Origin: Streptomyces graminofaciens
Lineage (GTDB): Bacteria; Actinomycetota; Actinomycetes; Streptomycetales; Streptomycetaceae
DNA length: 64,000 bases
Assembly (NCBI RefSeq): GCF_030294945.1
Contig: NZ_AP018448.1
Location: 9,768,501 to 9,832,500 of the forward strand
Direction of reading: 5' to 3'
The notes under the pieces are model-generated. The model saw nothing but the letters and a program-made list of their open reading frames with translations. It searched no databases and had not been told where the DNA came from. Every line of letters begins with the position of its first letter. Within the stretch, counting starts at the first letter, position 1. The position numbers were made by a program, and so were the translations under genes. Shown here piece after piece: positions 1 through 64,000 of the stretch.

Positions 1-489
1 TTCTCCTCGCCGGTCACCGTCGAGCACACCTGGGCCATGGGCAACGGCAGGAACCGCTGGTCGGACTCCGCGTTCGCGGGCGACGGCAACGGCTACAAGC
101 TGGGCGGGGACGGCGAGGTCGTCGCCCATGTCATCAACAACTCGGCGGCCTGGGACAACGCGGGCAACGGCTTCACCGAGAACAGCAACAAGGGCGCCAT
201 CGCCATCAACCGCACCACCGCCTACGCCAACGGCAAGTGGGGCTACTACTTCGCCACCGGCGCCGGCCGGCTCGGCAAGAACCTGGCGGTCTCCAACGGC
301 AGTGGCTCGGTGAGCAAGGGCTCGTCGGTCGTGTCGTCCGGCAACAACTGGGACTCGGGCATCTCGACGCCCGCGTTCCGCTCCACCAACGCCTCGACGA
401 CGTTCAACGCCCGCCAGTCGAGCGGGGCGCTGCCCGCGACCACATTCCTGACGACCGGCAGCACCACCATCGGGGCCACCATGGACTGA
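1..489 (+). CDS. Pectate lyase, PL9 family (C-terminal part, cut by window edge)
   Basis: The reading frame is open from base 1, so the N-terminus lies outside the window. The visible 162 residues are the C-terminal half of a right-handed beta-helix protein. They align along their whole length with the second PL9 protein at 2806-3960, sharing the GNGRNRW block, GNG[YF]KLGG, NNWDSG and the LPATTFLTTG ending. The lysine of the KLGG motif (bases 97-99) is at the position of the catalytic base of PL9 enzymes. The calcium-binding aspartates would lie upstream, outside the window. Expected role: secreted, calcium-dependent beta-elimination of polygalacturonate. It probably arose as a tandem paralogue of the gene at 2806. 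Confidence 0.85.
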   Translation, partial: FSSPVTVEHTWAMGNGRNRWSDSAFAGDGNGYKLGGDGEVVAHVINNSAAWDNAGNGFTENSNKGAIAINRTTAYANGKWGYYFATGAGRLGKNLAVSNGSGSVSKGSSVVSSGNNWDSGISTPAFRSTNASTTFNARQSSGALPATTFLTTGSTTIGATMD

Positions 490-598
490 CCGTCGGCCCA
501 CCGCCCCGGGGCGCTTGACCCGATTTTTGCCCGTGAACGAGGTCTCGATCAGGCAACGGGTCTCGCGCCCACCGGGGTGACGCGCGTAGAAACCTGTC

Positions 599-1396
599 AT
601 GCATAAGTCACTGCGTTTCACGGCGATCGCCGCGGCCTGTGCCGTCGCCGGTGCCGGTCTCTACGGCGCCGGCGCCGCCACGGCCGGACAGTCCACGGCC
701 AACTCCACCCACGAGCCCTACAACATCGGGCTGCTGGTCAAGGACATCGACACCTATTACGGCACCACGCTCGACAGCGCCGGCGTGTACCAGGCGTCCA
801 AGGACAGCCCGTACGCCAAGGACCTCGCCGCCCTCGACAAGGCCGCGAAGAAGTACATGGCCGAGGCCGCCAAGAAGGCGAAGAAGAAGGGCAAGAAGCC
901 CGCGGTCGTCTTCGACATCGACGACACGTTGCTGCTCAGCCTCGACTACGAGAAGAAGACGAACTACACCTACAACTCGACCACTTGGGCCGAGTACGTG
1001 AACAAGGCCGACCGCCCGGCCGTCTTCGGCAGCCCCGAGCTGGTCAAGTACGCCAAGAAGAAGGGCGTGACGGTCTTCTACAACTCGGGCCTCGCCGAGG
1101 CGCAGCGCTCCGCCGCCGTCGACAACCTGAAGAAGATCGGCGCCGATGTGAACCTCGACGCCGACCACATGTTCCTCAAGGACAAGGCGAACCCGCCGTC
1201 CTATCTGAGCGCCTGCGCCACCCCGGGCACCTGGACCTGCACGACGGTGCAGTACAAGTCCGGCACCCGCAAGCACATCGAGAAGGACCTCGGGTACGAC
1301 ATCATCGCCAACTTCGGCGACCAGTACACCGACCTCGAAGGCGGCTACGCGGACAAGAAGTACAAGCTGCCGAACCCGACGTACTTCGTCAGCTGA
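599..1396 (+). CDS. Secreted HAD-superfamily acid phosphatase
   Basis: 265 residues with an N-terminal signal peptide (hydrophobic Ala/Gly-rich stretch to about residue 29). HAD motif I is FDIDDTLL (nucleophile and acid/base aspartates). A serine in FYNSG takes the motif II place, a lysine in the KSGTRKHIE region could be motif III, and GDQYTDLEGG is motif IV. The layout fits secreted class B/class C-like acid phosphatases that release phosphate from organic phosphomonoesters. No clear ribosome binding site precedes the ATG. A TAGAAA hexamer at 587-592 ends six bases before it, so transcription may start at or next to the ATG (leaderless mRNA). The exact substrate cannot be read from sequence. 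Confidence 0.85.
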   Translation: MHKSLRFTAIAAACAVAGAGLYGAGAATAGQSTANSTHEPYNIGLLVKDIDTYYGTTLDSAGVYQASKDSPYAKDLAALDKAAKKYMAEAAKKAKKKGKKPAVVFDIDDTLLLSLDYEKKTNYTYNSTTWAEYVNKADRPAVFGSPELVKYAKKKGVTVFYNSGLAEAQRSAAVDNLKKIGADVNLDADHMFLKDKANPPSYLSACATPGTWTCTTVQYKSGTRKHIEKDLGYDIIANFGDQYTDLEGGYADKKYKLPNPTYFVS

Positions 1397-1411
1397 GTTG
1401 CCGTGCGCGTT

Positions 1412-1453
1412 GCCGTGCCCCCGCCCGGTCCTCGGGCCGGGCGGGGGCACGGC
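1412..1453. terminator. Bidirectional terminator
   Basis: A perfect 17-bp GC-rich stem (1412-1428 with 1437-1453, 8-nt loop) lies between the convergent phosphatase and GH43 genes. Confidence 0.85.
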
Positions 1454-1478
1454 CGGATGGCGCGGGCGCGCCCGGACC

Positions 1479-2558
1479 TCAGGACCGCGCCGGGCTCACC
1501 GGATAGGCGGCCAGCAGCCGCTGGTACTCCTTGCGCGTCACCGGGATGACCGTGCCGTGGCGGGGGCTGCTCGGCAGTTGGTAGTTCTGCGAGGGGGTCC
1601 ACCTGCCCGAGTCGAGGTCGGTGGTCTCGAAGGGGAGGTAGCCCCGGCCGCCGTACTCGTCGATGAACAGGTACCACTTCTCCTCGGTGTTCGACTTGAA
1701 GACCGTCGGGCCCTCACCGCGGTCCATCGCGCCGCTGCCGATGCAGTCCGCCACGAAGTCGTACTTCGTCGAGGTCAGCGACGTCGACTTCTCCCCGGTG
1801 ACGAACTTCGCGCAGGGGCTGGAGGAGGTCGGGTCGCGCTCGTCCTTGGTGTAGCGGTAGTAGGTGCCCTTGTGCTCGACGACCGTGGAGTCGATGACCG
1901 AGTAGCCGGGGTCGTTCCAGACCTTGGGCGCGCTGAAGGTGCGGAAGTCCTTCGTCGTCGCGTACAGCATCTTGTTGTACGTCGAGCCGGTGTGGTCCGG
2001 GTCGTCGTCGGCGTACAGCTTCGACGCCCAGAAGACGACGAACCTGCCGAGTTTCCTGTCCCAGTAGGCCTCCGGAGCCCAGGTGTTGCCCGCGTTGTCG
2101 GGGGACACCTTCACCAGGCGCTGGTCGGTCCAGTGGACCAGGTCCGTGGACTCCCAGACCATGATCGACTTGCTGCCGTGCCGCTGGACCTGGTCCCAAC
2201 TGCCGCTGCTGTTCTGGTACATGCGCAGATCGGTCGCGATCATGTAGAACCTGTCGCCCTTGGGTGAGCGGATCACGAAGGGGTCGCGCAGGCCCTTCTC
2301 GCCGATGGTGGAGGTGAGCACGGGCTTGCCCCCGTTCAACTCCCGCCAGTGCAGGGCGTCGTTGCCACGGCTGAGGGCGTAGCGGATCTGCTCGCCGTCC
2401 GCGGTGCCCTCGCCGGTGAAGTAGGCGAAGAGGTAACCGGCGTACTTCGCTCCCTGTTTCTGCCGGTCGGCGGAGTGGGCCGGAGTGGGGGGCGCGGCCA
2501 GCAGGCCAAGGAGGAGGGCCAGCAGAGGGAGCATGATCGTGCGGGCGGTGCGACTCAT
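1479..2558 (-). CDS. Secreted glycoside hydrolase family 43 protein
   Basis: 359 residues; residues 1-29 form a signal peptide (hydrophobic core LPLLALLLGLLAA, cleavage near AHS-A). The mature part is a five-bladed beta-propeller typical of GH43: YLFAYFTGEG opens the first blade, LRDPF (Asp92) matches the pKa-modulating Asp, and GEGPTVF (Glu282) matches the general acid. Related proteins are annotated as arabinofuranosidase, xylosidase or exo-galactanase-like. The pectinase neighbours favour removal of arabinan or galactan side chains of rhamnogalacturonan I (inference). It is transcribed divergently from the PL9 gene at 2806 and shares a 247-bp intergenic region with it. Confidence 0.85.
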   Translation of the reverse strand: MSRTARTIMLPLLALLLGLLAAPPTPAHSADRQKQGAKYAGYLFAYFTGEGTADGEQIRYALSRGNDALHWRELNGGKPVLTSTIGEKGLRDPFVIRSPKGDRFYMIATDLRMYQNSSGSWDQVQRHGSKSIMVWESTDLVHWTDQRLVKVSPDNAGNTWAPEAYWDRKLGRFVVFWASKLYADDDPDHTGSTYNKMLYATTKDFRTFSAPKVWNDPGYSVIDSTVVEHKGTYYRYTKDERDPTSSSPCAKFVTGEKSTSLTSTKYDFVADCIGSGAMDRGEGPTVFKSNTEEKWYLFIDEYGGRGYLPFETTDLDSGRWTPSQNYQLPSSPRHGTVIPVTRKEYQRLLAAYPVSPARS

Positions 2559-2661
2559 GACACATCCTGTGGGGGTCTGGTGGATTGTGTTGGTTGTGCT
2601 GCCCTCGGAGTGTCATCAGTGGGGCTGGGGGCGTCAATCGGTGTACGTGTGAAGAGTTGAG

Positions 2662-2682
2662 TGAAAATTTCGAACGCTTTCG
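2662..2682. promoter_or_regulatory. Candidate operator between GH43 and PL9 genes
   Basis: GAAAATTTC (2662-2670) is a perfect odd palindrome and is followed directly by CGAACGCTTTCG (2671-2682), another near-palindrome. This is the only A/T-rich patch in the divergent region. It resembles the CGAAA-N-TTTCG operators of Streptomyces LacI-type regulators of polysaccharide degradation. The assignment is inference. Confidence 0.4.
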
Positions 2683-2728
2683 CCATGGACGCGGCAACCT
2701 TTCCCGCCCGGGCGGCGACCAGGAAGCA

Positions 2729-2762
2729 GAAGCGGGCCGGGGCGGCCCCTCCGGCCCGCTTC
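2729..2762 (+). other. Leader hairpin upstream of PL9 gene
   Basis: A perfect 12-bp stem (GAAGCGGGCCGG with CCGGCCCGCTTC) and a 10-nt loop end 43 bp before the PL9 start, followed by a short T-rich run. No plus-strand gene lies just upstream for it to terminate. It could be a leader-RNA stabiliser or an attenuator of the lyase gene. Confidence 0.5.
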
Positions 2763-2805
2763 GTTCCTCGTCTTTCTGAGACCTGTCCCCGAGAAAGGAA
2801 CGCCC

Positions 2806-3960
2806 GTGCGTCAGAGCATCGGACGCCATCGAAGAACCGGGACCCTGTCGATCGCCGCCGCCGTGGCCGTCGCCGCGGGTGCGGGCGGGGTCTACCTCGG
2901 CCTCTCGGACGACGGCGCCGTGGCCGCCGCCTCCACGGTCACCGTCTCCAGCACCGCCCAGCTGGAGTCGGCCGTCGCGAGCGCCGCCGCCGGTACGGTC
3001 ATCCAGGTGCGCGGTGGCACGTACAAGCCGGCCAAGACCCTGAAGTCCACGGCGAACGGCACCGCCTCGGCGCGGATCACGCTCACCGCGTACGGCAGCG
3101 AGAAGGTGCGGATAGACGGCTCCAGGCTCGCCGCCGGCTCCTGGCTCGCCGGGATCTACGGCGACTACTGGACCGTCTCGGGCATCACCTTCCAGAACTC
3201 CCCGGCCCAGGGCTTCGTCGCCACGTCGTCGGTCGGCGGCGTCTTCAAGAACCTGGTCACCGCCGACAACGGCGACTCCGGTTTCACCCTGCGCGGCGAC
3301 GGCACCACCGGCAACCTCGTGCAGAACCTCGACAGTCACGGCAACTACGACGCCGCGAACCACGGGCAGAACGCCGACGGCATCGCCGTCAAGTTCGGCT
3401 CCGGCACCGGCAACAGGATCACCGGCGCGCGGCTCTACGACAACGCCGACGACGGCCTCGACCTGTGGCAGTTCTCCTCGCCCGTCACCATCGAGCACTC
3501 CTGGGCCTTCGGCAACGGCAGGAACCGCTGGAACGACTCAGCCTTCGAGGGCAACGGCAACGGCTTCAAGCTGGGCGGCGGCGGAGCCTCGGTCGCGCAC
3601 GACGTCAACAACAACGCGGCCTGGGACAACACGCTGCACGGCTTCACCGAGAACTCCAACACCGGTGCGATCCGGCTCAACCGCAACACCGCGTACGCCA
3701 ACAAGGAGAACGGCTTCTATTTCGCGACCGGGAAAGCCAGGCTGGCCCGCAACCTGGCGGTGGGCAACGGGTCGGGGAAGTCCAGGCTGGGCTCGGGCAC
3801 GGTCTCGGCCGCCAACAACTGGGACAGCGGGGTGGCGACACCCGCGTTCAAGTCGACGAACGCCGCGACGGCGTACGGCTCACGCGAGTCGGACGGTTCA
3901 CTCCCGGCCACCACGTTCCTGACCACGGGCGTGACGACCATCGGCTCGATCATGAACTAG
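2806..3960 (+). CDS. Secreted pectate lyase, PL9 family
   Basis: 384 residues. Starts at GTG with GAAAGGA a few bases upstream. Residues 1-42 are an export signal, the rest a right-handed parallel beta-helix with Asn/Gly-rich turns. Asp191 (NADG), Asp215, Asp216, Asp219 (NADDGLD) and Lys255 (GFKLGG) show the same spacing as the four calcium-binding aspartates and catalytic lysine of Dickeya Pel9A (209, 233, 234, 237, 273, from memory). This strongly supports an active calcium-dependent polygalacturonate lyase. It sits between two other pectin-acting genes and is a paralogue of the truncated gene at the window start. A hairpin in its leader and an A/T-rich operator-like site suggest regulation. 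Confidence 0.92.
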   Translation: MRQSIGRHRRTGTLSIAAAVAVAAGAGGVYLGLSDDGAVAAASTVTVSSTAQLESAVASAAAGTVIQVRGGTYKPAKTLKSTANGTASARITLTAYGSEKVRIDGSRLAAGSWLAGIYGDYWTVSGITFQNSPAQGFVATSSVGGVFKNLVTADNGDSGFTLRGDGTTGNLVQNLDSHGNYDAANHGQNADGIAVKFGSGTGNRITGARLYDNADDGLDLWQFSSPVTIEHSWAFGNGRNRWNDSAFEGNGNGFKLGGGGASVAHDVNNNAAWDNTLHGFTENSNTGAIRLNRNTAYANKENGFYFATGKARLARNLAVGNGSGKSRLGSGTVSAANNWDSGVATPAFKSTNAATAYGSRESDGSLPATTFLTTGVTTIGSIMN

Positions 3961-3982
3961 CCTGCGGCCAACGGAAAAGAAC

Positions 3983-4010
3983 GCCCCCGCCGGTCGTCAC
4001 CGGCGGGGGC
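3983..4010. terminator. Bidirectional terminator
   Basis: A perfect 12-bp stem GCCCCCGCCGGT / ACCGGCGGGGGC with a CGTC tetraloop, between the convergent PL9 and PL4 genes. Confidence 0.85.
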
Positions 4011-4067
4011 GCTCCATGTGCCGACCGAGGGGGGCTCAAATCGGCACCAGCCGGCCTTGAGGGGGGC

Positions 4068-5750
4068 TCAGGCCAGCAGATCGATGCAGTCGAACGAGGT
4101 GCCCGGGCTGAGGAACGCCGTGCCGCTCGAACCACTGACTATGTTGATCTTCAGGACGTTGTACTCGCCGGCGTTCGTCTTCCACGCGGCGGCGGGCACG
4201 TTGTAGGTGAACGTGTGGTTGTTGCCCCGGTACGAACCCGTCGTCAGGGAACGCGTCGAAGGCTGTTTGGGTGCCGTAGGGACGGCCGACACCCACTCGT
4301 TAATGGTCACTCGCGGACGCCCGTTGGAGAAGGCGTCGGTCACACCTATTCGCAGCGTGTGCGCGGCCGCGGCCTGCGCGGCGGTCAGCTTGAAGAAGAT
4401 CTGCACACCGTCGTTGACGCCCTGCCAGATGTAAGCGGGGAACGACGCGGCCGCGTCGCCGCCGCCGAGCGTGACGTTCCCCGTCCACTTCGCCGCGCGG
4501 CCGTCGGAGGGGTGCGCGTACGTCATGAGCTTCGCGTTCTTGAACTCGCCCGGCGTGCCGTCCCAGTCGCCGAGTCGCCAGAGCGTCTTCGCGGTGGACG
4601 GATCACCGGAGATCGTGATGCTGTTCAGCGCGGTCGAACCGCCCGCCGTCACCTTCACCTCCCGGGTGTGCACGGCCAGCTCGCCCTTGTAGACGGTCAG
4701 CGTGTACGTACCCGGCAGCATCCCCTTGCAGGAGAAGGCACCCGTGCCGGCGGCGGCCTTCGCCCAGTACTGGGCGTACGCGTTCGCGAAGCCGACCGTG
4801 TAGGCGTACGTGGCGTCCATGCCCTTGAGGCCGACGCCCGCCACCCTGCCGCGCTTCGCCTTGCCGACCCAGCCGGTGATGCCGAGGCCGTCGACCCAGG
4901 AAGTGTCCAGCCTGTCGTGGGACAACGACGACGAGGGAGCCCCTCCGTCGGTGAAGGCGAGCACGTACGGGCCCTGGAGGCCGAAACGTTCCGGCTCCGT
5001 CTGTGCCTGGTTGTAGTGCAGGATCTCGTAGAGCCCGGCGCCCTTGTCGTTGGAGTGGCGCAGCAACGAGCGGTAAAAGGGGCCGCCGGAGGCCTTCTCG
5101 TGGTTGGAGCGGACGATCCACAGGCCGACCTTGCCGGTGGTGAAGCCGATGTGGTCGTAGTCGATGACCCGCTTTCCCGAGTAGTGCTTGGAGTGGGTCG
5201 TGCCGTCCGCGCGCTTCCAGACGTCCCCGGCCTCGATGACCTTGTCGGAGGCCTCGATCCAGGAGTCGGAGCCCTCGTTGGGGAACATCCCCGGCTTGAG
5301 GCGGACGAGGAAGCGGGTCGCCGTGAAGGAGGCGTCCGCCTTGTTCGTCCACAGGTAGATGTTGTTCTGGCCGCTGCGGGCCGCGTACCACTGGGTGATC
5401 GCGCCGTGCACGGCCTTGATCAGGATCGTCGACCCGGACTGCCTGAGGGTGACGGTGGAGGCCCCGAGCCCCGACTCGACGTGCGAGTGCTTGCCGCCAT
5501 AGCCCTCGTACTCCTTGCCCCTGTGGACGAGTGAGGTGAGGTCGCCGGTGGTCTTGGAGACCTTGAAGACCAGGCCGGCGCCGGTGTCGACGACGAAGTT
5601 CCTGCCGTCGTCGGAGTGGCCGAAGCCGGCGGCGGACGCGGACGTCAGGAGGCCGGTGCCGCCCGCGACGGCGGCGCCGGTGGCGGCCACGCCGATCGCG
5701 GTGGCCCCGAGCACACGTCTGCGCGTGAGGCGTCTCTTGTGCGTGCTCAA
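4068..5750 (-). CDS. Secreted rhamnogalacturonan lyase, PL4 family
   Basis: 560 residues with a twin-arginine signal (RRLTRRRVLGATAIG, cleavage near residue 41). The order fits PL4: an N-terminal beta-sandwich catalytic domain (about 42-320), a fibronectin-III-like domain beginning near GTGAFSCKGMLPGTYTLTV, and a C-terminal carbohydrate-binding-like jelly roll (WRLGDWDGTPGEF to the end). Lys188/Lys193 and His200 in the KHYSGKRVIDYDHIGF block are candidates for the Lys/His catalytic pair. Expected reaction: beta-elimination of the rhamnose-galacturonate backbone of rhamnogalacturonan I outside the cell. Length matches the family. Tat export implies folding in the cytoplasm before secretion. 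Confidence 0.9.
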   Translation of the reverse strand: MSTHKRRLTRRRVLGATAIGVAATGAAVAGGTGLLTSASAAGFGHSDDGRNFVVDTGAGLVFKVSKTTGDLTSLVHRGKEYEGYGGKHSHVESGLGASTVTLRQSGSTILIKAVHGAITQWYAARSGQNNIYLWTNKADASFTATRFLVRLKPGMFPNEGSDSWIEASDKVIEAGDVWKRADGTTHSKHYSGKRVIDYDHIGFTTGKVGLWIVRSNHEKASGGPFYRSLLRHSNDKGAGLYEILHYNQAQTEPERFGLQGPYVLAFTDGGAPSSSLSHDRLDTSWVDGLGITGWVGKAKRGRVAGVGLKGMDATYAYTVGFANAYAQYWAKAAAGTGAFSCKGMLPGTYTLTVYKGELAVHTREVKVTAGGSTALNSITISGDPSTAKTLWRLGDWDGTPGEFKNAKLMTYAHPSDGRAAKWTGNVTLGGGDAAASFPAYIWQGVNDGVQIFFKLTAAQAAAAHTLRIGVTDAFSNGRPRVTINEWVSAVPTAPKQPSTRSLTTGSYRGNNHTFTYNVPAAAWKTNAGEYNVLKINIVSGSSGTAFLSPGTSFDCIDLLA

Positions 5751-5805
5751 GGGTGGTGCTCCGTCATTCTCGGAAGGTCGGCCGAAGGATCGTTTTAAAG
5801 ATCAC

Positions 5806-6639
5806 TTACTTGTACGTGATGTCAGATGGCTTGAACTTGCAGTTGGTTCCATCCGCACCGCTACCGAGTTGCCTGGGCTCCTCGCCGGAGCTGTTGCCCT
5901 GGAAGCGGGTGCACACCTTGAGCTTCTTCCTCGGGTCGCCGTGGATGCGGATCTTACTGAGCGTGGCGGTGTCGCCGTAGTTCTGGTTGACCCCTACCAG
6001 CGACTTCCCGGGCGCGGTCGCGTCGATGTCGCTCACGGTGATCGTCCGCTTGTACTGCTTCCCGCAGTTCCCGCAGGACCGCACGAGCTTGCCGAAGTTC
6101 CGCACCTTGAAGCCCGTGATGCTCAACCTGCCGGCGCCGTTGAACTGGAACACCTTGTCCGACGCCGATTTCGCGCCACCACCGATGACCTTGTACACGG
6201 CCTTCGACGACTTGCCCTTGAAGCTGGCCGCGTCCTCGCCGACGTCCAGCCACCAGACGTTCTTCAGCGTGCAGCTGCCCTTGCAGTGCACGCCGTCCGC
6301 GCCCGGCACACCGATGATCACGTTCTTCAGGACCGCGCCGTCGGCCAGCTCGAAGATGGGGTCCTGGCCCTCGTCCTGGCTGCCGTCGCCGAGCGCGCCC
6401 TTGCCGAAGAACTTCCTCAGCCTGCCGTCGTACGTGCCCGACACCTCGATCGTCGAGGAGACGGCCTTGCTGCCCTTGGCCGTGGGCCAGGTGACGGCGG
6501 CGGCGCCGGCCGTGGACAGCAGCGACGTCGTGGCGACGGCTCCGCCGGTGAGGGCGAGCGCGGCGACCGAGCCGATCACGGCCCGCCGCCTCGTGACCCG
6601 ACGGCGGTGCCGAACGCGCTGTTCTGTAGGTGCGGTCAT
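5806..6639 (-). CDS. Secreted pectate lyase, PL3 family
   Basis: 277 residues from the ATG at 6639, preferred over an in-frame ATG 48 bases upstream because AAGGA stands about 11 bases before it. A Tat-like RRRVTRRR leader is followed by a hydrophobic segment and cleavage near AGAA. The mature protein has PL3 features: GSQDEGQDPIFEL, DGVHCKGSC, a W-x-D-VGEDAASFKG block, and several cysteines (CTLKN, CGNCG, CTRF) able to form disulfides. PL3 enzymes are compact calcium-dependent pectate lyases. With the neighbouring PL9, PL4 and GH43 enzymes it completes a pectin-depolymerising set. Confidence 0.9.
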   Translation of the reverse strand: MTAPTEQRVRHRRRVTRRRAVIGSVAALALTGGAVATTSLLSTAGAAAVTWPTAKGSKAVSSTIEVSGTYDGRLRKFFGKGALGDGSQDEGQDPIFELADGAVLKNVIIGVPGADGVHCKGSCTLKNVWWLDVGEDAASFKGKSSKAVYKVIGGGAKSASDKVFQFNGAGRLSITGFKVRNFGKLVRSCGNCGKQYKRTITVSDIDATAPGKSLVGVNQNYGDTATLSKIRIHGDPRKKLKVCTRFQGNSSGEEPRQLGSGADGTNCKFKPSDITYK

Positions 6640-6722
6640 GTACCCGAATCCTTGGTGGTGGTGACTCCTGTGCCCTGTGGTCGCCACCGGTGCGGAAAGG
6701 GTTGCCGCGGCTTCAGAACTTT

Positions 6723-7592
6723 TTACGAATCGCCTTCGTCTGTCGAGTCGTCGTCGTCCTGGCCCTCGAAGTCGCCCGCCACCGCGTGGTCTTCACCGTC
6801 GGCCTTCGCCGTCATCGCGTACGTGTCGGCGCCCGCGTCACGGCCGCCGCGCTCGTGGTTGTACTGCCCGGCGAACACGAACTCGCCCTCCGGGACCGTA
6901 CGACCGTCCTTGAGCACCCAGGTGAAGACCAGGAAACCGTCGTCCTCGGCGATCGTGAGGTCGAAGTCCTGCTCCGGCAGCGAGCGCCAGGCACCGGCCG
7001 AGGAGACCCCGCCGGTCTCGGCGATCCGCAGCTGCACGGTCAGCTCGGTGAGCTTCTCGCTCGTCTTCAGGGTGACATTGCTCTGCGCCCAGAAGTCGTT
7101 GCTGTGCGGGTCGACCGAGCCGTCCGACCAGAGCGGACCGTCCTCCTCGCCCGCCGACGTCGACAGCTTCGGCGGGGCGGGGGCCTTCGTCTCCGGGGTC
7201 TTCGGCGGCGTCGAACCGGCCTTCTTGTCCGCGTCCTTGCCGGTGGGCTTCGGGTCCGGGGCCGGCTGGACGGGCGCTCGGCTCGTCGCGTTCGGGGACG
7301 GCTCCGGGGTCGGCGACACCGTGACCGTCCGGTCGGCCGGTTCCTGCTCGCCCTTCACCGCCGAGGCGACGGCGTACCCGCCGATCCCCAGCAGGGCGGC
7401 GACCGCGGCCGTCGCGCTCACCACCCGCACCCAGCCCCACAGCGGCGGACGCGTCGCCTTCCGGCTGCGCCGACGCTCCTCGGGGGTGACCATGCCGCGC
7501 TCGATCCGGGCCAGGATGCGGGCGCGGTCGGGCTCATGGGACTCGGCTGCCTTGTGCAGCCGGGTCCGCAGCTCCTCGTGCACGTCCGTCAT
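6723..7592 (-). CDS. Single-pass membrane protein, probable anti-sigma factor of the adjacent sigma gene
   Basis: 289 residues. The start overlaps the sigma-factor stop by 4 bases (ATGA) and has a strong GGAGGAAGGG ribosome site. Residues 1-50 are a charged cytoplasmic region (ELRTRLHKAAESHEPDRARILARIERG) of the kind seen in membrane partners of SigE-family sigma factors. A membrane segment (about 53-75) follows, then a long Pro/Thr/Lys-rich linker and a C-terminal extracellular domain (about 150-270) with an acidic tail. The coupling and topology suggest it holds the sigma factor at the membrane and senses an envelope signal. No zinc-finger motif is present. The function is inferred from context. 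Confidence 0.7.
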   Translation of the reverse strand: MTDVHEELRTRLHKAAESHEPDRARILARIERGMVTPEERRRSRKATRPPLWGWVRVVSATAAVAALLGIGGYAVASAVKGEQEPADRTVTVSPTPEPSPNATSRAPVQPAPDPKPTGKDADKKAGSTPPKTPETKAPAPPKLSTSAGEEDGPLWSDGSVDPHSNDFWAQSNVTLKTSEKLTELTVQLRIAETGGVSSAGAWRSLPEQDFDLTIAEDDGFLVFTWVLKDGRTVPEGEFVFAGQYNHERGGRDAGADTYAMTAKADGEDHAVAGDFEGQDDDDSTDEGDS

Positions 7593-8143
7593 CGGTCCCT
7601 TCCTCCGCCACTCACCGCAGTATGCATCCGCCGCGGCGCGTCCGCGGGGCCGAGCAGCTTCTGCAGCTCGGCCATGCCCTTGGACGTCTGGCTCTTCACC
7701 GTACCGACAGAGACTCCGAGGGCGAGCGCCGTGTCCTTCTCGGAGAGATCGAAAGCATGCCGCAGCACCACACAGGCCCGCTTGCGGAACGGCAGTTTGC
7801 GCAGCGCCGACTGGACGTCGATGGCGCCCGGTATGTCGGGGTTCTCCGTCTTCTCCTCGCGCTGCGACCAGAACAGCGTGATCCGTCGCCGCTCCCTGAC
7901 CGCGCTGCGGATCCGCGTGCGGGCCAGATTGGCGACGACGCCACGGGCGTACGCCACCGGATGGTCGGCCGCACGCACCCGGTCCCAGCGGTGCCACATC
8001 GCGAGCAGGGCGTCCGCGGCCAGGTCGTCCGCGGCGTCCGCCTCGCCCGTCAGCAGGTGGGCGAGCCGGGACAGTTCGGCATAGTGTCGTTCGAAGAAGG
8101 CGTGGAACTCCACGGAGGCTGCGTCGTCGACGACAGTGCCCAC
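7589..8143 (-). CDS. SigE-family ECF RNA polymerase sigma factor
   Basis: 184 residues. Region 2 (FHAFFERHYAELSRLAHLLTGE to about residue 90, core DDLAADALLAMWHRWDRV) contacts the -10 element and core polymerase. Region 4 (LPFRKRACVVLRHAFDLSEKDTALALG-SVGTVKSQTSKG) is the -35-binding helix-turn-helix. Length and the LTGEADAADDL motif fit the actinobacterial SigE-like subgroup. It is translationally coupled to the downstream membrane protein. A 7-bp inverted repeat lies 65 bp upstream of the start. Target promoters are unknown. Confidence 0.9.
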   Translation of the reverse strand: MGTVVDDAASVEFHAFFERHYAELSRLAHLLTGEADAADDLAADALLAMWHRWDRVRAADHPVAYARGVVANLARTRIRSAVRERRRITLFWSQREEKTENPDIPGAIDVQSALRKLPFRKRACVVLRHAFDLSEKDTALALGVSVGTVKSQTSKGMAELQKLLGPADAPRRMHTAVSGGGRDR

Positions 8144-8207
8144 GGGCGACCTCTCTCCTCGCTGTGGATGTGGGATCGGACACCCTCCGGGCGCCCGGTG
8201 CCTGTGC

Positions 8208-8225
8208 GTGTCATGTGAATGACAC
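8208..8225. promoter_or_regulatory. Inverted repeat GTGTCAT-4-ATGACAC
   Basis: A perfect 7-bp inverted repeat with a GTGA spacer in the 279-bp region between the divergent sigma factor and permease genes. It is a possible operator for either gene. Nothing else clear was seen except TAGAAC (8391-8396), a possible -10 of the permease. Confidence 0.4.
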
Positions 8226-8422
8226 GTGATCGTCCGGGAATGACCGGGCGAGATCCGGAAGAGTAGCAGTGATCGTTAGCGACGTTCGTACGGGACTTCG
8301 AACGCCGTCTTGCAGGCCGAACTCCGATTCCGTAACACGGGGAAAACCTGAATCGGGTTCAACGGGGGAACAATCCAGCCAGCATCCGCGCGTAGAACAC
8401 GCATGTCACTAGGAGCACCGCC

Positions 8423-9874
8423 ATGTCCGACGCACAGAAGGTGGCCGCCCGGCCCAGTGCCGAACCACCTGGGGCGAACAGCGTCGATCGCTTCTTCAGG
8501 ATCACCGCCCGAGGGTCCACCTTCGCCCGCGAGATACGCGGCGGCTTCGCCACGTTCTTCACGATGGCATACATCCTTGTCCTGAATCCCATCATCCTCG
8601 GGAACGCGAAGGACAAGTTCGGTCACACCCTCGACGGCGCCGAACTCGTCACCGCCACGGCCCTCGTGGCCGCCGTGATGACGATCATCATGGGCGTCGG
8701 CGGCAACCTGCCGCTCGCGCTCGCCGCCGGCCTCGGCCTCAACGCGGTCGTCGCCTTCCAGATCGCCCCGCTGATGAGCTGGTCCGACGCGATGGGCCTG
8801 GTCGTCCTCGAAGGTCTGCTGATCTGCGTACTGGTGGTGACCGGCCTTCGCGAGGCCGTCATGCACGCCATCCCGCAGCCGCTCAAGCAGGCGATCAGCG
8901 TCGGCATCGGCCTGTTCATCGCCTTCATCGGCTTCGTCGACGCCGGGTTCGTCAGCCGCATCCCGGACATCGCCGGCACCACCGTCCCGGTGCAGCTCGG
9001 CGCCACCGGCGCGCTCTCCGGCTGGCCCATCCTGGTCTTCTGCCTCGGCGTGCTGCTGACCGTCGGACTGCTCGCCCGCAAGGTCAGGGGCGCGATCCTC
9101 ATCAGCATCCTGGTGATGACCGTCGTTGCGATCGTGATCAACTCGATCGCCGACATCAAGAGTTGGGGCCTGACCACGCCGAAGGTCCCCGACGACATCG
9201 TGGCCGCCCCGAAGTTCGGGCTGATCGGCGACTTCAGCCTGTTCGGCGCGTTCGGCGAGACCACGGTCATCACCGTCGTCCTGCTGGTCTTCACGCTGAT
9301 CCTGTCCGACTTCTTCGACACCATGGGAACGGTCGTCGGCATCAGCGCCGAGGCGGGACTCCTCGACGAGGAGGGCAAGGTCCCGAACCTCGGCCGTGTC
9401 CTGCTCATCGACGGTGCGGCGGCGGTCGCGGGCGGGGCCTCGTCCTCGTCGTCGGCGACCTCGTACATCGAGTCGGCGGCCGGTGTCGGCGAGGGTGCGC
9501 GCACCGGCTTCTCGAACCTGGTCACCGGCGGTCTGTTCGCGGTCGCGCTCTTCCTGACCCCGCTGCTGACCATCGTCCCGATGCAGGCCGCCGCCCCCGC
9601 GCTCGTCGCGGTCGGCTTCCTGATGATGACCCAGGTCAAGCACATCGACTGGGACAAGTACGAGATCGCGATCCCGGCGTTCCTGACCATCGCCGTGATG
9701 CCGTTCACCTACTCGATCACCAACGGCATCGGCGCCGGCTTCCTCGCCTTCGTCCTGATCAAGACGGTCCTCGGCAAGGCGAAGGAGGTCCACTGGCTGC
9801 TGTGGGGGACCTCGGCGCTGTTCGTGATCTACTTCGCGATCGACCCGATCCAGCAGCTGTTCGGGGTGAAGTAG
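8423..9874 (+). CDS. NCS2/AzgA-type purine permease
   Basis: 483 residues with 12-14 predicted hydrophobic segments. It begins with a cytoplasmic stretch ending in FFRITARGSTFAREIRGG, typical of AzgA-like transporters. Family motifs include GGNLPLALAAGLGLNAVVAF and the acidic DFFDTMGTVVG motif in a late helix, and SSSATSYIESAAGVGEGARTG. These transporters import hypoxanthine, guanine or adenine by proton symport. A good AGGAGC ribosome site precedes the ATG. It stands alone and ends at a strong terminator. Confidence 0.88.
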   Translation: MSDAQKVAARPSAEPPGANSVDRFFRITARGSTFAREIRGGFATFFTMAYILVLNPIILGNAKDKFGHTLDGAELVTATALVAAVMTIIMGVGGNLPLALAAGLGLNAVVAFQIAPLMSWSDAMGLVVLEGLLICVLVVTGLREAVMHAIPQPLKQAISVGIGLFIAFIGFVDAGFVSRIPDIAGTTVPVQLGATGALSGWPILVFCLGVLLTVGLLARKVRGAILISILVMTVVAIVINSIADIKSWGLTTPKVPDDIVAAPKFGLIGDFSLFGAFGETTVITVVLLVFTLILSDFFDTMGTVVGISAEAGLLDEEGKVPNLGRVLLIDGAAAVAGGASSSSSATSYIESAAGVGEGARTGFSNLVTGGLFAVALFLTPLLTIVPMQAAAPALVAVGFLMMTQVKHIDWDKYEIAIPAFLTIAVMPFTYSITNGIGAGFLAFVLIKTVLGKAKEVHWLLWGTSALFVIYFAIDPIQQLFGVK

Positions 9875-9886
9875 GAGCCGAGATGT

Positions 9887-9922
9887 GAGGGGCCGCCCCT
9901 CGGGGGAATGGGGCGGCCCCTC
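9887..9922. terminator. Bidirectional terminator
   Basis: A perfect 13-bp stem GAGGGGCCGCCCC / GGGGCGGCCCCTC with a 10-nt loop, between the convergent permease and PBP genes. Confidence 0.85.
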
Positions 9923-9951
9923 TCTTCAGATGGTCTTCGCGCGGCGGAGGT

Positions 9952-11403
9952 TCACTTCTCCAGCGCCGCCTCCATCACGGCCTTGGCGACCGGCGCGGCC
10001 AGTCCGTTGCCGCTGACCTCCGAGCGGGCCGCGTTCGACTGCTCGACCACCACCGCCACGGCGACCTCCTTGCCGTCGGCCTTCCCGTACGACGTGAACC
10101 AGGCGTACGGCGTCTTGCTGTTGTTCTCGCCGTGCTGGGCCGTGCCGGTCTTGCCGCCCACGGTCGCCCCGCTGATCCGCGCGTTCGTGCCCGTGCCGTC
10201 CTCGACGACCGTCTGCATCGCCGACTGCAACTGCTCGGCGGTGGAGGAGCTGACGACCTGCGTGGTGCCCGCGTCGGAGTCGTAGTCCTCGAGGACATCG
10301 CCACCGCTGTCGGTGATCTGGGAGACCATGTGCGGCGCGACCAGCTTGCCGCCGTTGGCTATCGCCGCCGACACCATGGCCATCTGCAGCGGCGTCGCCG
10401 TGACGTCGTACTGGCCGATACCGGTCAGGGCCGTCGACGGGTCGTTCATGTCCGAGGGGTAGACGCTCGTGTACGCCCGTACGGGCACGTCCTGCTCCTC
10501 GTCGTTGAAGCCGAACTTCTCCGCCATCGCCTTCACCTTGTCCTGGCCCAGCTTGACGGCCATCTTCGCGAAGACGTTGTTGCAGGAGTACCGCAGCGCC
10601 GTACGGATCGTGGCGTTCTCGCAGGGCGCCGACGTGTTCTCGTTCCGCAGCTCCCTCTCCGTGCCCGGCAGCTTGTACGGGTCCGGGCTGTCGGTCTTCT
10701 CGTCCGCCGACGCGTACAGCCCGTCCTCCAGCGCGGCCGCCGCCACGACCAGCTTGAACGTAGACCCCGGCGGCAGCGGCTGACGCAGCGCCCGGTTGGT
10801 CAGCGGCTTGTCCGAGTCGGCGTTGAGCTTCTTCCAGGCCGTACCGGCGGTGTTGGCGTCGGTCAGCGACGACGGGTCGTACGACGGGGTCGACACCACC
10901 GCGAGGATCCTGCCGGTGGCCGGGTCGATCGCGACCGCCGCGCCCTTCTTGTCGCCGAGCGCCTTGTACGCCGCCTTCTGCACATCCGGGTCGATCGTCG
11001 TGATCACGTCGCCCGGGTCGGCCCGCTTGCCGGTGACCGTGTCCATGACGGTCTTGAGGCGGTTGTCCGTGCCGTTCAGCAGGCCCTCGTAGATGCCCTC
11101 CAACTGCGTGGGCGCGTACGCCTGCGAGGCGTAGCCCGTCACCGCCGCGTACAGCTCGCCGTTCGTGTACGTCCGCTTGTACGCGAGGTCGCCGCCCTTC
11201 GTCCGGGCGGAGCCGGTGATGGACTTTCCGGCCACGACGATGTTCCCGAGCGGGGCCGCGTACGTCATGATCGCGTTGCGCCGGTTCTTCTGGTCGTTCG
11301 CGAGCGCCGTGCCCTCGTAGAACTGCACCCAGGTCGCCCTGACCAACAGGGCGAGCACGAGCAGCAGGGTGAAGACGGCGGTCCGCCTGATCGTCTTGTT
11401 CAT
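9952..11403 (-). CDS. Class B penicillin-binding protein (PbpA/PBP2-like transpeptidase)
   Basis: 483 residues. An N-terminal membrane anchor (about 8-24) is followed by a short dimerisation region and a transpeptidase domain. All three penicillin-binding motifs are present: PGSTFK (nucleophile Ser214, Lys217), SCN (273-275) and KTGT (Lys418). Size and motif pattern match the PbpA-type proteins that actinomycetes carry next to rodA or singly. It cross-links peptidoglycan on the outer face of the membrane. Here it is solitary: no rodA or ftsW is adjacent, and the 121 bp upstream separate it from the IclR gene. Confidence 0.92.
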   Translation of the reverse strand: MNKTIRRTAVFTLLLVLALLVRATWVQFYEGTALANDQKNRRNAIMTYAAPLGNIVVAGKSITGSARTKGGDLAYKRTYTNGELYAAVTGYASQAYAPTQLEGIYEGLLNGTDNRLKTVMDTVTGKRADPGDVITTIDPDVQKAAYKALGDKKGAAVAIDPATGRILAVVSTPSYDPSSLTDANTAGTAWKKLNADSDKPLTNRALRQPLPPGSTFKLVVAAAALEDGLYASADEKTDSPDPYKLPGTERELRNENTSAPCENATIRTALRYSCNNVFAKMAVKLGQDKVKAMAEKFGFNDEEQDVPVRAYTSVYPSDMNDPSTALTGIGQYDVTATPLQMAMVSAAIANGGKLVAPHMVSQITDSGGDVLEDYDSDAGTTQVVSSSTAEQLQSAMQTVVEDGTGTNARISGATVGGKTGTAQHGENNSKTPYAWFTSYGKADGKEVAVAVVVEQSNAARSEVSGNGLAAPVAKAVMEAALEK

Positions 11404-11524
11404 CGCACTCGGTCAGACGAGCGAGATGCGGGCGGCCGTTCCCTTCCACCCGGTTTTCTTATGGGGTCCTCAGGAAACCGGGGTCGCTCTCAGGGTTGCC
11501 CCCGAGGGCTTTGAGGGGCCCGGG

Positions 11525-12298
11525 TCAGAGTCTGCGGGTCGCCAGCGTCAGCCGGTCGCGGGCGTCGAACAGGGCGTCCTTGACCAGTTGTTCATGGGCC
11601 GGGGTCAGCCGGGCCACCGGTACCGAGCAGCTGATCGCGTCACGGGCCGGCGTGCGGTACGGGATCGCCACGCCGAAGCAGCGCAGCCCCAGCGTGTTCT
11701 CCTCGCGGTCGACGGAGAAGCCCTGCTCGCGGATCTGGCGCAGCTCCTCGATGAGCTTCTCGCGGTCGGTGATCGTGTGCTCGGTCAGCGCCGGAAGGGT
11801 CTCCGGGAGCAGCTTGCGGACCTGCTCGTCGGTGTGGGTGGCGAGCAACGCCTTGCCGAGCGAGGTGGAGTGCGCGGGCAGTCGGCGGCCGACGCGGGTG
11901 AAGGGGCGCAGATAGTGCTGGGACTGGCGGGTGGCCAGATAGACCACGTTCGTGCCGTCGAGCCGGGCGAGGTGGATGGTCTCCGTGGTGTCGTCCGAGA
12001 GCCGGTCGAGCGTCGGCCGGGCCAGCGTCACCACCTCGTCCCCGTCGATGTACGACGTACCGACCAGCAGTGCCCGGACGCCGATGCCGTACCGCGTGCC
12101 CGTCGCGTCCGTCTCGACCCAGCCCAGCTCGACGAGGGTGCGCAGCAGCATGTAGAGGCTGGACTTGGGATAGCCGACGGCCTCCTGTACTGCGGCCAGG
12201 GAGTGCATTCCGGGGCGCCCGGCGAAGTATTCGAGCAGCTCAACGGTCCGCACCGCCGACTTGACCTGCGCTCCGCCGCCCGTCTCGACTGCCGACAT
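11525..12298 (-). CDS. IclR-family transcriptional regulator
   Basis: 257 residues from the ATG at 12298; a longer in-frame start exists at 12352 but would place coding sequence over the promoter region. The N-terminal winged HTH (VKSAVRTVELLEYF ... HSLAAVQEAVGYPKSSLYMLLRTLVELGWV) is followed by the IclR effector domain (GTRYGIGVRALL onward). It is divergent from a 2,5-dioxovalerate-type dehydrogenase, so it probably represses or activates that gene in response to a sugar-acid intermediate (inference). Repeated CAGCATAT motifs lie between the two genes. Confidence 0.88.
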   Translation of the reverse strand: MSAVETGGGAQVKSAVRTVELLEYFAGRPGMHSLAAVQEAVGYPKSSLYMLLRTLVELGWVETDATGTRYGIGVRALLVGTSYIDGDEVVTLARPTLDRLSDDTTETIHLARLDGTNVVYLATRQSQHYLRPFTRVGRRLPAHSTSLGKALLATHTDEQVRKLLPETLPALTEHTITDREKLIEELRQIREQGFSVDREENTLGLRCFGVAIPYRTPARDAISCSVPVARLTPAHEQLVKDALFDARDRLTLATRRL

Positions 12299-12337
12299 CG
12301 CCCTTGACCCCTTCGTTCGGCGGGAAATAGTCTCCAA

Positions 12338-12378
12338 CAGCATATTCATCATCAGAGACGGCGTTCAGCATATCGAAC
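12338..12378. promoter_or_regulatory. Candidate IclR operator region
   Basis: Two direct CAGCATAT copies (12338-12345 and 12366-12373) lie 28 bp apart. The second is inside GTTC-8-GAAC (12363-12378), an interrupted palindrome. The region separates the divergent regulator and dehydrogenase genes. Confidence 0.5.
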
Positions 12379-12418
12379 GACCTGGTGAATGACCCAGTTA
12401 TACGTGAAGGGACCCGTG

Positions 12419-13948
12419 GTGGCAGCAGCACCAGTCTGGAGTGTCGACCCCCGTACCGGGAAGCAGCGCGAGCAGGTTGCGGTGGAGGCCACAGCCCAGG
12501 AGGTGGACGCCGCCGTCCGCGCGGCGCACGCCGCCCGTGGTGCCCTCGCCGACCGCACGGTCCGCGCCGCCTTCCTGCGCACCGCCGCCGACCAGCTCCA
12601 GGCGGCCAAGGACCAGCTCGTCGAGGCCGCCGACGCGGAGACCGCGCTCGGCCCGGTCCGGCTCACCGGGGAGCTGGCCCGCACCTGCTTCCAGCTGCGG
12701 GCCTTCGCGGACATCGTCGACGAGGGCGCCTTCCTCGACGTGGTGATCAACCACCCCGACGACACCGCGACCCCGCCGATCCCCGACCTGCGCCGCTACA
12801 AGGTGCCGCTGGGCGTGGTCGCCGTCTACTCGGCCTCCAACTTCCCCTTCGCCTTCTCCGTCCCCGGCGGCGACACGGCGAGCGCCCTGGCCGCCGGCTG
12901 CCCGGTGGTCGTCAAGGCCCACCCCGACCACCCGGCCCTGTCCGAGCTGGTCGCGGTCGTGCTGCGCCGGGCCGCCGCCGAGCACGGCATCCCCGAGGGC
13001 GTCCTCGGCCTCGTCCACGGCTTCGAGGCGGGCGTCGAGCTGGTCAAGCACCCGCTGGTCACGGCCGCCGGGTTCACCGGTTCCGTACGCGGCGGCCGGG
13101 CCCTCTTCGACGCGGCGGCGGCGCGGCCGGTGCCGATCCCGTTCCACGGCGAGCTGGGCTCCCTGAACCCGGTCCTCATCACCGAGGCCGCGGCCGCCGA
13201 GCGCCCGGAGGCCATCGGCACGGGGCTGGCCGGGTCGATGACCCTCGGCGTCGGCCAGTTCTGCGTGAAGCCGGGCCTGGTGCTGGCGCCTTCGGGCGCG
13301 GCGGGCGACCAGCTGCTGAAGTCCCTGACCGACGCGGTCAGCGCCGTCGACGCGGGTGTCCTGCTGGACCACCGGATGCGTGACAACTTCCTCGCCGGGG
13401 TCGCCGAGCGGGCCGAGCTGCCCGACGTGGACTCCCCGGTGACCGCCGGCGCGGGTGGCGAGCACACGGTCAGCCCCGGCTTCCTGACGGTCCCGGCCGC
13501 CAAGCTGGCGACCGAGGGCGAGCACGACCTGCTGCTGGAGGAGTGCTTCGGCCCGATCACGGTCGTGGCCCGCTACGACGACGAGGACGAGGCCAAGTCG
13601 GTCCTGTCCCGGCTGCCGGGCAACCTCACCGCGACGGTCCACCTCTCCGGTGAGGAGGCGGCCGGCGAGGGCCGCGGCCCGGAGATCCTCGCGGAGCTGA
13701 CCCCGCTGGCGGGCCGTGTCCTGGTGAACGGCTGGCCGACGGGTGTCGCGGTGGCCGCCGCCCAGCACCACGGCGGTCCGTACCCGGCGACGACGTCGAC
13801 GTCCACGTCGGTCGGCGGGACGGCGATCGAGCGGTGGCTGCGTCCGGTGGCGTACCAGGGGGCGCCGGAGGCGCTGCTTCCGCCGGAGCTGAGGGACGAC
13901 AACCCGCTGGGGCTGCCGCGGCGGTTCAACGGCAACCTGGAGCGGTAG
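12419..13948 (+). CDS. NADP-type aldehyde dehydrogenase, probable alpha-ketoglutaric semialdehyde (2,5-dioxovalerate) dehydrogenase
   Basis: 509 residues from the GTG at 12419, which sits 6-7 bases after GTGAAGGGA. Other in-frame starts are GTG 12416 and ATG 12389; the last would add a TTA codon. Motifs match the KGSADH subgroup: SASNFPFAFSVPGGDT (substrate/NADP site), VKAHPDHP, general-base Glu in FHGELGSLNP, and nucleophile Cys in GVGQFCVKPG. This enzyme oxidises 2,5-dioxovalerate to 2-oxoglutarate, the last step of glucarate/galactarate and pentose oxidation. Given the pectin-degrading genes 6 kb away, a role in uronic or sugar-acid catabolism is plausible. The IclR gene upstream is the likely regulator. 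Confidence 0.82.
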   Translation: MAAAPVWSVDPRTGKQREQVAVEATAQEVDAAVRAAHAARGALADRTVRAAFLRTAADQLQAAKDQLVEAADAETALGPVRLTGELARTCFQLRAFADIVDEGAFLDVVINHPDDTATPPIPDLRRYKVPLGVVAVYSASNFPFAFSVPGGDTASALAAGCPVVVKAHPDHPALSELVAVVLRRAAAEHGIPEGVLGLVHGFEAGVELVKHPLVTAAGFTGSVRGGRALFDAAAARPVPIPFHGELGSLNPVLITEAAAAERPEAIGTGLAGSMTLGVGQFCVKPGLVLAPSGAAGDQLLKSLTDAVSAVDAGVLLDHRMRDNFLAGVAERAELPDVDSPVTAGAGGEHTVSPGFLTVPAAKLATEGEHDLLLEECFGPITVVARYDDEDEAKSVLSRLPGNLTATVHLSGEEAAGEGRGPEILAELTPLAGRVLVNGWPTGVAVAAAQHHGGPYPATTSTSTSVGGTAIERWLRPVAYQGAPEALLPPELRDDNPLGLPRRFNGNLER

Positions 13949-13994
13949 TCCCGTAACGGAGCGGGTGGGGGCCGGGAGCTGGAAGACTTCCCCA

Positions 13995-14603
13995 ATGGAT
14001 CTCGAACTCCCCGAACTCCCCTTCCCCCTCCGTACATACGGGCCCGACGGGCACTGGTCGTACGAGGACGGTGTGCTCGCCGGGTGGGCCGGTGCTCGGC
14101 AGGACCGGTTCGTGCCGCCCACCGACGAGGGACTCGACCCCGCTTCGGACGCGCCCAGGCTGCTGGGCGCGCCGGAGGGGGACTTCCAGCTGATCGCCCG
14201 GGTCACGGTCGGCTTCGCCGCCGGGTTCGACGCGGGGGTGCTCTACGTCCATGTGGGGGAGCGGGCCTGGGCGAAGCTCTGCCTTGAGTACTCGCCGGAT
14301 GTGCCGACCGTGTGCACGGTGGTCACCCGTGGGCACTCCGACGACGCCAACTCCTTCACGGTGGAGGGCAGTTCGGTGTGGCTGCGGGTGAGCCGCACAG
14401 GCCGCGCCTTCGCCTTCCACGCCTCCCGTGACGGCAAGGAGTGGATCTTCGCCCGTCTCTTCACCCTGGGCGGGGAGACGGCGACTTCGGCGGCCCTGAT
14501 CGGCTTCATGACCCAGTCGCCGGTGGGGGAGGGGTGCGTGGTGACCTTCGACCACATCGAGTACCGCGACGCCTGGCCGGAGGGCTTGAGGGACGGCAGC
14601 TGA
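13995..14603 (+). CDS. DUF1349 domain protein (concanavalin-like fold)
   Basis: 202 residues from the ATG at 13995; an upstream GTG at 13965 is less likely. The sequence shows the DUF1349 beta-sandwich pattern: FQLIARVTVGF-AAGFDAGVLYVHVGE-AWAKLCLEYSPD, SVWLRVSRTGRAFAFHASRDGKEW, and GFMTQSPVGEGCVVTFDHIEY. Members are related to yeast Ree1 and to carbohydrate-binding lectin-like folds; their biochemical role is not established. It lacks a signal peptide, so it acts in the cytoplasm. It follows the dehydrogenase by 46 bp and may be cotranscribed. Confidence 0.8.
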   Translation: MDLELPELPFPLRTYGPDGHWSYEDGVLAGWAGARQDRFVPPTDEGLDPASDAPRLLGAPEGDFQLIARVTVGFAAGFDAGVLYVHVGERAWAKLCLEYSPDVPTVCTVVTRGHSDDANSFTVEGSSVWLRVSRTGRAFAFHASRDGKEWIFARLFTLGGETATSAALIGFMTQSPVGEGCVVTFDHIEYRDAWPEGLRDGS

Positions 14604-14711
14604 CGGCTGTGGCGGGGAGCTGACGCGGGAGAGCTCGGGTGCTCGGGCGCGTCGGCGGGGGCGAGAACGACACCCCGGAACCACGCCCCCACCCCCACCG
14701 TCCTCCCCCGT

Positions 14712-15224
14712 ATGATCGAAAACACCCCACCTCGCGTCTCCGGTGCCCGGGTCATCCGAACCGCCCTCCCCGCCGAGACCGCCCCCGTCACCGCCCTCCA
14801 TGCCCGGGCCAGAGCGACCTACTACCCCGACGGCACGCCCGAGGACGGCACGGACTGGGCCGCCAACTGGCGCCGGGCCATCGAACGGCCCGACGGCCAC
14901 GTGCTGTGCGCCGTCGAACACGGCCAGATCATCGCCATCGCCTCCTTCCGCACGGACGAGGGCGCCCCCACCGACACGGTGCACCTCTTCCAGTTCCACG
15001 TGGACCCCGACCTGTGGCGCCGAGGCATCGGCAAGGACCTGCACGCCGCCTGCGTCGAGCAGTGGCGCGCCGACGGCAAGCGCAGAGCCACCCTCTCCGT
15101 GCACGTGGACAACCGACGCGCCCTGGCCTTCTACACCGCCCACGGCTGGACCCCCGACCCGGACGACCCACCCGCACCGGGCGACCACCACGTCGTCCTG
15201 ACCTACACCGTCCCCGGGGAATGA
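14712..15224 (+). CDS. GNAT-family N-acetyltransferase
   Basis: 170 residues. The acetyl-CoA binding motif is the segment LFQFHVDPDLWRRGIGKDL (R-R-G-x-G-K type), followed by LSVHVDNRRALAFYTAHGW, the usual beta5-alpha4 signature of the fold. The acceptor substrate cannot be inferred. It lies 108 bp after the DUF1349 gene and 78 bp before the DsbA-like gene. Confidence 0.85.
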   Translation: MIENTPPRVSGARVIRTALPAETAPVTALHARARATYYPDGTPEDGTDWAANWRRAIERPDGHVLCAVEHGQIIAIASFRTDEGAPTDTVHLFQFHVDPDLWRRGIGKDLHAACVEQWRADGKRRATLSVHVDNRRALAFYTAHGWTPDPDDPPAPGDHHVVLTYTVPGE

Positions 15225-15235
15225 CCCAGGCTGCT

Positions 15236-15245
15236 TGAACGTTCA
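15236..15245. promoter_or_regulatory. Perfect palindrome TGAACGTTCA
   Basis: A 10-bp palindrome in the short gap before the DsbA-like gene, 58 bp from its start. A possible operator or -35 overlap; no regulator is assigned. Confidence 0.35.
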
Positions 15246-15302
15246 TCTACCGAAGAAGCGGAGGGCGTCTCCGTGGCCGTTCGACCTGAAGAGAGCTGAG
15301 AC

Positions 15303-16019
15303 ATGCGCGTCGAGATCTGGAGCGACATCGCCTGCCCCTGGTGCTACGTGGGCAAGGCCCGCTTCGAGAAGGCGCTCGCGGCCTTCCCGCACCGCGACGG
15401 CGTCGAGGTGGTGCACCGCTCCTTCGAGCTCGACCCGAACCGCGCCAAGGGCGACATCGAGCCGGTGCTCACCCTGCTGAGCAAGAAGTACGGGATGAGC
15501 GAGGCACAGGCACAGGCCGGCGAGCACAACCTCCGTGAGCAGGCCGCCGCCGAGGGGCTCGCGTACCGCGCCGAGGGCCGCGACCACGGCAGCACCTTCG
15601 ACATGCACCGTCTGCTCCACTTCGCCAAGGAGCAGGGCAGGCAGAGCGAACTGCTGCAGATCCTCTACCGGGCGAACTTCGCCGAGGAGCGCTCCGTCTA
15701 CGCCGACGCCGACGCGCGTCTCGTCGAGCTGGCCGTCGAGGCCGGGCTCGACGCCGACGCGGCCCGCAAGGTGCTCGGCGACCCGGACGCCTACGCCGCC
15801 GAGGTCCGCGCCGACGAGCGCGAGGCCGCCGAACTGGGCGCGAACGGTGTGCCCTTCTTCGTCCTCGACCGCAAGTACGGCGTCTCCGGCGCCCAGCCCG
15901 CCGAGGTCTTCGCCCAGGCCCTGACCCAGGCCTGGGGCGAGCGCCCGCCGCTGAAGCTGATCCAGGCCGAGGACGCCGAAGCCTGCGGTCCCGACGGCTG
16001 CGCGGTGCCGCAGCGCTGA
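15303..16019 (+). CDS. DsbA-family (FrnE-like) thioredoxin-fold oxidoreductase
   Basis: 238 residues with a CPWC redox motif at Cys11-Cys14 inside WSDIACPWCYVGKARFEKAL, the helical insertion of the DsbA fold, and the cis-Pro loop in ANGVPFFVLDRKYGVSGAQ. There is no signal peptide, so it is cytoplasmic, like FrnE proteins first met in frenolicin clusters and in Deinococcus. The C-terminus contains another cysteine pair (ACGPDGCAV), a feature of extended FrnE proteins. Likely role: thiol-disulfide exchange or stress protection. A GAAGAGAG-type ribosome site precedes the ATG. Confidence 0.9.
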   Translation: MRVEIWSDIACPWCYVGKARFEKALAAFPHRDGVEVVHRSFELDPNRAKGDIEPVLTLLSKKYGMSEAQAQAGEHNLREQAAAEGLAYRAEGRDHGSTFDMHRLLHFAKEQGRQSELLQILYRANFAEERSVYADADARLVELAVEAGLDADAARKVLGDPDAYAAEVRADEREAAELGANGVPFFVLDRKYGVSGAQPAEVFAQALTQAWGERPPLKLIQAEDAEACGPDGCAVPQR

Positions 16020-16075
16020 CGACAGTCTCTGATCCGGCGATCAGCGCGTCTGATCAGGGCAGGTGAGGGCGATGT

Positions 16076-16090
16076 ATAAGCACTGCTTAT
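16076..16090. promoter_or_regulatory. Palindromic operator over a -10-like box
   Basis: ATAAGCA-C-TGCTTAT is a perfect 15-bp odd palindrome. It overlaps TATAAG (16075-16080), a good -10 hexamer. TGATC-4-GATCA and CTGATCAG palindromes lie 25-45 bp further upstream. The site would let a dimeric repressor block the aminotransferase promoter. Confidence 0.55.
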
Positions 16091-16148
16091 GCATCATGCG
16101 TGAAAATTCGCAATGGACGGGGAGTTCGCCGGGGCCCACAGTTGTCCC

Positions 16149-17210
16149 ATGGAGACCGCCGAGAGGTTCGAGAGCCTTGTCCGAGCCGAGTTCGCCCCGA
16201 AGAGCGTCTATCTGAACACCGCGAGCAACGGCCTGCTGCCGGCCCGTACCGTCGCGGCTCTGCAGCAGGCCGCGCTGGTACGGGCCGAGGGCCGGCCCCT
16301 GACCGCGCTGCACGCCGACGTGGAGGAGGCCCGCGCCTCCTTCGCCCGGCTGGCCGGCGTCCCGGCCGACCGGGTCGCGGCCGGGGCCTCGGTCGCCGCC
16401 CACACCGGCGTCGTCGCGGCCTCGCTGCCCGCGGGCGCCGAGGTCCTCACCGCCGAGGACGACTTCACCTCCGTACTGAACCCCTTCCACGTCCGCGGTG
16501 ACCTCAAGGTGCGCACGGTGCCCCTGGAGCGGATCGCCGAGTCCGTCCGCCCGGGCACCGCGCTCGTCGCGGTCAGCGCCGCCCAGTCCGCCGACGGCCG
16601 CGTCGCCGACCTGCCCGCCCTGCGCGAGGCGGCACGGGACCACGGGGCTCGCACGTACGTCGACTTCTCCCAGGCGGCGGGCTGGCTGCCCATGGAGGCC
16701 GACGCCTACGACTTCACCGCCGCGGTCGGCTTCAAATGGCTGATGGGCCCGCACGGCGCGGCCTTCCTCGTCGTACCGGAGGACTTCGGCGGGCTGACGC
16801 CGATCCTGGCCGGCTGGGTCGCGGGCGAGAACCCGTGGGACAGCTGCTACGGCCCGGTGGCCGAACTCGCCCACTCCGCCCGGCGGTTCGACCTCACCCA
16901 CGCCCTGTTCACCTATGCCGGACTGCGCCACTCCCTCGCGCTGATCGAGGAACTCGGCGTCGACGCCGTGCACGCCCACGACCTCGCGCTCGCCGACCGC
17001 TTCCGCGCCGGGCTCGCGAGGCTCGGCCACGCCCCCGTGCCCGCCCCCGGCTCGGCGATCGTGTCCGTGCCAGGACTGGGCGTCAGGCAGCCCGGGTTGA
17101 GCGCGGCGGGCATCGAGGTCTCCAACCGCGCGGGCAATCTGCGAGCCGCGTTCCACCTGTACAACACGGCCGCGGACGTCGACCGTCTGCTGGACGTCCT
17201 GTCCGGCTAG
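16149..17210 (+). CDS. Class V-fold PLP-dependent aminotransferase / cysteine-desulfurase-like protein
   Basis: 353 residues from the ATG at 16149; an in-frame ATG at 16113 would add 12 residues and neither start has a strong ribosome site. Class V features: YLNTASNGLLP at the N-terminus, SAAQSADGRVADL, the PLP-contact Asp in YVDFSQAAGW, and the Schiff-base lysine in GFKWLMGPHG. No SufS/IscS-type active-site cysteine loop is obvious, so an amino-acid or kynureninase-like reaction is as likely as desulfuration. The TAG stop is located inside the left terminal repeat of the MITE-like element that follows. Confidence 0.8.
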   Translation: METAERFESLVRAEFAPKSVYLNTASNGLLPARTVAALQQAALVRAEGRPLTALHADVEEARASFARLAGVPADRVAAGASVAAHTGVVAASLPAGAEVLTAEDDFTSVLNPFHVRGDLKVRTVPLERIAESVRPGTALVAVSAAQSADGRVADLPALREAARDHGARTYVDFSQAAGWLPMEADAYDFTAAVGFKWLMGPHGAAFLVVPEDFGGLTPILAGWVAGENPWDSCYGPVAELAHSARRFDLTHALFTYAGLRHSLALIEELGVDAVHAHDLALADRFRAGLARLGHAPVPAPGSAIVSVPGLGVRQPGLSAAGIEVSNRAGNLRAAFHLYNTAADVDRLLDVLSG

Positions 17211-17387
17211 GGCGTGTTTCGAAAGTGGCGTCGTCCGCCCGGAGGGCGGGGCCCGCGGCGTCTGGTGCGGTGCGTCGCAAGGCGGAGGGTCGTCCGCGTA
17301 CTGGGCGTACGTGGACGATCCCGACAACGCGGCGAGGTGCCGTGCCAGGCGTCGCGGGGCAGACGGGACTTTCGAAACACGCCCTAG
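17207..17387. mobile_element. 181-bp MITE-like element with perfect 20-bp terminal inverted repeats
   Basis: The left end CTAGGGCGTGTTTCGAAAGT (17207-17226) is repeated exactly, inverted, at 17368-17387. The interior is an imperfect palindrome along its whole length, centred near the GTAC-TGGGC-GTAC segment, so one strand can fold into a long hairpin. It has no coding capacity. CTAG at both outer ends, with TA as a possible target duplication, fits mobilisation by an IS630/Tc1-type transposase (inference). The insertion left the aminotransferase stop codon (TAG at 17208-17210) intact. From memory, similar elements recur in Streptomyces genomes. Confidence 0.8.
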
Positions 17388-17517
17388 AGGGCGTCGCGCG
17401 GCTCGCACCCCCGGCGGTCACGGCGTGAACCCCGGCGGACACGACGCGCCGAACCACCGCCGGTCCGGCGGAACCACTGGCGCCGCCCCCGCGAGAACGC
17501 TAGGAAGGCAGCACGAG

Positions 17518-18126
17518 GTGGTGGTGCCGGTGGAGCCGACGCTCGAACAGCCGTCCAACGATGTGGAGTTGCATCGGCGGCTGGTCTACGGGGACGAGTC
17601 CGCGCTGCGCGAGGCGTACGCGGCGTACGGGGGACTCGTCAGGCGCGTGGCCGTCCGGGTCACGCGCAGCCCGGCCGCCGCCGAGGACGTGGCGCAGGAG
17701 GTCTTCGCGCAGCTGTGGAGCAGGCCGTACGGCTTCGACGCGAGCAGAGGCTCCCTGCGCACCTGGCTGTCCATGCTCGCCCACCGGCGGGCCGTCGACT
17801 GGGTGCGCAGCGAGGCCCGGCACCGCAAGGACGCCGGTACGGACGACTCGGCGCTGCACGCCATCCCCGACACCGGACCCGGCCCGGACGAGACGGTCGT
17901 CGACCGCGAACGCTCCCTCCTGCTGCACTCCGCCCTCGCCGAACTCCCGCGCCCCCAGCGGGAGGTGGTCCACCTCGCCTACTTCGCGGGCCGCACCTAC
18001 CGGCAGGCCGCCGTGGAGCTGGGTATCCCCGAGGGCACCGCGAAGACCCGGCTGCGCACCGCTCTGCGCAGACTCGCCGAGTCCCTCGCGGATCCACCGG
18101 ACACGGCCCGGGCGAGGGGCGTGTGA
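17518..18126 (+). CDS. ECF RNA polymerase sigma factor (SigK/SigL-like)
   Basis: 202 residues from the GTG at 17518, nine bases after AGGAAGG; two more GTG codons follow directly and could also serve. Region 2 (DESALREAYAAYGGLVRRVAVRVTRSPAAAEDVAQEVFAQLW split over residues 25-70) and region 4 (LPRPQREVVHLAYFAGRTYRQAAVELGIPEGTAKTRLRTALRRL, residues about 145-190) are complete. It is followed 76 bp later by a zinc-finger anti-sigma-type gene, the usual sigma/anti-sigma order. The MITE-like element lies 130 bp upstream and may affect its promoter. Confidence 0.9.
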   Translation: MVVPVEPTLEQPSNDVELHRRLVYGDESALREAYAAYGGLVRRVAVRVTRSPAAAEDVAQEVFAQLWSRPYGFDASRGSLRTWLSMLAHRRAVDWVRSEARHRKDAGTDDSALHAIPDTGPGPDETVVDRERSLLLHSALAELPRPQREVVHLAYFAGRTYRQAAVELGIPEGTAKTRLRTALRRLAESLADPPDTARARGV

Positions 18127-18202
18127 TGGGGGCGCGCGGAACGGGCGAGGCCGGGCCGGTCCTGCGTATCGTGGGAGTGGCAGGGCGAAAGGGCGACGCG
18201 CG

Positions 18203-19213
18203 ATGACCAACGACCACGACGGGGTGCGGGAGCTGCTGGCCGCCTGGGCCGTCGGCGCGCTGCTCCCCGGCGACGAGCGGACGGTTTTCTCCCACCTGGC
18301 CCGGTGCGAGACCTGTGCGGCGGAGGCCGAACGGCTCCGGGCGACGGTACGGCTGCTGAACGGCACGCCCGACCCCGGCCCCGCGTCCGCCGGCGCGGAC
18401 GGCGTCCTCGCCCTCGCCCTGCGCACCCGCCGGCCCCGCACCCCCGAGGTCGCCCCGCACGCCGCGCCGTACGCAGCCGCCGTGGCCGGACTCCAGGCGC
18501 TGGTGGGGGAGTTGGACGGCCGCTGGAGCACTCCGGTCGTGCACGACTGGGACGCCCACGCGACCGTCGCCCACCTCGTCGCCGCCGACGAACACCTCGC
18601 CGTACGCCTCGGCCTCGACGCGCGCGTCCCCGCCTCACGCATCCCGGAGGGGTCCCGCCCGGGCGAAGCCTGGAACCGGCGCACCGCCGACGTCATCGCC
18701 CACGAGCACGGCCGTACGCCCGAGGAGACGGTCGCCACCTGGGCCGCGCAGGCCACCGCGCTGCTGGCCACGCCCGAGGCCCGCGATCCCGAACTCGCCG
18801 CCCGCGCGGTGACGTTGATGGGCCTCAGGCTCCCCATCGCCGACCACTACGTGGTGCGCGCCTTCGAGACCTGGATCCACACGGACGACATCGGCCGCGC
18901 CGTGGGACTCCCCGTACCGCCGCCCCCCGACGAGCACCTGCGCCTGCTGGTCCGTCTGGCGGTACGCATCCTGGGCCTGGCCCTGCAGGGCGCCCCTCCG
19001 GTGTTCTTGGAGGTCACGGGCGTGCCCGAGGCCCGCTGGGTCCTGGGCTCCGACGCCGAGCCCGTCACCGCCGAGCTGACCCTGAACCCGGTCGACTTCT
19101 GCCTCCTGGTGGGCGGCCGCTACGCCCCGGAGGAGGTACCGAGGGCCGAAACGGGGGACCAGGGGGCGGTACGGAACGTATTGGAGAGGGCGGCGGCATT
19201 GGCGTGGTTGTGA
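18203..19213 (+). CDS. Zinc-finger anti-sigma factor fused to a mycothiol-dependent maleylpyruvate isomerase-type (DinB-like) domain
   Basis: 336 residues. Residues 1-50 are a ZAS-type anti-sigma domain: a helical ELLAAWAVGALLPGDERTVFSHL then H-x3-C-x2-C (HLARCETC) for zinc. From about residue 95 onward there is a second domain of the MDMPI/DinB-like fold (GELDGRWSTPVVHDWDAHATVAHLVAADEHLAV, a second helix pair, and ADHYVVRAFETWIHTDDIGRAVG). The partner is almost certainly the upstream ECF sigma. No membrane helix is present, so it is a soluble regulator. The mycothiol-linked fold suggests sensing of redox state or an electrophile (inference). Confidence 0.82.
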   Translation: MTNDHDGVRELLAAWAVGALLPGDERTVFSHLARCETCAAEAERLRATVRLLNGTPDPGPASAGADGVLALALRTRRPRTPEVAPHAAPYAAAVAGLQALVGELDGRWSTPVVHDWDAHATVAHLVAADEHLAVRLGLDARVPASRIPEGSRPGEAWNRRTADVIAHEHGRTPEETVATWAAQATALLATPEARDPELAARAVTLMGLRLPIADHYVVRAFETWIHTDDIGRAVGLPVPPPPDEHLRLLVRLAVRILGLALQGAPPVFLEVTGVPEARWVLGSDAEPVTAELTLNPVDFCLLVGGRYAPEEVPRAETGDQGAVRNVLERAAALAWL

Positions 19214-19259
19214 GAGGGGGCGCCTGCCGGCCGCCGTTCCCCTGAAGGGCCTGGGACTG

Positions 19260-19320
19260 TTTCGATTTACGGCTCCGCCGCGTGGGCCCGACCGGCCGCG
19301 ACGGACCCGCGGCCGGCAGA
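19260..19320. repeat. Dispersed intergenic repeat, copy A
   Basis: Carries the 17-bp core CGGCTCCGCCGCGTGGG (19270-19286) found identically in copies near 35.3 kb (inverted) and 42.2 kb, with similar flanks (TCGAT..., CGACCxGCC...). Non-coding, between the anti-sigma and MarR genes. Confidence 0.7.
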
Positions 19321-19357
19321 CACTTACAGCCCCGACGGCGCGCTTCCGTAAAAGCGC

Positions 19358-19831
19358 CTATCGGTCGTCGGACTCCGTGCAGAGGTTCGTCTCGACACGG
19401 GCCAGGAGCCCCAGAAGCTGCTGCCGCTCGGCGACGTCAAGCCCCGCCAAGGTCTGCTCCTCCAACTCCGCCCACGCCCGCTCCACCTGCTCCTGCAGCG
19501 CGCAGCTCTCCGTCGCCTCGACCAGCACCGCCCGCCGATCCGCGGGATCCGCCCGCCGCCGAACGTGCCCGGCCCCCTCCAGCCGCTGCAGCATCTTCGT
19601 GACCGTCGACGGATCGAGGCCCAGCAGCTTGATCAGGTCGGACTGACGGGCCGGCCCGTCCTCCCACAGACGCATCATCACCAGCTCCTGCCCGGGGTGC
19701 AGCCCCAGCCCCCGCAGCAGCCGCCCGGCGGCGTAGCGGTGCAGCCGGGCCACGCGGGACACGGCGTGGCTGACCGGCCCCCCGCGCGCGGCGGACGGCA
19801 GTGCGGACGAACAGTCCTCGGTGGCCTCCAT
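19358..19831 (-). CDS. MarR-family transcriptional regulator
   Basis: 157 residues; GGGGAG precedes the ATG by six bases. The winged helix-turn-helix is plain: HPGQELVMMRLWEDGPARQSDLIKLLGLDPSTVTKMLQRLEGAGHVRRR followed by the wing DPADRRAVLVE, with dimerisation helices at both ends. It is divergent from an old-yellow-enzyme-type reductase and two GTTGGCCGACCA sites lie between the genes, so it probably represses the reductase and itself. Candidate ligands are electrophilic quinones or enones. Confidence 0.9.
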   Translation of the reverse strand: MEATEDCSSALPSAARGGPVSHAVSRVARLHRYAAGRLLRGLGLHPGQELVMMRLWEDGPARQSDLIKLLGLDPSTVTKMLQRLEGAGHVRRRADPADRRAVLVEATESCALQEQVERAWAELEEQTLAGLDVAERQQLLGLLARVETNLCTESDDR

Positions 19832-19888
19832 CAGAACTCCCCGGTCAGCAGGGCCTCTGTGCCCCAGCCTACCCGCCCCGGAAAAAAG

Positions 19889-19945
19889 GTTGGCCGACCA
19901 AGGAATGGGCTACGGTACTCCTCGGTTGCATTAGTTGGCCGACCA
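19889..19945. promoter_or_regulatory. Two MarR-type operator copies
   Basis: GTTGGCCGACCA occurs at 19889-19900 and 19934-19945, 45 bp apart in direct orientation. Each is a near-palindrome (TTGGCCGACCAA for the first). They flank the probable reductase promoter. Confidence 0.7.
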
Positions 19946-19970
19946 CGTAATCCATTCATCGGGAGTTACC

Positions 19971-21032
19971 GTGACCACCGCGTTCGACCCCATCGACCTC
20001 TCCGGCACACCGCTCGCCAACCGCATCGCCATGGCGCCGATGACCCGCAGCCGCGCCGACGAGGGCGGCCGTCCGACCGGTCTCACCGCCGATTACTACG
20101 CGCAGCGCGCCACCGCCGGCCTGATAGTCACCGAGGGCATCCAGCCGTCGTACGTCGGCCAGGGCTATCCGAACACCCCCGGGCTGCATCACGAGGAGCA
20201 GGTGGCCGCCTGGCGCGAGGTCACCGACGCCGTGCACGCGGCGGGCGGCCGGATCTTCGCCCAGCTGATGCACACCGGCCGTATCGGCCACCCCGTGCTG
20301 CTCCCCGAGGGCTTGCACCCCGTGGGCGTGTCGGCGGTGGCGGCGCAGGGGCAGGTCTTCACCCATGAGGGCCCGAAGGACTTCGTGACCCCGCGCGAGC
20401 TGACCCACGACGAGGTGCTGGAGACGATCCAGGACTTCGCGGCAGCCGCCCGAGGCGCGATCGAGGCCGGCTTCGACGGCGTCGAACTGCACGGTGCCAA
20501 CGGCTATCTGATCCACCAGTTCCTCGCGCCCGGCTCCAACCTGCGCACCGACGAGTGGGGCGGCTCCGAGGAGAACCGCATCCGCTTCGCCGTCGAGAGC
20601 GTGAAGGCCGTGGCGGAGGCGATCGGTGCCCACCGCACGGGTCTGCGCCTGTCGCCCGGCAACCCGTTCAACGACATCAGCGAGCCCGACCCGGAGTCCA
20701 CGTACACCGCGCTCGTCCAGGCCCTGCAGCCGCTCGGCCTCGCCTATCTGCACATCGGCGAGGTCCCCGGGCGGCGCGAGCTGACCCAGCGGCTGCGCAA
20801 GCTGTTCTCCGGCACACTCATCCTCAACCCGGCGACCGAGGGCCCCACCGGCCCCGACGAGCTGGCGCTGATCGAGGACGGCACCGCAGACCTCGTCTCC
20901 TTCGGCCAGCTCTTCCTCGCCAACCCGGACCTCCCGGCCAGGCTGAGGGCGGGCGGCCCGTACAACGAGCCCGACGGCACGACCTTCTACGGCGGGGACG
21001 CGAAGGGATACACGGACTACCCCGCGCTGTAA
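19971..21032 (+). CDS. Old yellow enzyme-family alkene reductase
   Basis: 353 residues from the GTG at 19971, which follows GGGAG; a TTG 36 bases upstream lies inside an operator copy and is rejected. TIM-barrel FMN enzyme with NRIAMAPMTRSRA (FMN contact), AQLMHTGRIGHP, the family signature FDGVELHGANGYLIHQFLAPGSN, and NRIRFAVE. The substrate-binding pair is His-x-x-Asn (HGAN), as in NemA-type reductases. It reduces activated C=C bonds of enones, nitroalkenes or quinones with NAD(P)H. It is regulated with the divergent MarR gene and ends at a strong terminator. Confidence 0.9.
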   Translation: MTTAFDPIDLSGTPLANRIAMAPMTRSRADEGGRPTGLTADYYAQRATAGLIVTEGIQPSYVGQGYPNTPGLHHEEQVAAWREVTDAVHAAGGRIFAQLMHTGRIGHPVLLPEGLHPVGVSAVAAQGQVFTHEGPKDFVTPRELTHDEVLETIQDFAAAARGAIEAGFDGVELHGANGYLIHQFLAPGSNLRTDEWGGSEENRIRFAVESVKAVAEAIGAHRTGLRLSPGNPFNDISEPDPESTYTALVQALQPLGLAYLHIGEVPGRRELTQRLRKLFSGTLILNPATEGPTGPDELALIEDGTADLVSFGQLFLANPDLPARLRAGGPYNEPDGTTFYGGDAKGYTDYPAL

Positions 21033-21036
21033 GGCA

Positions 21037-21079
21037 GTCGGGGGCCGCTCGCGCACGAGGTGCGCGAGCGGCCCCCGAC
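21037..21079. terminator. Strong bidirectional terminator
   Basis: A perfect 20-bp stem (21037-21056 with 21060-21079) closed by a 3-nt loop between the convergent reductase and ectD genes. Confidence 0.9.
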
Positions 21080-21099
21080 CCACCCGACCCGCCGGATGC

Positions 21100-21987
21100 T
21101 CACCTCACCGGCGTGAAGTCCCTCGCCCCGATGAACTCCGGACGCCGTACCGGCGCCGCGAACGGCTCGACCGCCTCGTTCTCCACGCTGTTGAACACGA
21201 TGAAGACGTTGCTGCGCGGGAACGGCGTGATGTTGTCGCCGGAGCCGTGCATGCAGTTGCAGTCGAACCAGGTCGCCGAACCGGCCTTCCCGGTGAACAG
21301 CTTGATGCCGTGCTCACCGGCCATGGCGGTCAGCGCCTCGTCGGACGGCGTGCCCGCGTCCTGCATCTGGAGCGACTTCTTGTAGTTGTCCTCGGGCGTC
21401 GCCCCGGCGCAGCCCAGGAACGTGCGGTGCGAGCCGGGCATGATCATCAGCCCGCCGTTGGTGTCGTGGTTCTCGGTCAGCGCGATCGAGACGGACACCG
21501 TCCGCATGTTCGGCAGACCGTCCTCGGCGTGCCAGGTCTCGAAGTCCGAGTGCCAGTAGAAGCCGGAGGCGCCGAAGCCGGGCTTGACGTTGATGCGCGA
21601 CTGGTGGACGTACACGTCCGAGCCGAGGAGCTGCCGGGCGCGCCCGACGACCCGCTCGTCCCGCACGAGCCGCGCGAACACCTCGCTGATCCGGTGCACC
21701 TCGAAGACGGACCGGATCTCCTTCGACTTCGGCTCGATGATCGACCGCTCGTCGGCACGGATCGCCGGGTCGGTGACGAGGCGCTCCAACTCCTGCCGGT
21801 AGACGGCGACTTCCTCCTCGCCGATCAGCTCCTCGACGGCGAGGAAGCCGTCGCGCTCGTAGGTGTGGAGGTCGGTGAGGGAGATCGGGCCGGGGGTGCC
21901 GGGGGCACCCCAGACGACCGGATCCTGGCGTGGGACGGTCACCTCTGTGGTGCCGCGGCTCGGGTAAAGGTCGGTGATCGTGGTCAT
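21100..21987 (-). CDS. ectD: Ectoine 5-hydroxylase
   Basis: 295 residues; GGAGGAGGG precedes the ATG. A non-heme iron, 2-oxoglutarate-dependent dioxygenase of the PhyH superfamily. The EctD consensus FYWHSDFETWHAEDGLP gives the iron ligands His and Asp, a distal His follows in MPGSHRTFLG, and WFDCNCMHGSGDNITPFPRSN matches the C-terminal family block. It converts ectoine to 5-hydroxyectoine for osmotic and heat protection. It is the last gene of ectABCD and is separated from ectC by only 2 bp. Confidence 0.97.
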   Translation of the reverse strand: MTTITDLYPSRGTTEVTVPRQDPVVWGAPGTPGPISLTDLHTYERDGFLAVEELIGEEEVAVYRQELERLVTDPAIRADERSIIEPKSKEIRSVFEVHRISEVFARLVRDERVVGRARQLLGSDVYVHQSRINVKPGFGASGFYWHSDFETWHAEDGLPNMRTVSVSIALTENHDTNGGLMIMPGSHRTFLGCAGATPEDNYKKSLQMQDAGTPSDEALTAMAGEHGIKLFTGKAGSATWFDCNCMHGSGDNITPFPRSNVFIVFNSVENEAVEPFAAPVRRPEFIGARDFTPVR

Positions 21988-21989
21988 GG

Positions 21990-22388
21990 TCAGCCCTCCT
22001 CCGTCAGCAGGGGATAGACGCCGTTCTCGTCGTGGTCCTCCCGTCCGGTCACGGGCGGGTTGAAGACGCAGATGCAGCGGAAGTCCTCCTTCACGCGGAG
22101 CGTGTGCCGCTCGTGCCCGTCGAGGAGGTACATGGTCCCGGGCGTGATCGTGTGGGCCAGCCCGGTCTCGTGGTCGGTGAGTTCGGCCTCGCCCTCGACG
22201 CAGACCACGGCCTCTATGTGGTTGGCGTACCACATGGCCGTCTCCGTGCCCGCGTACAGGACGGTCTCGTGGAGCGAGAACCCGACCCGCTCCTTCGCCA
22301 GCACGATGCGTTTGCTCTCCCAGGTGCCGGACGCCGACTTCACATGCCGGTCGGTTCCTTCGATGTCTTTGAACGAACGGACGATCAC
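21990..22388 (-). CDS. ectC: L-ectoine synthase
   Basis: 132 residues from GTG at 22388. A cupin-fold protein: [38 protein letters not shown] contains the metal-binding and substrate-binding residues of ectoine synthase, and [16 protein letters not shown] the second cupin motif. It closes the ring of N-gamma-acetyl-diaminobutyrate to give ectoine. Third gene of the operon. Confidence 0.97.
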
Positions 22389-22408
22389 GGTGGTGCGATG
22401 CCTCCTTG

Positions 22409-23680
22409 CTAGACGGTTTCGCGTACGGCGCGGGCGAGGACGCTCATTCCCTCGTCCAGTTCCTCGGGGGTGACGGTCAGCGCGGGCAGCAGCTTCAACA
22501 CCTCGCCTTCCGGGCCGGACGTCTCGACGAGCAGCCCGAGGTCGAACGCGCGCCGTGCGACCCGCCCGGCACGCCCCTTGTCGTGGAACTCCATGCCCCA
22601 CACGAGCCCGCGCCCCCGGTACTCCCTGACGTCGGCCGGGTTCTCCTCGCAGATCGCGATGAGCCCCTGCTCGACCTGCTCCCCGCGCGCCCGGGTCTGC
22701 TTCTCCATCGCCGAGCCGTCGGCCCAGTACGTCTCCAGGGCCGCGGTGGCCGTGACGAACGCGGGGTTGTTGCCGCGGAAGGTGCCGTTGTGCTCGCCGG
22801 GCTCCCAGATGTCCAGCTCGGGCTTGAACAGGCAGAGGGACATGGGCAGTCCGTAGCCGCTGATCGACTTCGAGACGGTGACGATGTCGGGGGTGATGCC
22901 GGCCTCCTCGAAGGAGAAGAAGGCGCCGGTCCGTCCGCAGCCCATCTGGATGTCGTCGACGATGAGCAGCATGTCCTGGCGCGCGCAGAGCTCGGCGAGC
23001 GCGCGCAGCCACTCGGGACGCGCGACATTGATGCCGCCCTCGCCCTGTACGGTCTCCACGATCACGGCGGCCGGCTTGTTGAGCCCGGAGCCCTGGTCCT
23101 CCAGGAGCCGCTCGAACCACAGGAAGTCCGGGACCCTGCCGTCGAAGTAGTTGTCGAACGGCATGGGCGTGCCGTGGACGAGCGGAATCCCTGCGCCGGC
23201 CCGCTTGAAGGCGTTGCCGGTGACGGCCAACGACCCCAGCGACATCCCGTGGAAGGCGTTGGTGAACGACACGATGGCCTCGCGCCCCTTCACCTTCCGC
23301 GCCAGCTTCAGCGCGGACTCCACGGCGTTGGTGCCGGTCGGCCCCGGGAACATGACCTTGTAGGGCAGGTCGCGCGGGCGCAGCACCAGGTTCTGGAAGG
23401 ACTCCAGGAACGCGCGCTTGGCGCTCGTCGACATGTCGAGGCCGTGGGTGACGCCGTCGCGCTCCAGATAGTCGATGAGGGCGCGTTTGAGTACGGGGTT
23501 GTTGTGGCCGTAGTTGAGTGATCCGGCGCCCGCGAAGAAGTCGAGATACGCGTGGCCGTCCTCGTCGTACATCCGGCTGCCCTGCGCGCGGTCGAAGACC
23601 GTGGGCCAGCCGCGGCAGTAGCTGCGCACCTCCGACTCCAGGGTCTCGAAGACGCTGAGGTCGGGCTGGGTGATGGTCAC
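22409..23680 (-). CDS. ectB: L-2,4-diaminobutyrate transaminase
   Basis: 423 residues from GTG at 23680 with GAGGAG about ten bases upstream. Class III PLP aminotransferase: FNQ-like pocket residues in [29 protein letters not shown] (PLP ring Asp), and the Schiff-base lysine in [14 protein letters not shown]. It transfers the amino group of glutamate to aspartate-semialdehyde, the first committed ectoine step. Twenty bp separate it from ectC and 13 bp from ectA. Confidence 0.97.
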
Positions 23681-23693
23681 GGTGAATCGCTCC

Positions 23694-24218
23694 TCAGGAG
23701 GACGAATTGGTCAACGGGCCTATGCGGTAAAGGACTTCGGGGTCGTGCGGGCCGTCCGGGAACAGCTCCGTGTCGAACAGCACCTCCCGCTCGACGGCGG
23801 CCGAGTGCCGCTCGGCGAACGAGGTGAACAGCCGCTCGGAGGCGGTGTTGCCCGGGGTGATCGTCGTCTCGACGGTGGTCAGCCCGCGCTCGGCGCCGAG
23901 CCGCGCGGTCAGCGCGTCGAGCAGCGCGGCGGCGAGCCCCCGTCCCCGGTGACGCTCGTCGACCGCGACCTGCCAGACGAGCAGGGTGCGCGGGCGTTCC
24001 GGCCGCACATAGCCGGTGACGAACCCGACGGGCTCCCCGTCCCTCCCGCGCGCCACCGCCGAGGTGCCGGCGAAGTCACGGCACCACAGCAGATAGCTGT
24101 AGGAGGAGTTCAGATCGAGCGTCCGGGATTCCTTGGCGATACGCCATAGTGCGGCCCCGTCCGCTACCGACGGGCGGTCGATGCGCAGGTCTGCTTGTAC
24201 GGCTTGCACGGCAGTCAT
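23694..24218 (-). CDS. ectA: L-2,4-diaminobutyrate N-gamma-acetyltransferase
   Basis: 174 residues, GNAT fold. LDLNSSYSYLLWCRDF is the EctA signature for substrate recognition; VDERHRGRGLAAALLDAL is the acetyl-CoA loop. First gene of ectABCD. Its upstream region contains an interrupted palindrome 15 bp from the start codon over a candidate -10, suggesting direct repression or a leader hairpin. Ectoine operons are usually induced by salt or heat. Confidence 0.95.
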   Translation of the reverse strand: MTAVQAVQADLRIDRPSVADGAALWRIAKESRTLDLNSSYSYLLWCRDFAGTSAVARGRDGEPVGFVTGYVRPERPRTLLVWQVAVDERHRGRGLAAALLDALTARLGAERGLTTVETTITPGNTASERLFTSFAERHSAAVEREVLFDTELFPDGPHDPEVLYRIGPLTNSSS

Positions 24219-24232
24219 GTGGCTTGAATTTA

Positions 24233-24265
24233 CCGAGCGGAATTCTTAATTGCATTCCCGCTCGG
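24233..24265 (-). promoter_or_regulatory. Inverted repeat upstream of ectA
   Basis: CCGAGCGGAAT and ATTCCCGCTCGG form an 11-12 bp inverted repeat with one unpaired base and a short A/T-rich centre. It lies 15 bp upstream of the ectA ATG and overlaps TAAGAAT, a possible -10. The remaining bases to 24582 hold a CACACGTGTG palindrome (24385-24394) and no gene that can be supported. Confidence 0.5.
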
Positions 24266-24582
24266 GGTTATGAACGGGCCCCTTGTGTGTTATCGCGCGG
24301 GCGCGGGTGGGTGCGCGGCTCGGCGTCAATAGTGGGTGCTTTGGCAGGGTAAGTAGCCATAAAAGGGTCGGGTGTGGAGTCGATCACACGTGTGCGACCC
24401 TCACGGGATCTTCTCGGATCGCCCCCCTCGGTGTTCGCGAAATCTTTGCGTTTGGAAGGGGGAGGAGCGGGCAGGAGAATGTGGGGTCCTGCCCTGATGA
24501 ATTCCGGTGAATTGTTGCGGGAAATGATTCGGGAGATTGATTGGGGGAAGGGTCGGGAAAGGAGTGGAAGGAGGTCGGGAAT

Positions 24583-24900
24583 TCAGGCGCCGGTGACTCC
24601 GTCGATGCGTTCGCGCACGATGTCGGCGTGGCCGTTGTGGCGGGCGTACTCCTCGATCATGTGCAGGCGGATCCAGCGGAGGCCGACCTCCACGCCGCCC
24701 AACGCCCGCTCGAACCAGTTCCGTTCGACCTCGGTGACATGCCGCACCAGACCCAGCAGCGTGAGCTCGGACGGCTCGGACGGCTCGGACGGCTCGGACG
24801 GCTCGGCCGCCGCGAGCCGCACCTGTGCGTCGTACAGGCCCACGCACTTCAGCTCAGGGGTCGCCCTTGCAGGGGCGCGGGGAACTGCGCGAGCAACCAC
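24583..24900 (-). pseudogene. Remnant of a DinB/DUF664-family protein gene
   Basis: The frame encodes LTLLGLVRHVTEVERNWF and [26 protein letters not shown], the first and last conserved blocks of DUF664/DinB-like proteins. Only about 12 residues lie between them, where complete proteins have roughly 70. The N-terminus before ELKCVGLYDAQ (about base 24855) is also lost and runs into dispersed-repeat sequence. It therefore looks doubly deleted. A 9-bp tandem repeat inserts PSEPSEPSE. A shortened functional protein is unlikely because the metal-binding middle helix is missing. Confidence 0.7.
24766..24806. repeat. Tandem 9-bp repeat (CTCGGACGG, 4.5 copies)
   Basis: Four exact copies plus CTCGG inside the DinB remnant, translating to repeated Pro-Ser-Glu on the minus strand. 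A slippage-prone microsatellite. Confidence 0.9.
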
Positions 24901-24912
24901 AACGAACCCGCA
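24872..24912. repeat. Dispersed intergenic repeat, copy B (short form)
   Basis: GGGGCGCGGGGAACTGCGCG followed by AGCAACCACAACGAACCCGC. It resembles the right flank of copy D (GCGCGACCAGCCACGACGAACCCGC) but lacks the 17-bp core. It adjoins the broken 5' end of the DinB remnant. Confidence 0.55.
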
Positions 24913-24999
24913 CCCGCCCGAGCAACGCCAACCACCCCCACCGCCCGAACAACGGCGACCACCCCCGCAGAGAACGCGCTCCCTACGCCCACACGGTTC

Positions 25000-26655
25000 C
25001 TAAAGACTGAGCGGGAGTGAGTCCTGTTGCCAGGTCTCGTGCTCGGCCGAACGCCCCGGACGGTGTTGGGCGTTCTGGTTACCCGCGTTCGCTCCGCGCC
25101 CAGCGCCTACGGATCGTGTCCGTGGTCCGGGGATGCGGGGGCGGGGTTCCTCACGCCCAGGAACACTCGGTCCGGCCTGGACGGTCCGATGCCCCACCGC
25201 ATCACTCCGGTGAGCAGGGGGCGGTGTCGTCCGTCGCCGGATCGGGTGTTGCTGGGCGCGCCTTCCGATCGCCACGGCGGCGGCATCGTGGCGAATGGTC
25301 TTACGTGTCGTGGTGGTGAGGGGTTTCTGCCAGTGCTGGGCTCCCCAGCGGCTGGTGTACGCCGGGTCGACGGCGATGACCGCGATCCCCGTGGCATCGG
25401 CCATCGAGGCCAGGCGGGCGCGGAGTTTGCCGGTGGGCATGCCGGAGATCAGCTGGCGGAAGCGTGTGCGGCGGCCGTGTTTCTCGCGGGTCTTCTCGGC
25501 GGCGAGGTCCAGGTCCTCCACCGCGATCGCGCGCACATCACAGGTGTGGGCCCAGTGCATGAGGCGGGTGAGGGCGTGGCGGATCTGGGCGTCGCGGTGC
25601 TGGGCGGTGCCGGTGAGGTCGTAGAAGAAGCGGCGCGGGCTGCCGGTGGGGTTGCCGTGGGGGTCGAGGTGCCAGGCGGCGAGGTGGCCGGCGTTCATGT
25701 CGACGCCGATCACCCCGTGGGCGAGCGCTGCCTCGCTGGGGAGGGTGGGGGTGGGCGGGAGCTGCCAGGACGCGGTCAGATACCAGCGGTCCCGGCCAGT
25801 ATCCAGATGGATGCGGTAGGCGATCGCCCGGTGGGCCGCGACGCGGTCCGCCCATTCGGTGCCCCGGTGCGCGAACACGACCCTGCTCGCGAGGACGTAC
25901 CGTCCCTGCGGGGCGTTCGCCAGATGCGCGAGCGGCACGGGCAGCTTGATACTCACCTCACCCTCGGGGCTGACGCGGATGGTCTCGTTGCCGTGCCGTT
26001 TGCCGGACTCCCCGTCCGCCTGGCAGAACCAGCGCTCCGCCTCCCACCGCCCGCGCCACGCGGACTCCGTGAGCTGAGCGGCGTCCAGGTGGTGGCGGGT
26101 GCGGGCCAGCCGTCTGCCGCCGCGCACGACGTGGACGATGCCGGCCTCGCGGTCGGCCCGCGCGGCAGCCAGCCGGTCCTGCAGCACCCGCAGCCGCCTC
26201 GACTTCGCATGCCACTCCCGCCGGGACCGGTAACCCCCGGGCGCCTTCCCCGTCCCCTTCCGCCCGACCGGCAGCGACAGACGGTCCTCGATGGTACGGA
26301 TACCGGCTTCCAGATTGTGGATGTGCGCGAGCTGGCCACGGCGGGCCAGCGCCCACTGATCGTGCGAGGCCTTGGTGATACTGCCCGCCCACCGCGACGA
26401 CGACAGCGCCGTCAGCTCCCGCTTACGCACCGCCCACGCCTGACCGCAATGCTCCAGGCCGTCCCGGCAGCGCGCCTTGAGATCCTTCGAGGCCAGCGAC
26501 CCCAGATGCGCCCCCACCAGACGCAGCACCTTCTCATCTCCCGGCGTCAGCTGCCTGAGACGGGTCCGCACGGCCACACCACTGGGGCCGGGGGCGACGA
26601 ACGGCGCGGCGATGCCCCTCAGCTCACCCACCCCGTCACCCCCGCCCGATGCCAC
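25000..26655 (-). CDS. TnpB-like RuvC-nuclease protein (IS200/IS605 OrfB family), no TnpA nearby
   Basis: 551 residues from GTG at 26655. The RuvC-like nuclease triad is complete: Asp319 (GVIGVDMNAGH), Glu380 (IAVEDLDL) and Asp457 (RHDAAAVAIGRRAQ). The region between motifs II and III, where typical TnpB has a CxxC...CxxC zinc ribbon, instead reads DPAYTSRWGAQHW with no cysteines. This is a subgroup seen in actinobacteria. The C-terminal 75 residues are Arg/Pro-rich and could overlap a guide (omega) RNA. No TnpA transposase is present, so the element would need help to move. It lies between the ect operon and an ABC operon, next to a damaged gene. Confidence 0.82.
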   Translation of the reverse strand: MASGGGDGVGELRGIAAPFVAPGPSGVAVRTRLRQLTPGDEKVLRLVGAHLGSLASKDLKARCRDGLEHCGQAWAVRKRELTALSSSRWAGSITKASHDQWALARRGQLAHIHNLEAGIRTIEDRLSLPVGRKGTGKAPGGYRSRREWHAKSRRLRVLQDRLAAARADREAGIVHVVRGGRRLARTRHHLDAAQLTESAWRGRWEAERWFCQADGESGKRHGNETIRVSPEGEVSIKLPVPLAHLANAPQGRYVLASRVVFAHRGTEWADRVAAHRAIAYRIHLDTGRDRWYLTASWQLPPTPTLPSEAALAHGVIGVDMNAGHLAAWHLDPHGNPTGSPRRFFYDLTGTAQHRDAQIRHALTRLMHWAHTCDVRAIAVEDLDLAAEKTREKHGRRTRFRQLISGMPTGKLRARLASMADATGIAVIAVDPAYTSRWGAQHWQKPLTTTTRKTIRHDAAAVAIGRRAQQHPIRRRTTPPPAHRSDAVGHRTVQAGPSVPGREEPRPRIPGPRTRSVGAGRGANAGNQNAQHRPGRSAEHETWQQDSLPLSL

Positions 26656-26847
26656 CCGAAGACCCCGTCACCATGGCAAACGAGCACCCTCCAGGAAGGT
26701 CACGCATTCGATGAAAGAACGTCAGTTCCTCGCTGACACCGACACCATCACCGAGGCGCGTGGCACGACACAGACCAGCAACACTCACCCCCGCTCACCA
26801 AAACACTCTTGAACGCACTCCAGCGGCAGCAGCTCCAAACCCCGCCG

Positions 26848-26881
26848 TCGGCCCGGTCCCACCTGCTGTGGGCCGGGCCGA
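26848..26881. other. Hairpin in the TnpB/ABC-operon intergenic region
   Basis: TCGGCCCGG-T-CCCAC pairs with GTGGG-CCGGGCCGA around a 5-nt loop, with one bulge. The 343-bp gap (26656-26998) also holds a 33-codon open frame at 26711-26812 (AGGAAGG about 12 bases upstream) of poor codon quality, which I do not call as a gene. The hairpin could be a terminator or an end structure of the TnpB element. Confidence 0.45.
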
Positions 26882-26937
26882 TCGCGTTTCCGGGCTGAAG
26901 ATCGGAGGCCAGACAGTCCAGCAACCATCGGATTGAT

Positions 26938-26965
26938 TTGAGTGAGCCAAACATCTCCTTATAAT
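26938..26965 (+). promoter_or_regulatory. Promoter of the amino-acid ABC operon
   Basis: TTGAGT (26938-26943), 16 bp, then a perfect TATAAT (26960-26965), 33 bp before the substrate-binding protein start. A vegetative-type promoter. Confidence 0.75.
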
Positions 26966-26998
26966 CGGAAGCCTCAGTTTTCTCACAGGAGGTACCCG

Positions 26999-27853
26999 GT
27001 GAACTCGTTCCTCGGACGCCGCACCCGCACCCTGGCCGCCATCACCGCCACGGCGGGCCTGCTGTTCGTCGCCGGCTGCTCCTCGGACGACGACGGAGGT
27101 GAGGGCGCCACCAAGACGGCCCCGGGCGGGGTCACTCTCGTCAAGGCCGGACAGCTCACCACCTGTACGCATCTGCCGTACCCGCCGTTCCAGTCGGAGA
27201 TCGACGGCAAGGTGCAGGGCTTCGACGTGGCGCTGATCGACCTCGTCGCCAAGGACCTGGGCGTGCAGCAGGAGATCGTCGACCAGCCCTTCGAGAACTT
27301 CAAGACCGGCGGGTCCCTCAACTCCGGCCAGTGCGACCTCGCCGCGGCCGGTATGACGATCACCGAGGAGCGCAAGAAGAACGTCGACTTCTCCGACCCC
27401 TACTTCGACGCCACCCAGGCCGTCCTCGCCACCAAGGACAGCGGCATCACGTCCTTCGGCGACCTCAAGGGCAAGAAGGTCGGTGCCCAGGCCCAGACCA
27501 CCGGCGAGGACTACGCCAAGAGCAAGGGCCTCGACCCGGTCTCCTTCGAGTCCTCCGACGCCGTCCTCAACGGCCTGCGCACCGGCCAGGTCCAGGCCGT
27601 GGTCATCGACTACCCCGTCGTCCAGGGCTGGCTCAAGGACAAGGCCAACGCCGAGGCCTTCGAGGTCGCCGACAACATCAACACCGGCGAGCAGTACGGC
27701 TTCACGGTGAAGAAGGGCAACACCGAGCTCGTCGACGCCGTCAACAAGGCGCTCGCCGACGCGAAGGCCGACGGTACGTACAAGAAGCTGTACGAGAAGT
27801 GGATCGGCCCGTACGACGAGAGCGCCGCCTCCGCGTCCCCGTCCGCCTCATGA
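26999..27853 (+). CDS. Amino-acid ABC transporter substrate-binding lipoprotein
   Basis: 284 residues from GTG at 26999 with AGGAGG five to six bases upstream. The lipobox LLFVAGC gives a lipid-anchored Cys near residue 22. The family-3 solute-binding fold follows: [54 protein letters not shown] (ligand-binding Arg/Asp region) and [20 protein letters not shown]. These proteins bind polar amino acids or opine-like compounds. First gene of a four-gene operon; its stop overlaps the permease start (ATGA). Confidence 0.92.
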
Positions 27854-28683
27854 CCTCCGCGGACGTACCACTCCAGCCGAGGAAGAAGGGCCTGACCCGG
27901 CGGCAGAAGCGCAGCCTGTCGCGCGGCGCCCAGTACGCCGTGTTCGTCGCGGCCGTGGTCGCGTTCGCGGTCTCGGCGGACTGGGACCGGCTCAAGAACC
28001 AGTTCGCCCAGTGGGACATCGCCGAACAAATGTTCCCGGACGTCATCACGCTGGCGCTGAAGAACACCGTGCTGTACACGGTGTCCGGCTTCGCGTTCGG
28101 ACTCGTCCTCGGCATGGTGATCGCGCTGATGCGGCTGTCGTCGGTGGGGCCGTACCGCTGGTTCGCCGGTGTCTACATCGAGATCTTCCGCGGCCTGCCC
28201 GCCCTGCTGATCTTCATCTTCATCGGCGTGGCCGTACCCCTGGCCTTCCCGGGCACGGAGATCCCCGGCGGCACCTACGGCAAGGTCGCGCTCGCGCTCG
28301 GCCTGGTGGCTGCCGCGTACATGGCCGAGACGATCCGCGCGGGCATCCAGGCGGTGCCCAAGGGGCAGCTGGAGGCGGCCCGGTCGCTGGGCTTCTCACC
28401 GGCCCGCGCGATGGTCTCGATCATCATGCCGCAGGCGTTCCGGATCATCCTCCCGCCGCTGACCAACGAGCTGGTGCTCCTCTTCAAGGACTCCTCCCTC
28501 GTGCTGTTCCTCGGCGTCACCCTGGAGGAGCGCGAACTGTCCAAGTACGGCCGCGACCTGGCCAGTACGACCGCCAACTCCACGCCCATCCTCGTCGCCG
28601 GCCTGTGCTACCTGCTGGTCACGATCCCGCTCGGCTTCGTCGTGCGCCGCATGGAGGCGAAGGCCCAGGAGGCCGTGAAATGA
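27850..28683 (+). CDS. Polar amino-acid ABC transporter permease
   Basis: 277 residues with about five membrane segments. The EAA loop is [39 protein letters not shown], the His/Glu-type permease signature that docks on the ATPase. It overlaps both neighbours by 4 bases. A hydrophilic N-terminus ([20 protein letters not shown]) precedes the first segment. With only one permease gene, it probably works as a homodimer. Confidence 0.93.
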
Positions 28684-29489
28684 GCGAGAAGCCTCTTACG
28701 GCGCGGCCGGAGATCGAAGTACGTGGCCTGCACAAGTCGTTCGGCGACAACGAGGTGCTGCGCGGCATCGACCTGGAGATCGAACAGGGCGAGGTCGTGT
28801 GCGTCATCGGCCCGTCCGGTTCGGGCAAGTCGACGCTGCTGCGGTGCGTGAACCTCCTGGAGGAGCCGACCAAGGGCCAGGTCTTCGTCGGCGGCACCGA
28901 ACTCACCGACCCCGACGTCGACATCGACGCCGTACGCCGCCGTATCGGCATGGTCTTCCAGCAGTTCAACCTCTTCCCGCACCTCACGGTGACCGAGAAC
29001 CTCACGCTGCCGCAGCGGCGGGTCCTCAAGCGGGACAAGGCGACCGCGGCGAAGGTGGCCGCCGAGAACCTGGAGCGGGTGGGCCTGTCGGAGAAGGCGA
29101 ACGCCTACCCGGCCTCCCTCTCCGGCGGTCAGCAGCAGCGCGTCGCGATCGCCCGTTCGCTGTCGATGGGCCCCGAGGTGATGCTCTTCGACGAGCCGAC
29201 GTCGGCCCTCGACCCCGAGCTGGTGGGTGACGTACTGGGGGTCATGCGCATGCTGGCGAACGAGGGCATGACGATGATGGTCGTCACCCATGAGATGACG
29301 TTCGCGCGCGAGGTCGCCGACCGGGTCGTCTTCATGGACGGCGGGGTGGTGGTCGAGGACGGCACACCGGCCCAGGTCATCGGCGACCCGGCGCATGAGC
29401 GGACGCGTCATTTCCTGTCGCGGTTGATCGATCCGGCGATGGCGGAGGTGGAGGAGGAGACGTCCGACCAGGTGGGCGAGAACGACTAG
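28680..29489 (+). CDS. Polar amino-acid ABC transporter ATP-binding protein
   Basis: 269 residues. Walker [11 protein letters not shown]-loop [12 protein letters not shown], signature LSGGQQQR, Walker [15 protein letters not shown] and switch His in VVTHEM are all intact, typical of GlnQ/HisP-like subunits. It starts inside the permease stop codon (ATGA). An acidic C-terminal tail ([14 protein letters not shown]) extends it slightly beyond the usual 240-250 residues. Confidence 0.95.
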
Positions 29490-29510
29490 CCGGTCACTAA
29501 GGTGCCATGC

Positions 29511-30602
29511 ATGAGCGATCACACGGTGCTGCATGTGAAGGGCCGGGTCCTCGTGGGACCGGACGAGGTCCGCGACGAGCTGTGGGTCATCGACGGACGG
29601 GTGACGTACGACCGCCCCCTCGGCGCGCAAGACGTCCGTACCGTCGACGGCTGGGCCCTCCCCGGCCTCGTCGACGCCCACTGTCACGTCGGCCTCGGCG
29701 CGCACGGACCCGTTCCGGAGGACGTCGCCGAGAAGCAGGCCCTCACCGACCGCGACGCCGGCACCCTCCTCATCCGGGACGCGGGCTCGCCCTCCGACAC
29801 CCGCTGGATCGACGACCGCGACGACCTCCCGAACATCATCCGCGCCGGCCGCCACATCGCCCGCACCCGCCGCTACATTCGGGGCTACGCACACGAGATC
29901 GAGCCGGACGACCTCGTCGCGTACGTCGCCCGGGAGGCCCGGCGCGGCGACGGCTGGGTCAAGCTGGTGGGGGACTGGATCGACCGCGAGGTGGGCGACC
30001 TGGCCGCCTGCTGGCCCCGGGACGCGACGGAGGCGGCGATCGCCGAGGCGCACCGGCTCGGCGCCCGCGTCACCGCGCACTGCTTCGCCGAGGACTCGCT
30101 GCGGGACCTCGTCGAGGCGGGCATCGACTGCATCGAGCACGCGACGGGACTGACCGAGGACCTCATCCCGCTCTTCGCCTCACGGGGCGTCGCGATCGTC
30201 CCCACCCTCATCAACATCGCCACCTTCCCGGGCATGGCGGACGGCGGCGAGGCCAGGTTCCCGCGCTGGTCCGCGCACATGCGCCGACTGCACGAGCGGC
30301 GCTACGACACCGTGCGCTCCGCCTACGACGCCGGCATCCCGGTCTACGTCGGCACCGACGCCGGCGGCTCCCTCGCCCACGGCCTGGTCGCCGGTGAGGT
30401 CGCGGAACTGGTCACCGCCGGTATCCCCCCGGTCGAGGCCCTCTCGGCGACCACCTGGGGCGCCCGCCGCTGGCTCGGCCGCCCCGGCCTCGACGAGGGA
30501 GCGCCCGCCGACCTGATCGTGTACGAGACGGACCCCCGGACCGACGTACGCGTGCTGGCGGCACCCCGCAGGGTCGTGCTGAACGGGCGGGTCGTCAGCT
30601 AG
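29511..30602 (+). CDS. Metal-dependent amidohydrolase
   Basis: 363 residues from ATG at 29511 (AAGGTG six bases upstream). TIM-barrel amidohydrolase motifs: His57-x-His59 in DAHCHVGLG, a candidate bridging lysine in WVKLVGDW, metal His in VTAHCFAE and IEHATG, and Asp in VGTDAGG. The closest types by pattern are imidazolonepropionase-like or prolidase-like enzymes. It follows the ABC ATPase by 21 bp and probably hydrolyses what the transporter imports (inference). The stop codon lies in a CTAGGGCCTGT sequence resembling an IS630-type repeat end. Confidence 0.82.
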   Translation: MSDHTVLHVKGRVLVGPDEVRDELWVIDGRVTYDRPLGAQDVRTVDGWALPGLVDAHCHVGLGAHGPVPEDVAEKQALTDRDAGTLLIRDAGSPSDTRWIDDRDDLPNIIRAGRHIARTRRYIRGYAHEIEPDDLVAYVAREARRGDGWVKLVGDWIDREVGDLAACWPRDATEAAIAEAHRLGARVTAHCFAEDSLRDLVEAGIDCIEHATGLTEDLIPLFASRGVAIVPTLINIATFPGMADGGEARFPRWSAHMRRLHERRYDTVRSAYDAGIPVYVGTDAGGSLAHGLVAGEVAELVTAGIPPVEALSATTWGARRWLGRPGLDEGAPADLIVYETDPRTDVRVLAAPRRVVLNGRVVS

Positions 30603-30658
30603 GGCCTGTCGTCAAATTCCCGTTCCCCCGGGTCAACACCCTTTCTGTGTCAGGGCTG

Positions 30659-30687
30659 TTGACCACCCAGTGAAAACGTTTTAACTT
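30659..30687 (+). promoter_or_regulatory. Promoter with LacI-type operator for the oligosaccharide ABC operon
   Basis: TTGACC (30659-30664) and TAACTT (30682-30687) are spaced 17 bp. The spacer contains the perfect palindrome AAAACGTTTT (30673-30682), the classic central core of LacI/GalR operators. The LacI-family gene three genes downstream is the likely ligand. Confidence 0.65.
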
Positions 30688-30725
30688 CCCCTCACGCCGA
30701 TGAAGAGGTGTGAGGGGGAACCGTA

Positions 30726-31628
30726 TTGCGAAAAGGTTTACAGACCCGGCGCTCGCTCCCGCTCGTTCTGCTGATGCTGCCCGGCCTCGCCTACTTCCTG
30801 CTGTTCCACTACGGCGCCCTGGCCGGCAACCTCATCGCCTTCAAGGAGTACGTCCCCTTCGACGGCCTCTGGGGCAGCCCCTGGGTGGGCCTGGGCAACT
30901 TCCGGCGGATGTTCGAGGACGGGGCGTTCTGGGCCGCGGTCCTCAACACCCTCTGGATCGCGGTCCTCCAGATCGTCTTCTACTTCCCGGTGCCGCTCGC
31001 CCTCGCCCTGCTGCTGCACAGCCTCACCTGGAGCACCGTCCGCCGCTTCGTGCAGTCGGTGGCGTATCTGCCGCACTTCATCTCGTGGGTGATCGTCGTC
31101 GCCCTGTTCCAGCAGATCCTCGGCGACACCGGACTGCTCAACTCCTCGCTGAGCGGCCTCGGCCTGCACACCGTCGACATCATCGGCGACCCCGACGCCT
31201 TCCGACCGCTCGTCGTCGCCCAGGTCGTCTGGAAGGACGCCGGCTGGGGCACGATCATCTTCCTCGCCGCGCTCTCGCAGGTCGACGAGCAGCAGTACGA
31301 GGCCGCCGCGATCGACGGTGCCGGGCCCTGGCGCCGCTTCTGGCACATCACGCTCCCCGCCATCCGCCCGGTGATCGTGCTGCTGCTCATCATGCGGCTC
31401 GGCGACATCCTCTCCGTCGGCTTCGAACAGATGCTGCTCCAGCGTGACGCGGTCGGCCCGGAGACAGCCGAGATCATCGACACCTTCGTCTACTACCAGG
31501 GCATCGTCGGCGGCGACTACGGATTCGCCGCCGCCGCGGGCCTCTTCAAGGGCGTCATCGGCGCGCTCCTCGTCTACGCCGCCAACAAGGTCGCCCATCG
31601 GCTCGGCGAACAGGGGGTCTACAGGTGA
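30726..31628 (+). CDS. Oligosaccharide ABC transporter permease (LplB-type)
   Basis: 300 residues from TTG at 30726; GAGGGGGAA stands a few bases upstream and an in-frame stop lies just before, so no earlier start is possible. Six membrane segments; EAA loop EAAAIDGAGPWRRFWHITLP. GLAYFLLFHYGALAGNLIAFKEY is typical of LplB/YtcP-class permeases for complex oligosaccharides. Codon 5 is TTA (30738-30740), the rare leucine codon read by the bldA tRNA. First gene of the operon; its TGA overlaps the next GTG. Confidence 0.9.
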   Translation: MRKGLQTRRSLPLVLLMLPGLAYFLLFHYGALAGNLIAFKEYVPFDGLWGSPWVGLGNFRRMFEDGAFWAAVLNTLWIAVLQIVFYFPVPLALALLLHSLTWSTVRRFVQSVAYLPHFISWVIVVALFQQILGDTGLLNSSLSGLGLHTVDIIGDPDAFRPLVVAQVVWKDAGWGTIIFLAALSQVDEQQYEAAAIDGAGPWRRFWHITLPAIRPVIVLLLIMRLGDILSVGFEQMLLQRDAVGPETAEIIDTFVYYQGIVGGDYGFAAAAGLFKGVIGALLVYAANKVAHRLGEQGVYR

Positions 31629-32512
31629 GCGCATCGACAAGGCCCGGCTGGCTGGAGAAGCCGAAGCCCGTCACCCAGGCCGCCAAGGCCGTCGCCCTCG
31701 TCGCCGTCGTCCTCCTGGTCTGCGTGCCGTTCCTCGTGATCGTCTCGACCTCACTGGCCTCCACGGACGAGGTCGTGGCGGGCGGTGGCTGGGTGCTCTG
31801 GCCGACCGAGCCGAGTCTGGACGCCTACCGGGACATCCTCGACGGCGGCATCGTCACCCACGCCCTCGGCGTCAGCGCGGGCGTCACACTCGTCGGCACC
31901 CTGCTCAGCCTCGCCTGCACGGTGACCCTCGCCTACGCGCTCTCCCGCCCCGGCGTCCTCGGCGGCAGGCCGGTGCTCCTGCTGATCTTGTTCACGTTCC
32001 TCTTCCCGCCCGGCATGATCCCGAGCTTCCTGCTGGTCAAGGAGCTGGGCCTGCTCGACAACTACGCCTCGCTCGTCCTGCCCGTCCTCGTGAACGTCTT
32101 CAACCTCGTCGTCCTGCGCGGCTTCTTCCAGGGCATCCCCGAGGAGCTGTACGAGGCGGCCCGGCTCGACGGGGCCGGGGACTGGCGGGTGCTGTGGTCG
32201 GTCGTCCTGCCGCTGTCGAAGGCCGCGCTCGCCGTCGTCGGACTCTTCTACGCGGTGGCGTACTGGAACTCCTGGTTCTACGCCTCGCTGTACCTGGAGA
32301 GCGACCACTGGCCCCTCCAACAGGTCCTGCGGACGTATGTGGTCGCCGGGTCCGGACTCACCGACGCGACGACCGGCGAGGGGACCGTCACGGCGCCGCA
32401 GACCGTGCAGATGGCGGTGCTGGTGATCGCCACCGTGCCGATCCTGCTCGTCTACCCGTTCCTGCAGAAGTACTTCACGAAGGGCGTGCTCACCGGCGCC
32501 ATCAAGAGCTGA
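31625..32512 (+). CDS. Oligosaccharide ABC transporter permease (YtcP-type)
   Basis: 295 residues from GTG in a GTGA overlap with the preceding gene. Six membrane segments and the EAA loop EAARLDGAGDWRVLWSVVLPLSKAALAVV. The C-terminus ends YFTKGVLTGAIKS, the hallmark of this permease class (…KG…GA.KG). Partner of the permease at 30726. No ATPase gene is present in the operon, so a shared MsiK-like ATPase encoded elsewhere is expected. Confidence 0.92.
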   Translation: MSASTRPGWLEKPKPVTQAAKAVALVAVVLLVCVPFLVIVSTSLASTDEVVAGGGWVLWPTEPSLDAYRDILDGGIVTHALGVSAGVTLVGTLLSLACTVTLAYALSRPGVLGGRPVLLLILFTFLFPPGMIPSFLLVKELGLLDNYASLVLPVLVNVFNLVVLRGFFQGIPEELYEAARLDGAGDWRVLWSVVLPLSKAALAVVGLFYAVAYWNSWFYASLYLESDHWPLQQVLRTYVVAGSGLTDATTGEGTVTAPQTVQMAVLVIATVPILLVYPFLQKYFTKGVLTGAIKS

Positions 32513-32551
32513 CGAACCATCAAGAGCCGTGCTCAGAGAGGTGATCCGCTC

Positions 32552-34201
32552 ATGCCCCGCATGTCCCGCCGCACCCTGCTTCGCTCCCTGGCCGTCGGAG
32601 GCGCCGCAGTCGCCGCCCCCTCCCTGCTGACCGCCTGCTCCACCGGATCCGGCGGCGGCGACGTCTCCAACGCGGGCAAGAAGCTCGCGCCCTGGCCGAC
32701 GTACAGGCCCGCGGGCGGCCCGAAGCCGGACCTCGCCCCGACCGGGGCCGGGGTGCAGGCCGGCTACACCGCCTACCCCTCCGACCTGGTCAAGTCCGTC
32801 TCCCGCACCCCCGGCGACGGCTCCACCGTCAAGGTCATGTCGGTGTCCTTCGGCACGCCACCGAAACCCGCCTCCGCCAACCGGTTCTGGGCCGCCGTGG
32901 AGAAGGCACTCGGCGTGAAGATCGAGTACACGATCGTCTCCCAGGCCGACTACCAGAAGAAGATGGCGACGGTGATGGCGGGCGACGCCGACACCCTGCC
33001 CGACATCATCAACATCTTCTCCGGGTTCGTCCTGCCCCGCGAGGCCGAGTTCGTCCAGCGCCGGGCCGAGGACCTCACCCCGTACCTCTCCGGCGACGCG
33101 ATCGCCGACTACCCCAACCTCGCGAACATCCCCACCCACGCCTGGCGCGACATGGGCCGCATCGGCGGGCTCCTCTACGGCATTCCGCTGGAGCGCCCGC
33201 TGCCCGGCTCCACGCTCTGGCTCAACCAGGGCATGTTCACCGACGCGGGCATGAAGGAGGGCTGGACGTCCGAGGACTTCGCCGCCGTCGCCAGGCGGGC
33301 GACCGGCGGACGTACGTACGCCCTGGGTGCCGCCCAGGGCTCACTCTTCGGCAACGCCGTGCACGCCGCCGCCCACAACGCGCCCCTGGAGTGGGCCGTC
33401 ACCAAGGACGGCGACTTCGAGCCCGGCTGGGCCGACGAACGCTACAAGGCGTCCCTCGCCTTCCAGGCGAGGCTGCGCAAGGACGGCTCGTACCACCCCG
33501 ACGCCACCTCCATCTCCCAGATCGACCTGACCACCCTCTACTACAACGGCACGGTCGGCTCCATGCAGGACGGCTTCGGCGCGTACCTGCCCAAGTACCG
33601 CGAGAGCAAGGGCAAGCTGACCCCGGCGGCCGCCCTCCCGTACAGCGTCGGCGGCGAACCGGGCGGCATCGTCGCCGCCCGCCGCTCCTTCGGCTACACC
33701 GTGCTGAAGAAGGCGAAGAAGGAACGGATCGAGCTGCTGCTGCGCATCCTCGACCACCTCGCCGCCCCCTTCGGCAGCGAGGAGTGGGAACTCGTCCACT
33801 ACGGCGTCGAGGGCACCCACTTCACCCGGGGCAAGGACGGCTCCCCGCAGCCCACGAAGCTCGGCGAGGTCGAGAACAACACCAACCTGCCGCTGAAGTA
33901 CCTCGCCGAAGGCCCCCAGGTGCTGTTCGTGCCGGGCATGCCGGACGCCGTAAGGGCGCTGCACACCTGGCAGCGCAAGGTGGTGCCGCACGCCGTCCGC
34001 AACGCCTCCTTCGGCCTGCAGTCCCGTACCAAGAACGCCCAGGGCACCACGCTCAAGGCCCTCATGGACGACACGGCGACCGGCATCGTCGCCGGGCGCC
34101 TCCCGCTGTCCGAGTGGGACGCGACGGTGAGGAAGTGGCGGGACCGGGGCGGCGACAGAATGGCCGAGGAGTTCGCGAAGGACTACGCGGCCAATACGTG
34201 A
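32552..34201 (+). CDS. Oligosaccharide-binding lipoprotein (Tat-exported, family 1)
   Basis: 549 residues. Twin-arginine signal SRRTLLRSLAVGG with lipobox LLTAC (Cys about residue 29), so a Tat-exported lipoprotein. The length and IPLERPLPGSTLWLNQGMF and FAYxxLKK-like regions fit the large LplA/YtcQ-type binding proteins for oligosaccharides, including rhamnogalacturonan fragments in Bacillus. It follows the permeases by 39 bp with GAGAGGTGA as ribosome site. Confidence 0.9.
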   Translation: MPRMSRRTLLRSLAVGGAAVAAPSLLTACSTGSGGGDVSNAGKKLAPWPTYRPAGGPKPDLAPTGAGVQAGYTAYPSDLVKSVSRTPGDGSTVKVMSVSFGTPPKPASANRFWAAVEKALGVKIEYTIVSQADYQKKMATVMAGDADTLPDIINIFSGFVLPREAEFVQRRAEDLTPYLSGDAIADYPNLANIPTHAWRDMGRIGGLLYGIPLERPLPGSTLWLNQGMFTDAGMKEGWTSEDFAAVARRATGGRTYALGAAQGSLFGNAVHAAAHNAPLEWAVTKDGDFEPGWADERYKASLAFQARLRKDGSYHPDATSISQIDLTTLYYNGTVGSMQDGFGAYLPKYRESKGKLTPAAALPYSVGGEPGGIVAARRSFGYTVLKKAKKERIELLLRILDHLAAPFGSEEWELVHYGVEGTHFTRGKDGSPQPTKLGEVENNTNLPLKYLAEGPQVLFVPGMPDAVRALHTWQRKVVPHAVRNASFGLQSRTKNAQGTTLKALMDDTATGIVAGRLPLSEWDATVRKWRDRGGDRMAEEFAKDYAANT

Positions 34202-34244
34202 CGCTCCGCTGGTGGAGCAGGAGACGCGGGGGATGGGGAACGGC

Positions 34245-35306
34245 ATGACGGGCAAGGGACGGGTCACGATCCGTGAGGTGGCCGAGCGGGCCGGTGTGTC
34301 GGTGGCCACGGCGTCGAGGGCGCTCAGCGGCAACCATCCCGTGCCCGCCGCGACGCGGGCGCGCGTGCTGCGGGCCGCGCGTGATCTCGACTACGTGGCC
34401 AACGCGCATGCCCGGGCGCTGGTCGGCGGCGGCCGCAAGATGGCCGCCGTCGTCGTACGCCAGGTCACCAGCCCCTTCTACGCCCAGGTGGCCGAGGGCG
34501 TGGAGGCGGAGGCCGCCGACCGGGGCTGGCTGTGCGTGGTCGGCGCGACCGGCGGGGATCCGCAGCGCGAGATGGAGTTCGTGCAGCTGATGCGGGAGGA
34601 GGGGGCGCGGCTGGTGATTCTGGTGGGCGGGGTCGTCGAGGACGACGCGTATCGCTCGCGCGTGGCGCACTACGCGCAGGCCCTCGACGCGTCGGGCGCT
34701 CGGCTGGTGCTGTGCGGGCGACCGGCCCCGGGGCCCGAACTCCCGGCGTTGGTCGTGGAGTTCGACAACGAGGCGGGGGCTCGGGCGATCACGGGGCATC
34801 TGCTGTCGGCCGGTCATCGGCGGATCGTCTTCCTCGGCGGGCTGCCGGGGAACACCGCGTTGGACGCGCGTGTCGCCGGGTACCGGGCGGCGCTCGCCGA
34901 GCACGGGTTGCCTCCGGCGGCCGGGCACGTCGTCGATTGCGGGCTCGGACGTGCGGCGGGGTTGCGCGCGATGACCGAACTCCTCAAAGAGACACGGGAG
35001 TTCACCGCCGTCGTCGCCGGTGACGACATGGTCGCCGCAGGGGTGCTCCGCGCGATCGCCGATGCGGGGTTGCGTGTTCCGCAGGACGTGTCGGTGGTCG
35101 GGTACAACGACATCCCGCTGGCCGAGGACTTCAGTCCGCCGCTCACCACGGTTCGTACGCCGGCCGAGGAGTTGGGCCGTGCCGCCGTCCGGATCGCGTT
35201 GCGCGATCCCGAGAACGCGGCCGGGACGCATCATCTGCTGGGCACGCACATCGTCGTACGCCGCAGTGTGGCTCCGCCGGGCGCTCCGCCGGAAGGGCCG
35301 TCGTGA
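34245..35306 (+). CDS. LacI-family transcriptional regulator
   Basis: 353 residues from ATG at 34245 (GGGGAA upstream); ATG 34233 and GTG 34212 are in-frame alternatives. The DNA-binding domain VTIREVAERAGVSVATASRALSG-NHPVPAATRARVLRAARDLDY is followed by the periplasmic-binding-protein-like effector domain (GGGRKMAAVVVRQVTSPFYAQV..., GYNDIPLAEDFSPPLTTVRTP). It lies within the ABC operon and is the natural candidate to bind AAAACGTTTT in the operon promoter, repressing until the imported sugar is present. Confidence 0.9.
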   Translation: MTGKGRVTIREVAERAGVSVATASRALSGNHPVPAATRARVLRAARDLDYVANAHARALVGGGRKMAAVVVRQVTSPFYAQVAEGVEAEAADRGWLCVVGATGGDPQREMEFVQLMREEGARLVILVGGVVEDDAYRSRVAHYAQALDASGARLVLCGRPAPGPELPALVVEFDNEAGARAITGHLLSAGHRRIVFLGGLPGNTALDARVAGYRAALAEHGLPPAAGHVVDCGLGRAAGLRAMTELLKETREFTAVVAGDDMVAAGVLRAIADAGLRVPQDVSVVGYNDIPLAEDFSPPLTTVRTPAEELGRAAVRIALRDPENAAGTHHLLGTHIVVRRSVAPPGAPPEGPS

Positions 35307-35309
35307 AGC

Positions 35310-35400
35310 TGCTGGTGGTTCGCGGCTGGTCGCGCCCACGCGGCGGAGCCGCAAATCGACGCAGCCCCGCGCCTCCTTGGGGCCGCGCCGTACGGCCCCC
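35310..35400. repeat. Dispersed intergenic repeat, copy C (inverted)
   Basis: Contains the reverse complement of the 17-bp core at 35335-35351 and matching flanks (GGCTGGTCGCG before, CAAATCGAC after, then GCCCCGCGCC). It lies between the LacI and DUF2264 genes inside an operon. Confidence 0.7.
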
Positions 35401-35430
35401 GCTACACCGACACGGAGGACTCAGCCCCGT

Positions 35431-37265
<1,835 letters not shown>

Positions 37266-37284
<19 letters not shown>

Positions 37285-37308
37285 CATGGTCGGACAAGCC
37301 CTGGGGCC
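37266..37308. terminator. Bidirectional terminator overlapping the DUF2264 stop
   Basis: A perfect 16-bp stem GGCCCCAGGGCTTGTC / GACAAGCCCTGGGGCC with an 11-nt loop. The TGA stop (37282-37284) is in the loop, so the last six codons form one arm. It separates the convergent DUF2264 and cobC genes. Confidence 0.88.
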
Positions 37309-37318
37309 CTGGCTGGAG

Positions 37319-38398
37319 TCAGCGGTCCGCCAGGGTCAGCGCGCGGTCCAGGGCCTGGAGGAAGTGGTTCACCGTCGTCCGGTCGCGCACCGCGAGCCGC
37401 AGCCACTCCTCGCCCAGGCCCGGGAAGGTGTCGCCGCGGCGCACGGCGAAGCCCAGGGTGCGCAGATGGCGGCGTACGGCCGTCGCGCGGGGCACGCGGA
37501 CGAGGACGAACGGGCCCTCGGCGGGCTCGGCCACCGTGAGGCCGTCGGGGGCGAACTCCTTGAGCCCGGCGACCAGATGGGCGCGGTCGGCGGCGACCCG
37601 GTCCGCCGCGTCGGCCGCCTCCGCCAGGGCCAGGGGCGACACACACGCCTCGGCCGCCGCGAGCGCGGGCGTGGACACCGGCCACAGGGGCTGGGCCCGC
37701 TCCAGATCCGCGATCGTCTCGGGGGCGGCGAGGACGTACCCGATCCGCAGCCCGGCCAGCCCCCATGTCTTCGTCAGGCTGCGCAGCACCACCAGACCGG
37801 GCACATCCGTACGACCGGCCAGCGCCTCGCGCTCGCCCGGCACCGCGTCCATGAACGCCTCGTCGACCACCAACATCCGCCCGGGACGGGCGAGTCGGGC
37901 GATCGACGCGGCCGGGTGCAGTACCGACGTGGGGTTCGTCGGGTTGCCGACGACGACGAGGTCCGCGTCCTCCGGTACGGCCGCCGGGTCCAGGCGGAAG
38001 CCGTCCTCGGCCCGCAGCAGGACCCGGTCCACGGTGTGCCCGGCGTCCCGCAGCGCGGCCTCCGGTTCGGTGAACTGCGGGTGCACGACCGCGGGCCGAC
38101 GGACCTTCAGGGCGCGGGCGAGCAGCACGAAGGCCTCGGCGGCGCCCGCGGTGAGCAGCACCCGGTCCACCGGCAGCCCGTGCCGGGCCGCGACCGCCGC
38201 CCGCGCCCGACGCCCGTCGGGGTAGGCGGCGAGCCCGGTCAGCGAGTCCGCGATCCGCGACCGCAGCCAGTCGGGCGGCGTACCGGCGCGCACGTTCACG
38301 GCGAGGTCGACGAGTGCCGCCCCGTCGTCACGGACCTCGGCGTCCCCGTGGTGCCGCAGATCGTGCCGGGCGCCCTCCGGATCCGTTTCAGTGTGCAT
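37319..38398 (-). CDS. cobC: CobC-like PLP-dependent aminotransferase/decarboxylase (Rv2231c family)
   Basis: 359 residues from ATG at 38398; ATG 38410 is an in-frame alternative. Class I/II PLP fold: NPTNPTSVLHP, VVDEAFMDAVPGE, and the Schiff-base lysine in LRSLTKTWGLAGLRIGYV. This group is related to histidinol-phosphate aminotransferase and to CobC/CobD threonine-phosphate decarboxylase, which supplies the aminopropanol linker of cobalamin. Its position after cbiX in the cob unit favours the latter. It overlaps the end of cbiX by 11 bp and is the last gene of the unit. Confidence 0.82.
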   Translation of the reverse strand: MHTETDPEGARHDLRHHGDAEVRDDGAALVDLAVNVRAGTPPDWLRSRIADSLTGLAAYPDGRRARAAVAARHGLPVDRVLLTAGAAEAFVLLARALKVRRPAVVHPQFTEPEAALRDAGHTVDRVLLRAEDGFRLDPAAVPEDADLVVVGNPTNPTSVLHPAASIARLARPGRMLVVDEAFMDAVPGEREALAGRTDVPGLVVLRSLTKTWGLAGLRIGYVLAAPETIADLERAQPLWPVSTPALAAAEACVSPLALAEAADAADRVAADRAHLVAGLKEFAPDGLTVAEPAEGPFVLVRVPRATAVRRHLRTLGFAVRRGDTFPGLGEEWLRLAVRDRTTVNHFLQALDRALTLADR

Positions 38399-39335
38399 GG
38401 GAGTGCGCATGCCCTCCGTGGCGATGGTGATGCCCGTGACCGTCGCCGTGCCCGTGGTGGCCGTCGTCGTCGGGGTGGAAGTGCGGCTGCTGCGGCATGC
38501 CCACCTTGTCCTCGAAGCCGGGCAGCGCGATCCGGTACACGCACGAGTCGCAGTTCATGCGCAGATCCCCCTCCAGCGCTTCCCGGTACCGCTCCATGAC
38601 CAGGTCCAGCAACTCCGGTTCCGGTCCGATGACATCGGCAGACCGTACCTCGACCTCCGGGTGCGCCGCCGCCCACCCCTCGGCCTGCTGCAGCACCCGC
38701 TCCGGCAGGATGCCGGTGAAGAGGAAGTACGGCAGGACGACGATCCGCTTCGCGCCCAGCTTCACGCACCGGTCGAGCCCGCTCGGCACGTCCGGCGCGG
38801 CCAGCGACACGAACGCCGTCTCCACGCCCGCGTAGCCCCGCCCCTCCCACAGCAGCCGCGCCGCCTTGTACACCTCGGCGTTGGCGTCCGGGTCGGTGGA
38901 ACCGCGCCCGACGAGCAGCACGGTCACCTCCGCCCGGTCGCCCGGGGTACGGCCGTCGCCGCCGAGCGCCTCGTCGAGCCGCCGCTCCAACACGCGCAGC
39001 AGCGCCGGATGCGGGCCCAGCGGACGGCCGTAGGTGTACGAGATCCCCGGGTGCCGCTCCTTCTCCCGGGCCAGCGCCGCCGGGATGTCCCCCTTGGCGT
39101 GCCCGGCGGACACCAGCATCAGCGGCACCGCGGCGAATCGCCGCACCCCCCGCTCCACCAGCTCGGCCACGGCCTCGCCCAGCGGCGGCGGGGACAGCTC
39201 GATGAAGCCGCCCGCGACGGGCAGTTCGGGGTGTCGGCGCCCCAACTCCCGTACGAAGTCGCGGAACGCCTCGGCTCCGGCATCGTCCCGGGTGCCATGA
39301 CCGGCGATGAGCAGGGCGGGCGGCGGGGTGGTCAC
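38388..39335 (-). CDS. cbiX: Sirohydrochlorin chelatase CbiX with histidine-rich tail
   Basis: 315 residues from GTG at 39335, with GAGGAG five bases upstream. Two CbiX-type half domains: LLIAGHGTRDDAGAEAFRDFV (metal-binding His) and TVLLVGRGSTDPDANAEV with PYFLFTGILPERV. The tail after CVYRIALPGFEDKVG is very rich in His, Asp and Gly (over a dozen His in the last 30 residues), as in other CbiX proteins thought to hold metal. It inserts cobalt into sirohydrochlorin early in the cobalamin pathway. The start overlaps the stop of a 33-codon frame (GTGA). Confidence 0.9.
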   Translation of the reverse strand: MTTPPPALLIAGHGTRDDAGAEAFRDFVRELGRRHPELPVAGGFIELSPPPLGEAVAELVERGVRRFAAVPLMLVSAGHAKGDIPAALAREKERHPGISYTYGRPLGPHPALLRVLERRLDEALGGDGRTPGDRAEVTVLLVGRGSTDPDANAEVYKAARLLWEGRGYAGVETAFVSLAAPDVPSGLDRCVKLGAKRIVVLPYFLFTGILPERVLQQAEGWAAAHPEVEVRSADVIGPEPELLDLVMERYREALEGDLRMNCDSCVYRIALPGFEDKVGMPQQPHFHPDDDGHHGHGDGHGHHHRHGGHAHSHAH

Positions 39336-39433
39336 GATTTCTCCTCGGAGTGTGGAACGAACGGGTACAGCCGGTACAGCGAGTACGGCGGGGCGTCGTG
39401 GACGGCGGCGGGCACCGGCGGCCGGACCTTCAC
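39332..39433 (-). CDS. Micro-ORF (33 codons) between cobJ and cbiX
   Basis: GTG at 39433 overlaps the cbiG/cobJ stop (GTGA) and has AGGAGG seven bases upstream. Its TGA overlaps the cbiX GTG (GTGA). About 91% of third codon positions are G or C, as in real genes here. The peptide starts MKVRPPVPA, is rich in Pro and Tyr (PPYSLYRLYPFVPHSEE) and has no membrane segment. The frame exactly fills the gap, so translation of cbiX is probably coupled to it. Function unknown: a small protein of the pathway or a translational relay. Confidence 0.6.
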   Translation of the reverse strand: MKVRPPVPAAVHDAPPYSLYRLYPFVPHSEEKS

Positions 39434-41169
39434 CTCGGGTCCTCCTGCCAGCGGTAGCCACGCGGTGTGACCATACGCCCCGCGATCTGACGGGTCGCCG
39501 TGTTGCCCACGGTCACCACGGTCATCATGTCGACCGTCGCCGGATCGAGCGAGCCCAGGGTCGTCACCCGCGCGGACTCGTCCGGCCGTGAGGCCTGCCG
39601 TACGACACCGACCGGCGTCGACGGCTCCCGGTGCTCGGCCAGGATGCCGAGGGCCTTCGGCAGTTGCCAGTCCCGGCCCCGGCTGCGCGGGTTGTAGAAC
39701 GTCACCACGATGTCCGCCTCGGCCGCCGCCCGCACCCGCCGCTCGATGACCTCCCACGGCGTGTGCAGGTCGGACAGGCTGATCGACACATGGTCGTGGC
39801 CGAGCGGCGCGCCGAGGATCGCGGCGGCGGCGAGCGCCGCGGTGACGCCCGGTACGCCGATCACGTCGATGTCGTCGGACGCCTCCGCGAGCGCGGGGGA
39901 GGCCATGGCGTACACGCCCGCGTCCCCGCTGCCGATCAGCGCGACGGCCTGCCCCTTCCGGGCCTCCGCCACGGCCGTGCGCGCCCGTTCCTCCTCGGCG
40001 CCGAGCCCGGACTCCAGGATCCGGGTGCCGGGCCGGAGCAGATCGCGGATCTGGTCGACGTACTGGTCGAGCCCCACGAGTACGGAGGCGCGGGCGAGTT
40101 CGGCCTTGGCGCGTGGCGTCAGCAGGTCACGGGCGCCGGGCCCGAGCCCGACCACCGCGAGCCGCCCGCGCGCCGGCCGCCGTACGACGGCACAGGTCGC
40201 CATCGCCGGCTGTCCGTCCGTACGCTCCGACTTCCGCTTGGGGACGAGGAGTTCACCCCCGCGTACGAGGGCGGCGGCCTCGGCGACGGACGGGGTGCCC
40301 ACGGCGGCGAGGGGCGCGTCGGAGGGGTTCGGGACGTCGACCTCCGCCAGCTCCTCGGCGGAGTGGGTGACCAGCGGTACGCCCAGGCGTTCGGCGGCCT
40401 CGACGATGCCGGGTTCGCCGGCCTTGGCGTCGACGGTGGCGATCTCGGCGAGGGACTCGGGGGAGAGGCCCGCGTCGCGCAGGGTCTCCTCGATCAGCCC
40501 GAGCACTTCGTCGAGAGGGGCGCCCTTGGAGGCGCCCACGCCGACCACCAGGGACGGGGGACGGAGGAGGACTTCACCTTCGGCGGGTTCGACCGCGCGG
40601 TCCGTCACGCGGATCACCGGTGCGCTTTCCTGCGAGCGGCGGCTCGGAGTGCGCACAGCGTCCGGCGCCGGGCGCCTGACGTTCGACGGCAGCGCGGGCA
40701 GGGGCCAGCCGAACTCCAGGTCCAGCTCGACGGCCTCCCCGTCGAGCACAGCCCGAGACACCCCGGCGACATCCCCCTCCACCGGGAACCCGAGCGTGTC
40801 CAGACCGGGTACCCCCACCGCATCCGTGGCGGTCGTCACCACCGGCTCCGCACCCAACAACTCGCCCACCTCACGGGCGAGTTCATTGGCGCCACCCCCG
40901 TGCCCGCCGACCAGCGAGACAGCGAACCGCCCACCCTCGTCGACACACACCACACCCGGGTCGGACGCCTTGTCCCCCAGCAGCGGCGCGAGCAGCCGTA
41001 CGGTCGCGCCCGTGGCGAGGAAGCACACCAGCTGGTCGCACTCCCCGAACGCGCGCACCACGGCGTCCCGTACGGGCCCTGCGTAGACACGTGTCCGCTC
41101 GGGCCAGGCCGAGGCGAGCCGCTGGGCGGCAACGGCCCCCGCGGCGGTCGCGGAGATCAGGCCGATCAC
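39430..41169 (-). CDS. cobJ: Fused cobalt-precorrin-5A hydrolase (CbiG) and precorrin-3B C17-methyltransferase (CobJ)
   Basis: 579 residues from GTG at 41169. Residues 1-330 are CbiG (IGLISATAAGAVAAQRLA, FLATGATVRLLAPLL, GGHGGGANELAREVGELLG, VGVGASKGAPLDEVLGL). From about 345 to the end is a SAM-dependent tetrapyrrole methylase of CobJ/CbiH type (LAVVGLGPGARDLLTPRAKAEL, IGSGDAGVYAMASPALAE, VVTFYNPRSRGRDWQL). The fusion joins ring contraction and lactone opening, two successive steps. It overlaps micro-ORFs by GTGA at both ends. Confidence 0.92.
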   Translation of the reverse strand: MIGLISATAAGAVAAQRLASAWPERTRVYAGPVRDAVVRAFGECDQLVCFLATGATVRLLAPLLGDKASDPGVVCVDEGGRFAVSLVGGHGGGANELAREVGELLGAEPVVTTATDAVGVPGLDTLGFPVEGDVAGVSRAVLDGEAVELDLEFGWPLPALPSNVRRPAPDAVRTPSRRSQESAPVIRVTDRAVEPAEGEVLLRPPSLVVGVGASKGAPLDEVLGLIEETLRDAGLSPESLAEIATVDAKAGEPGIVEAAERLGVPLVTHSAEELAEVDVPNPSDAPLAAVGTPSVAEAAALVRGGELLVPKRKSERTDGQPAMATCAVVRRPARGRLAVVGLGPGARDLLTPRAKAELARASVLVGLDQYVDQIRDLLRPGTRILESGLGAEEERARTAVAEARKGQAVALIGSGDAGVYAMASPALAEASDDIDVIGVPGVTAALAAAAILGAPLGHDHVSISLSDLHTPWEVIERRVRAAAEADIVVTFYNPRSRGRDWQLPKALGILAEHREPSTPVGVVRQASRPDESARVTTLGSLDPATVDMMTVVTVGNTATRQIAGRMVTPRGYRWQEDPR

Positions 41170-41261
41170 CGGTCAACTCCTTCACTGTGCGCCGGAGGCC
41201 GCATGCCCCACAGCGGAAATACGGGCGGAAGTACGGGATGCGTGGTCGTCGGCCGGCTCAC
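41166..41261 (-). CDS. Micro-ORF (31 codons) between cobM and cbiG/cobJ
   Basis: GTG at 41261 overlaps the cobM TGA (GTGA), and the TGA at 41168-41166 overlaps the GTG of cbiG/cobJ. The frame therefore tiles the gap exactly, like the one at 39332-39433. Third-position GC is only about 68%, weaker than real genes. The peptide contains PPVFPLWGMRPPAHSEG; PP-x11-HSE also occurs in the other micro-ORF. The HSE-region codons carry the GAAGGAG ribosome site of the next gene, so part of the similarity may be imposed by that. Confidence 0.45.
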   Translation of the reverse strand: MSRPTTTHPVLPPVFPLWGMRPPAHSEGVDR

Positions 41262-42094
41262 GGAGTGCCGCCCTGTTCCCGTGCCTCGCGACGCGCCTCA
41301 CGCAGGGCCTTGCGTGCCGTCGGGTCCGCCTTGCGGTACCCGTGGAAGTGGCCGGGGTGGTACAGGTGCGAGCGCGTGCCGTGGGCGTCGAGGGCCGGGC
41401 CGACCAGGAACAGCGTGTGCTTCCAGAGCTTGTGCTCCTTGACGGTCTCCTCCAGCGTCTCGATCGTGCAGCGCACGACGAGTTCCTCGGGCCAGGTCGC
41501 CTGGTACGCGACGACGACCGGTGTGGACGTCGGGTAGCCGCCCTCCAGCAGCTCCCGTACCAGCTGGCCGCTGCGCGCGGCCGACAGGAACACGGCCATG
41601 GTCGTGCCGTGCCGCGCGAACTCCCGCACCTCCTCGCCGGGCGGCATGGGCGTCTTGCCGCCGCCGAGCCGGGTGAGGATCACGGACTGCGCGACCTCCG
41701 GGATCGTCAGCTCGCGCTGCGCGAGCGCGGCGACGGCCGAGAAGGAGGAGACACCGGGGACGATCTCGGTCGCGATCCCCAGCGCCCGGCACCGGTCGAC
41801 CTGCTCCTGCGTGCCGCCCCACAGGGCCGGGTCGCCGGAGTGGATACGGGCGACCTTCAGCCCCTCGGTGACGGCCCGCTCGTACACGGCGACGACGTCC
41901 TCCAGGGACATGGCCGCCGAGTCGAGGATCTCGGCGCCCTCACGCGCGTGGTCGAGGACCTCCGCCTGGACCAGGCTGGCCGCCCAGATCACGACATCGG
42001 CCTCCGCGATCGCCCGCGCGGCCCGAAACGTCAACAGATCGGCGGCACCGGGCCCGGCACCGACGAAAGTCACCTTGCCGGTGTCAGCAGCCAT
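41258..42094 (-). CDS. cobM: Precorrin-4 C11-methyltransferase
   Basis: 278 residues, ATG at 42094 with GAGGAT upstream. Tetrapyrrole methylase motifs: VTFVGAGPGAADLLTFRAARAI (P-loop-like), SGDPALWGGTQEQ, VPGVSSFSAVAALAQRELTIPE, and ILTRLGGGKTPMPPGEE, which is characteristic of CobM/CbiF. It methylates C11 of the corrin precursor. First gene of the second cob unit; its promoter region contains dispersed repeat D and is shared with the divergent ZIP gene. Confidence 0.93.
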   Translation of the reverse strand: MAADTGKVTFVGAGPGAADLLTFRAARAIAEADVVIWAASLVQAEVLDHAREGAEILDSAAMSLEDVVAVYERAVTEGLKVARIHSGDPALWGGTQEQVDRCRALGIATEIVPGVSSFSAVAALAQRELTIPEVAQSVILTRLGGGKTPMPPGEEVREFARHGTTMAVFLSAARSGQLVRELLEGGYPTSTPVVVAYQATWPEELVVRCTIETLEETVKEHKLWKHTLFLVGPALDAHGTRSHLYHPGHFHGYRKADPTARKALREARREAREQGGTP

Positions 42095-42116
42095 GGGGGA
42101 TCGATCCTCTCTGGGT

Positions 42117-42207
42117 GGTGGCGCGCCCCCGAGGGGCGCGGGCAGTGTCGATGTGCGGCTCCGCCGCGTGGGCGCGACCAGCCACGACGAACCCGCGGTC
42201 GGCAACG
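42117..42207. repeat. Dispersed intergenic repeat, copy D
   Basis: Carries the 17-bp core at 42156-42172, preceded by GCGCCCCCGAGGGGCGCG and TGTCGATGTG and followed by CGCGACCAGCCACGACGAACC. It fills most of the 184-bp gap between divergent cobM and the ZIP gene. Confidence 0.7.
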
Positions 42208-42278
42208 GGCCCCACAAGCGAGCCACAGCTACGGGGTGCCGCAGGCAAGAGGCCCAGCTCTTCCGGTAGCAAAGACCC

Positions 42279-43007
42279 ATGGCTGTGTTCGTCGCGCTCG
42301 GCGCGTTCCTCATGACGCTGCTCGGCGGCTGGACGGCACAACGCGTGACGGACCGCCGTCACCTGGTGCTGGGCCTGGCCGGCGGCCTGATGCTGGGCGT
42401 GGTCGGCCTGGACCTGCTGCCGGAGGCGCTGCGGGCCGCCGGCGACGAGGTCTTCGGCGTACCGGCCGCGCTGCTGCTGTTCGTCGCCGGGTTCCTGCTG
42501 GCGCATCTGGTGGAGCGGTTGCTGGCCGCCCGTCAGGCGGCGCACGGGGCGGAGGAGCCAGGCGGCCGTACGCCCGAGGTGGGCCTGACGGCCGCCGCGG
42601 CCATGGTCGGCCACAGCGCCATGGACGGCGTCGCGATCGGCGCGGCCTTCCAGGTCGGCGGGGGCATGGGCGTGGCGGTCGCGCTCGCGGTGATCGCCCA
42701 CGACTTCGCGGACGGCTTCAACACGTACACCCTCACGAGCGTGTACGGCAACGCCCGCCGCCGCGCGCTCGCGATGCTGTTCGCCGACGCGGCGGCCCCG
42801 GTGCTGGGCGCCGCCTCCACGCTCCTCTTCACGATCCCGGAGGGCCCCCTCGGCTGCTACCTCGGCTTCTTCGGCGGCGCGCTGCTCTACCTCGCCGCCG
42901 CCGAGATCCTCCCCGAGGCCCACCACGAACACCCGGCCCGCTCCACGCTGCTGTGCACGGTCGCCGGGGCGGCGTTCATCTGGCTGGTGGTGGGCGTGGC
43001 GGAGTGA
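42279..43007 (+). CDS. ZIP-family metal transporter
   Basis: 242 residues with eight predicted membrane segments. The metal-binding helices carry HSAMDGVAIG (segment 4) and HDFADGFNTYT (segment 5), the ZIP signature. A variable cytoplasmic loop (AARQAAHGAEEPGGRTPE) lies between segments 3 and 4. ZIP proteins import zinc, iron or other divalent metals. Its position between two cobalamin units makes cobalt a reasonable candidate (inference). It is on the opposite strand from all cob genes. Confidence 0.87.
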   Translation: MAVFVALGAFLMTLLGGWTAQRVTDRRHLVLGLAGGLMLGVVGLDLLPEALRAAGDEVFGVPAALLLFVAGFLLAHLVERLLAARQAAHGAEEPGGRTPEVGLTAAAAMVGHSAMDGVAIGAAFQVGGGMGVAVALAVIAHDFADGFNTYTLTSVYGNARRRALAMLFADAAAPVLGAASTLLFTIPEGPLGCYLGFFGGALLYLAAAEILPEAHHEHPARSTLLCTVAGAAFIWLVVGVAE

Positions 43008-43030
43008 GCGGCCCGGTGTGATGCGTGTGC

Positions 43031-43765
43031 TCACAGCTTGCCGCCGCGCCCGCCCTCGCGCCGGGCGGGCGCGATGAGGGTGGAGAGGTAGGGGAGGGGG
43101 CTGCCGTCCAGATGGGCGGCGGAACGGATGGACTCCTCCGCCAGCCCGAGCGCGGACCCCCACACGGCGTCCTCGATCCGCCCGGTCTCCCGCAGCGCCT
43201 CGGCGACCTCGGCCGCCTGCCGCCCGAACTTGTACGCGACGACGGTGCCGGGCCCCTGAAGAGCGTCCTTCAGTACGGCCGAGCCCGCCGTGACCGGCAC
43301 GAGCGTGAGCGGCTCGGTCCCCTCCGTCAGCACGGCACCGGAACGCGCGGCGAGGTCCTGCATGGCGGTGATGCCCGGCACGGTCTCGACGACGGTCCCG
43401 GGCACGACCTCGCCGATGGTCTGCGCGAGATAGGTGAAAGTGGAGTACACGTTCGGATCACCGATGGTGGCGAAGGCGACGGTCCCGTGCTCCCGGAGGA
43501 GCTGGGCGACGCGCTCCCCGGCGGCGTCCCAGGCGGCCTCGCGCCGCGCCCGGTCGGTCCGCTCGTTGAGCGCGAACACGACCCGTACGACCTTCTCGAC
43601 GCCCACGTAGTGCAGCACGGTCGCCTCGGCGCGCCCTCGCTCTCCCGTGTCCATCACGGGCACGACGACGACATCGGCGTCCCGCAGAGCGTTGACACCC
43701 TTGACGGTCACCAGCTCGGGATCGCCGGGACCCACCCCGACTCCGATCAACCTGCTGCTGCTCAT
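43031..43765 (-). CDS. cobI: Precorrin-2 C20-methyltransferase
   Basis: 244 residues, ATG overlapping the cobB stop (ATGA). SAM-dependent tetrapyrrole methylase: LIGVGVGPGDPELVTVKGVNAL, VVVVPVMDTGERGRAEATVLHYV, IGDPNVYSTFTYLAQT and VETVPGITAMQDLAARSG. The pattern is that of CobI/CbiL, which makes precorrin-3A from precorrin-2. Last gene of the riboswitch-controlled operon. Confidence 0.92.
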   Translation of the reverse strand: MSSSRLIGVGVGPGDPELVTVKGVNALRDADVVVVPVMDTGERGRAEATVLHYVGVEKVVRVVFALNERTDRARREAAWDAAGERVAQLLREHGTVAFATIGDPNVYSTFTYLAQTIGEVVPGTVVETVPGITAMQDLAARSGAVLTEGTEPLTLVPVTAGSAVLKDALQGPGTVVAYKFGRQAAEVAEALRETGRIEDAVWGSALGLAEESIRSAAHLDGSPLPYLSTLIAPARREGGRGGKL

Positions 43766-45201
43766 GACGTCCGGCACCTCTCCACGAACCGACGGGCGAC
43801 ACCGGGCTCGGACGCCCAGTGCGTGTGCAGATAACTCGCGTGCACACCTCGCTGTACAAAACCCTCGACCCGTCGTACGGGCGTACGCACACCCCAGGCG
43901 GGAGCGGCCCCCGCGCCCGGCTCGACGACCGTCCGGTGAAACTCGTGCCCCCGCATCCGGGTCCCGGCGACGGCGAGCACGCTGTCGCTCACGGCGACGG
44001 CGTCCCGGTACCCGAGGGTGAGCCGCTCGCTCATCCGGGCGTCGGCGTCGAGCACGCCGCACATGGGCCGCCCGTCCAGCTCCCGGCACAGATACAGCAG
44101 CCCGGCACACTCGGCGGCGACGGGAGCGCCGCTCTCCGCGAGCGCCGCAACGGCCTTGCGCAGGGGCTCGTTGGCGGACAGCTCGGAGGCGTACACCTCC
44201 GGAAAGCCGCCGCCGATCACCAACCCGCGTGTTCCGTCGGGCAGTCGCTCATCACGGAGGGGGTCGAAGGGGACGACTTCGGCACCGGCGGCGGTGAGCA
44301 GTTCGGCGTGCTCGGCATAGGAGAACGTGAACGCCGATCCACCGGCGACAGCAACCCTCAGCCCGTCCGGCGTCCGAGGACGAGGCTCTTCGGGCCGAAG
44401 GCGGGGGTCTGGGGGCGCAGCCCCCGGGGACGGGACGGGAAGGGGCGGCGGGGGCGAAGAGGCAAGCGCCCCGGCCGCGTCCCAAGCCGCACACGACAAC
44501 GCCCCCGCACTCCGCGCCAGCCCTACCAGCGCCTCAAGATCGCACCCCGCCGAAACCTGCGCAGCCATCGCGGCAACAGCCTCCACGGCCGCCGCCCGCC
44601 GCTCGGCGACCGGCACCAGCCCCAGATGCCGCGAAGGAGTGTCCACCTGGGCGACTCGCCGCAGGACTCCCAGCACCGGAACCCCTGCCGACTCCAGCGC
44701 CTCCCGCAGCAGCTCCTCGTGCCGGTCCGAGGCGACCTTGTTCAGGATCACGCCCCCGACCCGCACCTCCGGGTCCCACGACACGAAGCCATGCACCAGC
44801 GCGGCCACCGACCGCGACTGCGACGACGCGTCCACGACCAGCACCACCGGCGCCCGCAGCAACTTCGCCACATGCGCGGTGGACGCCAGCTCACCCTCCC
44901 CGGCGGCCCCGTCGTACATCCCCATCACACCCTCGACGACGGCGAGGTCACACCCGGCCGCCCCGTGCAGAAACAGTGGAGCGACCAGCTCCGGCCCGCA
45001 CAGATACGCGTCGAGGTTCCGCCCCACCCGCCCGGTCGCGAGCGCGTGATACCCGGGGTCGATGTAGTCCGGCCCCACCTTGTGCGGGGACACGGCGAGC
45101 CCCCGCGCGGTGAACGCGGCCATCAACCCCGTGGCGACGGTGGTCTTGCCGCTGCCCGAGGAGGGCGCGGCGACGACCAGCCGTGGGACGGACGTACTCA
45201 C
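43762..45201 (-). CDS. cobB: Cobyrinate a,c-diamide synthase (hydrogenobyrinate)
   Basis: 479 residues from the GTG at 45201, in a GTGA overlap with cobO; GTG 45204 is an alternative. N-terminal dethiobiotin-synthetase-like ATPase (LVVAAPSSGSGKTTVATGLMAAF, AVVEGVMGMYDG) and C-terminal glutamine amidotransferase domain with nucleophile Cys in AAECAGLLYLCRELDG. It amidates the a and c side chains of the corrin ring using glutamine. A Pro-rich linker with low complexity (SSPPPPLPVPSPGAAPPDP) separates the domains. Confidence 0.94.
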   Translation of the reverse strand: MSTSVPRLVVAAPSSGSGKTTVATGLMAAFTARGLAVSPHKVGPDYIDPGYHALATGRVGRNLDAYLCGPELVAPLFLHGAAGCDLAVVEGVMGMYDGAAGEGELASTAHVAKLLRAPVVLVVDASSQSRSVAALVHGFVSWDPEVRVGGVILNKVASDRHEELLREALESAGVPVLGVLRRVAQVDTPSRHLGLVPVAERRAAAVEAVAAMAAQVSAGCDLEALVGLARSAGALSCAAWDAAGALASSPPPPLPVPSPGAAPPDPRLRPEEPRPRTPDGLRVAVAGGSAFTFSYAEHAELLTAAGAEVVPFDPLRDERLPDGTRGLVIGGGFPEVYASELSANEPLRKAVAALAESGAPVAAECAGLLYLCRELDGRPMCGVLDADARMSERLTLGYRDAVAVSDSVLAVAGTRMRGHEFHRTVVEPGAGAAPAWGVRTPVRRVEGFVQRGVHASYLHTHWASEPGVARRFVERCRTS

Positions 45202-45806
45202 CACTCGATGCCTCTCTGGCCCTTCTGGCCCGCGTCCATCGGATGCTTGACCTTGGACATGTCCGTCACGAGGTCGGCGAATTCGACGAGCTTCTCGGGC
45301 GCGTTCCGCCCGGTGATGACGACATGCTGGGTCCCCGGCCGATTCCGCAGCACGTCGACGACCTCATCGGTGTCGATCCACCCCCAGTGCAGGGGATACG
45401 CGAACTCATCCAGCACATACAGCTTGTACGTCTCGGCCGCGAGGTCCCGCTTGACCTGCTCCCAGCCCTCCCGGGCCTTCTCCTCGTTGCTGGAGTTGTC
45501 CCCTTGAAGATCGCGCTGCACCCACGACCAGCCCTCGCCCATCTTGTGCCAGTCGACGGACCCGCCCTCACCGGACGCCCCGAGCACACGCAGCGCGTTC
45601 TCCTCGCCGACCTTCCACTTCGCCGACTTGACGAACTGGAACACCCCGATCGGCCACCCCTGGTTCCAGGCCCGCAGCGCCAGCCCGAAGGCGGCGGTCG
45701 ACTTGCCCTTCCCGATCCCCGTGTGCACGACGACAAGATGGCGATTACGACGCTGACGAGTCGTCAACCCGTCGTCCGGCACCACACTCGGCTGCCCCTG
45801 AGGCAT
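45198..45806 (-). CDS. cobO: Cob(I)yrinic acid a,c-diamide adenosyltransferase
   Basis: 202 residues. Walker A HTGIGKGKSTAAFG and the downstream LYVLDEFAYPLHWGWID and VVITGRNAPEKLVEFADLVT are characteristic of the CobO/BtuR family. It transfers the 5'-deoxyadenosyl group to cobalt. Its ATG overlaps the preceding stop by one base (TAATG), and its stop overlaps cobB. Confidence 0.95.
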   Translation of the reverse strand: MPQGQPSVVPDDGLTTRQRRNRHLVVVHTGIGKGKSTAAFGLALRAWNQGWPIGVFQFVKSAKWKVGEENALRVLGASGEGGSVDWHKMGEGWSWVQRDLQGDNSSNEEKAREGWEQVKRDLAAETYKLYVLDEFAYPLHWGWIDTDEVVDVLRNRPGTQHVVITGRNAPEKLVEFADLVTDMSKVKHPMDAGQKGQRGIEW

Positions 45807-47815
45807 TACGCGGCCCTCCTCGAAGTCCCCTGAATTCCCTTGACCAGCCCGGCGATCGAGTCCGCACGAAGCTCGTCGAGCGTCACCGCCGTACCGCCCA
45901 GCTCACCCGCGAGCTGCCCCGCGAGCCCCAGCCGCACGGGCCCGGACTCGCAGTCGACGACCACGGAGGCGACCTGCTCGGCGGCGAACAGCCGAGCCGC
46001 ACGCGAAGCCAGCGCGACCGGCTCGGGCCCGCCCGTCGCCCGACCGTCCGTGACCACGACGACCAGCGGGCGCCGCGCCGGATCCCGCAGCCGTTCCACC
46101 CGCAGCACCTCATGGGCGCGGAGCAGCCCCGCCGCGAGCGGCGTACGCCCGCCCGTCGGCAGCGACTCCAGCCGGACGGCCGCCGCGTCCACCGACGAGG
46201 TCGGCGGCAACGCCACCTCGGCGGCCGACCCCCGGAACGTCACCAGCCCCACCTTGTCCCGCCGCTGATACGCGTCGAGGAGCAGCGACAGCACGGCCCC
46301 CTTCACGGCACTCATCCGCTGCCGGGCCGCCATCGACCCCGAGGCGTCGACCACGAACAGCACGAGGTTGCCCTCACGCCCCTCCCGGGTCGCCTGCCGC
46401 AGATCGTCCCGGCGCACGACCAGCCCCGGACCCGACCGCCCCCGCGCCCGCTGATGCGGCGCCGCCGCCTGCACGGTCGCCGCCAGATGCAGCTTGGTCA
46501 GCGTCCCCCGGGGCCGCCGGGCCCCGGTCGTCCGCCCGTGCTCGGTCCGCGCCCGCGAACGCCGCCCGGAGGCGCCCTCGCCGAGCCCCGGCACGCTCAG
46601 CACCTTGGTACGAAAGGGCTCGGCGGCCCGTACGGCGGACTGCTCGCCCGAACCGGCGCCGGAGGGCTGCGGCTCCCCGCCCTCCCCGGCCTCCGGCTGC
46701 GCACCGGAACCACCGTCGGCCTGCGGCCCCTCGGGCTCGGAGGACGGCGGCTGCCCGCCCCCACCGGGCCCGTCGGGCCCCGGATCGGGATCCTCGTCGT
46801 CCTCGCCGGAGAACTCCTCCAGCGTCTCGTCGAGCTTGTCCTCGTCGAGTCCCGGCGCGTCGAACGGGTTCCGGCGTCGGCGGTGCGGCAGCGCGAGCAG
46901 CGCGGCCTGCCGCACATCCTCCGCGAGCACCTGGTCCCGCCCGGCCCAGGCGGCCAGGGCGGTAGCGGTCCGCGCCATCACGATGTCGGCCCGCATCCCG
47001 TCCACCTCGAAGGCCGCACAGGTCGCCGCGATCTGCCGCAGCGCCCCGTCGCCCAGCCGCACGGACGGCAACAACTCCCGCGCCGCCACGATCCGCGCCC
47101 GTACGGCGGCCTCCTCGTCCGCCCAGCGGTCCGCGAAGCCGGCCGGATCGTCGTCGTAGGCGAGCCGCCGCCGTACGACCTCCACCCGCTGGTCGGGCTC
47201 CCGGGAGGCGGCCACCTCCACGGTCAGCCCGAACCGGTCGAGGAGCTGCGGCCGCAGCTCGCCCTCCTCGGGGTTCATGGTTCCGACGAGCAGGAAGCGG
47301 GCCGCGTGCCGCACGGACACACCCTCGCGCTCGACGTACGACGCGCCCATCGCGGCCGCGTCGAGCAGCAGGTCGACGAGGTGGTCGTGGAGGAGGTTGA
47401 CCTCGTCGACGTACAGAATCCCGCGGTGCGCGTCCGCGAGCAGCCCCGGCTCGAACGCCTTCACGCCCTCCGAGAGCGCCCGCTCGATGTCCAGCGCGCC
47501 CACCAGCCGGTCCTCGGAGGCGCCGACGGGCAGCTCGACCATGCGGGACGGACGGGACGCGAAAGCCCCCGGCTCGTGCGGGCCGTCCGGGCATGCGGAG
47601 TCCGGCTTCGCGGGGTCGCACGAGAAACGGCACCCGGCGACGACGTCCACCTCCGGCAGCAACGCCGAGAGGGCACGCACGGCGGTGCTCTTCGCCGTCC
47701 CCTTCTCACCTCGAACGAGCACACCGCCGACCGCCGGCGACACGGCGTTCAGCAGCAGCGCGAGCCGCAGGTCGTCCTGGCCGACGACGGCCGTGAACGG
47801 GAAAGGAGTCGTCAC
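45806..47815 (-). CDS. Magnesium/cobalt chelatase I/D-type subunit (ChlD-like, AAA+ plus VWA)
   Basis: 669 residues from GTG at 47815, in a GTGA overlap with cobN. Residues 1-330 are an AAA+ domain (Walker A RGEKGTAKST; ILYVDEVNLLHDHLVDLLLD; VGTMNPEEGELRPQLLDRFG). An acidic, Pro/Gly-rich linker (about 345-440) follows, then a von Willebrand A domain with MIDAS DASGSMAARQR. Such ChlI-ChlD fusions are the motor partner of CobN in actinobacteria, replacing CobS and CobT. It powers late cobalt insertion. Confidence 0.92.
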   Translation of the reverse strand: MTTPFPFTAVVGQDDLRLALLLNAVSPAVGGVLVRGEKGTAKSTAVRALSALLPEVDVVAGCRFSCDPAKPDSACPDGPHEPGAFASRPSRMVELPVGASEDRLVGALDIERALSEGVKAFEPGLLADAHRGILYVDEVNLLHDHLVDLLLDAAAMGASYVEREGVSVRHAARFLLVGTMNPEEGELRPQLLDRFGLTVEVAASREPDQRVEVVRRRLAYDDDPAGFADRWADEEAAVRARIVAARELLPSVRLGDGALRQIAATCAAFEVDGMRADIVMARTATALAAWAGRDQVLAEDVRQAALLALPHRRRRNPFDAPGLDEDKLDETLEEFSGEDDEDPDPGPDGPGGGGQPPSSEPEGPQADGGSGAQPEAGEGGEPQPSGAGSGEQSAVRAAEPFRTKVLSVPGLGEGASGRRSRARTEHGRTTGARRPRGTLTKLHLAATVQAAAPHQRARGRSGPGLVVRRDDLRQATREGREGNLVLFVVDASGSMAARQRMSAVKGAVLSLLLDAYQRRDKVGLVTFRGSAAEVALPPTSSVDAAAVRLESLPTGGRTPLAAGLLRAHEVLRVERLRDPARRPLVVVVTDGRATGGPEPVALASRAARLFAAEQVASVVVDCESGPVRLGLAGQLAGELGGTAVTLDELRADSIAGLVKGIQGTSRRAA

Positions 47816-50800
47816 TGGTTGCCCTCCAAGTCGCCTTCGAGCTCCAGGTAGGTGGCCCGCAGCCGCTCGATCGTGTCGGCGTCCGGCTCGGCCCACAGAC
47901 CGCGGTCGGCGGCCTCCAGGAGCCTCTCCGTGATCCCCCGCAGCGCCCACGGGTTGGACTTCTTCATGAAGTCCTGGTTCTCCGCGTCGAAGACGTACTC
48001 GGCGCTGAGCTTCTCGTACATCCAGTCGTCCACGACCCCGGCCGTCGCGTCGTACCCGAACAGGTAGTCGACGGTCGCCGCCATCTCGAAGGCGCCCTTG
48101 TAGCCGTGGCGCCGCATGGCCGCCATCCAGCGGGGGTTGACGACGCGGGCGCGGAAGACGCGGTGGGTCTCCTCGCCGAGGGTCCGCGTCCTCACCTGGT
48201 CGGGCACGGCGGAGTCACCGACGTACGCCTCGGGGCTCGCCCCCGTCAGATGGCGCACCATGGCGACCATGCCGCCGTGGTACTGGAAGTAGTCGTCCGC
48301 GTCGACGAGGTCGTGCTCACGCGTGTCGACGTTCTTCGCGGCGACGGCGATCCGCCGGAACGCCGTCTCCATGTCCCCGCGCGCCGCCCGCCCGTCGAGC
48401 CCCCGCCCGTACGCGTAACCGCCCCAGACGGCGTACACCTCGGCCAGATCGGCGTCGGAGCGCCAGTTGCGGGCGTCGATCAGGGGCAGGAGACCGGCCC
48501 CGTACGCGCCCGGCTTGGACCCGAAGATCCGGGCCGTCGCCCGCCGCCGGTCCCCGTGCTCGGCGGTGTCCGCGTCGGCGTGCGCCTTCACGTAGTTCTG
48601 CGAGGCGGGCTCGTCCAGCTCGGCCACGGCCCGTACGGCGTCGTCGATCAGCCCGACCACGTGCGGGAACGCGTCCCGGAAGAACCCGGAGATCCGGACC
48701 GTCACATCGATGCGCGGCCGCCCCAGCTCCTCCGGCGCGATGACCTCGAACCCGGTCACCCGGCGCGAGGCGTCGTCCCACACAGGCCGGCAGCCCAGCA
48801 GCGCCAGGATCTCCGCGATGTCGTCGCCCTGGGTGCGCATCGCGGACGTGCCCCAGACCGTCAGGCCGACGGACTTCGGGTACTCACCCGTGTCCTGGAG
48901 GTACCGCTGCACGAGCGAGTCGGCGAGCGACTGCCCGACCTCCCAGCTCAGCCGGGAGGGGATGGCCTTGGGGTCGACGGAGTAGAAGTTGCGCCCGGTC
49001 GGGAGGACGTTCACCAGCCCGCGCGTCGGCGACCCGGACGGACCCGCCGGGACGTAACCGCCGTCCAGGGCCTTCAGGATGTGCCCGATCTCGTCGGTCG
49101 TCCTCGCCAGTCGGGGCACGACCTCGTTGCACGCGAACTCCAACACGGCGACGCCGTCGGGGAGTTCGACACCGAGCACCCCGCGCACGACGGCCCGGAC
49201 GAGCGTGACGTCCCAGTCCCGCGCCTCCATGCCCTCGGCGACCCGCCTGCACAGCTGTTCGAGGAGGTCGATGGCGTCCGCCGCCGTCCGGGACGGGCCG
49301 TCCACGAGCTCGGTCAGCTCGACCGGCACCTTGACGGGAGCGCCGGGCTCGGCGAGCAACTCCTTCTCGATGAGCCCGAAATGGACCGCGAGGCAAGCCC
49401 GCAGCCCCGGCAGCGCGTTCGCCTGCCCACCCCACACCTGCGAGGCACGCAGCACGGCGAGCACGAGGTTGACGCGCGGCTCACCGACGGGGCCGCCGCC
49501 GAGGATGTGCAGCCCGTCCCGGATCTGCACATCCTTGATCTCGCACAGATAGCCGTCGATGTGCATGACGAACTCGTCGAAGTCGTCCTCGCCCGGCTGG
49601 TCCTCGACATGCAGATCGTGGTGCAGCTCGGCCGCCTTCACCAGCGTCCAGATCTGCGCCCGCACGGCCGGCGCCTTCGCCGGGTCCAGATCGGAGACGA
49701 GCGCGTACTCGTCGAGCAGCTGCTCCAGCTTCGCCAGATCGCCGTACGTGTCCGCACGCGCCATCGGCGGCACGAGGTGGTCGACGACCGTGGCGTGCCC
49801 GCGCCGCTTGGCCTGGGTGCCCTCACCGGGGTCGTTGACGATGAACGGGTAGATGAGCGGCAGATCGCCGAGGACGGCGTCCGGCGCGCAGCCCCCGCTC
49901 AGCCCCAGCCCCTTGCCCGGCAGCCACTCCATCGTGCCGTGCTTGCCCATGTGCACGATCGCGTCGGCGCCGAAACTGTTCTCCAGCCAGCGGTACGCCG
50001 CCATGTAGTGGTGCGACGGCGGCATGTCCGGGTCGTGGTAGATCGCGATCGGGTTCTCGCCGAAGCCGCGCGGCGGCTGGATCATCACGACGACGTTCCC
50101 GAACTGGAGGGAGGCGAGCACGATCTCGTCCCCGTCGACGTAGAGGGAGCCCGGCGGCTCGCCCCACGCCTCCAGCATCCCCGCGCGCAGCTCCGGGTCG
50201 AGCTTGTCGAACCACGCCCGGTAGTCGGCGAGCGGCACCCGCGCGGGCGCGGCGGCCAGCTGCTCCTCGGTCAGCCACTCGACGTCGTGCCCACCGGCGT
50301 TGATGAGCCGATGGATCAACTCGTCGCCGCCGGAGGGGTATTCGGTGACCCCGTACCCGGCTTCCTTCAGGGCGTCCAGGACGCGCACCGCCGAAGCGGG
50401 CGTGTCGAGCCCGACCGCGTTGCCGACCCGCGAGTGCTTGGTCGGGTAGGCGGTGAACACCAGCGCCAGCTTCTTCTCGGCGTTCGGCTTGTACTTCAAC
50501 AGCGCGTGCCGTACGGCGATCCCGGCGACCCGGGCGGCCCGCTCGGGGTCGGCGACGTACACCGGGACCTCGTCGGGGCCCTGCTCCTTGAAGGAGAAGG
50601 GGACCGTGATCAGCCGCCCGTCGAACTCCGGGATCGCGACCTGCATCGCCGCGTCCATGGGGGAGAGGGCGGCGTCGGACTCGTCCCACGCCCGCTTCGA
50701 CGAGGTGAGGCAGAGCCCTTGCAGCACCGGCACGTCGAGGTCGGCGAGCGCCCCGATGTCCCAGGCCTCCTCGTCACCACCGGCGGAGGCCTGCGAGGCG

Positions 50801-51465
50801 TGGGCGCCGCCGGCGGCGAGGACGGTGGCGACGAGCGTGTCGGCCCGGCCGAGGATCTCGTAGAGCCCGGAGTCCGCCCCGCGCAGCGACCCGCAGTACA
50901 CGGGGAGCGCGTTGGCGCCCTTCGCCTCGACGGCGTCGCAGAGCGTGTCCACGAAGGCGGTGTTGCCGCTGAGTTCGTGCGCCCGGTAGAAGAGCACACC
51001 GACGGTGGGCCGACCGTCGACGAACTCCCGCTCCCCGTGCACCCCGTACTCGGGCATCTTCCGCGGCTCGTCGAACCCCTCACCCGTCAGCAGCACGGTG
51101 TCGGACAGGAAGCGCGCCAGCTCGGTGAGGTTGGCGGGCCCGCCCTCGACGAGGTAGCGCAGCGCCTCGGCCACGACTCCGGCCGGGACGGACGACTCGG
51201 CCATCAACTCGGCGTCCGGGACGGCCTCGCCGCCCAGCAGGACGGTCGGGATGCCGGAGGCCTTGAGCGCGGCCAGCCCGTCCTCCCAGGCCCGCTTGCC
51301 CCCGAGCAGCCGTACGACGGCGATGTCGGCACCGTCGAGAAGACCGGGCAGTTCCTCCGCGACCTGCACCCGGGTCGGATTGCCGATCCGGTACGAGGCG
51401 TCGGACGCGGCCCGGGCCGCCAGCAGATCCGTGTCTGCGGTCGACAACAACAACACTGTGTTCAT
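47812..51465 (-). CDS. cobN: Cobaltochelatase subunit CobN
   Basis: 1217 residues, the normal length of CobN/BchH-type catalytic subunits. Diagnostic stretches include [44 protein letters not shown] (tetrapyrrole-binding region), [27 protein letters not shown] and [23 protein letters not shown]. It inserts cobalt into hydrogenobyrinic acid a,c-diamide with ATP hydrolysis by the adjacent chelatase. It overlaps cobQ at ATGA and the chelatase gene at GTGA. Confidence 0.97.
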
Positions 51466-52973
51466 GCGGGCGCTCCCGGTGGAATGAAAGGCAGTCCTTG
51501 CGGAGCGCCCGACTCGATGAGCCGTCGGAGCGCGTCCGTGTCCGCGTGCTGTTCGATCAGGTCGCCGAGCCGGTCGAGCTGCTCCTCGCGCAGCGCGGCG
51601 AACGAGGTGTCGGGGGCCGGTACGAAGCGGCGCCCCGCGGCGGCGGCCACCTCACGCAGAAAGGCCCGCCGGAACCCGTCGGACTCCAACGACCCGTGCC
51701 AGTGCGTACCCCAGGTCTGTCCGACCCGGCACCCGTCCAGGAAGGGGACCCCTCCGTGGACGTCGGCGACCCCGTGATGGATCTCGTACCCCTCGACCCG
51801 CTCGCCGAGGGCTTCCCCCACCGGCCGGGTGAGGGTCTTCTCGCGGGCGAACCGCACCCGCACGGGCAGGACCCCGAGCCCCTCGACCCGCCCCTGCCGG
51901 CTCTCGACGTCGTCCTCGATGTGCTCGCCGAGGATCTGGAAGCCACCGCAGATGCCGAGCACGGGCCGCTGCTCGGCGGCCCGCCGCCTCAGGGCGTCGG
52001 CCAGCCCGCGTTCCCGCAGCCACTCCAGCGCCCGTACGGTCCCCCGGGTCCCCGGGACGACGACGAGATCGGCGTCCGCGAGCTCCTCGGGCCGGTCCAC
52101 GAAACGCACGACGACGCCCGGTTCGGCGGCCAGCGCGTCGACATCGGTGAAGTTGGACATCAGAGGGATCGCACACACGGCGACCCGCAGCACGTCCTCC
52201 CCCACGGGCGGGGAGACGTTCGACTCCCGCACGGTGCCCCTCAGGGACACCCGCAGCCCGTCCTCCTCGTCGATCCCGAGCCCGTGCCGGAAGGGCAGCA
52301 CACCGTACGTACGCCGCCCGGTGAGCCCGAGCAGCATGTCGAGCCCCGGCTCCAACAGGGACACGTCCCCCCGGAACTTGTTGACGAGGAACCCGGCGAC
52401 GAGCGCCTGGTCCTCGGGGGAGAGGAGCGCGACGGTCCCGAAGAACGACGCGAAGACCCCACCACGATCGATGTCGCCGACGACGAGCACGGGCAGCCCG
52501 GCGTTCCGGGCGATCCCCATGTTGACGATGTCGGTCCGCCGAAGATTGATCTCGGCGGGGCTGCCGGCCCCCTCACAGATCACCGCGTCATACGTGCCCC
52601 GCAACTCGGCGAGACACTCCAACACGGTCCCGAGCAGAGCCTGCTGCCGCCCGCCGTGGTACCCGCGCGCACTCATCTCGCCCACGGGCTTCCCCATGAG
52701 CACGACCTGACTGCTGCGCTCACCGCCCGGCTTCAGCAGCACCGGATTCATCAACGCGGTCGGCTCGACCCGACAGGCCTGCGCCTGCATGGCCTGCGCC
52801 CGCCCGATCTCGGCGCCCTCCCGCGTCACGAACGAATTGAGGGACATGTTCTGCGCCTTGAACGGCGCGACCCGCACCCCCTGCCGCACCAGCCACCGAC
52901 AGATCCCCGCGGTGACCACACTCTTCCCGGCGTCAGAGGTGGTCCCGGCGACGAGCAGACCCCCACCGGTCAT
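51462..52973 (-). CDS. cobQ: Cobyric acid synthase
   Basis: 503 residues. The N-terminal ATPase domain ([59 protein letters not shown]) is followed by a class I amidotransferase domain with Cys in [15 protein letters not shown] and His in EIHHG. It performs the b, d, e and g amidations of adenosyl-cobyrinate a,c-diamide. Its ATG overlaps the cobD stop (ATGA) and its stop overlaps cobN. Confidence 0.96.
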
Positions 52974-53947
52974 GAGGCACCCCCCGACCGCATCCGCTGT
53001 GCCGGGCGCCTCATGACCCGGTTCCGCAGCAACGCGCCACCCGCACTGACCCCCAACGCCAGCCAACTCACCCGCCGGGACAACCGAACGGCCCGCTCGA
53101 TGTCCCCGACCACCACAGCCCGCCCCTCCCCATTCAGCACAGGCCGGTGCTCGACCCGCCCCCCGTACGACAACGTCCCACCCAGCCGCACCCCCAGCGC
53201 CCCCGCGAACGACGCCTCCACAGGCCCGGCGTTGGGACTCGGATGCTTCCGGGCATCGGCACGCCAGGCCCGTACGGCCCCACGGCGGTCACCCCCGGCG
53301 ACGCCGGCGAGCACAGCGGTGAGCCGGGCCCCCGGCCACCCGGCGACGTCGTCCAGCCGAGCCGAAGCCCACCCGTACCGCCGATGGCGAGGCGACTTGT
53401 GCCCGACCATCGCATCGAGCGTGTTGACGGCCCGAAACCCGACGAGCCCAGGCACACCCCCCACGGCCCCCCACACCAACGCCCCCACCACCGCGTCGGA
53501 GGTGTTCTCGGCAACGGACTCGACGACGGCCCGGGCGATCCCGTCGGCGTCGAGCGCCTGCGGATCCCGCCCGCACAGATGGGGCAACCGCGCCCGGGCG
53601 GCCTCGACATCCCCCGTCTCCAGGGCATGCCCGATGGCCCGGGCCTCCCGCCCGAGGGAAGTCCCCCCGACGACGGCCCAGGTGGTGGCGGCGGTCAACG
53701 CGACGGAAGCGGTACGGGACGGCCGTGCCGCAGACGCGGCCAAGGCGCCCAACGCCACGGCGCCCCCCGCGCACACGGCGGTGTGCAGCGCCCCCCACCC
53801 CCGGTGGTCCCGCCACAACACCCGCTCCACGGCACCCGCGGCCCGCCCGAACGCGGCGACCGGATGCCCCCGGCGAGGATCGCCGAGCAGCAGGTCGCCG
53901 AGGAGGCCGGCGGCGGCGCCGTACGCGAAGACGCGATCGGCACGCAT
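52970..53947 (-). CDS. cobD: Adenosylcobinamide-phosphate synthase CobD/CbiB
   Basis: 325 residues with several membrane segments. [72 protein letters not shown] and [28 protein letters not shown] are classic CbiB/CobD blocks. It attaches aminopropanol (phosphate) to cobyric acid. First gene of the riboswitch-controlled operon. No Shine-Dalgarno-like sequence stands before the ATG; instead the leader has CCTTTCC and CCTCCC tracts, which could matter for control. Confidence 0.93.
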
Positions 53948-54062
53948 GCGGTCAGCCGATCGGGAGGTCGGGAAAGGGCCAGGTACTGAAGCTCGAACGG
54001 CAGCCGCGCATGGCGATATGTCCTCACTCAGGGTGTCCACGCCCTGGTTCGACGAGACCGAC

Positions 54063-54202
54063 GGCGAGAGTTCCTGGCTCCCGGGAAGGTTCTTCCCCGG
54101 TGACAGTGGCGGGACCGCGCCGGACTCGCACCGGCTTCCTCTCCTGCCGTCGTACATGGCCCCGGCAGTCCACCACGCCCCCGGAAGACCCGTCAACTCG
54201 CC
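54063..54202 (-). promoter_or_regulatory. Cobalamin riboswitch aptamer
   Basis: On the minus strand, GGCGAG (54202-54197) pairs with CTCGCC (54068-54063) as P1. Between them are GGTCTTCC, then GGTGCGAGTCCGGCGCG and GGTCCCGCCACTG, the conserved B12-box sequences, and GAGCCAGGAACTC near the 3' end. A further hairpin CAGGG-8-CCCTG (54046-54029) follows as a possible expression platform before cobD. It should repress the cob operon when adenosylcobalamin is plentiful. Confidence 0.93.
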
Positions 54203-54425
54203 GTTGACCTGCGGCGTAGTGGTGTGCTGAGCCCCACATCGCTGAAATATCGTCAGGCGCCCGAATCTGCGGGAACGGCAGTACGAAAGCCGAGCGCCGA
54301 CGAGCGGCATCGGGTCGTTCAACGCGGGGAGACGCGCCGGGTGTGGCCGGCCCTCCACCGCGCCCGCGCGGCGGAGGGACACGTTCTGGCGCGTGACTCG
54401 AAACGGGGGCGAAGGCCCCGTGCTC

Positions 54426-54451
54426 GTCCTGCCGGCCGCGGCCGGCAGGAC
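54426..54451. other. Perfect 26-bp palindrome
   Basis: GTCCTGCCGGCCG and its exact reverse complement abut without a loop, in the 643-bp non-coding region between cobD and the small membrane protein gene. The rest of that region holds the riboswitch, the terminator below, and presumably the cob promoter, which I could not identify. Confidence 0.6.
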
Positions 54452-54523
54452 CCACTGGGTCGTCGACGAGAGGGGCTCGAGGTGCTCCGGCTGGTGGTCG
54501 TAACCGCGATGCCGACGCAGACA

Positions 54524-54561
54524 AAAGCCCTCACGGTGATCGAATTCACCGTGAGGGCTTT
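54524..54561 (-). terminator. Terminator of the pit operon
   Basis: A perfect 16-bp stem AAAGCCCTCACGGTGA / TCACCGTGAGGGCTTT with a 6-nt loop and a T-run on the minus strand, 29 bp after the small membrane protein gene. Confidence 0.92.
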
Positions 54562-54590
54562 GTGCCAGGTGCCGCAGGAGCGGCGTGGCG

Positions 54591-54812
54591 TCAGGCCATG
54601 ATCAGATAGATCCCGTAGGCCACCGCCGCCGCGCACGCCGCGAAGCAGGCGTACGCCGCTGTCGTGGGGAGTGCCGCCGAGTTGCCGGCGGCCGTGGCGG
54701 TCTCACGCTTGGAGAGGCCGACGATGCCGAGGGTGAACAGGCCGACGAGGGCCACGGTCACCACGAGGCTGACTCCGAAGACGGAGCCGAGGGCTGCCCA
54801 GTCGATGTGCAT
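54591..54812 (-). CDS. Small two-helix membrane protein downstream of pit
   Basis: 73 residues with two hydrophobic segments (about 8-33 and 50-72) joined by a short polar loop SKRETATAAGNSAALP. No family was recognised. It follows the phosphate transporter by 38 bp and precedes the terminator, so it is probably cotranscribed. It may be an accessory subunit of the transporter; this is an inference from position. Confidence 0.75.
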   Translation of the reverse strand: MHIDWAALGSVFGVSLVVTVALVGLFTLGIVGLSKRETATAAGNSAALPTTAAYACFAACAAAVAYGIYLIMA

Positions 54813-54850
54813 GGTGATTCTTCCTCAGGGGGTCGCGGGAGTCGCGGGGC

Positions 54851-56116
54851 TCAGACGGCCGGTGTCGGCGCCGACGGGTTCGCCGGGGTCTCGGCGGCGG
54901 TGGCGGCCGCGGCGGTCGCCGGGGCCGGGATCGTGGCCGTGAGGTCCTCGGCGACCGTGCCGACCGGCGGCGGGGTGACGGCGGCGATCGCCGCGGTAAC
55001 CACACCGGGGGGTTCCTCGGAGTCGTTCACGTTCGTGTGATCGACCACCTCGCGGCGCGAGATCATCCAGATCGCGGCGCTGGAGGCGATGAGGAAGACG
55101 GCGACCAGACCGGTGCCCCAGCCGCCGAACGAGGTCACCCACTCGGCGAGCGCGGCGACGAGCGCGGCGGCCGGGAGCGTCAGACCCCAGGCGACGAACA
55201 TCCGGGTCGCGGTGGACCAGCGGACGACACCGCCCTTGCGGCCGAGGCCCGCGCCCATCACGGCACCGGAGACCGAGTGCGTGGTGGAGAGCGAGAAGCC
55301 CAGGTGCGAGGAGGCCAGGATGACCGTGGCCGCGCTGGTCTGGGCGGCGAAGCCCTGCTGCGGCTGGAGGTCGGTCAGGCCCTTGCCCATCGTGCGGATG
55401 ATGCGCCAGCCGCCCAGGTAGGTGCCGAGCGCGATGGCGAGACCGGCGGACAGGATGACCCACAGCGGCGGGTCCGAGTCGGGCGCGAGGGCGCCACCGG
55501 TGACCAGGGCGAGGGTGATGATGCCCATCGTCTTCTGCGCGTCGTTCGTGCCGTGCGCCAGCGAGACCAGACCGGCGGAGGCGATCTGACCGGCGCGGTA
55601 GCCCTTGCGGGAGGCCTTCTCACTGGTGTGCGCGCCCAGCTTGTACGTCAGCCGGGTGGCGAACGACGCCGCGATGCCCGCGACCAGCGGGGCCGCGATG
55701 GCCGGGATCAGCACCTTGGTGACAAGGACGTCGCCGTGGACGCCGTTCAGGCCGACCGAGGCGATGGTGGCGCCGACCAGGCCGCCCATCAGCGCATGCG
55801 AGGAACTGGAGGGGAGACCGACCAGCCAGGTCACCAGGTTCCAGAGGATGGCGCCGACGAGCGCCGCGAAGATCACCTCTGGCTGGATGCCGGACTCGTC
55901 GACGAGTCCCTTGGAGATTGTGTTGGCGACCTCGATGGACAGGAACGCGCCGACAAGGTTGAGCGCGGCGGACATGGCGACCGCGACCTTGGGCTTCATT
56001 GCGCCGGTCGAGATGGTGGTGGCCATCGCGTTGGCGGTGTCGTGGAAACCGTTCGTAAAATCGAACGCGAGCGCGGTGATCACCACGATCGCGAGGATCA
56101 GCGAGAAGTTTTCCAT
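54851..56116 (-). CDS. Low-affinity inorganic phosphate transporter (Pit family)
   Basis: 421 residues with about ten membrane segments. Both inverted-repeat signature motifs of PiT proteins are present: FDFTNGFHDTANAMAT near the N-terminus and SLAHGTNDAQKTMGII in the second half, with GLPSSSSHALMGGLVGA. It is a proton- or metal-phosphate symporter. The C-terminal 60 residues are a Thr/Ala/Pro-rich cytoplasmic tail. A PHO box lies about 50 bp upstream. By position it matches pitH2 of S. coelicolor (from memory). Confidence 0.93.
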   Translation of the reverse strand: MENFSLILAIVVITALAFDFTNGFHDTANAMATTISTGAMKPKVAVAMSAALNLVGAFLSIEVANTISKGLVDESGIQPEVIFAALVGAILWNLVTWLVGLPSSSSHALMGGLVGATIASVGLNGVHGDVLVTKVLIPAIAAPLVAGIAASFATRLTYKLGAHTSEKASRKGYRAGQIASAGLVSLAHGTNDAQKTMGIITLALVTGGALAPDSDPPLWVILSAGLAIALGTYLGGWRIIRTMGKGLTDLQPQQGFAAQTSAATVILASSHLGFSLSTTHSVSGAVMGAGLGRKGGVVRWSTATRMFVAWGLTLPAAALVAALAEWVTSFGGWGTGLVAVFLIASSAAIWMISRREVVDHTNVNDSEEPPGVVTAAIAAVTPPPVGTVAEDLTATIPAPATAAAATAAETPANPSAPTPAV

Positions 56117-56167
56117 TTACCCGGGCTTCTTTCGGACGTCAGTGACATGTGGACCGTAGGCAGCCTG

Positions 56168-56185
56168 GGTGAACGGAAGATGAAC
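56168..56185 (-). promoter_or_regulatory. PHO box (PhoP direct repeats)
   Basis: On the minus strand GTTCATC-TTCC-GTTCACC: two GTTCA[TC]C units in direct orientation, 11 nt apart, the known Streptomyces PhoP arrangement. Located about 50-70 bp upstream of the Pit start. Confidence 0.75.
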
Positions 56186-56337
56186 TGAGGCGGACCGGAG
56201 GGTGTAGTGATCGGGGTGCCGTCGTTCCGCTTGCGGACGGCGATGTGCCGAATCCCGGCGGAACGACGGGCCCGAACCTCGAACTGAGGTGGAATCCCAG
56301 ACTCCGGAAGCCTCTCATGAGGTCCCGGTGTGAGGGC

Positions 56338-57087
56338 TCAGCCCTTGGCGAACTTCTTGAGCCGGGCCATGGAGCCGTTGAAGAGGTTCTGGTCACCGGG
56401 CAGGCTGCCACTGGCGTTGTCGTGCTGCCAGATCGTCCAGAACGTCCATCCGGCGGGCAGTTCGCCCGCCCCCGCCGAGTCGTAGCGGGCGAGCCACAGC
56501 GGATGGTTCGCGCCGAAGGCCGCGCTGTTGCCGGTGCACGTCTTCCACCAGTGGGTGGTCGTGTAGATCACCGGACGGCGGCCGGTCAGCCGTTTCACCT
56601 CGTCGCTGAAGGACTTGATCCAGTCGACCATCCTGCCGTCGCTCAGGCCGTAGCACTTCTTCTTCCTGTCGTACGGGTTGTATTCGATGTCGAGCGTCGG
56701 CGGCAGCGTCCAGCCGTCCGCGCGCCAGCCGCCGCCGTTGTTCACGAAGTACGCGGCCTGCGTCTTCCCGGACGACTCGTTCGGCACCGCGAAGTGGTAC
56801 GCGCCGCGGATCAGGCCCGCGTCGCGCGACCCTTCGTACTGCTGGTCGAAGTAGGGGTTGCGGTAGGTGGTGGACTCGGTCGCCTTGACGTAGACGAACC
56901 TGGCGCCCTTCGACTTCGCGCTCGCCCAGTCGACGTTCTTCTGGTGCGAGGACACGTCATGCCCCTTGGGCTTGCCGGCGGCCGAGACGTCGATCTCGGC
57001 GAGGGCGGTCCCCCCTAGGGCGAGCGTGGTGACCGCCGCCGCGAGAGCGCGGTTGCGGAGACGGGACGGTTTGCGATCACAGGCCAT
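56338..57087 (-). CDS. Secreted GH25 lysozyme (N-acetylmuramidase)
   Basis: 249 residues with a signal peptide (about 1-36, RNRALAAAVTTLALGGTALA). GH25 active-site pattern: KGHDVSSHQKNVDW (first Asp), FVYVKATESTTY, GAYHF, and PPTLDIEYNPY with the catalytic Asp-Glu pair. The protein ends without a binding domain, so it is a single-domain muramidase like Streptomyces cellosyl. It cleaves peptidoglycan outside the cell. It stands alone with about 200 bp on each side. Confidence 0.9.
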   Translation of the reverse strand: MACDRKPSRLRNRALAAAVTTLALGGTALAEIDVSAAGKPKGHDVSSHQKNVDWASAKSKGARFVYVKATESTTYRNPYFDQQYEGSRDAGLIRGAYHFAVPNESSGKTQAAYFVNNGGGWRADGWTLPPTLDIEYNPYDRKKKCYGLSDGRMVDWIKSFSDEVKRLTGRRPVIYTTTHWWKTCTGNSAAFGANHPLWLARYDSAGAGELPAGWTFWTIWQHDNASGSLPGDQNLFNGSMARLKKFAKG

Positions 57088-57285
57088 GTTTCCCCCCGGA
57101 ATGGCGACATGTACGGCAAAAACATCCGGAGGCTATTGGAAGATCCGCGGATGCCGGTCGATCTCCGGCCAATCACCATCAGAGGTGGATGTATATGCAT
57201 ATGCGCCCTACCGGGGCCCCTGCCGTCCGCCCTACAGTGCCCCCGCCCGCGGGCCGTCCGGACCACCGCCTGGCAGGATCGCGGC

Positions 57286-58011
57286 ATGGCTGAGCAGCGG
57301 GACGACGGACGGGGCGAGCGGGACACGGGCGGGCGCGCACAGGGCGCACGGAACCCGGGCCTGCCGGACGACGTGGCGGGCGCGTGGGGCGAACTCGTCG
57401 CGACCGCCCGCCGGACGGTCGCCGAGGGTCTGGTCGTCGGCACCTCCGGCAACGTCTCCGTACGCGTCGGCGACACCGTCCTGGTCACACCGACGGGCGT
57501 GCCGTACGACCGTCTGACGCCGGCCGACGCGACGGGCGTGGACCTCTCCGGCCGACAGGTCCTCGGCACGCTCCGCCCGACGAGCGAACTCCCCATGCAC
57601 CTGGCGATCCACAACACCACCGACGCCCGCGCCGTGGTCCACACCCACGCCGTCCACGCGACGGCCGTCTCCACCCTCGTCCGCGAGCTGCCGCTGATCC
57701 ACTACATGTCCGGCGCCCTCGGCGGACCCGTCCGCGTCGCCCCCTACGCGACCTACGGCACCGAAGAGTTGGCCGAGAACATGCTCCGCGCCCTGACGGA
57801 CCGCACGGCTTGTCTCCTCCAGAACCACGGCACGATCACATACGGAAACACCCTCTCCGAGGCCTACGACCGCACGGCCCAACTGGAATGGATGTCCCGC
57901 GTCTGGCTGACGGCGTCCTCGGTCCCCGGCCTGTCGCCGACACTGCTCACCCGGGACCAGGTCGCGGAGGCGGGGGAGAAGCTCCGGGAGTACGGACAGC
58001 GGCGGCTTTGA
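57286..58011 (+). CDS. Class II aldolase/adducin family protein (fuculose-phosphate aldolase-like)
   Basis: 241 residues from ATG at 57286. Key blocks: GLVVGTSGNVSVRVGDTVLVTPTG (phosphate loop), PMHLAIHNTTDARAVVHTHAVHAT (zinc-binding His-x-His), and CLLQNHGTITYG (third zinc His). This is the FucA/AraD/MtnB zinc-aldolase fold; the N-terminal 25 residues are a charged, low-complexity extension. The substrate could be fuculose-phosphate, rhamnulose-phosphate or a methylthioribulose-type sugar. No sugar kinase is adjacent. Confidence 0.85.
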   Translation: MAEQRDDGRGERDTGGRAQGARNPGLPDDVAGAWGELVATARRTVAEGLVVGTSGNVSVRVGDTVLVTPTGVPYDRLTPADATGVDLSGRQVLGTLRPTSELPMHLAIHNTTDARAVVHTHAVHATAVSTLVRELPLIHYMSGALGGPVRVAPYATYGTEELAENMLRALTDRTACLLQNHGTITYGNTLSEAYDRTAQLEWMSRVWLTASSVPGLSPTLLTRDQVAEAGEKLREYGQRRL

Positions 58012-58147
58012 GCGGGTTCGAGCGGGACGCTGGGGGAGCGCGGCAGCCGAGTGAGGGCTGTATCCGGTTCCCGACCGGAGACGTGCGCACATCACCCGAA
58101 ACGCACGCCCACTGGCCCACGACCGGCTCCGCCGGGACACTGGAGCC

Positions 58148-59278
58148 GTGCGTGCAGTCAGAGCGGCAGTCGCGGCTGCCGGTGTCGCGTTCGCGGCCGG
58201 GGCGGCCGGTGTCGCCGCCGGCCGGCTGGCCAGTGACGCCGCGCTCAAGGCGCCACCGGGCCGCCCGCTGCCCACGGAACCCCGGCTGACCGTGCACGCC
58301 ACCGCCGCGGGCCGGATCGCGCTGACCCGCGCCTTCGCCTCGCAGCGCCCCGGCACCTACGGCCTCACCGGCGACGACTCCCACGCGGTCGTCGGCGACG
58401 TACTGAACGGCCCCGCCCACTCCGCCGACACCGTCGTACGCCGCCTGGAGCGCGTCACCCACGGCACCCTGGAAGCGGGCGACCGGGTGTGGCTCACCCC
58501 GGCCCTGCACCGCGGCGACCCGGGCGGCGCCCTCGGCCTCGACCACACCGAGGTCGAGATCCCCGGCGAACTCGGCATCCTGCCCGCCTGGTTCGTGCCC
58601 GCGCCCCGCGACACCTGGGTCATCGCCGTGCACGGCCTCGGCACCACCCGCGAACACCCCATGAACATCATGGAGTTCCTGCACCGCCACCGCTTCCCGG
58701 TGCTCGCCCTCGCCTACCGGGGCGACCTCGGCGCACCACGCTCCCCGGACGGCCTGAACCACCTCGGCGAGACCGAGTGGCGCGACGTCGACGCGGCCGT
58801 CCGCCACGCGCTGAGCCACGGCGCCCGGCGGATCGTCCTGCACGGCTGGTCCACCGGCGCCACCATGGCCCTGCGCGCCGCCGAGCACTCCGCGCTGCGC
58901 GACCGCGTCACCGGCCTCGTCCTGGACTCGCCCGTCCTCGACTGGCCGGCCACCCTGCGCGCCCTCGCCACGGCCCGCCGCACCCCCGGCGCCCTGCTGC
59001 CCCTCGCGGTCCGCGCCGCCCAGGGCCGCGTCGAGGGTCTGCGCGGCGACTCCGACGACCAGACGGCCGTCCCGCCGCGGCTCAAGGCGCCGACCCTGAT
59101 CTTCCACGGCCCGGACGACGTCGTCGCCCCCTGGGACGCCTCCCGCCGCCTCGCCGCGCTCCGCCCCCAGCAGATCTCCCTGCGGACCGTCCGGAACGCC
59201 CCGCACGGCGCCATGTGGAACGCCGACCCCGCCGCCTACGAAGAGGCCCTCCGCCGCTTCCTCACCCCGCTCATGTGA
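58148..59278 (+). CDS. Alpha/beta hydrolase with N-terminal membrane anchor or signal
   Basis: 376 residues from GTG. An Ala/Gly-rich hydrophobic segment (residues 5-30) suggests a signal or anchor. The hydrolase domain starts near residue 130: TWVIAVHGLGTTREHPMNIM (oxyanion HG), nucleophile Ser in LHGWSTGATMA (GxSxG), acid in FHGPDDVVAPWD, and His in NAPHGAMWN. The family resembles BAAT/BEM46-like and YqkD-type hydrolases of unknown substrate. It follows the aldolase by 136 bp. Confidence 0.85.
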   Translation: MRAVRAAVAAAGVAFAAGAAGVAAGRLASDAALKAPPGRPLPTEPRLTVHATAAGRIALTRAFASQRPGTYGLTGDDSHAVVGDVLNGPAHSADTVVRRLERVTHGTLEAGDRVWLTPALHRGDPGGALGLDHTEVEIPGELGILPAWFVPAPRDTWVIAVHGLGTTREHPMNIMEFLHRHRFPVLALAYRGDLGAPRSPDGLNHLGETEWRDVDAAVRHALSHGARRIVLHGWSTGATMALRAAEHSALRDRVTGLVLDSPVLDWPATLRALATARRTPGALLPLAVRAAQGRVEGLRGDSDDQTAVPPRLKAPTLIFHGPDDVVAPWDASRRLAALRPQQISLRTVRNAPHGAMWNADPAAYEEALRRFLTPLM

Positions 59279-59573
59279 GTCCGGAGGTCACCTCCGCGCA
59301 CGGTCGGCGGCGCTGTGGTGCTCACCCCGTCGACGGATAGGTACGTTCCATTCCGCTTCCGGCCCCACCACGGCGATCCGCACCCCGGACGAACCCTCGC
59401 ACACCCCTCCCAACCACCCTCGTACTGCCCCTGTGGCGGCCCCTGTTCGGCCTTCCTCCCGCCCTCCTCCGGCCCCCGCCGAGCCTCCGGGGAACCCCGT
59501 GCGTTGGCCACCCCTGTCGCCCGCTGTGACATTCCGTTTGGGTTTTCGGACCGTCAACCGGAAGACTGCCCCC

Positions 59574-60971
59574 GTGACGTCCCGTAACCCGCGCGACTCC
59601 AGGCTCCGACTCGTCAGCCCGCGAACCCTGGCCGCCGCTCCCCGAGCAGCAGTGACCCAGCGCCGCAGACCGGCCCCCCGGCCGCCGGAGGGCACCCCGC
59701 CACCCGCGGAACTCGCCCGCATGGCCCGCGCCGGCCTGGCGGCCGCGGCCCGTGTCGCCCGCTGGGCCGACGCGGCCCTGCGCCCCGGCCGCGACAGCGC
59801 GAGCCCCGACGGCAAGGGCACCCTCTCCGAGGCGACCGCCGGCCGGGCCGCCGCCGAACTGGGGCTGACCCCGGATCAGGTCCGCCACGACTGGGACACG
59901 GCCCGACTGGCCGGCCTCGTCGAGGTGCACGGCGACAGCGCCCGTCCCGGCTGGCGACTGCGCGCCTGGAACCGCGACGACAGCGCCGTACTGCGCGGCT
60001 GGGTCGCCTTCTTCGACGCCTGGTCCATCGCCCACCCCGAGCCCGCGGACCGTGAGCCCGCCGCCGTCGCCGAGGTCGTCTCGGCGATGCCCCAGGTGCT
60101 CTCCTTCCTCCAGCTCTCCGCCGGCCCCGTCCCCGTGGAGCAGCTCCTCGACCTCCTCGAACAGCGGGTCACCGAACTGCGCACCGAGCGCTGCGAGATC
60201 CCCTACGTGCCGCAGCCCGAGCGAACAGCCGAGCCCGGCCCCGACGACACCCCGCTCGCCCCGCTCCTCGACTGGGCCCTCGACGCCCTCGCCTCCGTCG
60301 GAGCCCTCACCTGCGGCGACGGCCAGGCCACCCTCACCCCGCTCGGCAGCTGGGCGGTGTGGGTGAAGCTGGAGCAGATCTGCGTCGCCGCGCAGAGCCC
60401 CGCCGGGAACATCGAGGTGTCCGCCGAGGACATGCTCCGCGGCTGCGCCCAGCTCCGCCCGAACGCGGCCCGCGCCGAGTACCGCGCCTGGCTCGCCGCC
60501 CGTCCCGTCGGCGGCGCCGTCACCGAGCTCATCGCCGCCGCCCGCGGCGAGGACGCCCTCATCCGCGGCCTCGCCTTCGAGGCGCTGCGCGTCGTCGGCG
60601 CCCCCGCCGAGCCGGACGTCCGTGCCGTCGTCGACGAGACCCCGCTGCGCCCCTACGCGCTGCTGTGGCTCGCCGAGCACGACGGCGCCGACCCCGAGGA
60701 CGCGCACGAGGTGCTCACCCGCGAGGAGGCCACCTGGCTCTGGGTGGACACCGCCGCGGCCGTCGCCGACCACGGCGAGGCCCCGCTCCTCGTACGGCAT
60801 CTGGAGTCCGCCGTGCAGGCCACGGTCCCCGCGCTGCTCGACGAGGTCCGCGCGGTCGGGCACCCCCGCACCGTGCAGGTCCTGGTCGCCCTCGCCGCCG
60901 CCCACCCCGACCCGGCGCTCGCCAAGGCCGTCCGCAGGGCCGCCTTCCAGGTGCACACCGGAGGCAGCTGA
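59574..60971 (+). CDS. Conserved hypothetical helical protein
   Basis: 465 residues from GTG at 59574 (CCGGAAGA about nine bases upstream). I do not recognise the family. Residues 1-50 are basic and Pro-rich. Residues 60-130 contain a winged-helix-like stretch (GTLSEATAGRAAAELGLTPDQVRHDWDTARLAGLVEV). The C-terminal half (about 290-460) is Ala-rich helical with repeat-like spacing (ALIRGLAFEALRVVGAP, ALLDEVRAVGHPRTVQVLVALAAAHPDPALAKAVRRAAF), suggesting HEAT/armadillo-type repeats. Cytoplasmic. The 295 bp upstream show no gene. Confidence 0.75.
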   Translation: MTSRNPRDSRLRLVSPRTLAAAPRAAVTQRRRPAPRPPEGTPPPAELARMARAGLAAAARVARWADAALRPGRDSASPDGKGTLSEATAGRAAAELGLTPDQVRHDWDTARLAGLVEVHGDSARPGWRLRAWNRDDSAVLRGWVAFFDAWSIAHPEPADREPAAVAEVVSAMPQVLSFLQLSAGPVPVEQLLDLLEQRVTELRTERCEIPYVPQPERTAEPGPDDTPLAPLLDWALDALASVGALTCGDGQATLTPLGSWAVWVKLEQICVAAQSPAGNIEVSAEDMLRGCAQLRPNAARAEYRAWLAARPVGGAVTELIAAARGEDALIRGLAFEALRVVGAPAEPDVRAVVDETPLRPYALLWLAEHDGADPEDAHEVLTREEATWLWVDTAAAVADHGEAPLLVRHLESAVQATVPALLDEVRAVGHPRTVQVLVALAAAHPDPALAKAVRRAAFQVHTGGS

Positions 60972-61032
60972 CCGGGGAACGCGGGGGAAGAGCCGGAGGC
61001 GACGGCGGCCGACGCGGCGCCCCGGCCCGGCG

Positions 61033-61446
61033 TCAGACCGCTATGTCCGGGGCGTACGTACCGAAGCTCCACACATTGCCCTCGACGTCCCGGGCCATGT
61101 AGTCCCGCGAGCCGTAGTCCTGGTCCGTCGGGGGCATCAGGATCTCCACGCCGTGCTCCACGGCCCGCCGGTGATGGGCGTCCACGTCGTCCACGACGAT
61201 GTAGACGCCCGCGGGCCCGGCGCCCTTCATCGCGGTGTCGAACACACCGCCGCGGCCCTTGGAGCCGAGCATCACCGCGCCGTTGCCCTGCACCAGCTCC
61301 GCGTGCAGCACCGCGCCGTCCTCGTCCTCGTACACGGACAGTTCACTGAAGCCCAGCCCCTCCGTGAGCAGCTTGATGGCCGCCTTGGCGTCCGCGTACA
61401 ACACCGTCGGATAGATACTCGGACGGCCCTCGCCCTTTCCCGCCAT
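61033..61446 (-). CDS. VOC (glyoxalase/bleomycin-resistance) family protein
   Basis: 137 residues from ATG at 61446 with GGAGAGGG about ten bases upstream. A VOC beta-alpha-beta-beta-beta module: PTVLYADAKAAIKLLTEGLGFSELSVYEDEDGAVLHAEL, then GVYIVVDDVDAHHRRAVEHGVEILMPPTDQDYGSRDYMARDVEGNVWSFGT split over the second half. YGSRDYMARDVEGN is the common DxEGN-W ending. Members bind or isomerise small hydrophobic compounds; the specific role is unknown. It is divergent from the ABC-F gene. Confidence 0.87.
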   Translation of the reverse strand: MAGKGEGRPSIYPTVLYADAKAAIKLLTEGLGFSELSVYEDEDGAVLHAELVQGNGAVMLGSKGRGGVFDTAMKGAGPAGVYIVVDDVDAHHRRAVEHGVEILMPPTDQDYGSRDYMARDVEGNVWSFGTYAPDIAV

Positions 61447-61629
61447 GCCGATCACGCCCTCTCCCCGGCCCGGAATCCCACCTGTCGCCCAGTCTCGCAC
61501 CGGCCACCGACAACGCCATCCCGACCGCGAGACCCGACGGAACCGACACAGACCGGTGTCCGGCGCGGCGGTGACCGATACCACGTGAGGCCTTGCGGCC
61601 ACGGCGGATAACCGCTTGCTGCCCCCAGT

Positions 61630-61635
61630 TAGAAT
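61630..61635 (+). promoter_or_regulatory. -10 element of the ABC-F leader transcript
   Basis: TAGAAT ends six bases before the ATG of a seven-codon frame, which would place the transcript start at or next to that ATG. No good -35 is seen. Confidence 0.55.
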
Positions 61636-61641
61636 TGGCCC

Positions 61642-61665
61642 ATGGCCATTCTCCTCGCGCATTAG
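61642..61665 (+). CDS. Leaderless seven-codon leader peptide (MAILLAH) upstream of ABC-F
   Basis: ATG at 61642, stop TAG at 61663-61665. The -10 spacing implies a leaderless start. A GGCGGG/CCCGCC pair (61668-61673 and 61688-61693) follows at once and could form an attenuator hairpin before the ABC-F gene 58 bp downstream. Short leader frames of this kind control several antibiotic-resistance ABC-F genes. Existence as a translated peptide is inferred. Confidence 0.5.
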   Translation: MAILLAH

Positions 61666-61723
61666 ACGGCGGGAACGTCCTCAGCCGCCCGCCCGCCACC
61701 CAAGTCCGCCCTGGAGTCTGTCC

Positions 61724-63322
61724 GTGATCTCCGCCTCCGGTATCGAGCTGCGCGCCGGTGCCCGTGTCCTCATCGAGTCCGCCACCTTCCGCGTCGCCAA
61801 GGGCGACCGCATCGGCCTGGTCGGTCGCAACGGCGCCGGCAAGACCACCCTCACCAAGTGCCTGGCCGGTGAGGGCCTCCCGGCCGGCGGCACCATCACC
61901 CGCTCCGGCGAGGTCGGCTACCTCCCGCAGGACCCCCGCACCGGCGACCTCGACGTCCTCGCCCGCGACCGTGTTCTCTCCGCCCGCGGCCTCGACGTAC
62001 TGATCCGCAAGATGCGCGAGAACGAACAGCGCATCGCCAACGGCCAGGGCTCCACCCGCGAGAAGGCCATGCGCCAGTACGAGCGGCAGGAGACGGAGTT
62101 CCTCACCAAGGGCGGATACGCCGCCGAGGCCGAGGCCGCCACCATCGCCGCCGCGCTGAACCTCCCCGACCGGGTGCTCGGACAGCCGCTGCACACGCTC
62201 TCCGGCGGTCAGCGCCGCCGTATCGAGCTGGCCCGGATCCTGTTCTCCGACGCCGACACCCTGCTGCTCGACGAGCCGACGAACCACCTCGACGCCGACT
62301 CGATCGTCTGGCTGCGCGACTACCTCAAGACCTACCGCGGCGGCTTCATCGTGATCTCCCACGATGTCGACCTGGTCGAGACGGTCGTCAACAAGGTGTT
62401 CTACCTGGACGCCAACCGCGCCCAGATCGACGTCTACAACATGGGCTGGAAGCTCTACCAGCAGCAGCGCGAGGCCGACGAGAAGCGCCGCAAGCGCGAG
62501 CGGCAGAACGCCGAGAAGAAGGCCGCCGCGCTGCACTCGCAGGCCGACAAGATGCGCGCCAAGGCCACCAAGACCGTCGCCGCGCAGAACATGGCCAAGC
62601 GCGCCGACCGGCTCCTCGCCGGCCTCGACGCGGTACGGGTCTCCGACAAGGTCGCCAAGCTGCGCTTCCCCGATCCCGCGCCCTGCGGCAAGACCCCGCT
62701 CACCGCCGAAGGCCTGTCGAAGTCGTACGGCTCGCTGGAGATCTTCACCGACGTCGACCTGGCCATCGACAAGGGCTCCCGCGTCGTCATCCTCGGCCTC
62801 AACGGCGCCGGCAAGACCACCCTCCTGCGCCTCCTCGGCGGCGTCGAGAAGCCCGACACCGGCGAGGTGATCGAGGGCCACGGCCTCAAGCTCGGCTACT
62901 ACGCACAGGAGCACGAGACCCTCGACCCGGAGCGCACGGTCCTGGAGAACATGCGCTCCGCCTCCCCCGACCTGGACCTGGTCGAGATCCGCAAGACGCT
63001 CGGCTCGTTCCTGTTCTCCGGCGACGACGTCGACAAGCCGGCCGGGGTCCTCTCCGGCGGCGAGAAGACCCGTCTCGCGCTCGCGACCCTCGTGGTGTCC
63101 TCCGCGAACGTCCTCCTCCTCGACGAGCCGACGAACAACCTCGACCCGGCCAGCCGCGAGGAGATCCTCGGCGCGCTGCGCACCTACAAGGGCGCGGTCG
63201 TCCTCGTCACCCACGACGAGGGCGCGGTCGAGGCGCTCCAGCCGGAGCGGATCATCCTGCTGCCGGACGGCGTCGAGGACCTGTGGGGCGCGGACTACGC
63301 GGATCTCGTCGCACTCGCCTGA
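61724..63322 (+). CDS. ABC-F family ATPase (translation factor, Rv1473-like)
   Basis: 532 residues from GTG at 61724 with GGAG eight bases upstream. Two ABC domains without membrane segments: Walker A GRNGAGKT (34-41) with LSGGQRRR and LLLDEPTNHLD, then GLNGAGKT with LSGGEKTR and LLLDEPTNNLD. Between them a charged helical linker (YQQQREADEKRRKRERQNAEKKAAALHSQ and on) acts as the P-site tRNA interaction motif of ABC-F proteins. From memory it resembles mycobacterial Rv1473. Likely role: clearing stalled or drug-bound ribosomes. A tiny leader frame lies upstream. Confidence 0.92.
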   Translation: MISASGIELRAGARVLIESATFRVAKGDRIGLVGRNGAGKTTLTKCLAGEGLPAGGTITRSGEVGYLPQDPRTGDLDVLARDRVLSARGLDVLIRKMRENEQRIANGQGSTREKAMRQYERQETEFLTKGGYAAEAEAATIAAALNLPDRVLGQPLHTLSGGQRRRIELARILFSDADTLLLDEPTNHLDADSIVWLRDYLKTYRGGFIVISHDVDLVETVVNKVFYLDANRAQIDVYNMGWKLYQQQREADEKRRKRERQNAEKKAAALHSQADKMRAKATKTVAAQNMAKRADRLLAGLDAVRVSDKVAKLRFPDPAPCGKTPLTAEGLSKSYGSLEIFTDVDLAIDKGSRVVILGLNGAGKTTLLRLLGGVEKPDTGEVIEGHGLKLGYYAQEHETLDPERTVLENMRSASPDLDLVEIRKTLGSFLFSGDDVDKPAGVLSGGEKTRLALATLVVSSANVLLLDEPTNNLDPASREEILGALRTYKGAVVLVTHDEGAVEALQPERIILLPDGVEDLWGADYADLVALA

Positions 63323-63410
63323 TCGAACCGTCGATCAACTGCCTGGCAGGGGTTGATCAACTGCGGCTGGATCATTCGGCCCATCGGTGATCCATCATCT
63401 GTGTGAGATC
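63302..63410. promoter_or_regulatory. Cluster of seven GATC sites upstream of gbn
   Basis: GATC begins at 63302, 63321, 63333, 63355, 63370, 63389 and 63407, with two more at 63505 and 63637. Four bases of this composition are expected about once per 400 bp. GATCAAC (63333-63339) and GTTGATC (63352-63358) form an inverted repeat. The downstream gene encodes the GATC-binding protein Gbn. This 357-bp gap holds otherwise only the terminator below. Confidence 0.7.
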
Positions 63411-63442
63411 TCCTCGTACCGAGGTGTGTCCTACATCGATTT

Positions 63443-63477
63443 CACGGCCGAGCCCTTCTGTACTGAGGGCTCGGCCG
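63443..63477 (+). terminator. Terminator after the ABC-F gene
   Basis: A perfect 13-bp stem ACGGCCGAGCCCT / AGGGCTCGGCCGT with a 9-nt loop, about 120 bp past the ABC-F stop and upstream of gbn. Confidence 0.85.
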
Positions 63478-63679
63478 TCGTGCGTCCCTGACCTGCCACT
63501 TCATGGATCCACTCGTTCGGCCGTACGGACGACTCCGGGCGGAATGACAGGTTCCACTCGTGGGGACGCACTCCTGTCGTCAAAACCTTGTCTCACGGAC
63601 CTTGCCGAATGGGTGGCCAACCCGCCCCGGAGGGGTGATCATGAGGAGACCAGAGCGCACTTCCCATGAGGAGGCACGG

Positions 63680-63901
63680 GTGGCCGAGACTCTGAAGAAG
63701 GGCAGCCGGGTGACCGGCGCCGCGCGCGACAAGCTCGCGGCAGACCTGAAGAAGAAGTACGACTCCGGTGCGAGCATTCGGGCGCTGGCCGAGGAAACCG
63801 GCCGCTCGTATGGCTTCGTACACCGGATGCTCAGCGAGTCGGGCGTCACGCTTCGAGGGCGTGGCGGAGCGACGCGGGGCAAGAAGGCCGCCTCGTCCTG
63901 A
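63680..63901 (+). CDS. gbn: GATC-binding nucleoid-associated protein Gbn
   Basis: 73 residues from GTG at 63680 with GAGGAGG five bases upstream; longer in-frame starts add only unlikely sequence. A basic N-terminus (AETLKKGSRVTGAARDKLAADLKKKYDSG) precedes a helix-turn-helix (ASIRALAEETGRSYGFVHRMLSESG) and a basic tail (LRGRGGATRGKKAASS). Length and sequence match S. coelicolor SCO1839, known as Gbn, a small streptomycete nucleoid protein that binds GATC and influences development. The GATC-rich upstream region suggests autoregulation. Confidence 0.88.
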   Translation: MAETLKKGSRVTGAARDKLAADLKKKYDSGASIRALAEETGRSYGFVHRMLSESGVTLRGRGGATRGKKAASS

Positions 63902-63931
63902 CTCCGGGCGGCCCATCGGCTTCGATGGTGG

Positions 63932-63963
63932 CCACCCGGTCGGTCGTCTGATCGGCCGGGTGG
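63932..63963 (+). terminator. Terminator after gbn
   Basis: A 14-bp RNA stem (63932-63945 with 63950-63963), complete if two to three G-U pairs are allowed, closed by a 4-nt loop, 31 bp after the gbn stop. Confidence 0.8.
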
Positions 63964-64000
63964 TTACTGTGCAGTCACTTAGCATCGTTCCATCGCTCTG

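Follow-up and report, generated by a model that had tools for sequence, protein, structure and literature searches.

A stretch of 64,000 nt from Streptomyces graminofaciens (the window; assembly GCF_030294945.1, contig NZ_AP018448.1, positions 9,768,501 to 9,832,500 of the forward strand) was analyzed around a cobalamin biosynthesis (cob) operon, in which two micro-frames and the flanking cob genes all lie on the minus strand. The features considered in this study are as follows.

37319 to 38410, minus strand: class I/II aminotransferase gene 3' of cbiX (PF00155), cobC-like by position
38388 to 39335, minus strand: cbiX-type chelatase gene with a His-rich tail (Pfam CbiX, E 5.8e-61)
39332 to 39433, minus strand: frame 2, 33 codons plus stop, putative cobH/cbiC remnant (local DNA alignment, same codon register)
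39341 to 39346, minus strand: GAGGAG within frame 2, ribosome-site-like for cbiX (junction listing)
39430 to 41169, minus strand: cbiG-cobJ fusion gene (CbiG_N, CbiG_C, and TP_methylase domains; TIGR01466 cobJ_cbiH, 284.3 bits)
39441 to 39446, minus strand: AGGAGG ahead of frame 2, within the C-terminal codons of cobJ (junction listing)
41166 to 41261, minus strand: frame 1, 31 codons plus stop, putative cobL remnant (ungapped DNA alignment of the 3' end, peptide match)
41177 to 41182, minus strand: AAGGAG within frame 1, ribosome-site-like for cbiG/cobJ (junction listing)
41258 to 42094, minus strand: cobM, precorrin-4 C11-methyltransferase, with a GTGA end (TIGR01465, 324.6 bits, cutoff 259.65)
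42084 to 43034, minus strand: 316-codon open reading frame (ORF) from the GTGA at the cobI stop, antisense to the entire ZIP gene, candidate third relay (locus comparison)
42279 to 43007, plus strand: metal transporter gene between cobI and cobM, presumably of the ZIP type (locus comparison, 65 of 85 loci)
43031 to 43765, minus strand: tetrapyrrole methylase gene with a GTGA end, putatively cobI by position (PF00590 on the longer ORF 43031 to 44110; start set by us at MSSSRLIGVG)

A sequence-only reading of the window had described the two micro-frames as filling the gaps between cobM and cbiG/cobJ and between cobJ and cbiX exactly, with a GTGA overlap at every junction, and both statements were borne out. 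The overlaps lie at 41258-41261 (cobM and frame 1), 41166-41169 (frame 1 and cbiG), 39430-39433 (cobJ and frame 2), and 39332-39335 (frame 2 and cbiX), and all four read GTGA. The well-placed AGGAGG, 7 nt ahead of the 33-codon frame, the third-position GC of about 91% in that frame (30 of 33 codons; 0.882 with the stop codon included), and the weaker codon bias of the 31-codon frame (third-position GC of 0.656) were likewise recovered. The argument that such overlaps are improbable by chance held only in part: short ORFs (15-60 codons) bounded on either side by ATGA or GTGA were common in the 64 kb window, with 41 on the minus strand and 29 on the plus strand, and the rarity of double-ended overlaps was dropped as evidence, while the coincidence of both frames with gene boundaries remained unusual.

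In most Streptomyces relatives, full-length cobL and cobH occupy these two gaps. In place of each gene, the window retains a start codon followed by C-terminal codons in the native frame. The last 59 nt of frame 1 matched the 3' end of cobL in the intact locus L001 at 54 of 59 positions without gaps, and its best peptide match outside its own genome, at 73% identity and an E-value of 4e-6, fell at an intact cobL tail. Frame 2 aligned locally at the DNA level, in the same codon register, to the 3' ends of cobH in L001 and L006; this alignment is weaker than that of frame 1 and contains gaps near the end. Neither peptide matched a Pfam family, and hence the CbiE and CbiT domains of CobL/CbiET were absent from the first and the precorrin-8X methylmutase domain (PF02570) of CobH/CbiC from the second. 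PF02570 was matched by the intact relative's CobH (P0007) and by a second copy (P0008), and the NCBIfam scan for CobL covered the intact relative. On the strength of these alignments, each micro-ORF is a stub left by deletion, of cobL in the first case and of cobH in the second, and stub 1 is a fragment of the CobL family as opposed to a member of it.

Divergent cobL and cobH genes are present in a second cob cluster of the same genome. Among 50 named genomes, a second cobH was found in all 11 that lack the operon cobH, compared with one of the 39 in which the operon cobH is intact. Similarly, all 10 genomes with a cobL loss contained a second cobL (one being the query genome itself, the other nine matching at 83-92%), while the 40 genomes with an intact cobL included one full second copy, one truncated copy, and one short remnant. 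We infer that redundancy with the second cluster let the operon copies of cobL and cobH be deleted.

The motif PP-x11-HSE is present in both peptides and appears coincidental as a shared feature. The caution that the HSE codons overlap the ribosome site of the next gene applied to the E in both frames, whereas the HS of frame 1 belongs to the native cobL tail, where L001 has HN. The PP of frame 1 accompanies a 12-nt tandem repeat with one mismatch, and the PP of frame 2 aligns with a Leu-Leu position in intact cobH. On these grounds, PP-x11-HSE was rejected as a shared motif.

Preservation of the frames was assessed among 104 loci, including 35 cobH losses and 10 cobL losses. An unbroken stop/start chain was found in 32 of the 35 cobH losses and in all 10 cobL losses, as well as in 12 of 13 losses in a later set, a count that includes loci also lacking the CobJ domain and ignores kinship. 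Frequent frameshifts or stops, named in advance as evidence against the frames, were thus not observed: the chain was broken at three, zero, and one of these loci, respectively, the four broken cobH-loss loci being L029, L157, L163, and L224. Approximately 18 lineages of cobH loss were counted by eye on a single tree of the same operon, a number that transfer could lower to about 15 or fewer; 16 of them preserved the frame where six were expected (binomial P of 1.7e-6 against 1/3). Five of the seven nearest stub pairs that differ in length did so by multiples of three. Counts of stop codons per frame (0/4/1 in gap 2 among 23 loci and 0/2/4 in gap 1 among five loci) were left unused, as only in-frame loci had been counted and the zeros arose by construction.

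The peptides showed a different pattern. A close relative sharing the window's own stubs was sought and none was found, and the dN/dS values obtained (clade A, 0.84; clade B, 1.07; clade C, 1.21) describe stubs of relatives; the neighboring genes had values of 0.09-0.18. The expectation of a synonymous-site bias failed in these three clades, while three other comparisons fell below 1: the cobH and cobL stubs of L164 and L170, at 0.31 (four changes) and 0.49 (eight changes), and the window against L179, at 0.40 (30 changes, with an uncertain alignment). Stub sequences also differed widely between lineages except at those codons that form the ribosome site of the following gene. Since the peptides appear to evolve about neutrally in clades A, B, and C, the frame rather than the peptide seems to be under selection.

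These observations bear on two suggestions of the sequence-only reading, a small protein pair for cobalt or corrin handling and a translational relay. The former could draw on the conserved position of the stubs, the gene-like third-position GC of stub 2, and the three dN/dS values below 1. It was nevertheless rejected and is considered highly improbable, given the stub identity, the missing Pfam families, the divergent sequences, the values near or above 1 in the three clades, and several lineages in which a direct overlap stands instead of any stub. The stubs might alternatively be plain decay products, whose frames owe their integrity to the recent date of the deletions or to first losses that were in-frame and non-polar, and which nothing now maintains. 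A single in-frame deletion can indeed leave a start plus a tail, and the apparently neutral peptides and the four broken loci also agree with decay. Passive persistence of this kind is still regarded as unlikely, as gap lengths in clade A have changed (76, 82, 88, 91, and 112) with the frame retained, some loci of the later set appear to be chained through frames other than the original, and preservation among lineages far exceeds expectation.

The relay is supported by comparative evidence, namely the stop/start chain kept across the losses, and we consider it very probable that the stubs of cobL and cobH have been kept as ORFs that serve translation only. Following the deletions, selection would have kept an unbroken chain of overlaps, as judged from the comparison of loci. 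A ribosome finishing cobM or cobJ would restart at the overlapping GTG, read 31 or 33 codons, terminate in GTGA, and restart on cbiG or cbiX; the stub peptide would have no role, its function being to be translated. The benefit could be either reinitiation on the next gene or the shielding of GC-rich mRNA against Rho termination. Speaking against the relay, cbiG and cbiX retain ribosome-site-like sequences of their own, and therefore reinitiation may not be essential for them.

A candidate for a third relay was found between cobI and cobM, where the ZIP gene occurs on the opposite strand in 65 of 85 loci. The convergent spacer between cobI and ZIP had been chosen as an untranslated control, yet its phase was identical in all 65 loci, and this regularity drew attention to the antisense ORF. 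The cobI gene ends in GTGA at 65 of 65 loci with ZIP compared with eight of 20 without it, its stop reads CTC-TGA at 12 of the 85 loci, all of which lack ZIP, and at every locus with ZIP it leads into an open antisense frame of fixed phase. In the window, this ORF overlaps the cobM start by 11 nt. The spacer between ZIP and cobM behaved as expected for untranslated DNA, with 13 of 31 length changes between nearest pairs being multiples of three; 47 of 83 loci nevertheless had a spacer length of 2 mod 3, tentatively put down to shared ancestry.

The antisense ORF looks like the same principle, that of a relay, extended across an opposite-strand gene. That the ORF is instead a genuine overlapping gene with a protein product, or regulates the expression of ZIP, is a less likely but appreciable alternative, as any translated antisense product would need the conserved start codon, the conserved phase, and the conserved absence of TTA, CTA, and TCA in ZIP. 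Evidence to the contrary includes the variable end and the variable part before ZIP (approximately two to 176 codons), and genes with few TTA, CTA, and TCA codons have an open in-register antisense frame in any case. Taking stubs and antisense frame together, we somewhat favor a broader reading for high-GC actinobacterial operons, in which selection maintains frames, whether dead-gene stubs or the antisense of an opposite-strand gene, purely for translation, keeping ribosomes on the message all the way from one gene to the next.

Among unannotated small ORFs whose frames look gene-like, some may encode functionless peptides and yet be selected for translation, and a conserved frame with a neutral peptide is suggested as the distinguishing signature. 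The broader reading also predicts how coupled operons lose genes and may tolerate an opposite-strand gene, for which the Streptomyces cob operons provide many natural replicates.

Several known systems share elements with this arrangement. A noncontiguous operon is one that contains an opposite-strand gene, and the ZIP gene between the co-directional cobI and cobM of one pathway fits this description at the loci that carry it; the difference here, read from the DNA alone, is a start codon and phase that would serve translation of the antisense stretch. In the Keio collection, engineered in-frame deletion scars reportedly keep the start codon and last codons, thereby avoiding polar effects. Scars of this type and the stubs alike comprise a start and native C-terminal codons, span about 30 codons, and retain the downstream ribosome site, whereas the stubs are natural, recurred in many lineages, and were followed by frame-keeping evolution. 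The closest parallel is termination-reinitiation coupling at ATGA and GTGA (Huber 2019, PMC6728339; Huber 2023, PMC10666635), which involves the same 4-nt stop/start overlaps, likewise depends on the ribosome terminating at the next start, and needs few upstream codons. In the later report (PMC10666635), reinitiation dropped steeply with distance in six reporter gene pairs, and in two E. coli pairs the final 15 nt of the first gene were sufficient, both of which make the relay plausible; one pair still reinitiated across 14-15 nt, which speaks against a strict need for the overlap. The 4-nt overlap occurs at all four junctions considered here, where coupling is predicted. In the coupling described there both partners are genes, whereas the link in the cob operon would be the stub of a dead gene or an antisense frame that appears to be without a product.

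On the minus strand of the window, the genes were found in the order cobI, cobM, a 31-codon frame (41166-41261), cbiG/cobJ, a 33-codon frame (39332-39433), cbiX, and an aminotransferase gene, with a ZIP-type gene on the plus strand between cobI and cobM. The sequence-only reading had both short frames filling their gaps exactly, and it was borne out at every point measured, with GTGA at all four junctions. Such overlaps alone prove nothing, because the whole 64 kb contained 70 ORFs of 15–60 codons with ATGA or GTGA at both ends. Of 483 loci confirmed in a CbiG-CobJ scan of genome contigs, the best 80 were used, 79 of them titled Streptomyces. The two gaps measured about 1.2 kb and 0.6 kb in most of these 80, and in the S. 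ipomoeae locus L001 they encoded an in-frame 419-aa CobL/CbiET and a 200-aa CobH/CbiC, with both families confirmed. The last 59 nt of the 31-codon frame matched the cobL 3' end of L001 at 54 of 59 positions, and the 33-codon frame shared the codon register of the cobH 3' end, with a poorer alignment. Against 150 genus genomes, the top match of the 31-aa peptide beyond the own genome (73%, E 4e-6, genome G139) was an intact cobL tail adjoining cbiG, at the locus fetched as L180; the 33-aa peptide had no match below E 0.02 beyond the own genome. Judged by these alignments, the two frames are stubs, each consisting of a start codon and the native tail of cobL and cobH, respectively.

The 80 loci, 29 loci added from the own genome and 79 genomes chosen for cobH2 (the divergent cobH of a second cob cluster), and the window formed a starting set, from which duplicates (L153, L154, L160, L162) and incomplete loci (L177, L181) were dropped to leave 104. 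Of the 94 loci with an intact cobL, 92 had a cobM that ended in GTGA, ATGA, or TTGA; where intact cobH and cbiX were on the contig, cobJ ended in one of these and cbiX started with GTGA in 66 of 66. Two-ended overlaps imply a certain phase, which was observed in 90/94 and 64/66 loci, respectively. The cobH gene was lost in 35 of the 104 loci: in 28 an ORF begins in the cobJ stop and finishes in the cbiX start, in four the genes are joined by a direct 4-nt overlap, and in three (L029, L157, L163) the chain of overlaps is broken. Loss of cobL was found in 10 loci, with six in-frame stubs and four direct overlaps. Stub lengths differed by multiples of three in five of the seven nearest pairs of unequal length, and the two exceptions involved the broken L163 and L157. 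On a tree of concatenated cobM, cbiG-cobJ, and cbiX, about 18 cobH-loss lineages were counted by eye, or about 15 should a single event, with later regain in L001 and L006, account for the four losses near the window. The chain was kept in 16 of the 18, against one third expected (binomial P 1.7e-6); L157 and L029 were the lineages without it, and L163 was a broken exception within a chain-keeping lineage.

When the DNA between the cobJ end and the cbiX start was searched against 392 genomes, the matches listed included 13 further cobH2-bearing genomes. All were fetched, and these loci are not independent of one another nor of the first set. The chain into cbiX was intact in 12 of the 13: through stubs in L214 (two chained), L217, L220, L225, and L226, through direct overlaps in L215, L216, L219, L221, L222, and L223, and through an overlapping start fused in frame to cbiX in L218; it was broken in L224. 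Eight of these loci (L214, L217, L219–L224) have also lost the CobJ domain, with only the C-terminal CbiG part matched and cbiX kept, and no cobM or cobL match was found within their fetched stretches. Their genomes were without a match at E 1e-60 in the search behind the 29 added loci. The operon in these eight is in more advanced decay. The chain stands in seven of them, apparently running in part in frames other than the original.

A second cob cluster is present in the own genome about 0.9 Mb from the window (L150, C1:10701000-10720999). Its cobL2, cobIJ, cobH2, and cobG were confirmed by family models, and it also includes what we take, from sequence, to be cobalt-transport, second cobM, and cbiD-, cobK-, and cobN-like genes. 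A third cobL-like gene lies at 10.26 Mb, with CbiE over and CbiT under the NCBIfam cut-off. The cobH search took in 50 of the 80 named genomes, the 30 left out all having an intact operon cobH. A divergent cobH copy (45–47% identity) was found in 11 of 11 genomes that had lost the operon cobH and in one of 39 with it intact (L007, S. curacoi). When cobL2 of the own genome was searched in 50 chosen genomes, 10 with cobL lost and 40 with it intact, it was near full length in all 10 of the former, the nine besides the query source being 83–92% identical; G304 and G278 carried a single in-frame TAG within the matched stretch. Among the 40 cobL-intact genomes, cobL2 was full in L028, truncated in L007, and reduced to a 47-residue match in G377. 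The truncated and remnant second copies in L007 and G377, which keep the operon cobL, suggest reciprocal loss between the clusters. A cobH match was found in 374 of 392 genus genomes, a single one by reading in all but G078 and G367 (seven candidates scored per genome). Genus genomes mostly show a single cobH, belonging to either one type or the other.

The cobH stubs had dN/dS values of 0.84 in clade A (six loci; 1.68 in three of them), 1.07 in clade B (four loci), and 1.21 in clade C (two loci), while cobM, cbiG-cobJ, and cbiX at these loci had values of 0.04–0.18. Lower values were obtained for the L164/L170 stubs, at 0.31 (4 changes) and 0.49 (8 changes), and for the window against L179, at 0.40 (30 changes, with a doubtful alignment). 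These three comparisons count against the reading suggested by the three clades, in which the frame is retained without its peptide. Neither 60 relatives nor the DNA matches listed included a close relative of the stubs in the window itself.

A further candidate lies between cobI and cobM, where a ZIP-type gene occupies the other strand in 65 of 85 loci:
42084-43034, minus strand, candidate antisense relay ORF, which begins in the cobI stop and crosses ZIP in the direction of cobM
42279-43007, plus strand, ZIP-type gene, between cobI and cobM
The antisense-frame signal was an unplanned outcome of a planned control. Between the cobI stop and a conserved ZIP codon lie 36 to 561 nt, with one phase in 65/65 loci, and all 18 nearest pairs of unequal distance differed by multiples of three. 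The cobI stop was GTGA in 65/65 loci with ZIP and in 8/20 without, the other 12 having CTGA (Fisher P 9.6e-10, uncorrected for ancestry). The start codon of the antisense ORF is invariant in loci with ZIP and often lost in those without. The Leu codon preceding the cobI TGA was CTG or TTG in all 65, compared with a CTG share of 6–89% across 21 other conserved Leu columns. From the cobI GTG, the frame crosses the entire ZIP gene antisense and ends 42 to 393 nt beyond its start in 64/64 loci examined; the two alternative frames meet stops far sooner, except for one frame in L054. Judged by neighbour genes, the three kinds of ZIP codon that would give an antisense-frame stop should occur 7.7 times in the 79 ZIP genes; none occurs (P 4.5e-4, uncorrected). 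In L064, the cobI–ZIP interval has an insertion of about 500 bp of imperfect short repeats, through which the frame stays open and in phase.

In the window, L178, L001, L004, L008, and L016, a cobM start, either the only one or a possible one, is overlapped by the antisense ORF. Usually the ORF stops upstream of the likely cobM start, by as much as about 118 nt, which makes maintained translation of the RNA a better fit than reinitiation on cobM. A GC-rich mRNA with an untranslated gap would invite Rho termination. The stubs, the second copies and their association with gene loss, the frame rule, and the start and phase of the antisense ORF are shown by the sequences, and from them we infer that ribosomes use the stubs and the antisense frame. 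A short stub would be a sufficient bridge for the ribosome to the next gene. In the reporter assays of PMC10666635, reinitiation dropped steeply with intergenic distance but persisted across 14–15 nt in one pair, and 15 nt of the upstream gene sufficed in two E. coli pairs. In the open-access literature, with most subscription papers outside this scope, no account was found in which stubs of dead genes or antisense frames are retained as relays, and none of cob gene loss of this kind in Streptomyces. Translational coupling at gene overlaps is itself already known (PMC6728339).
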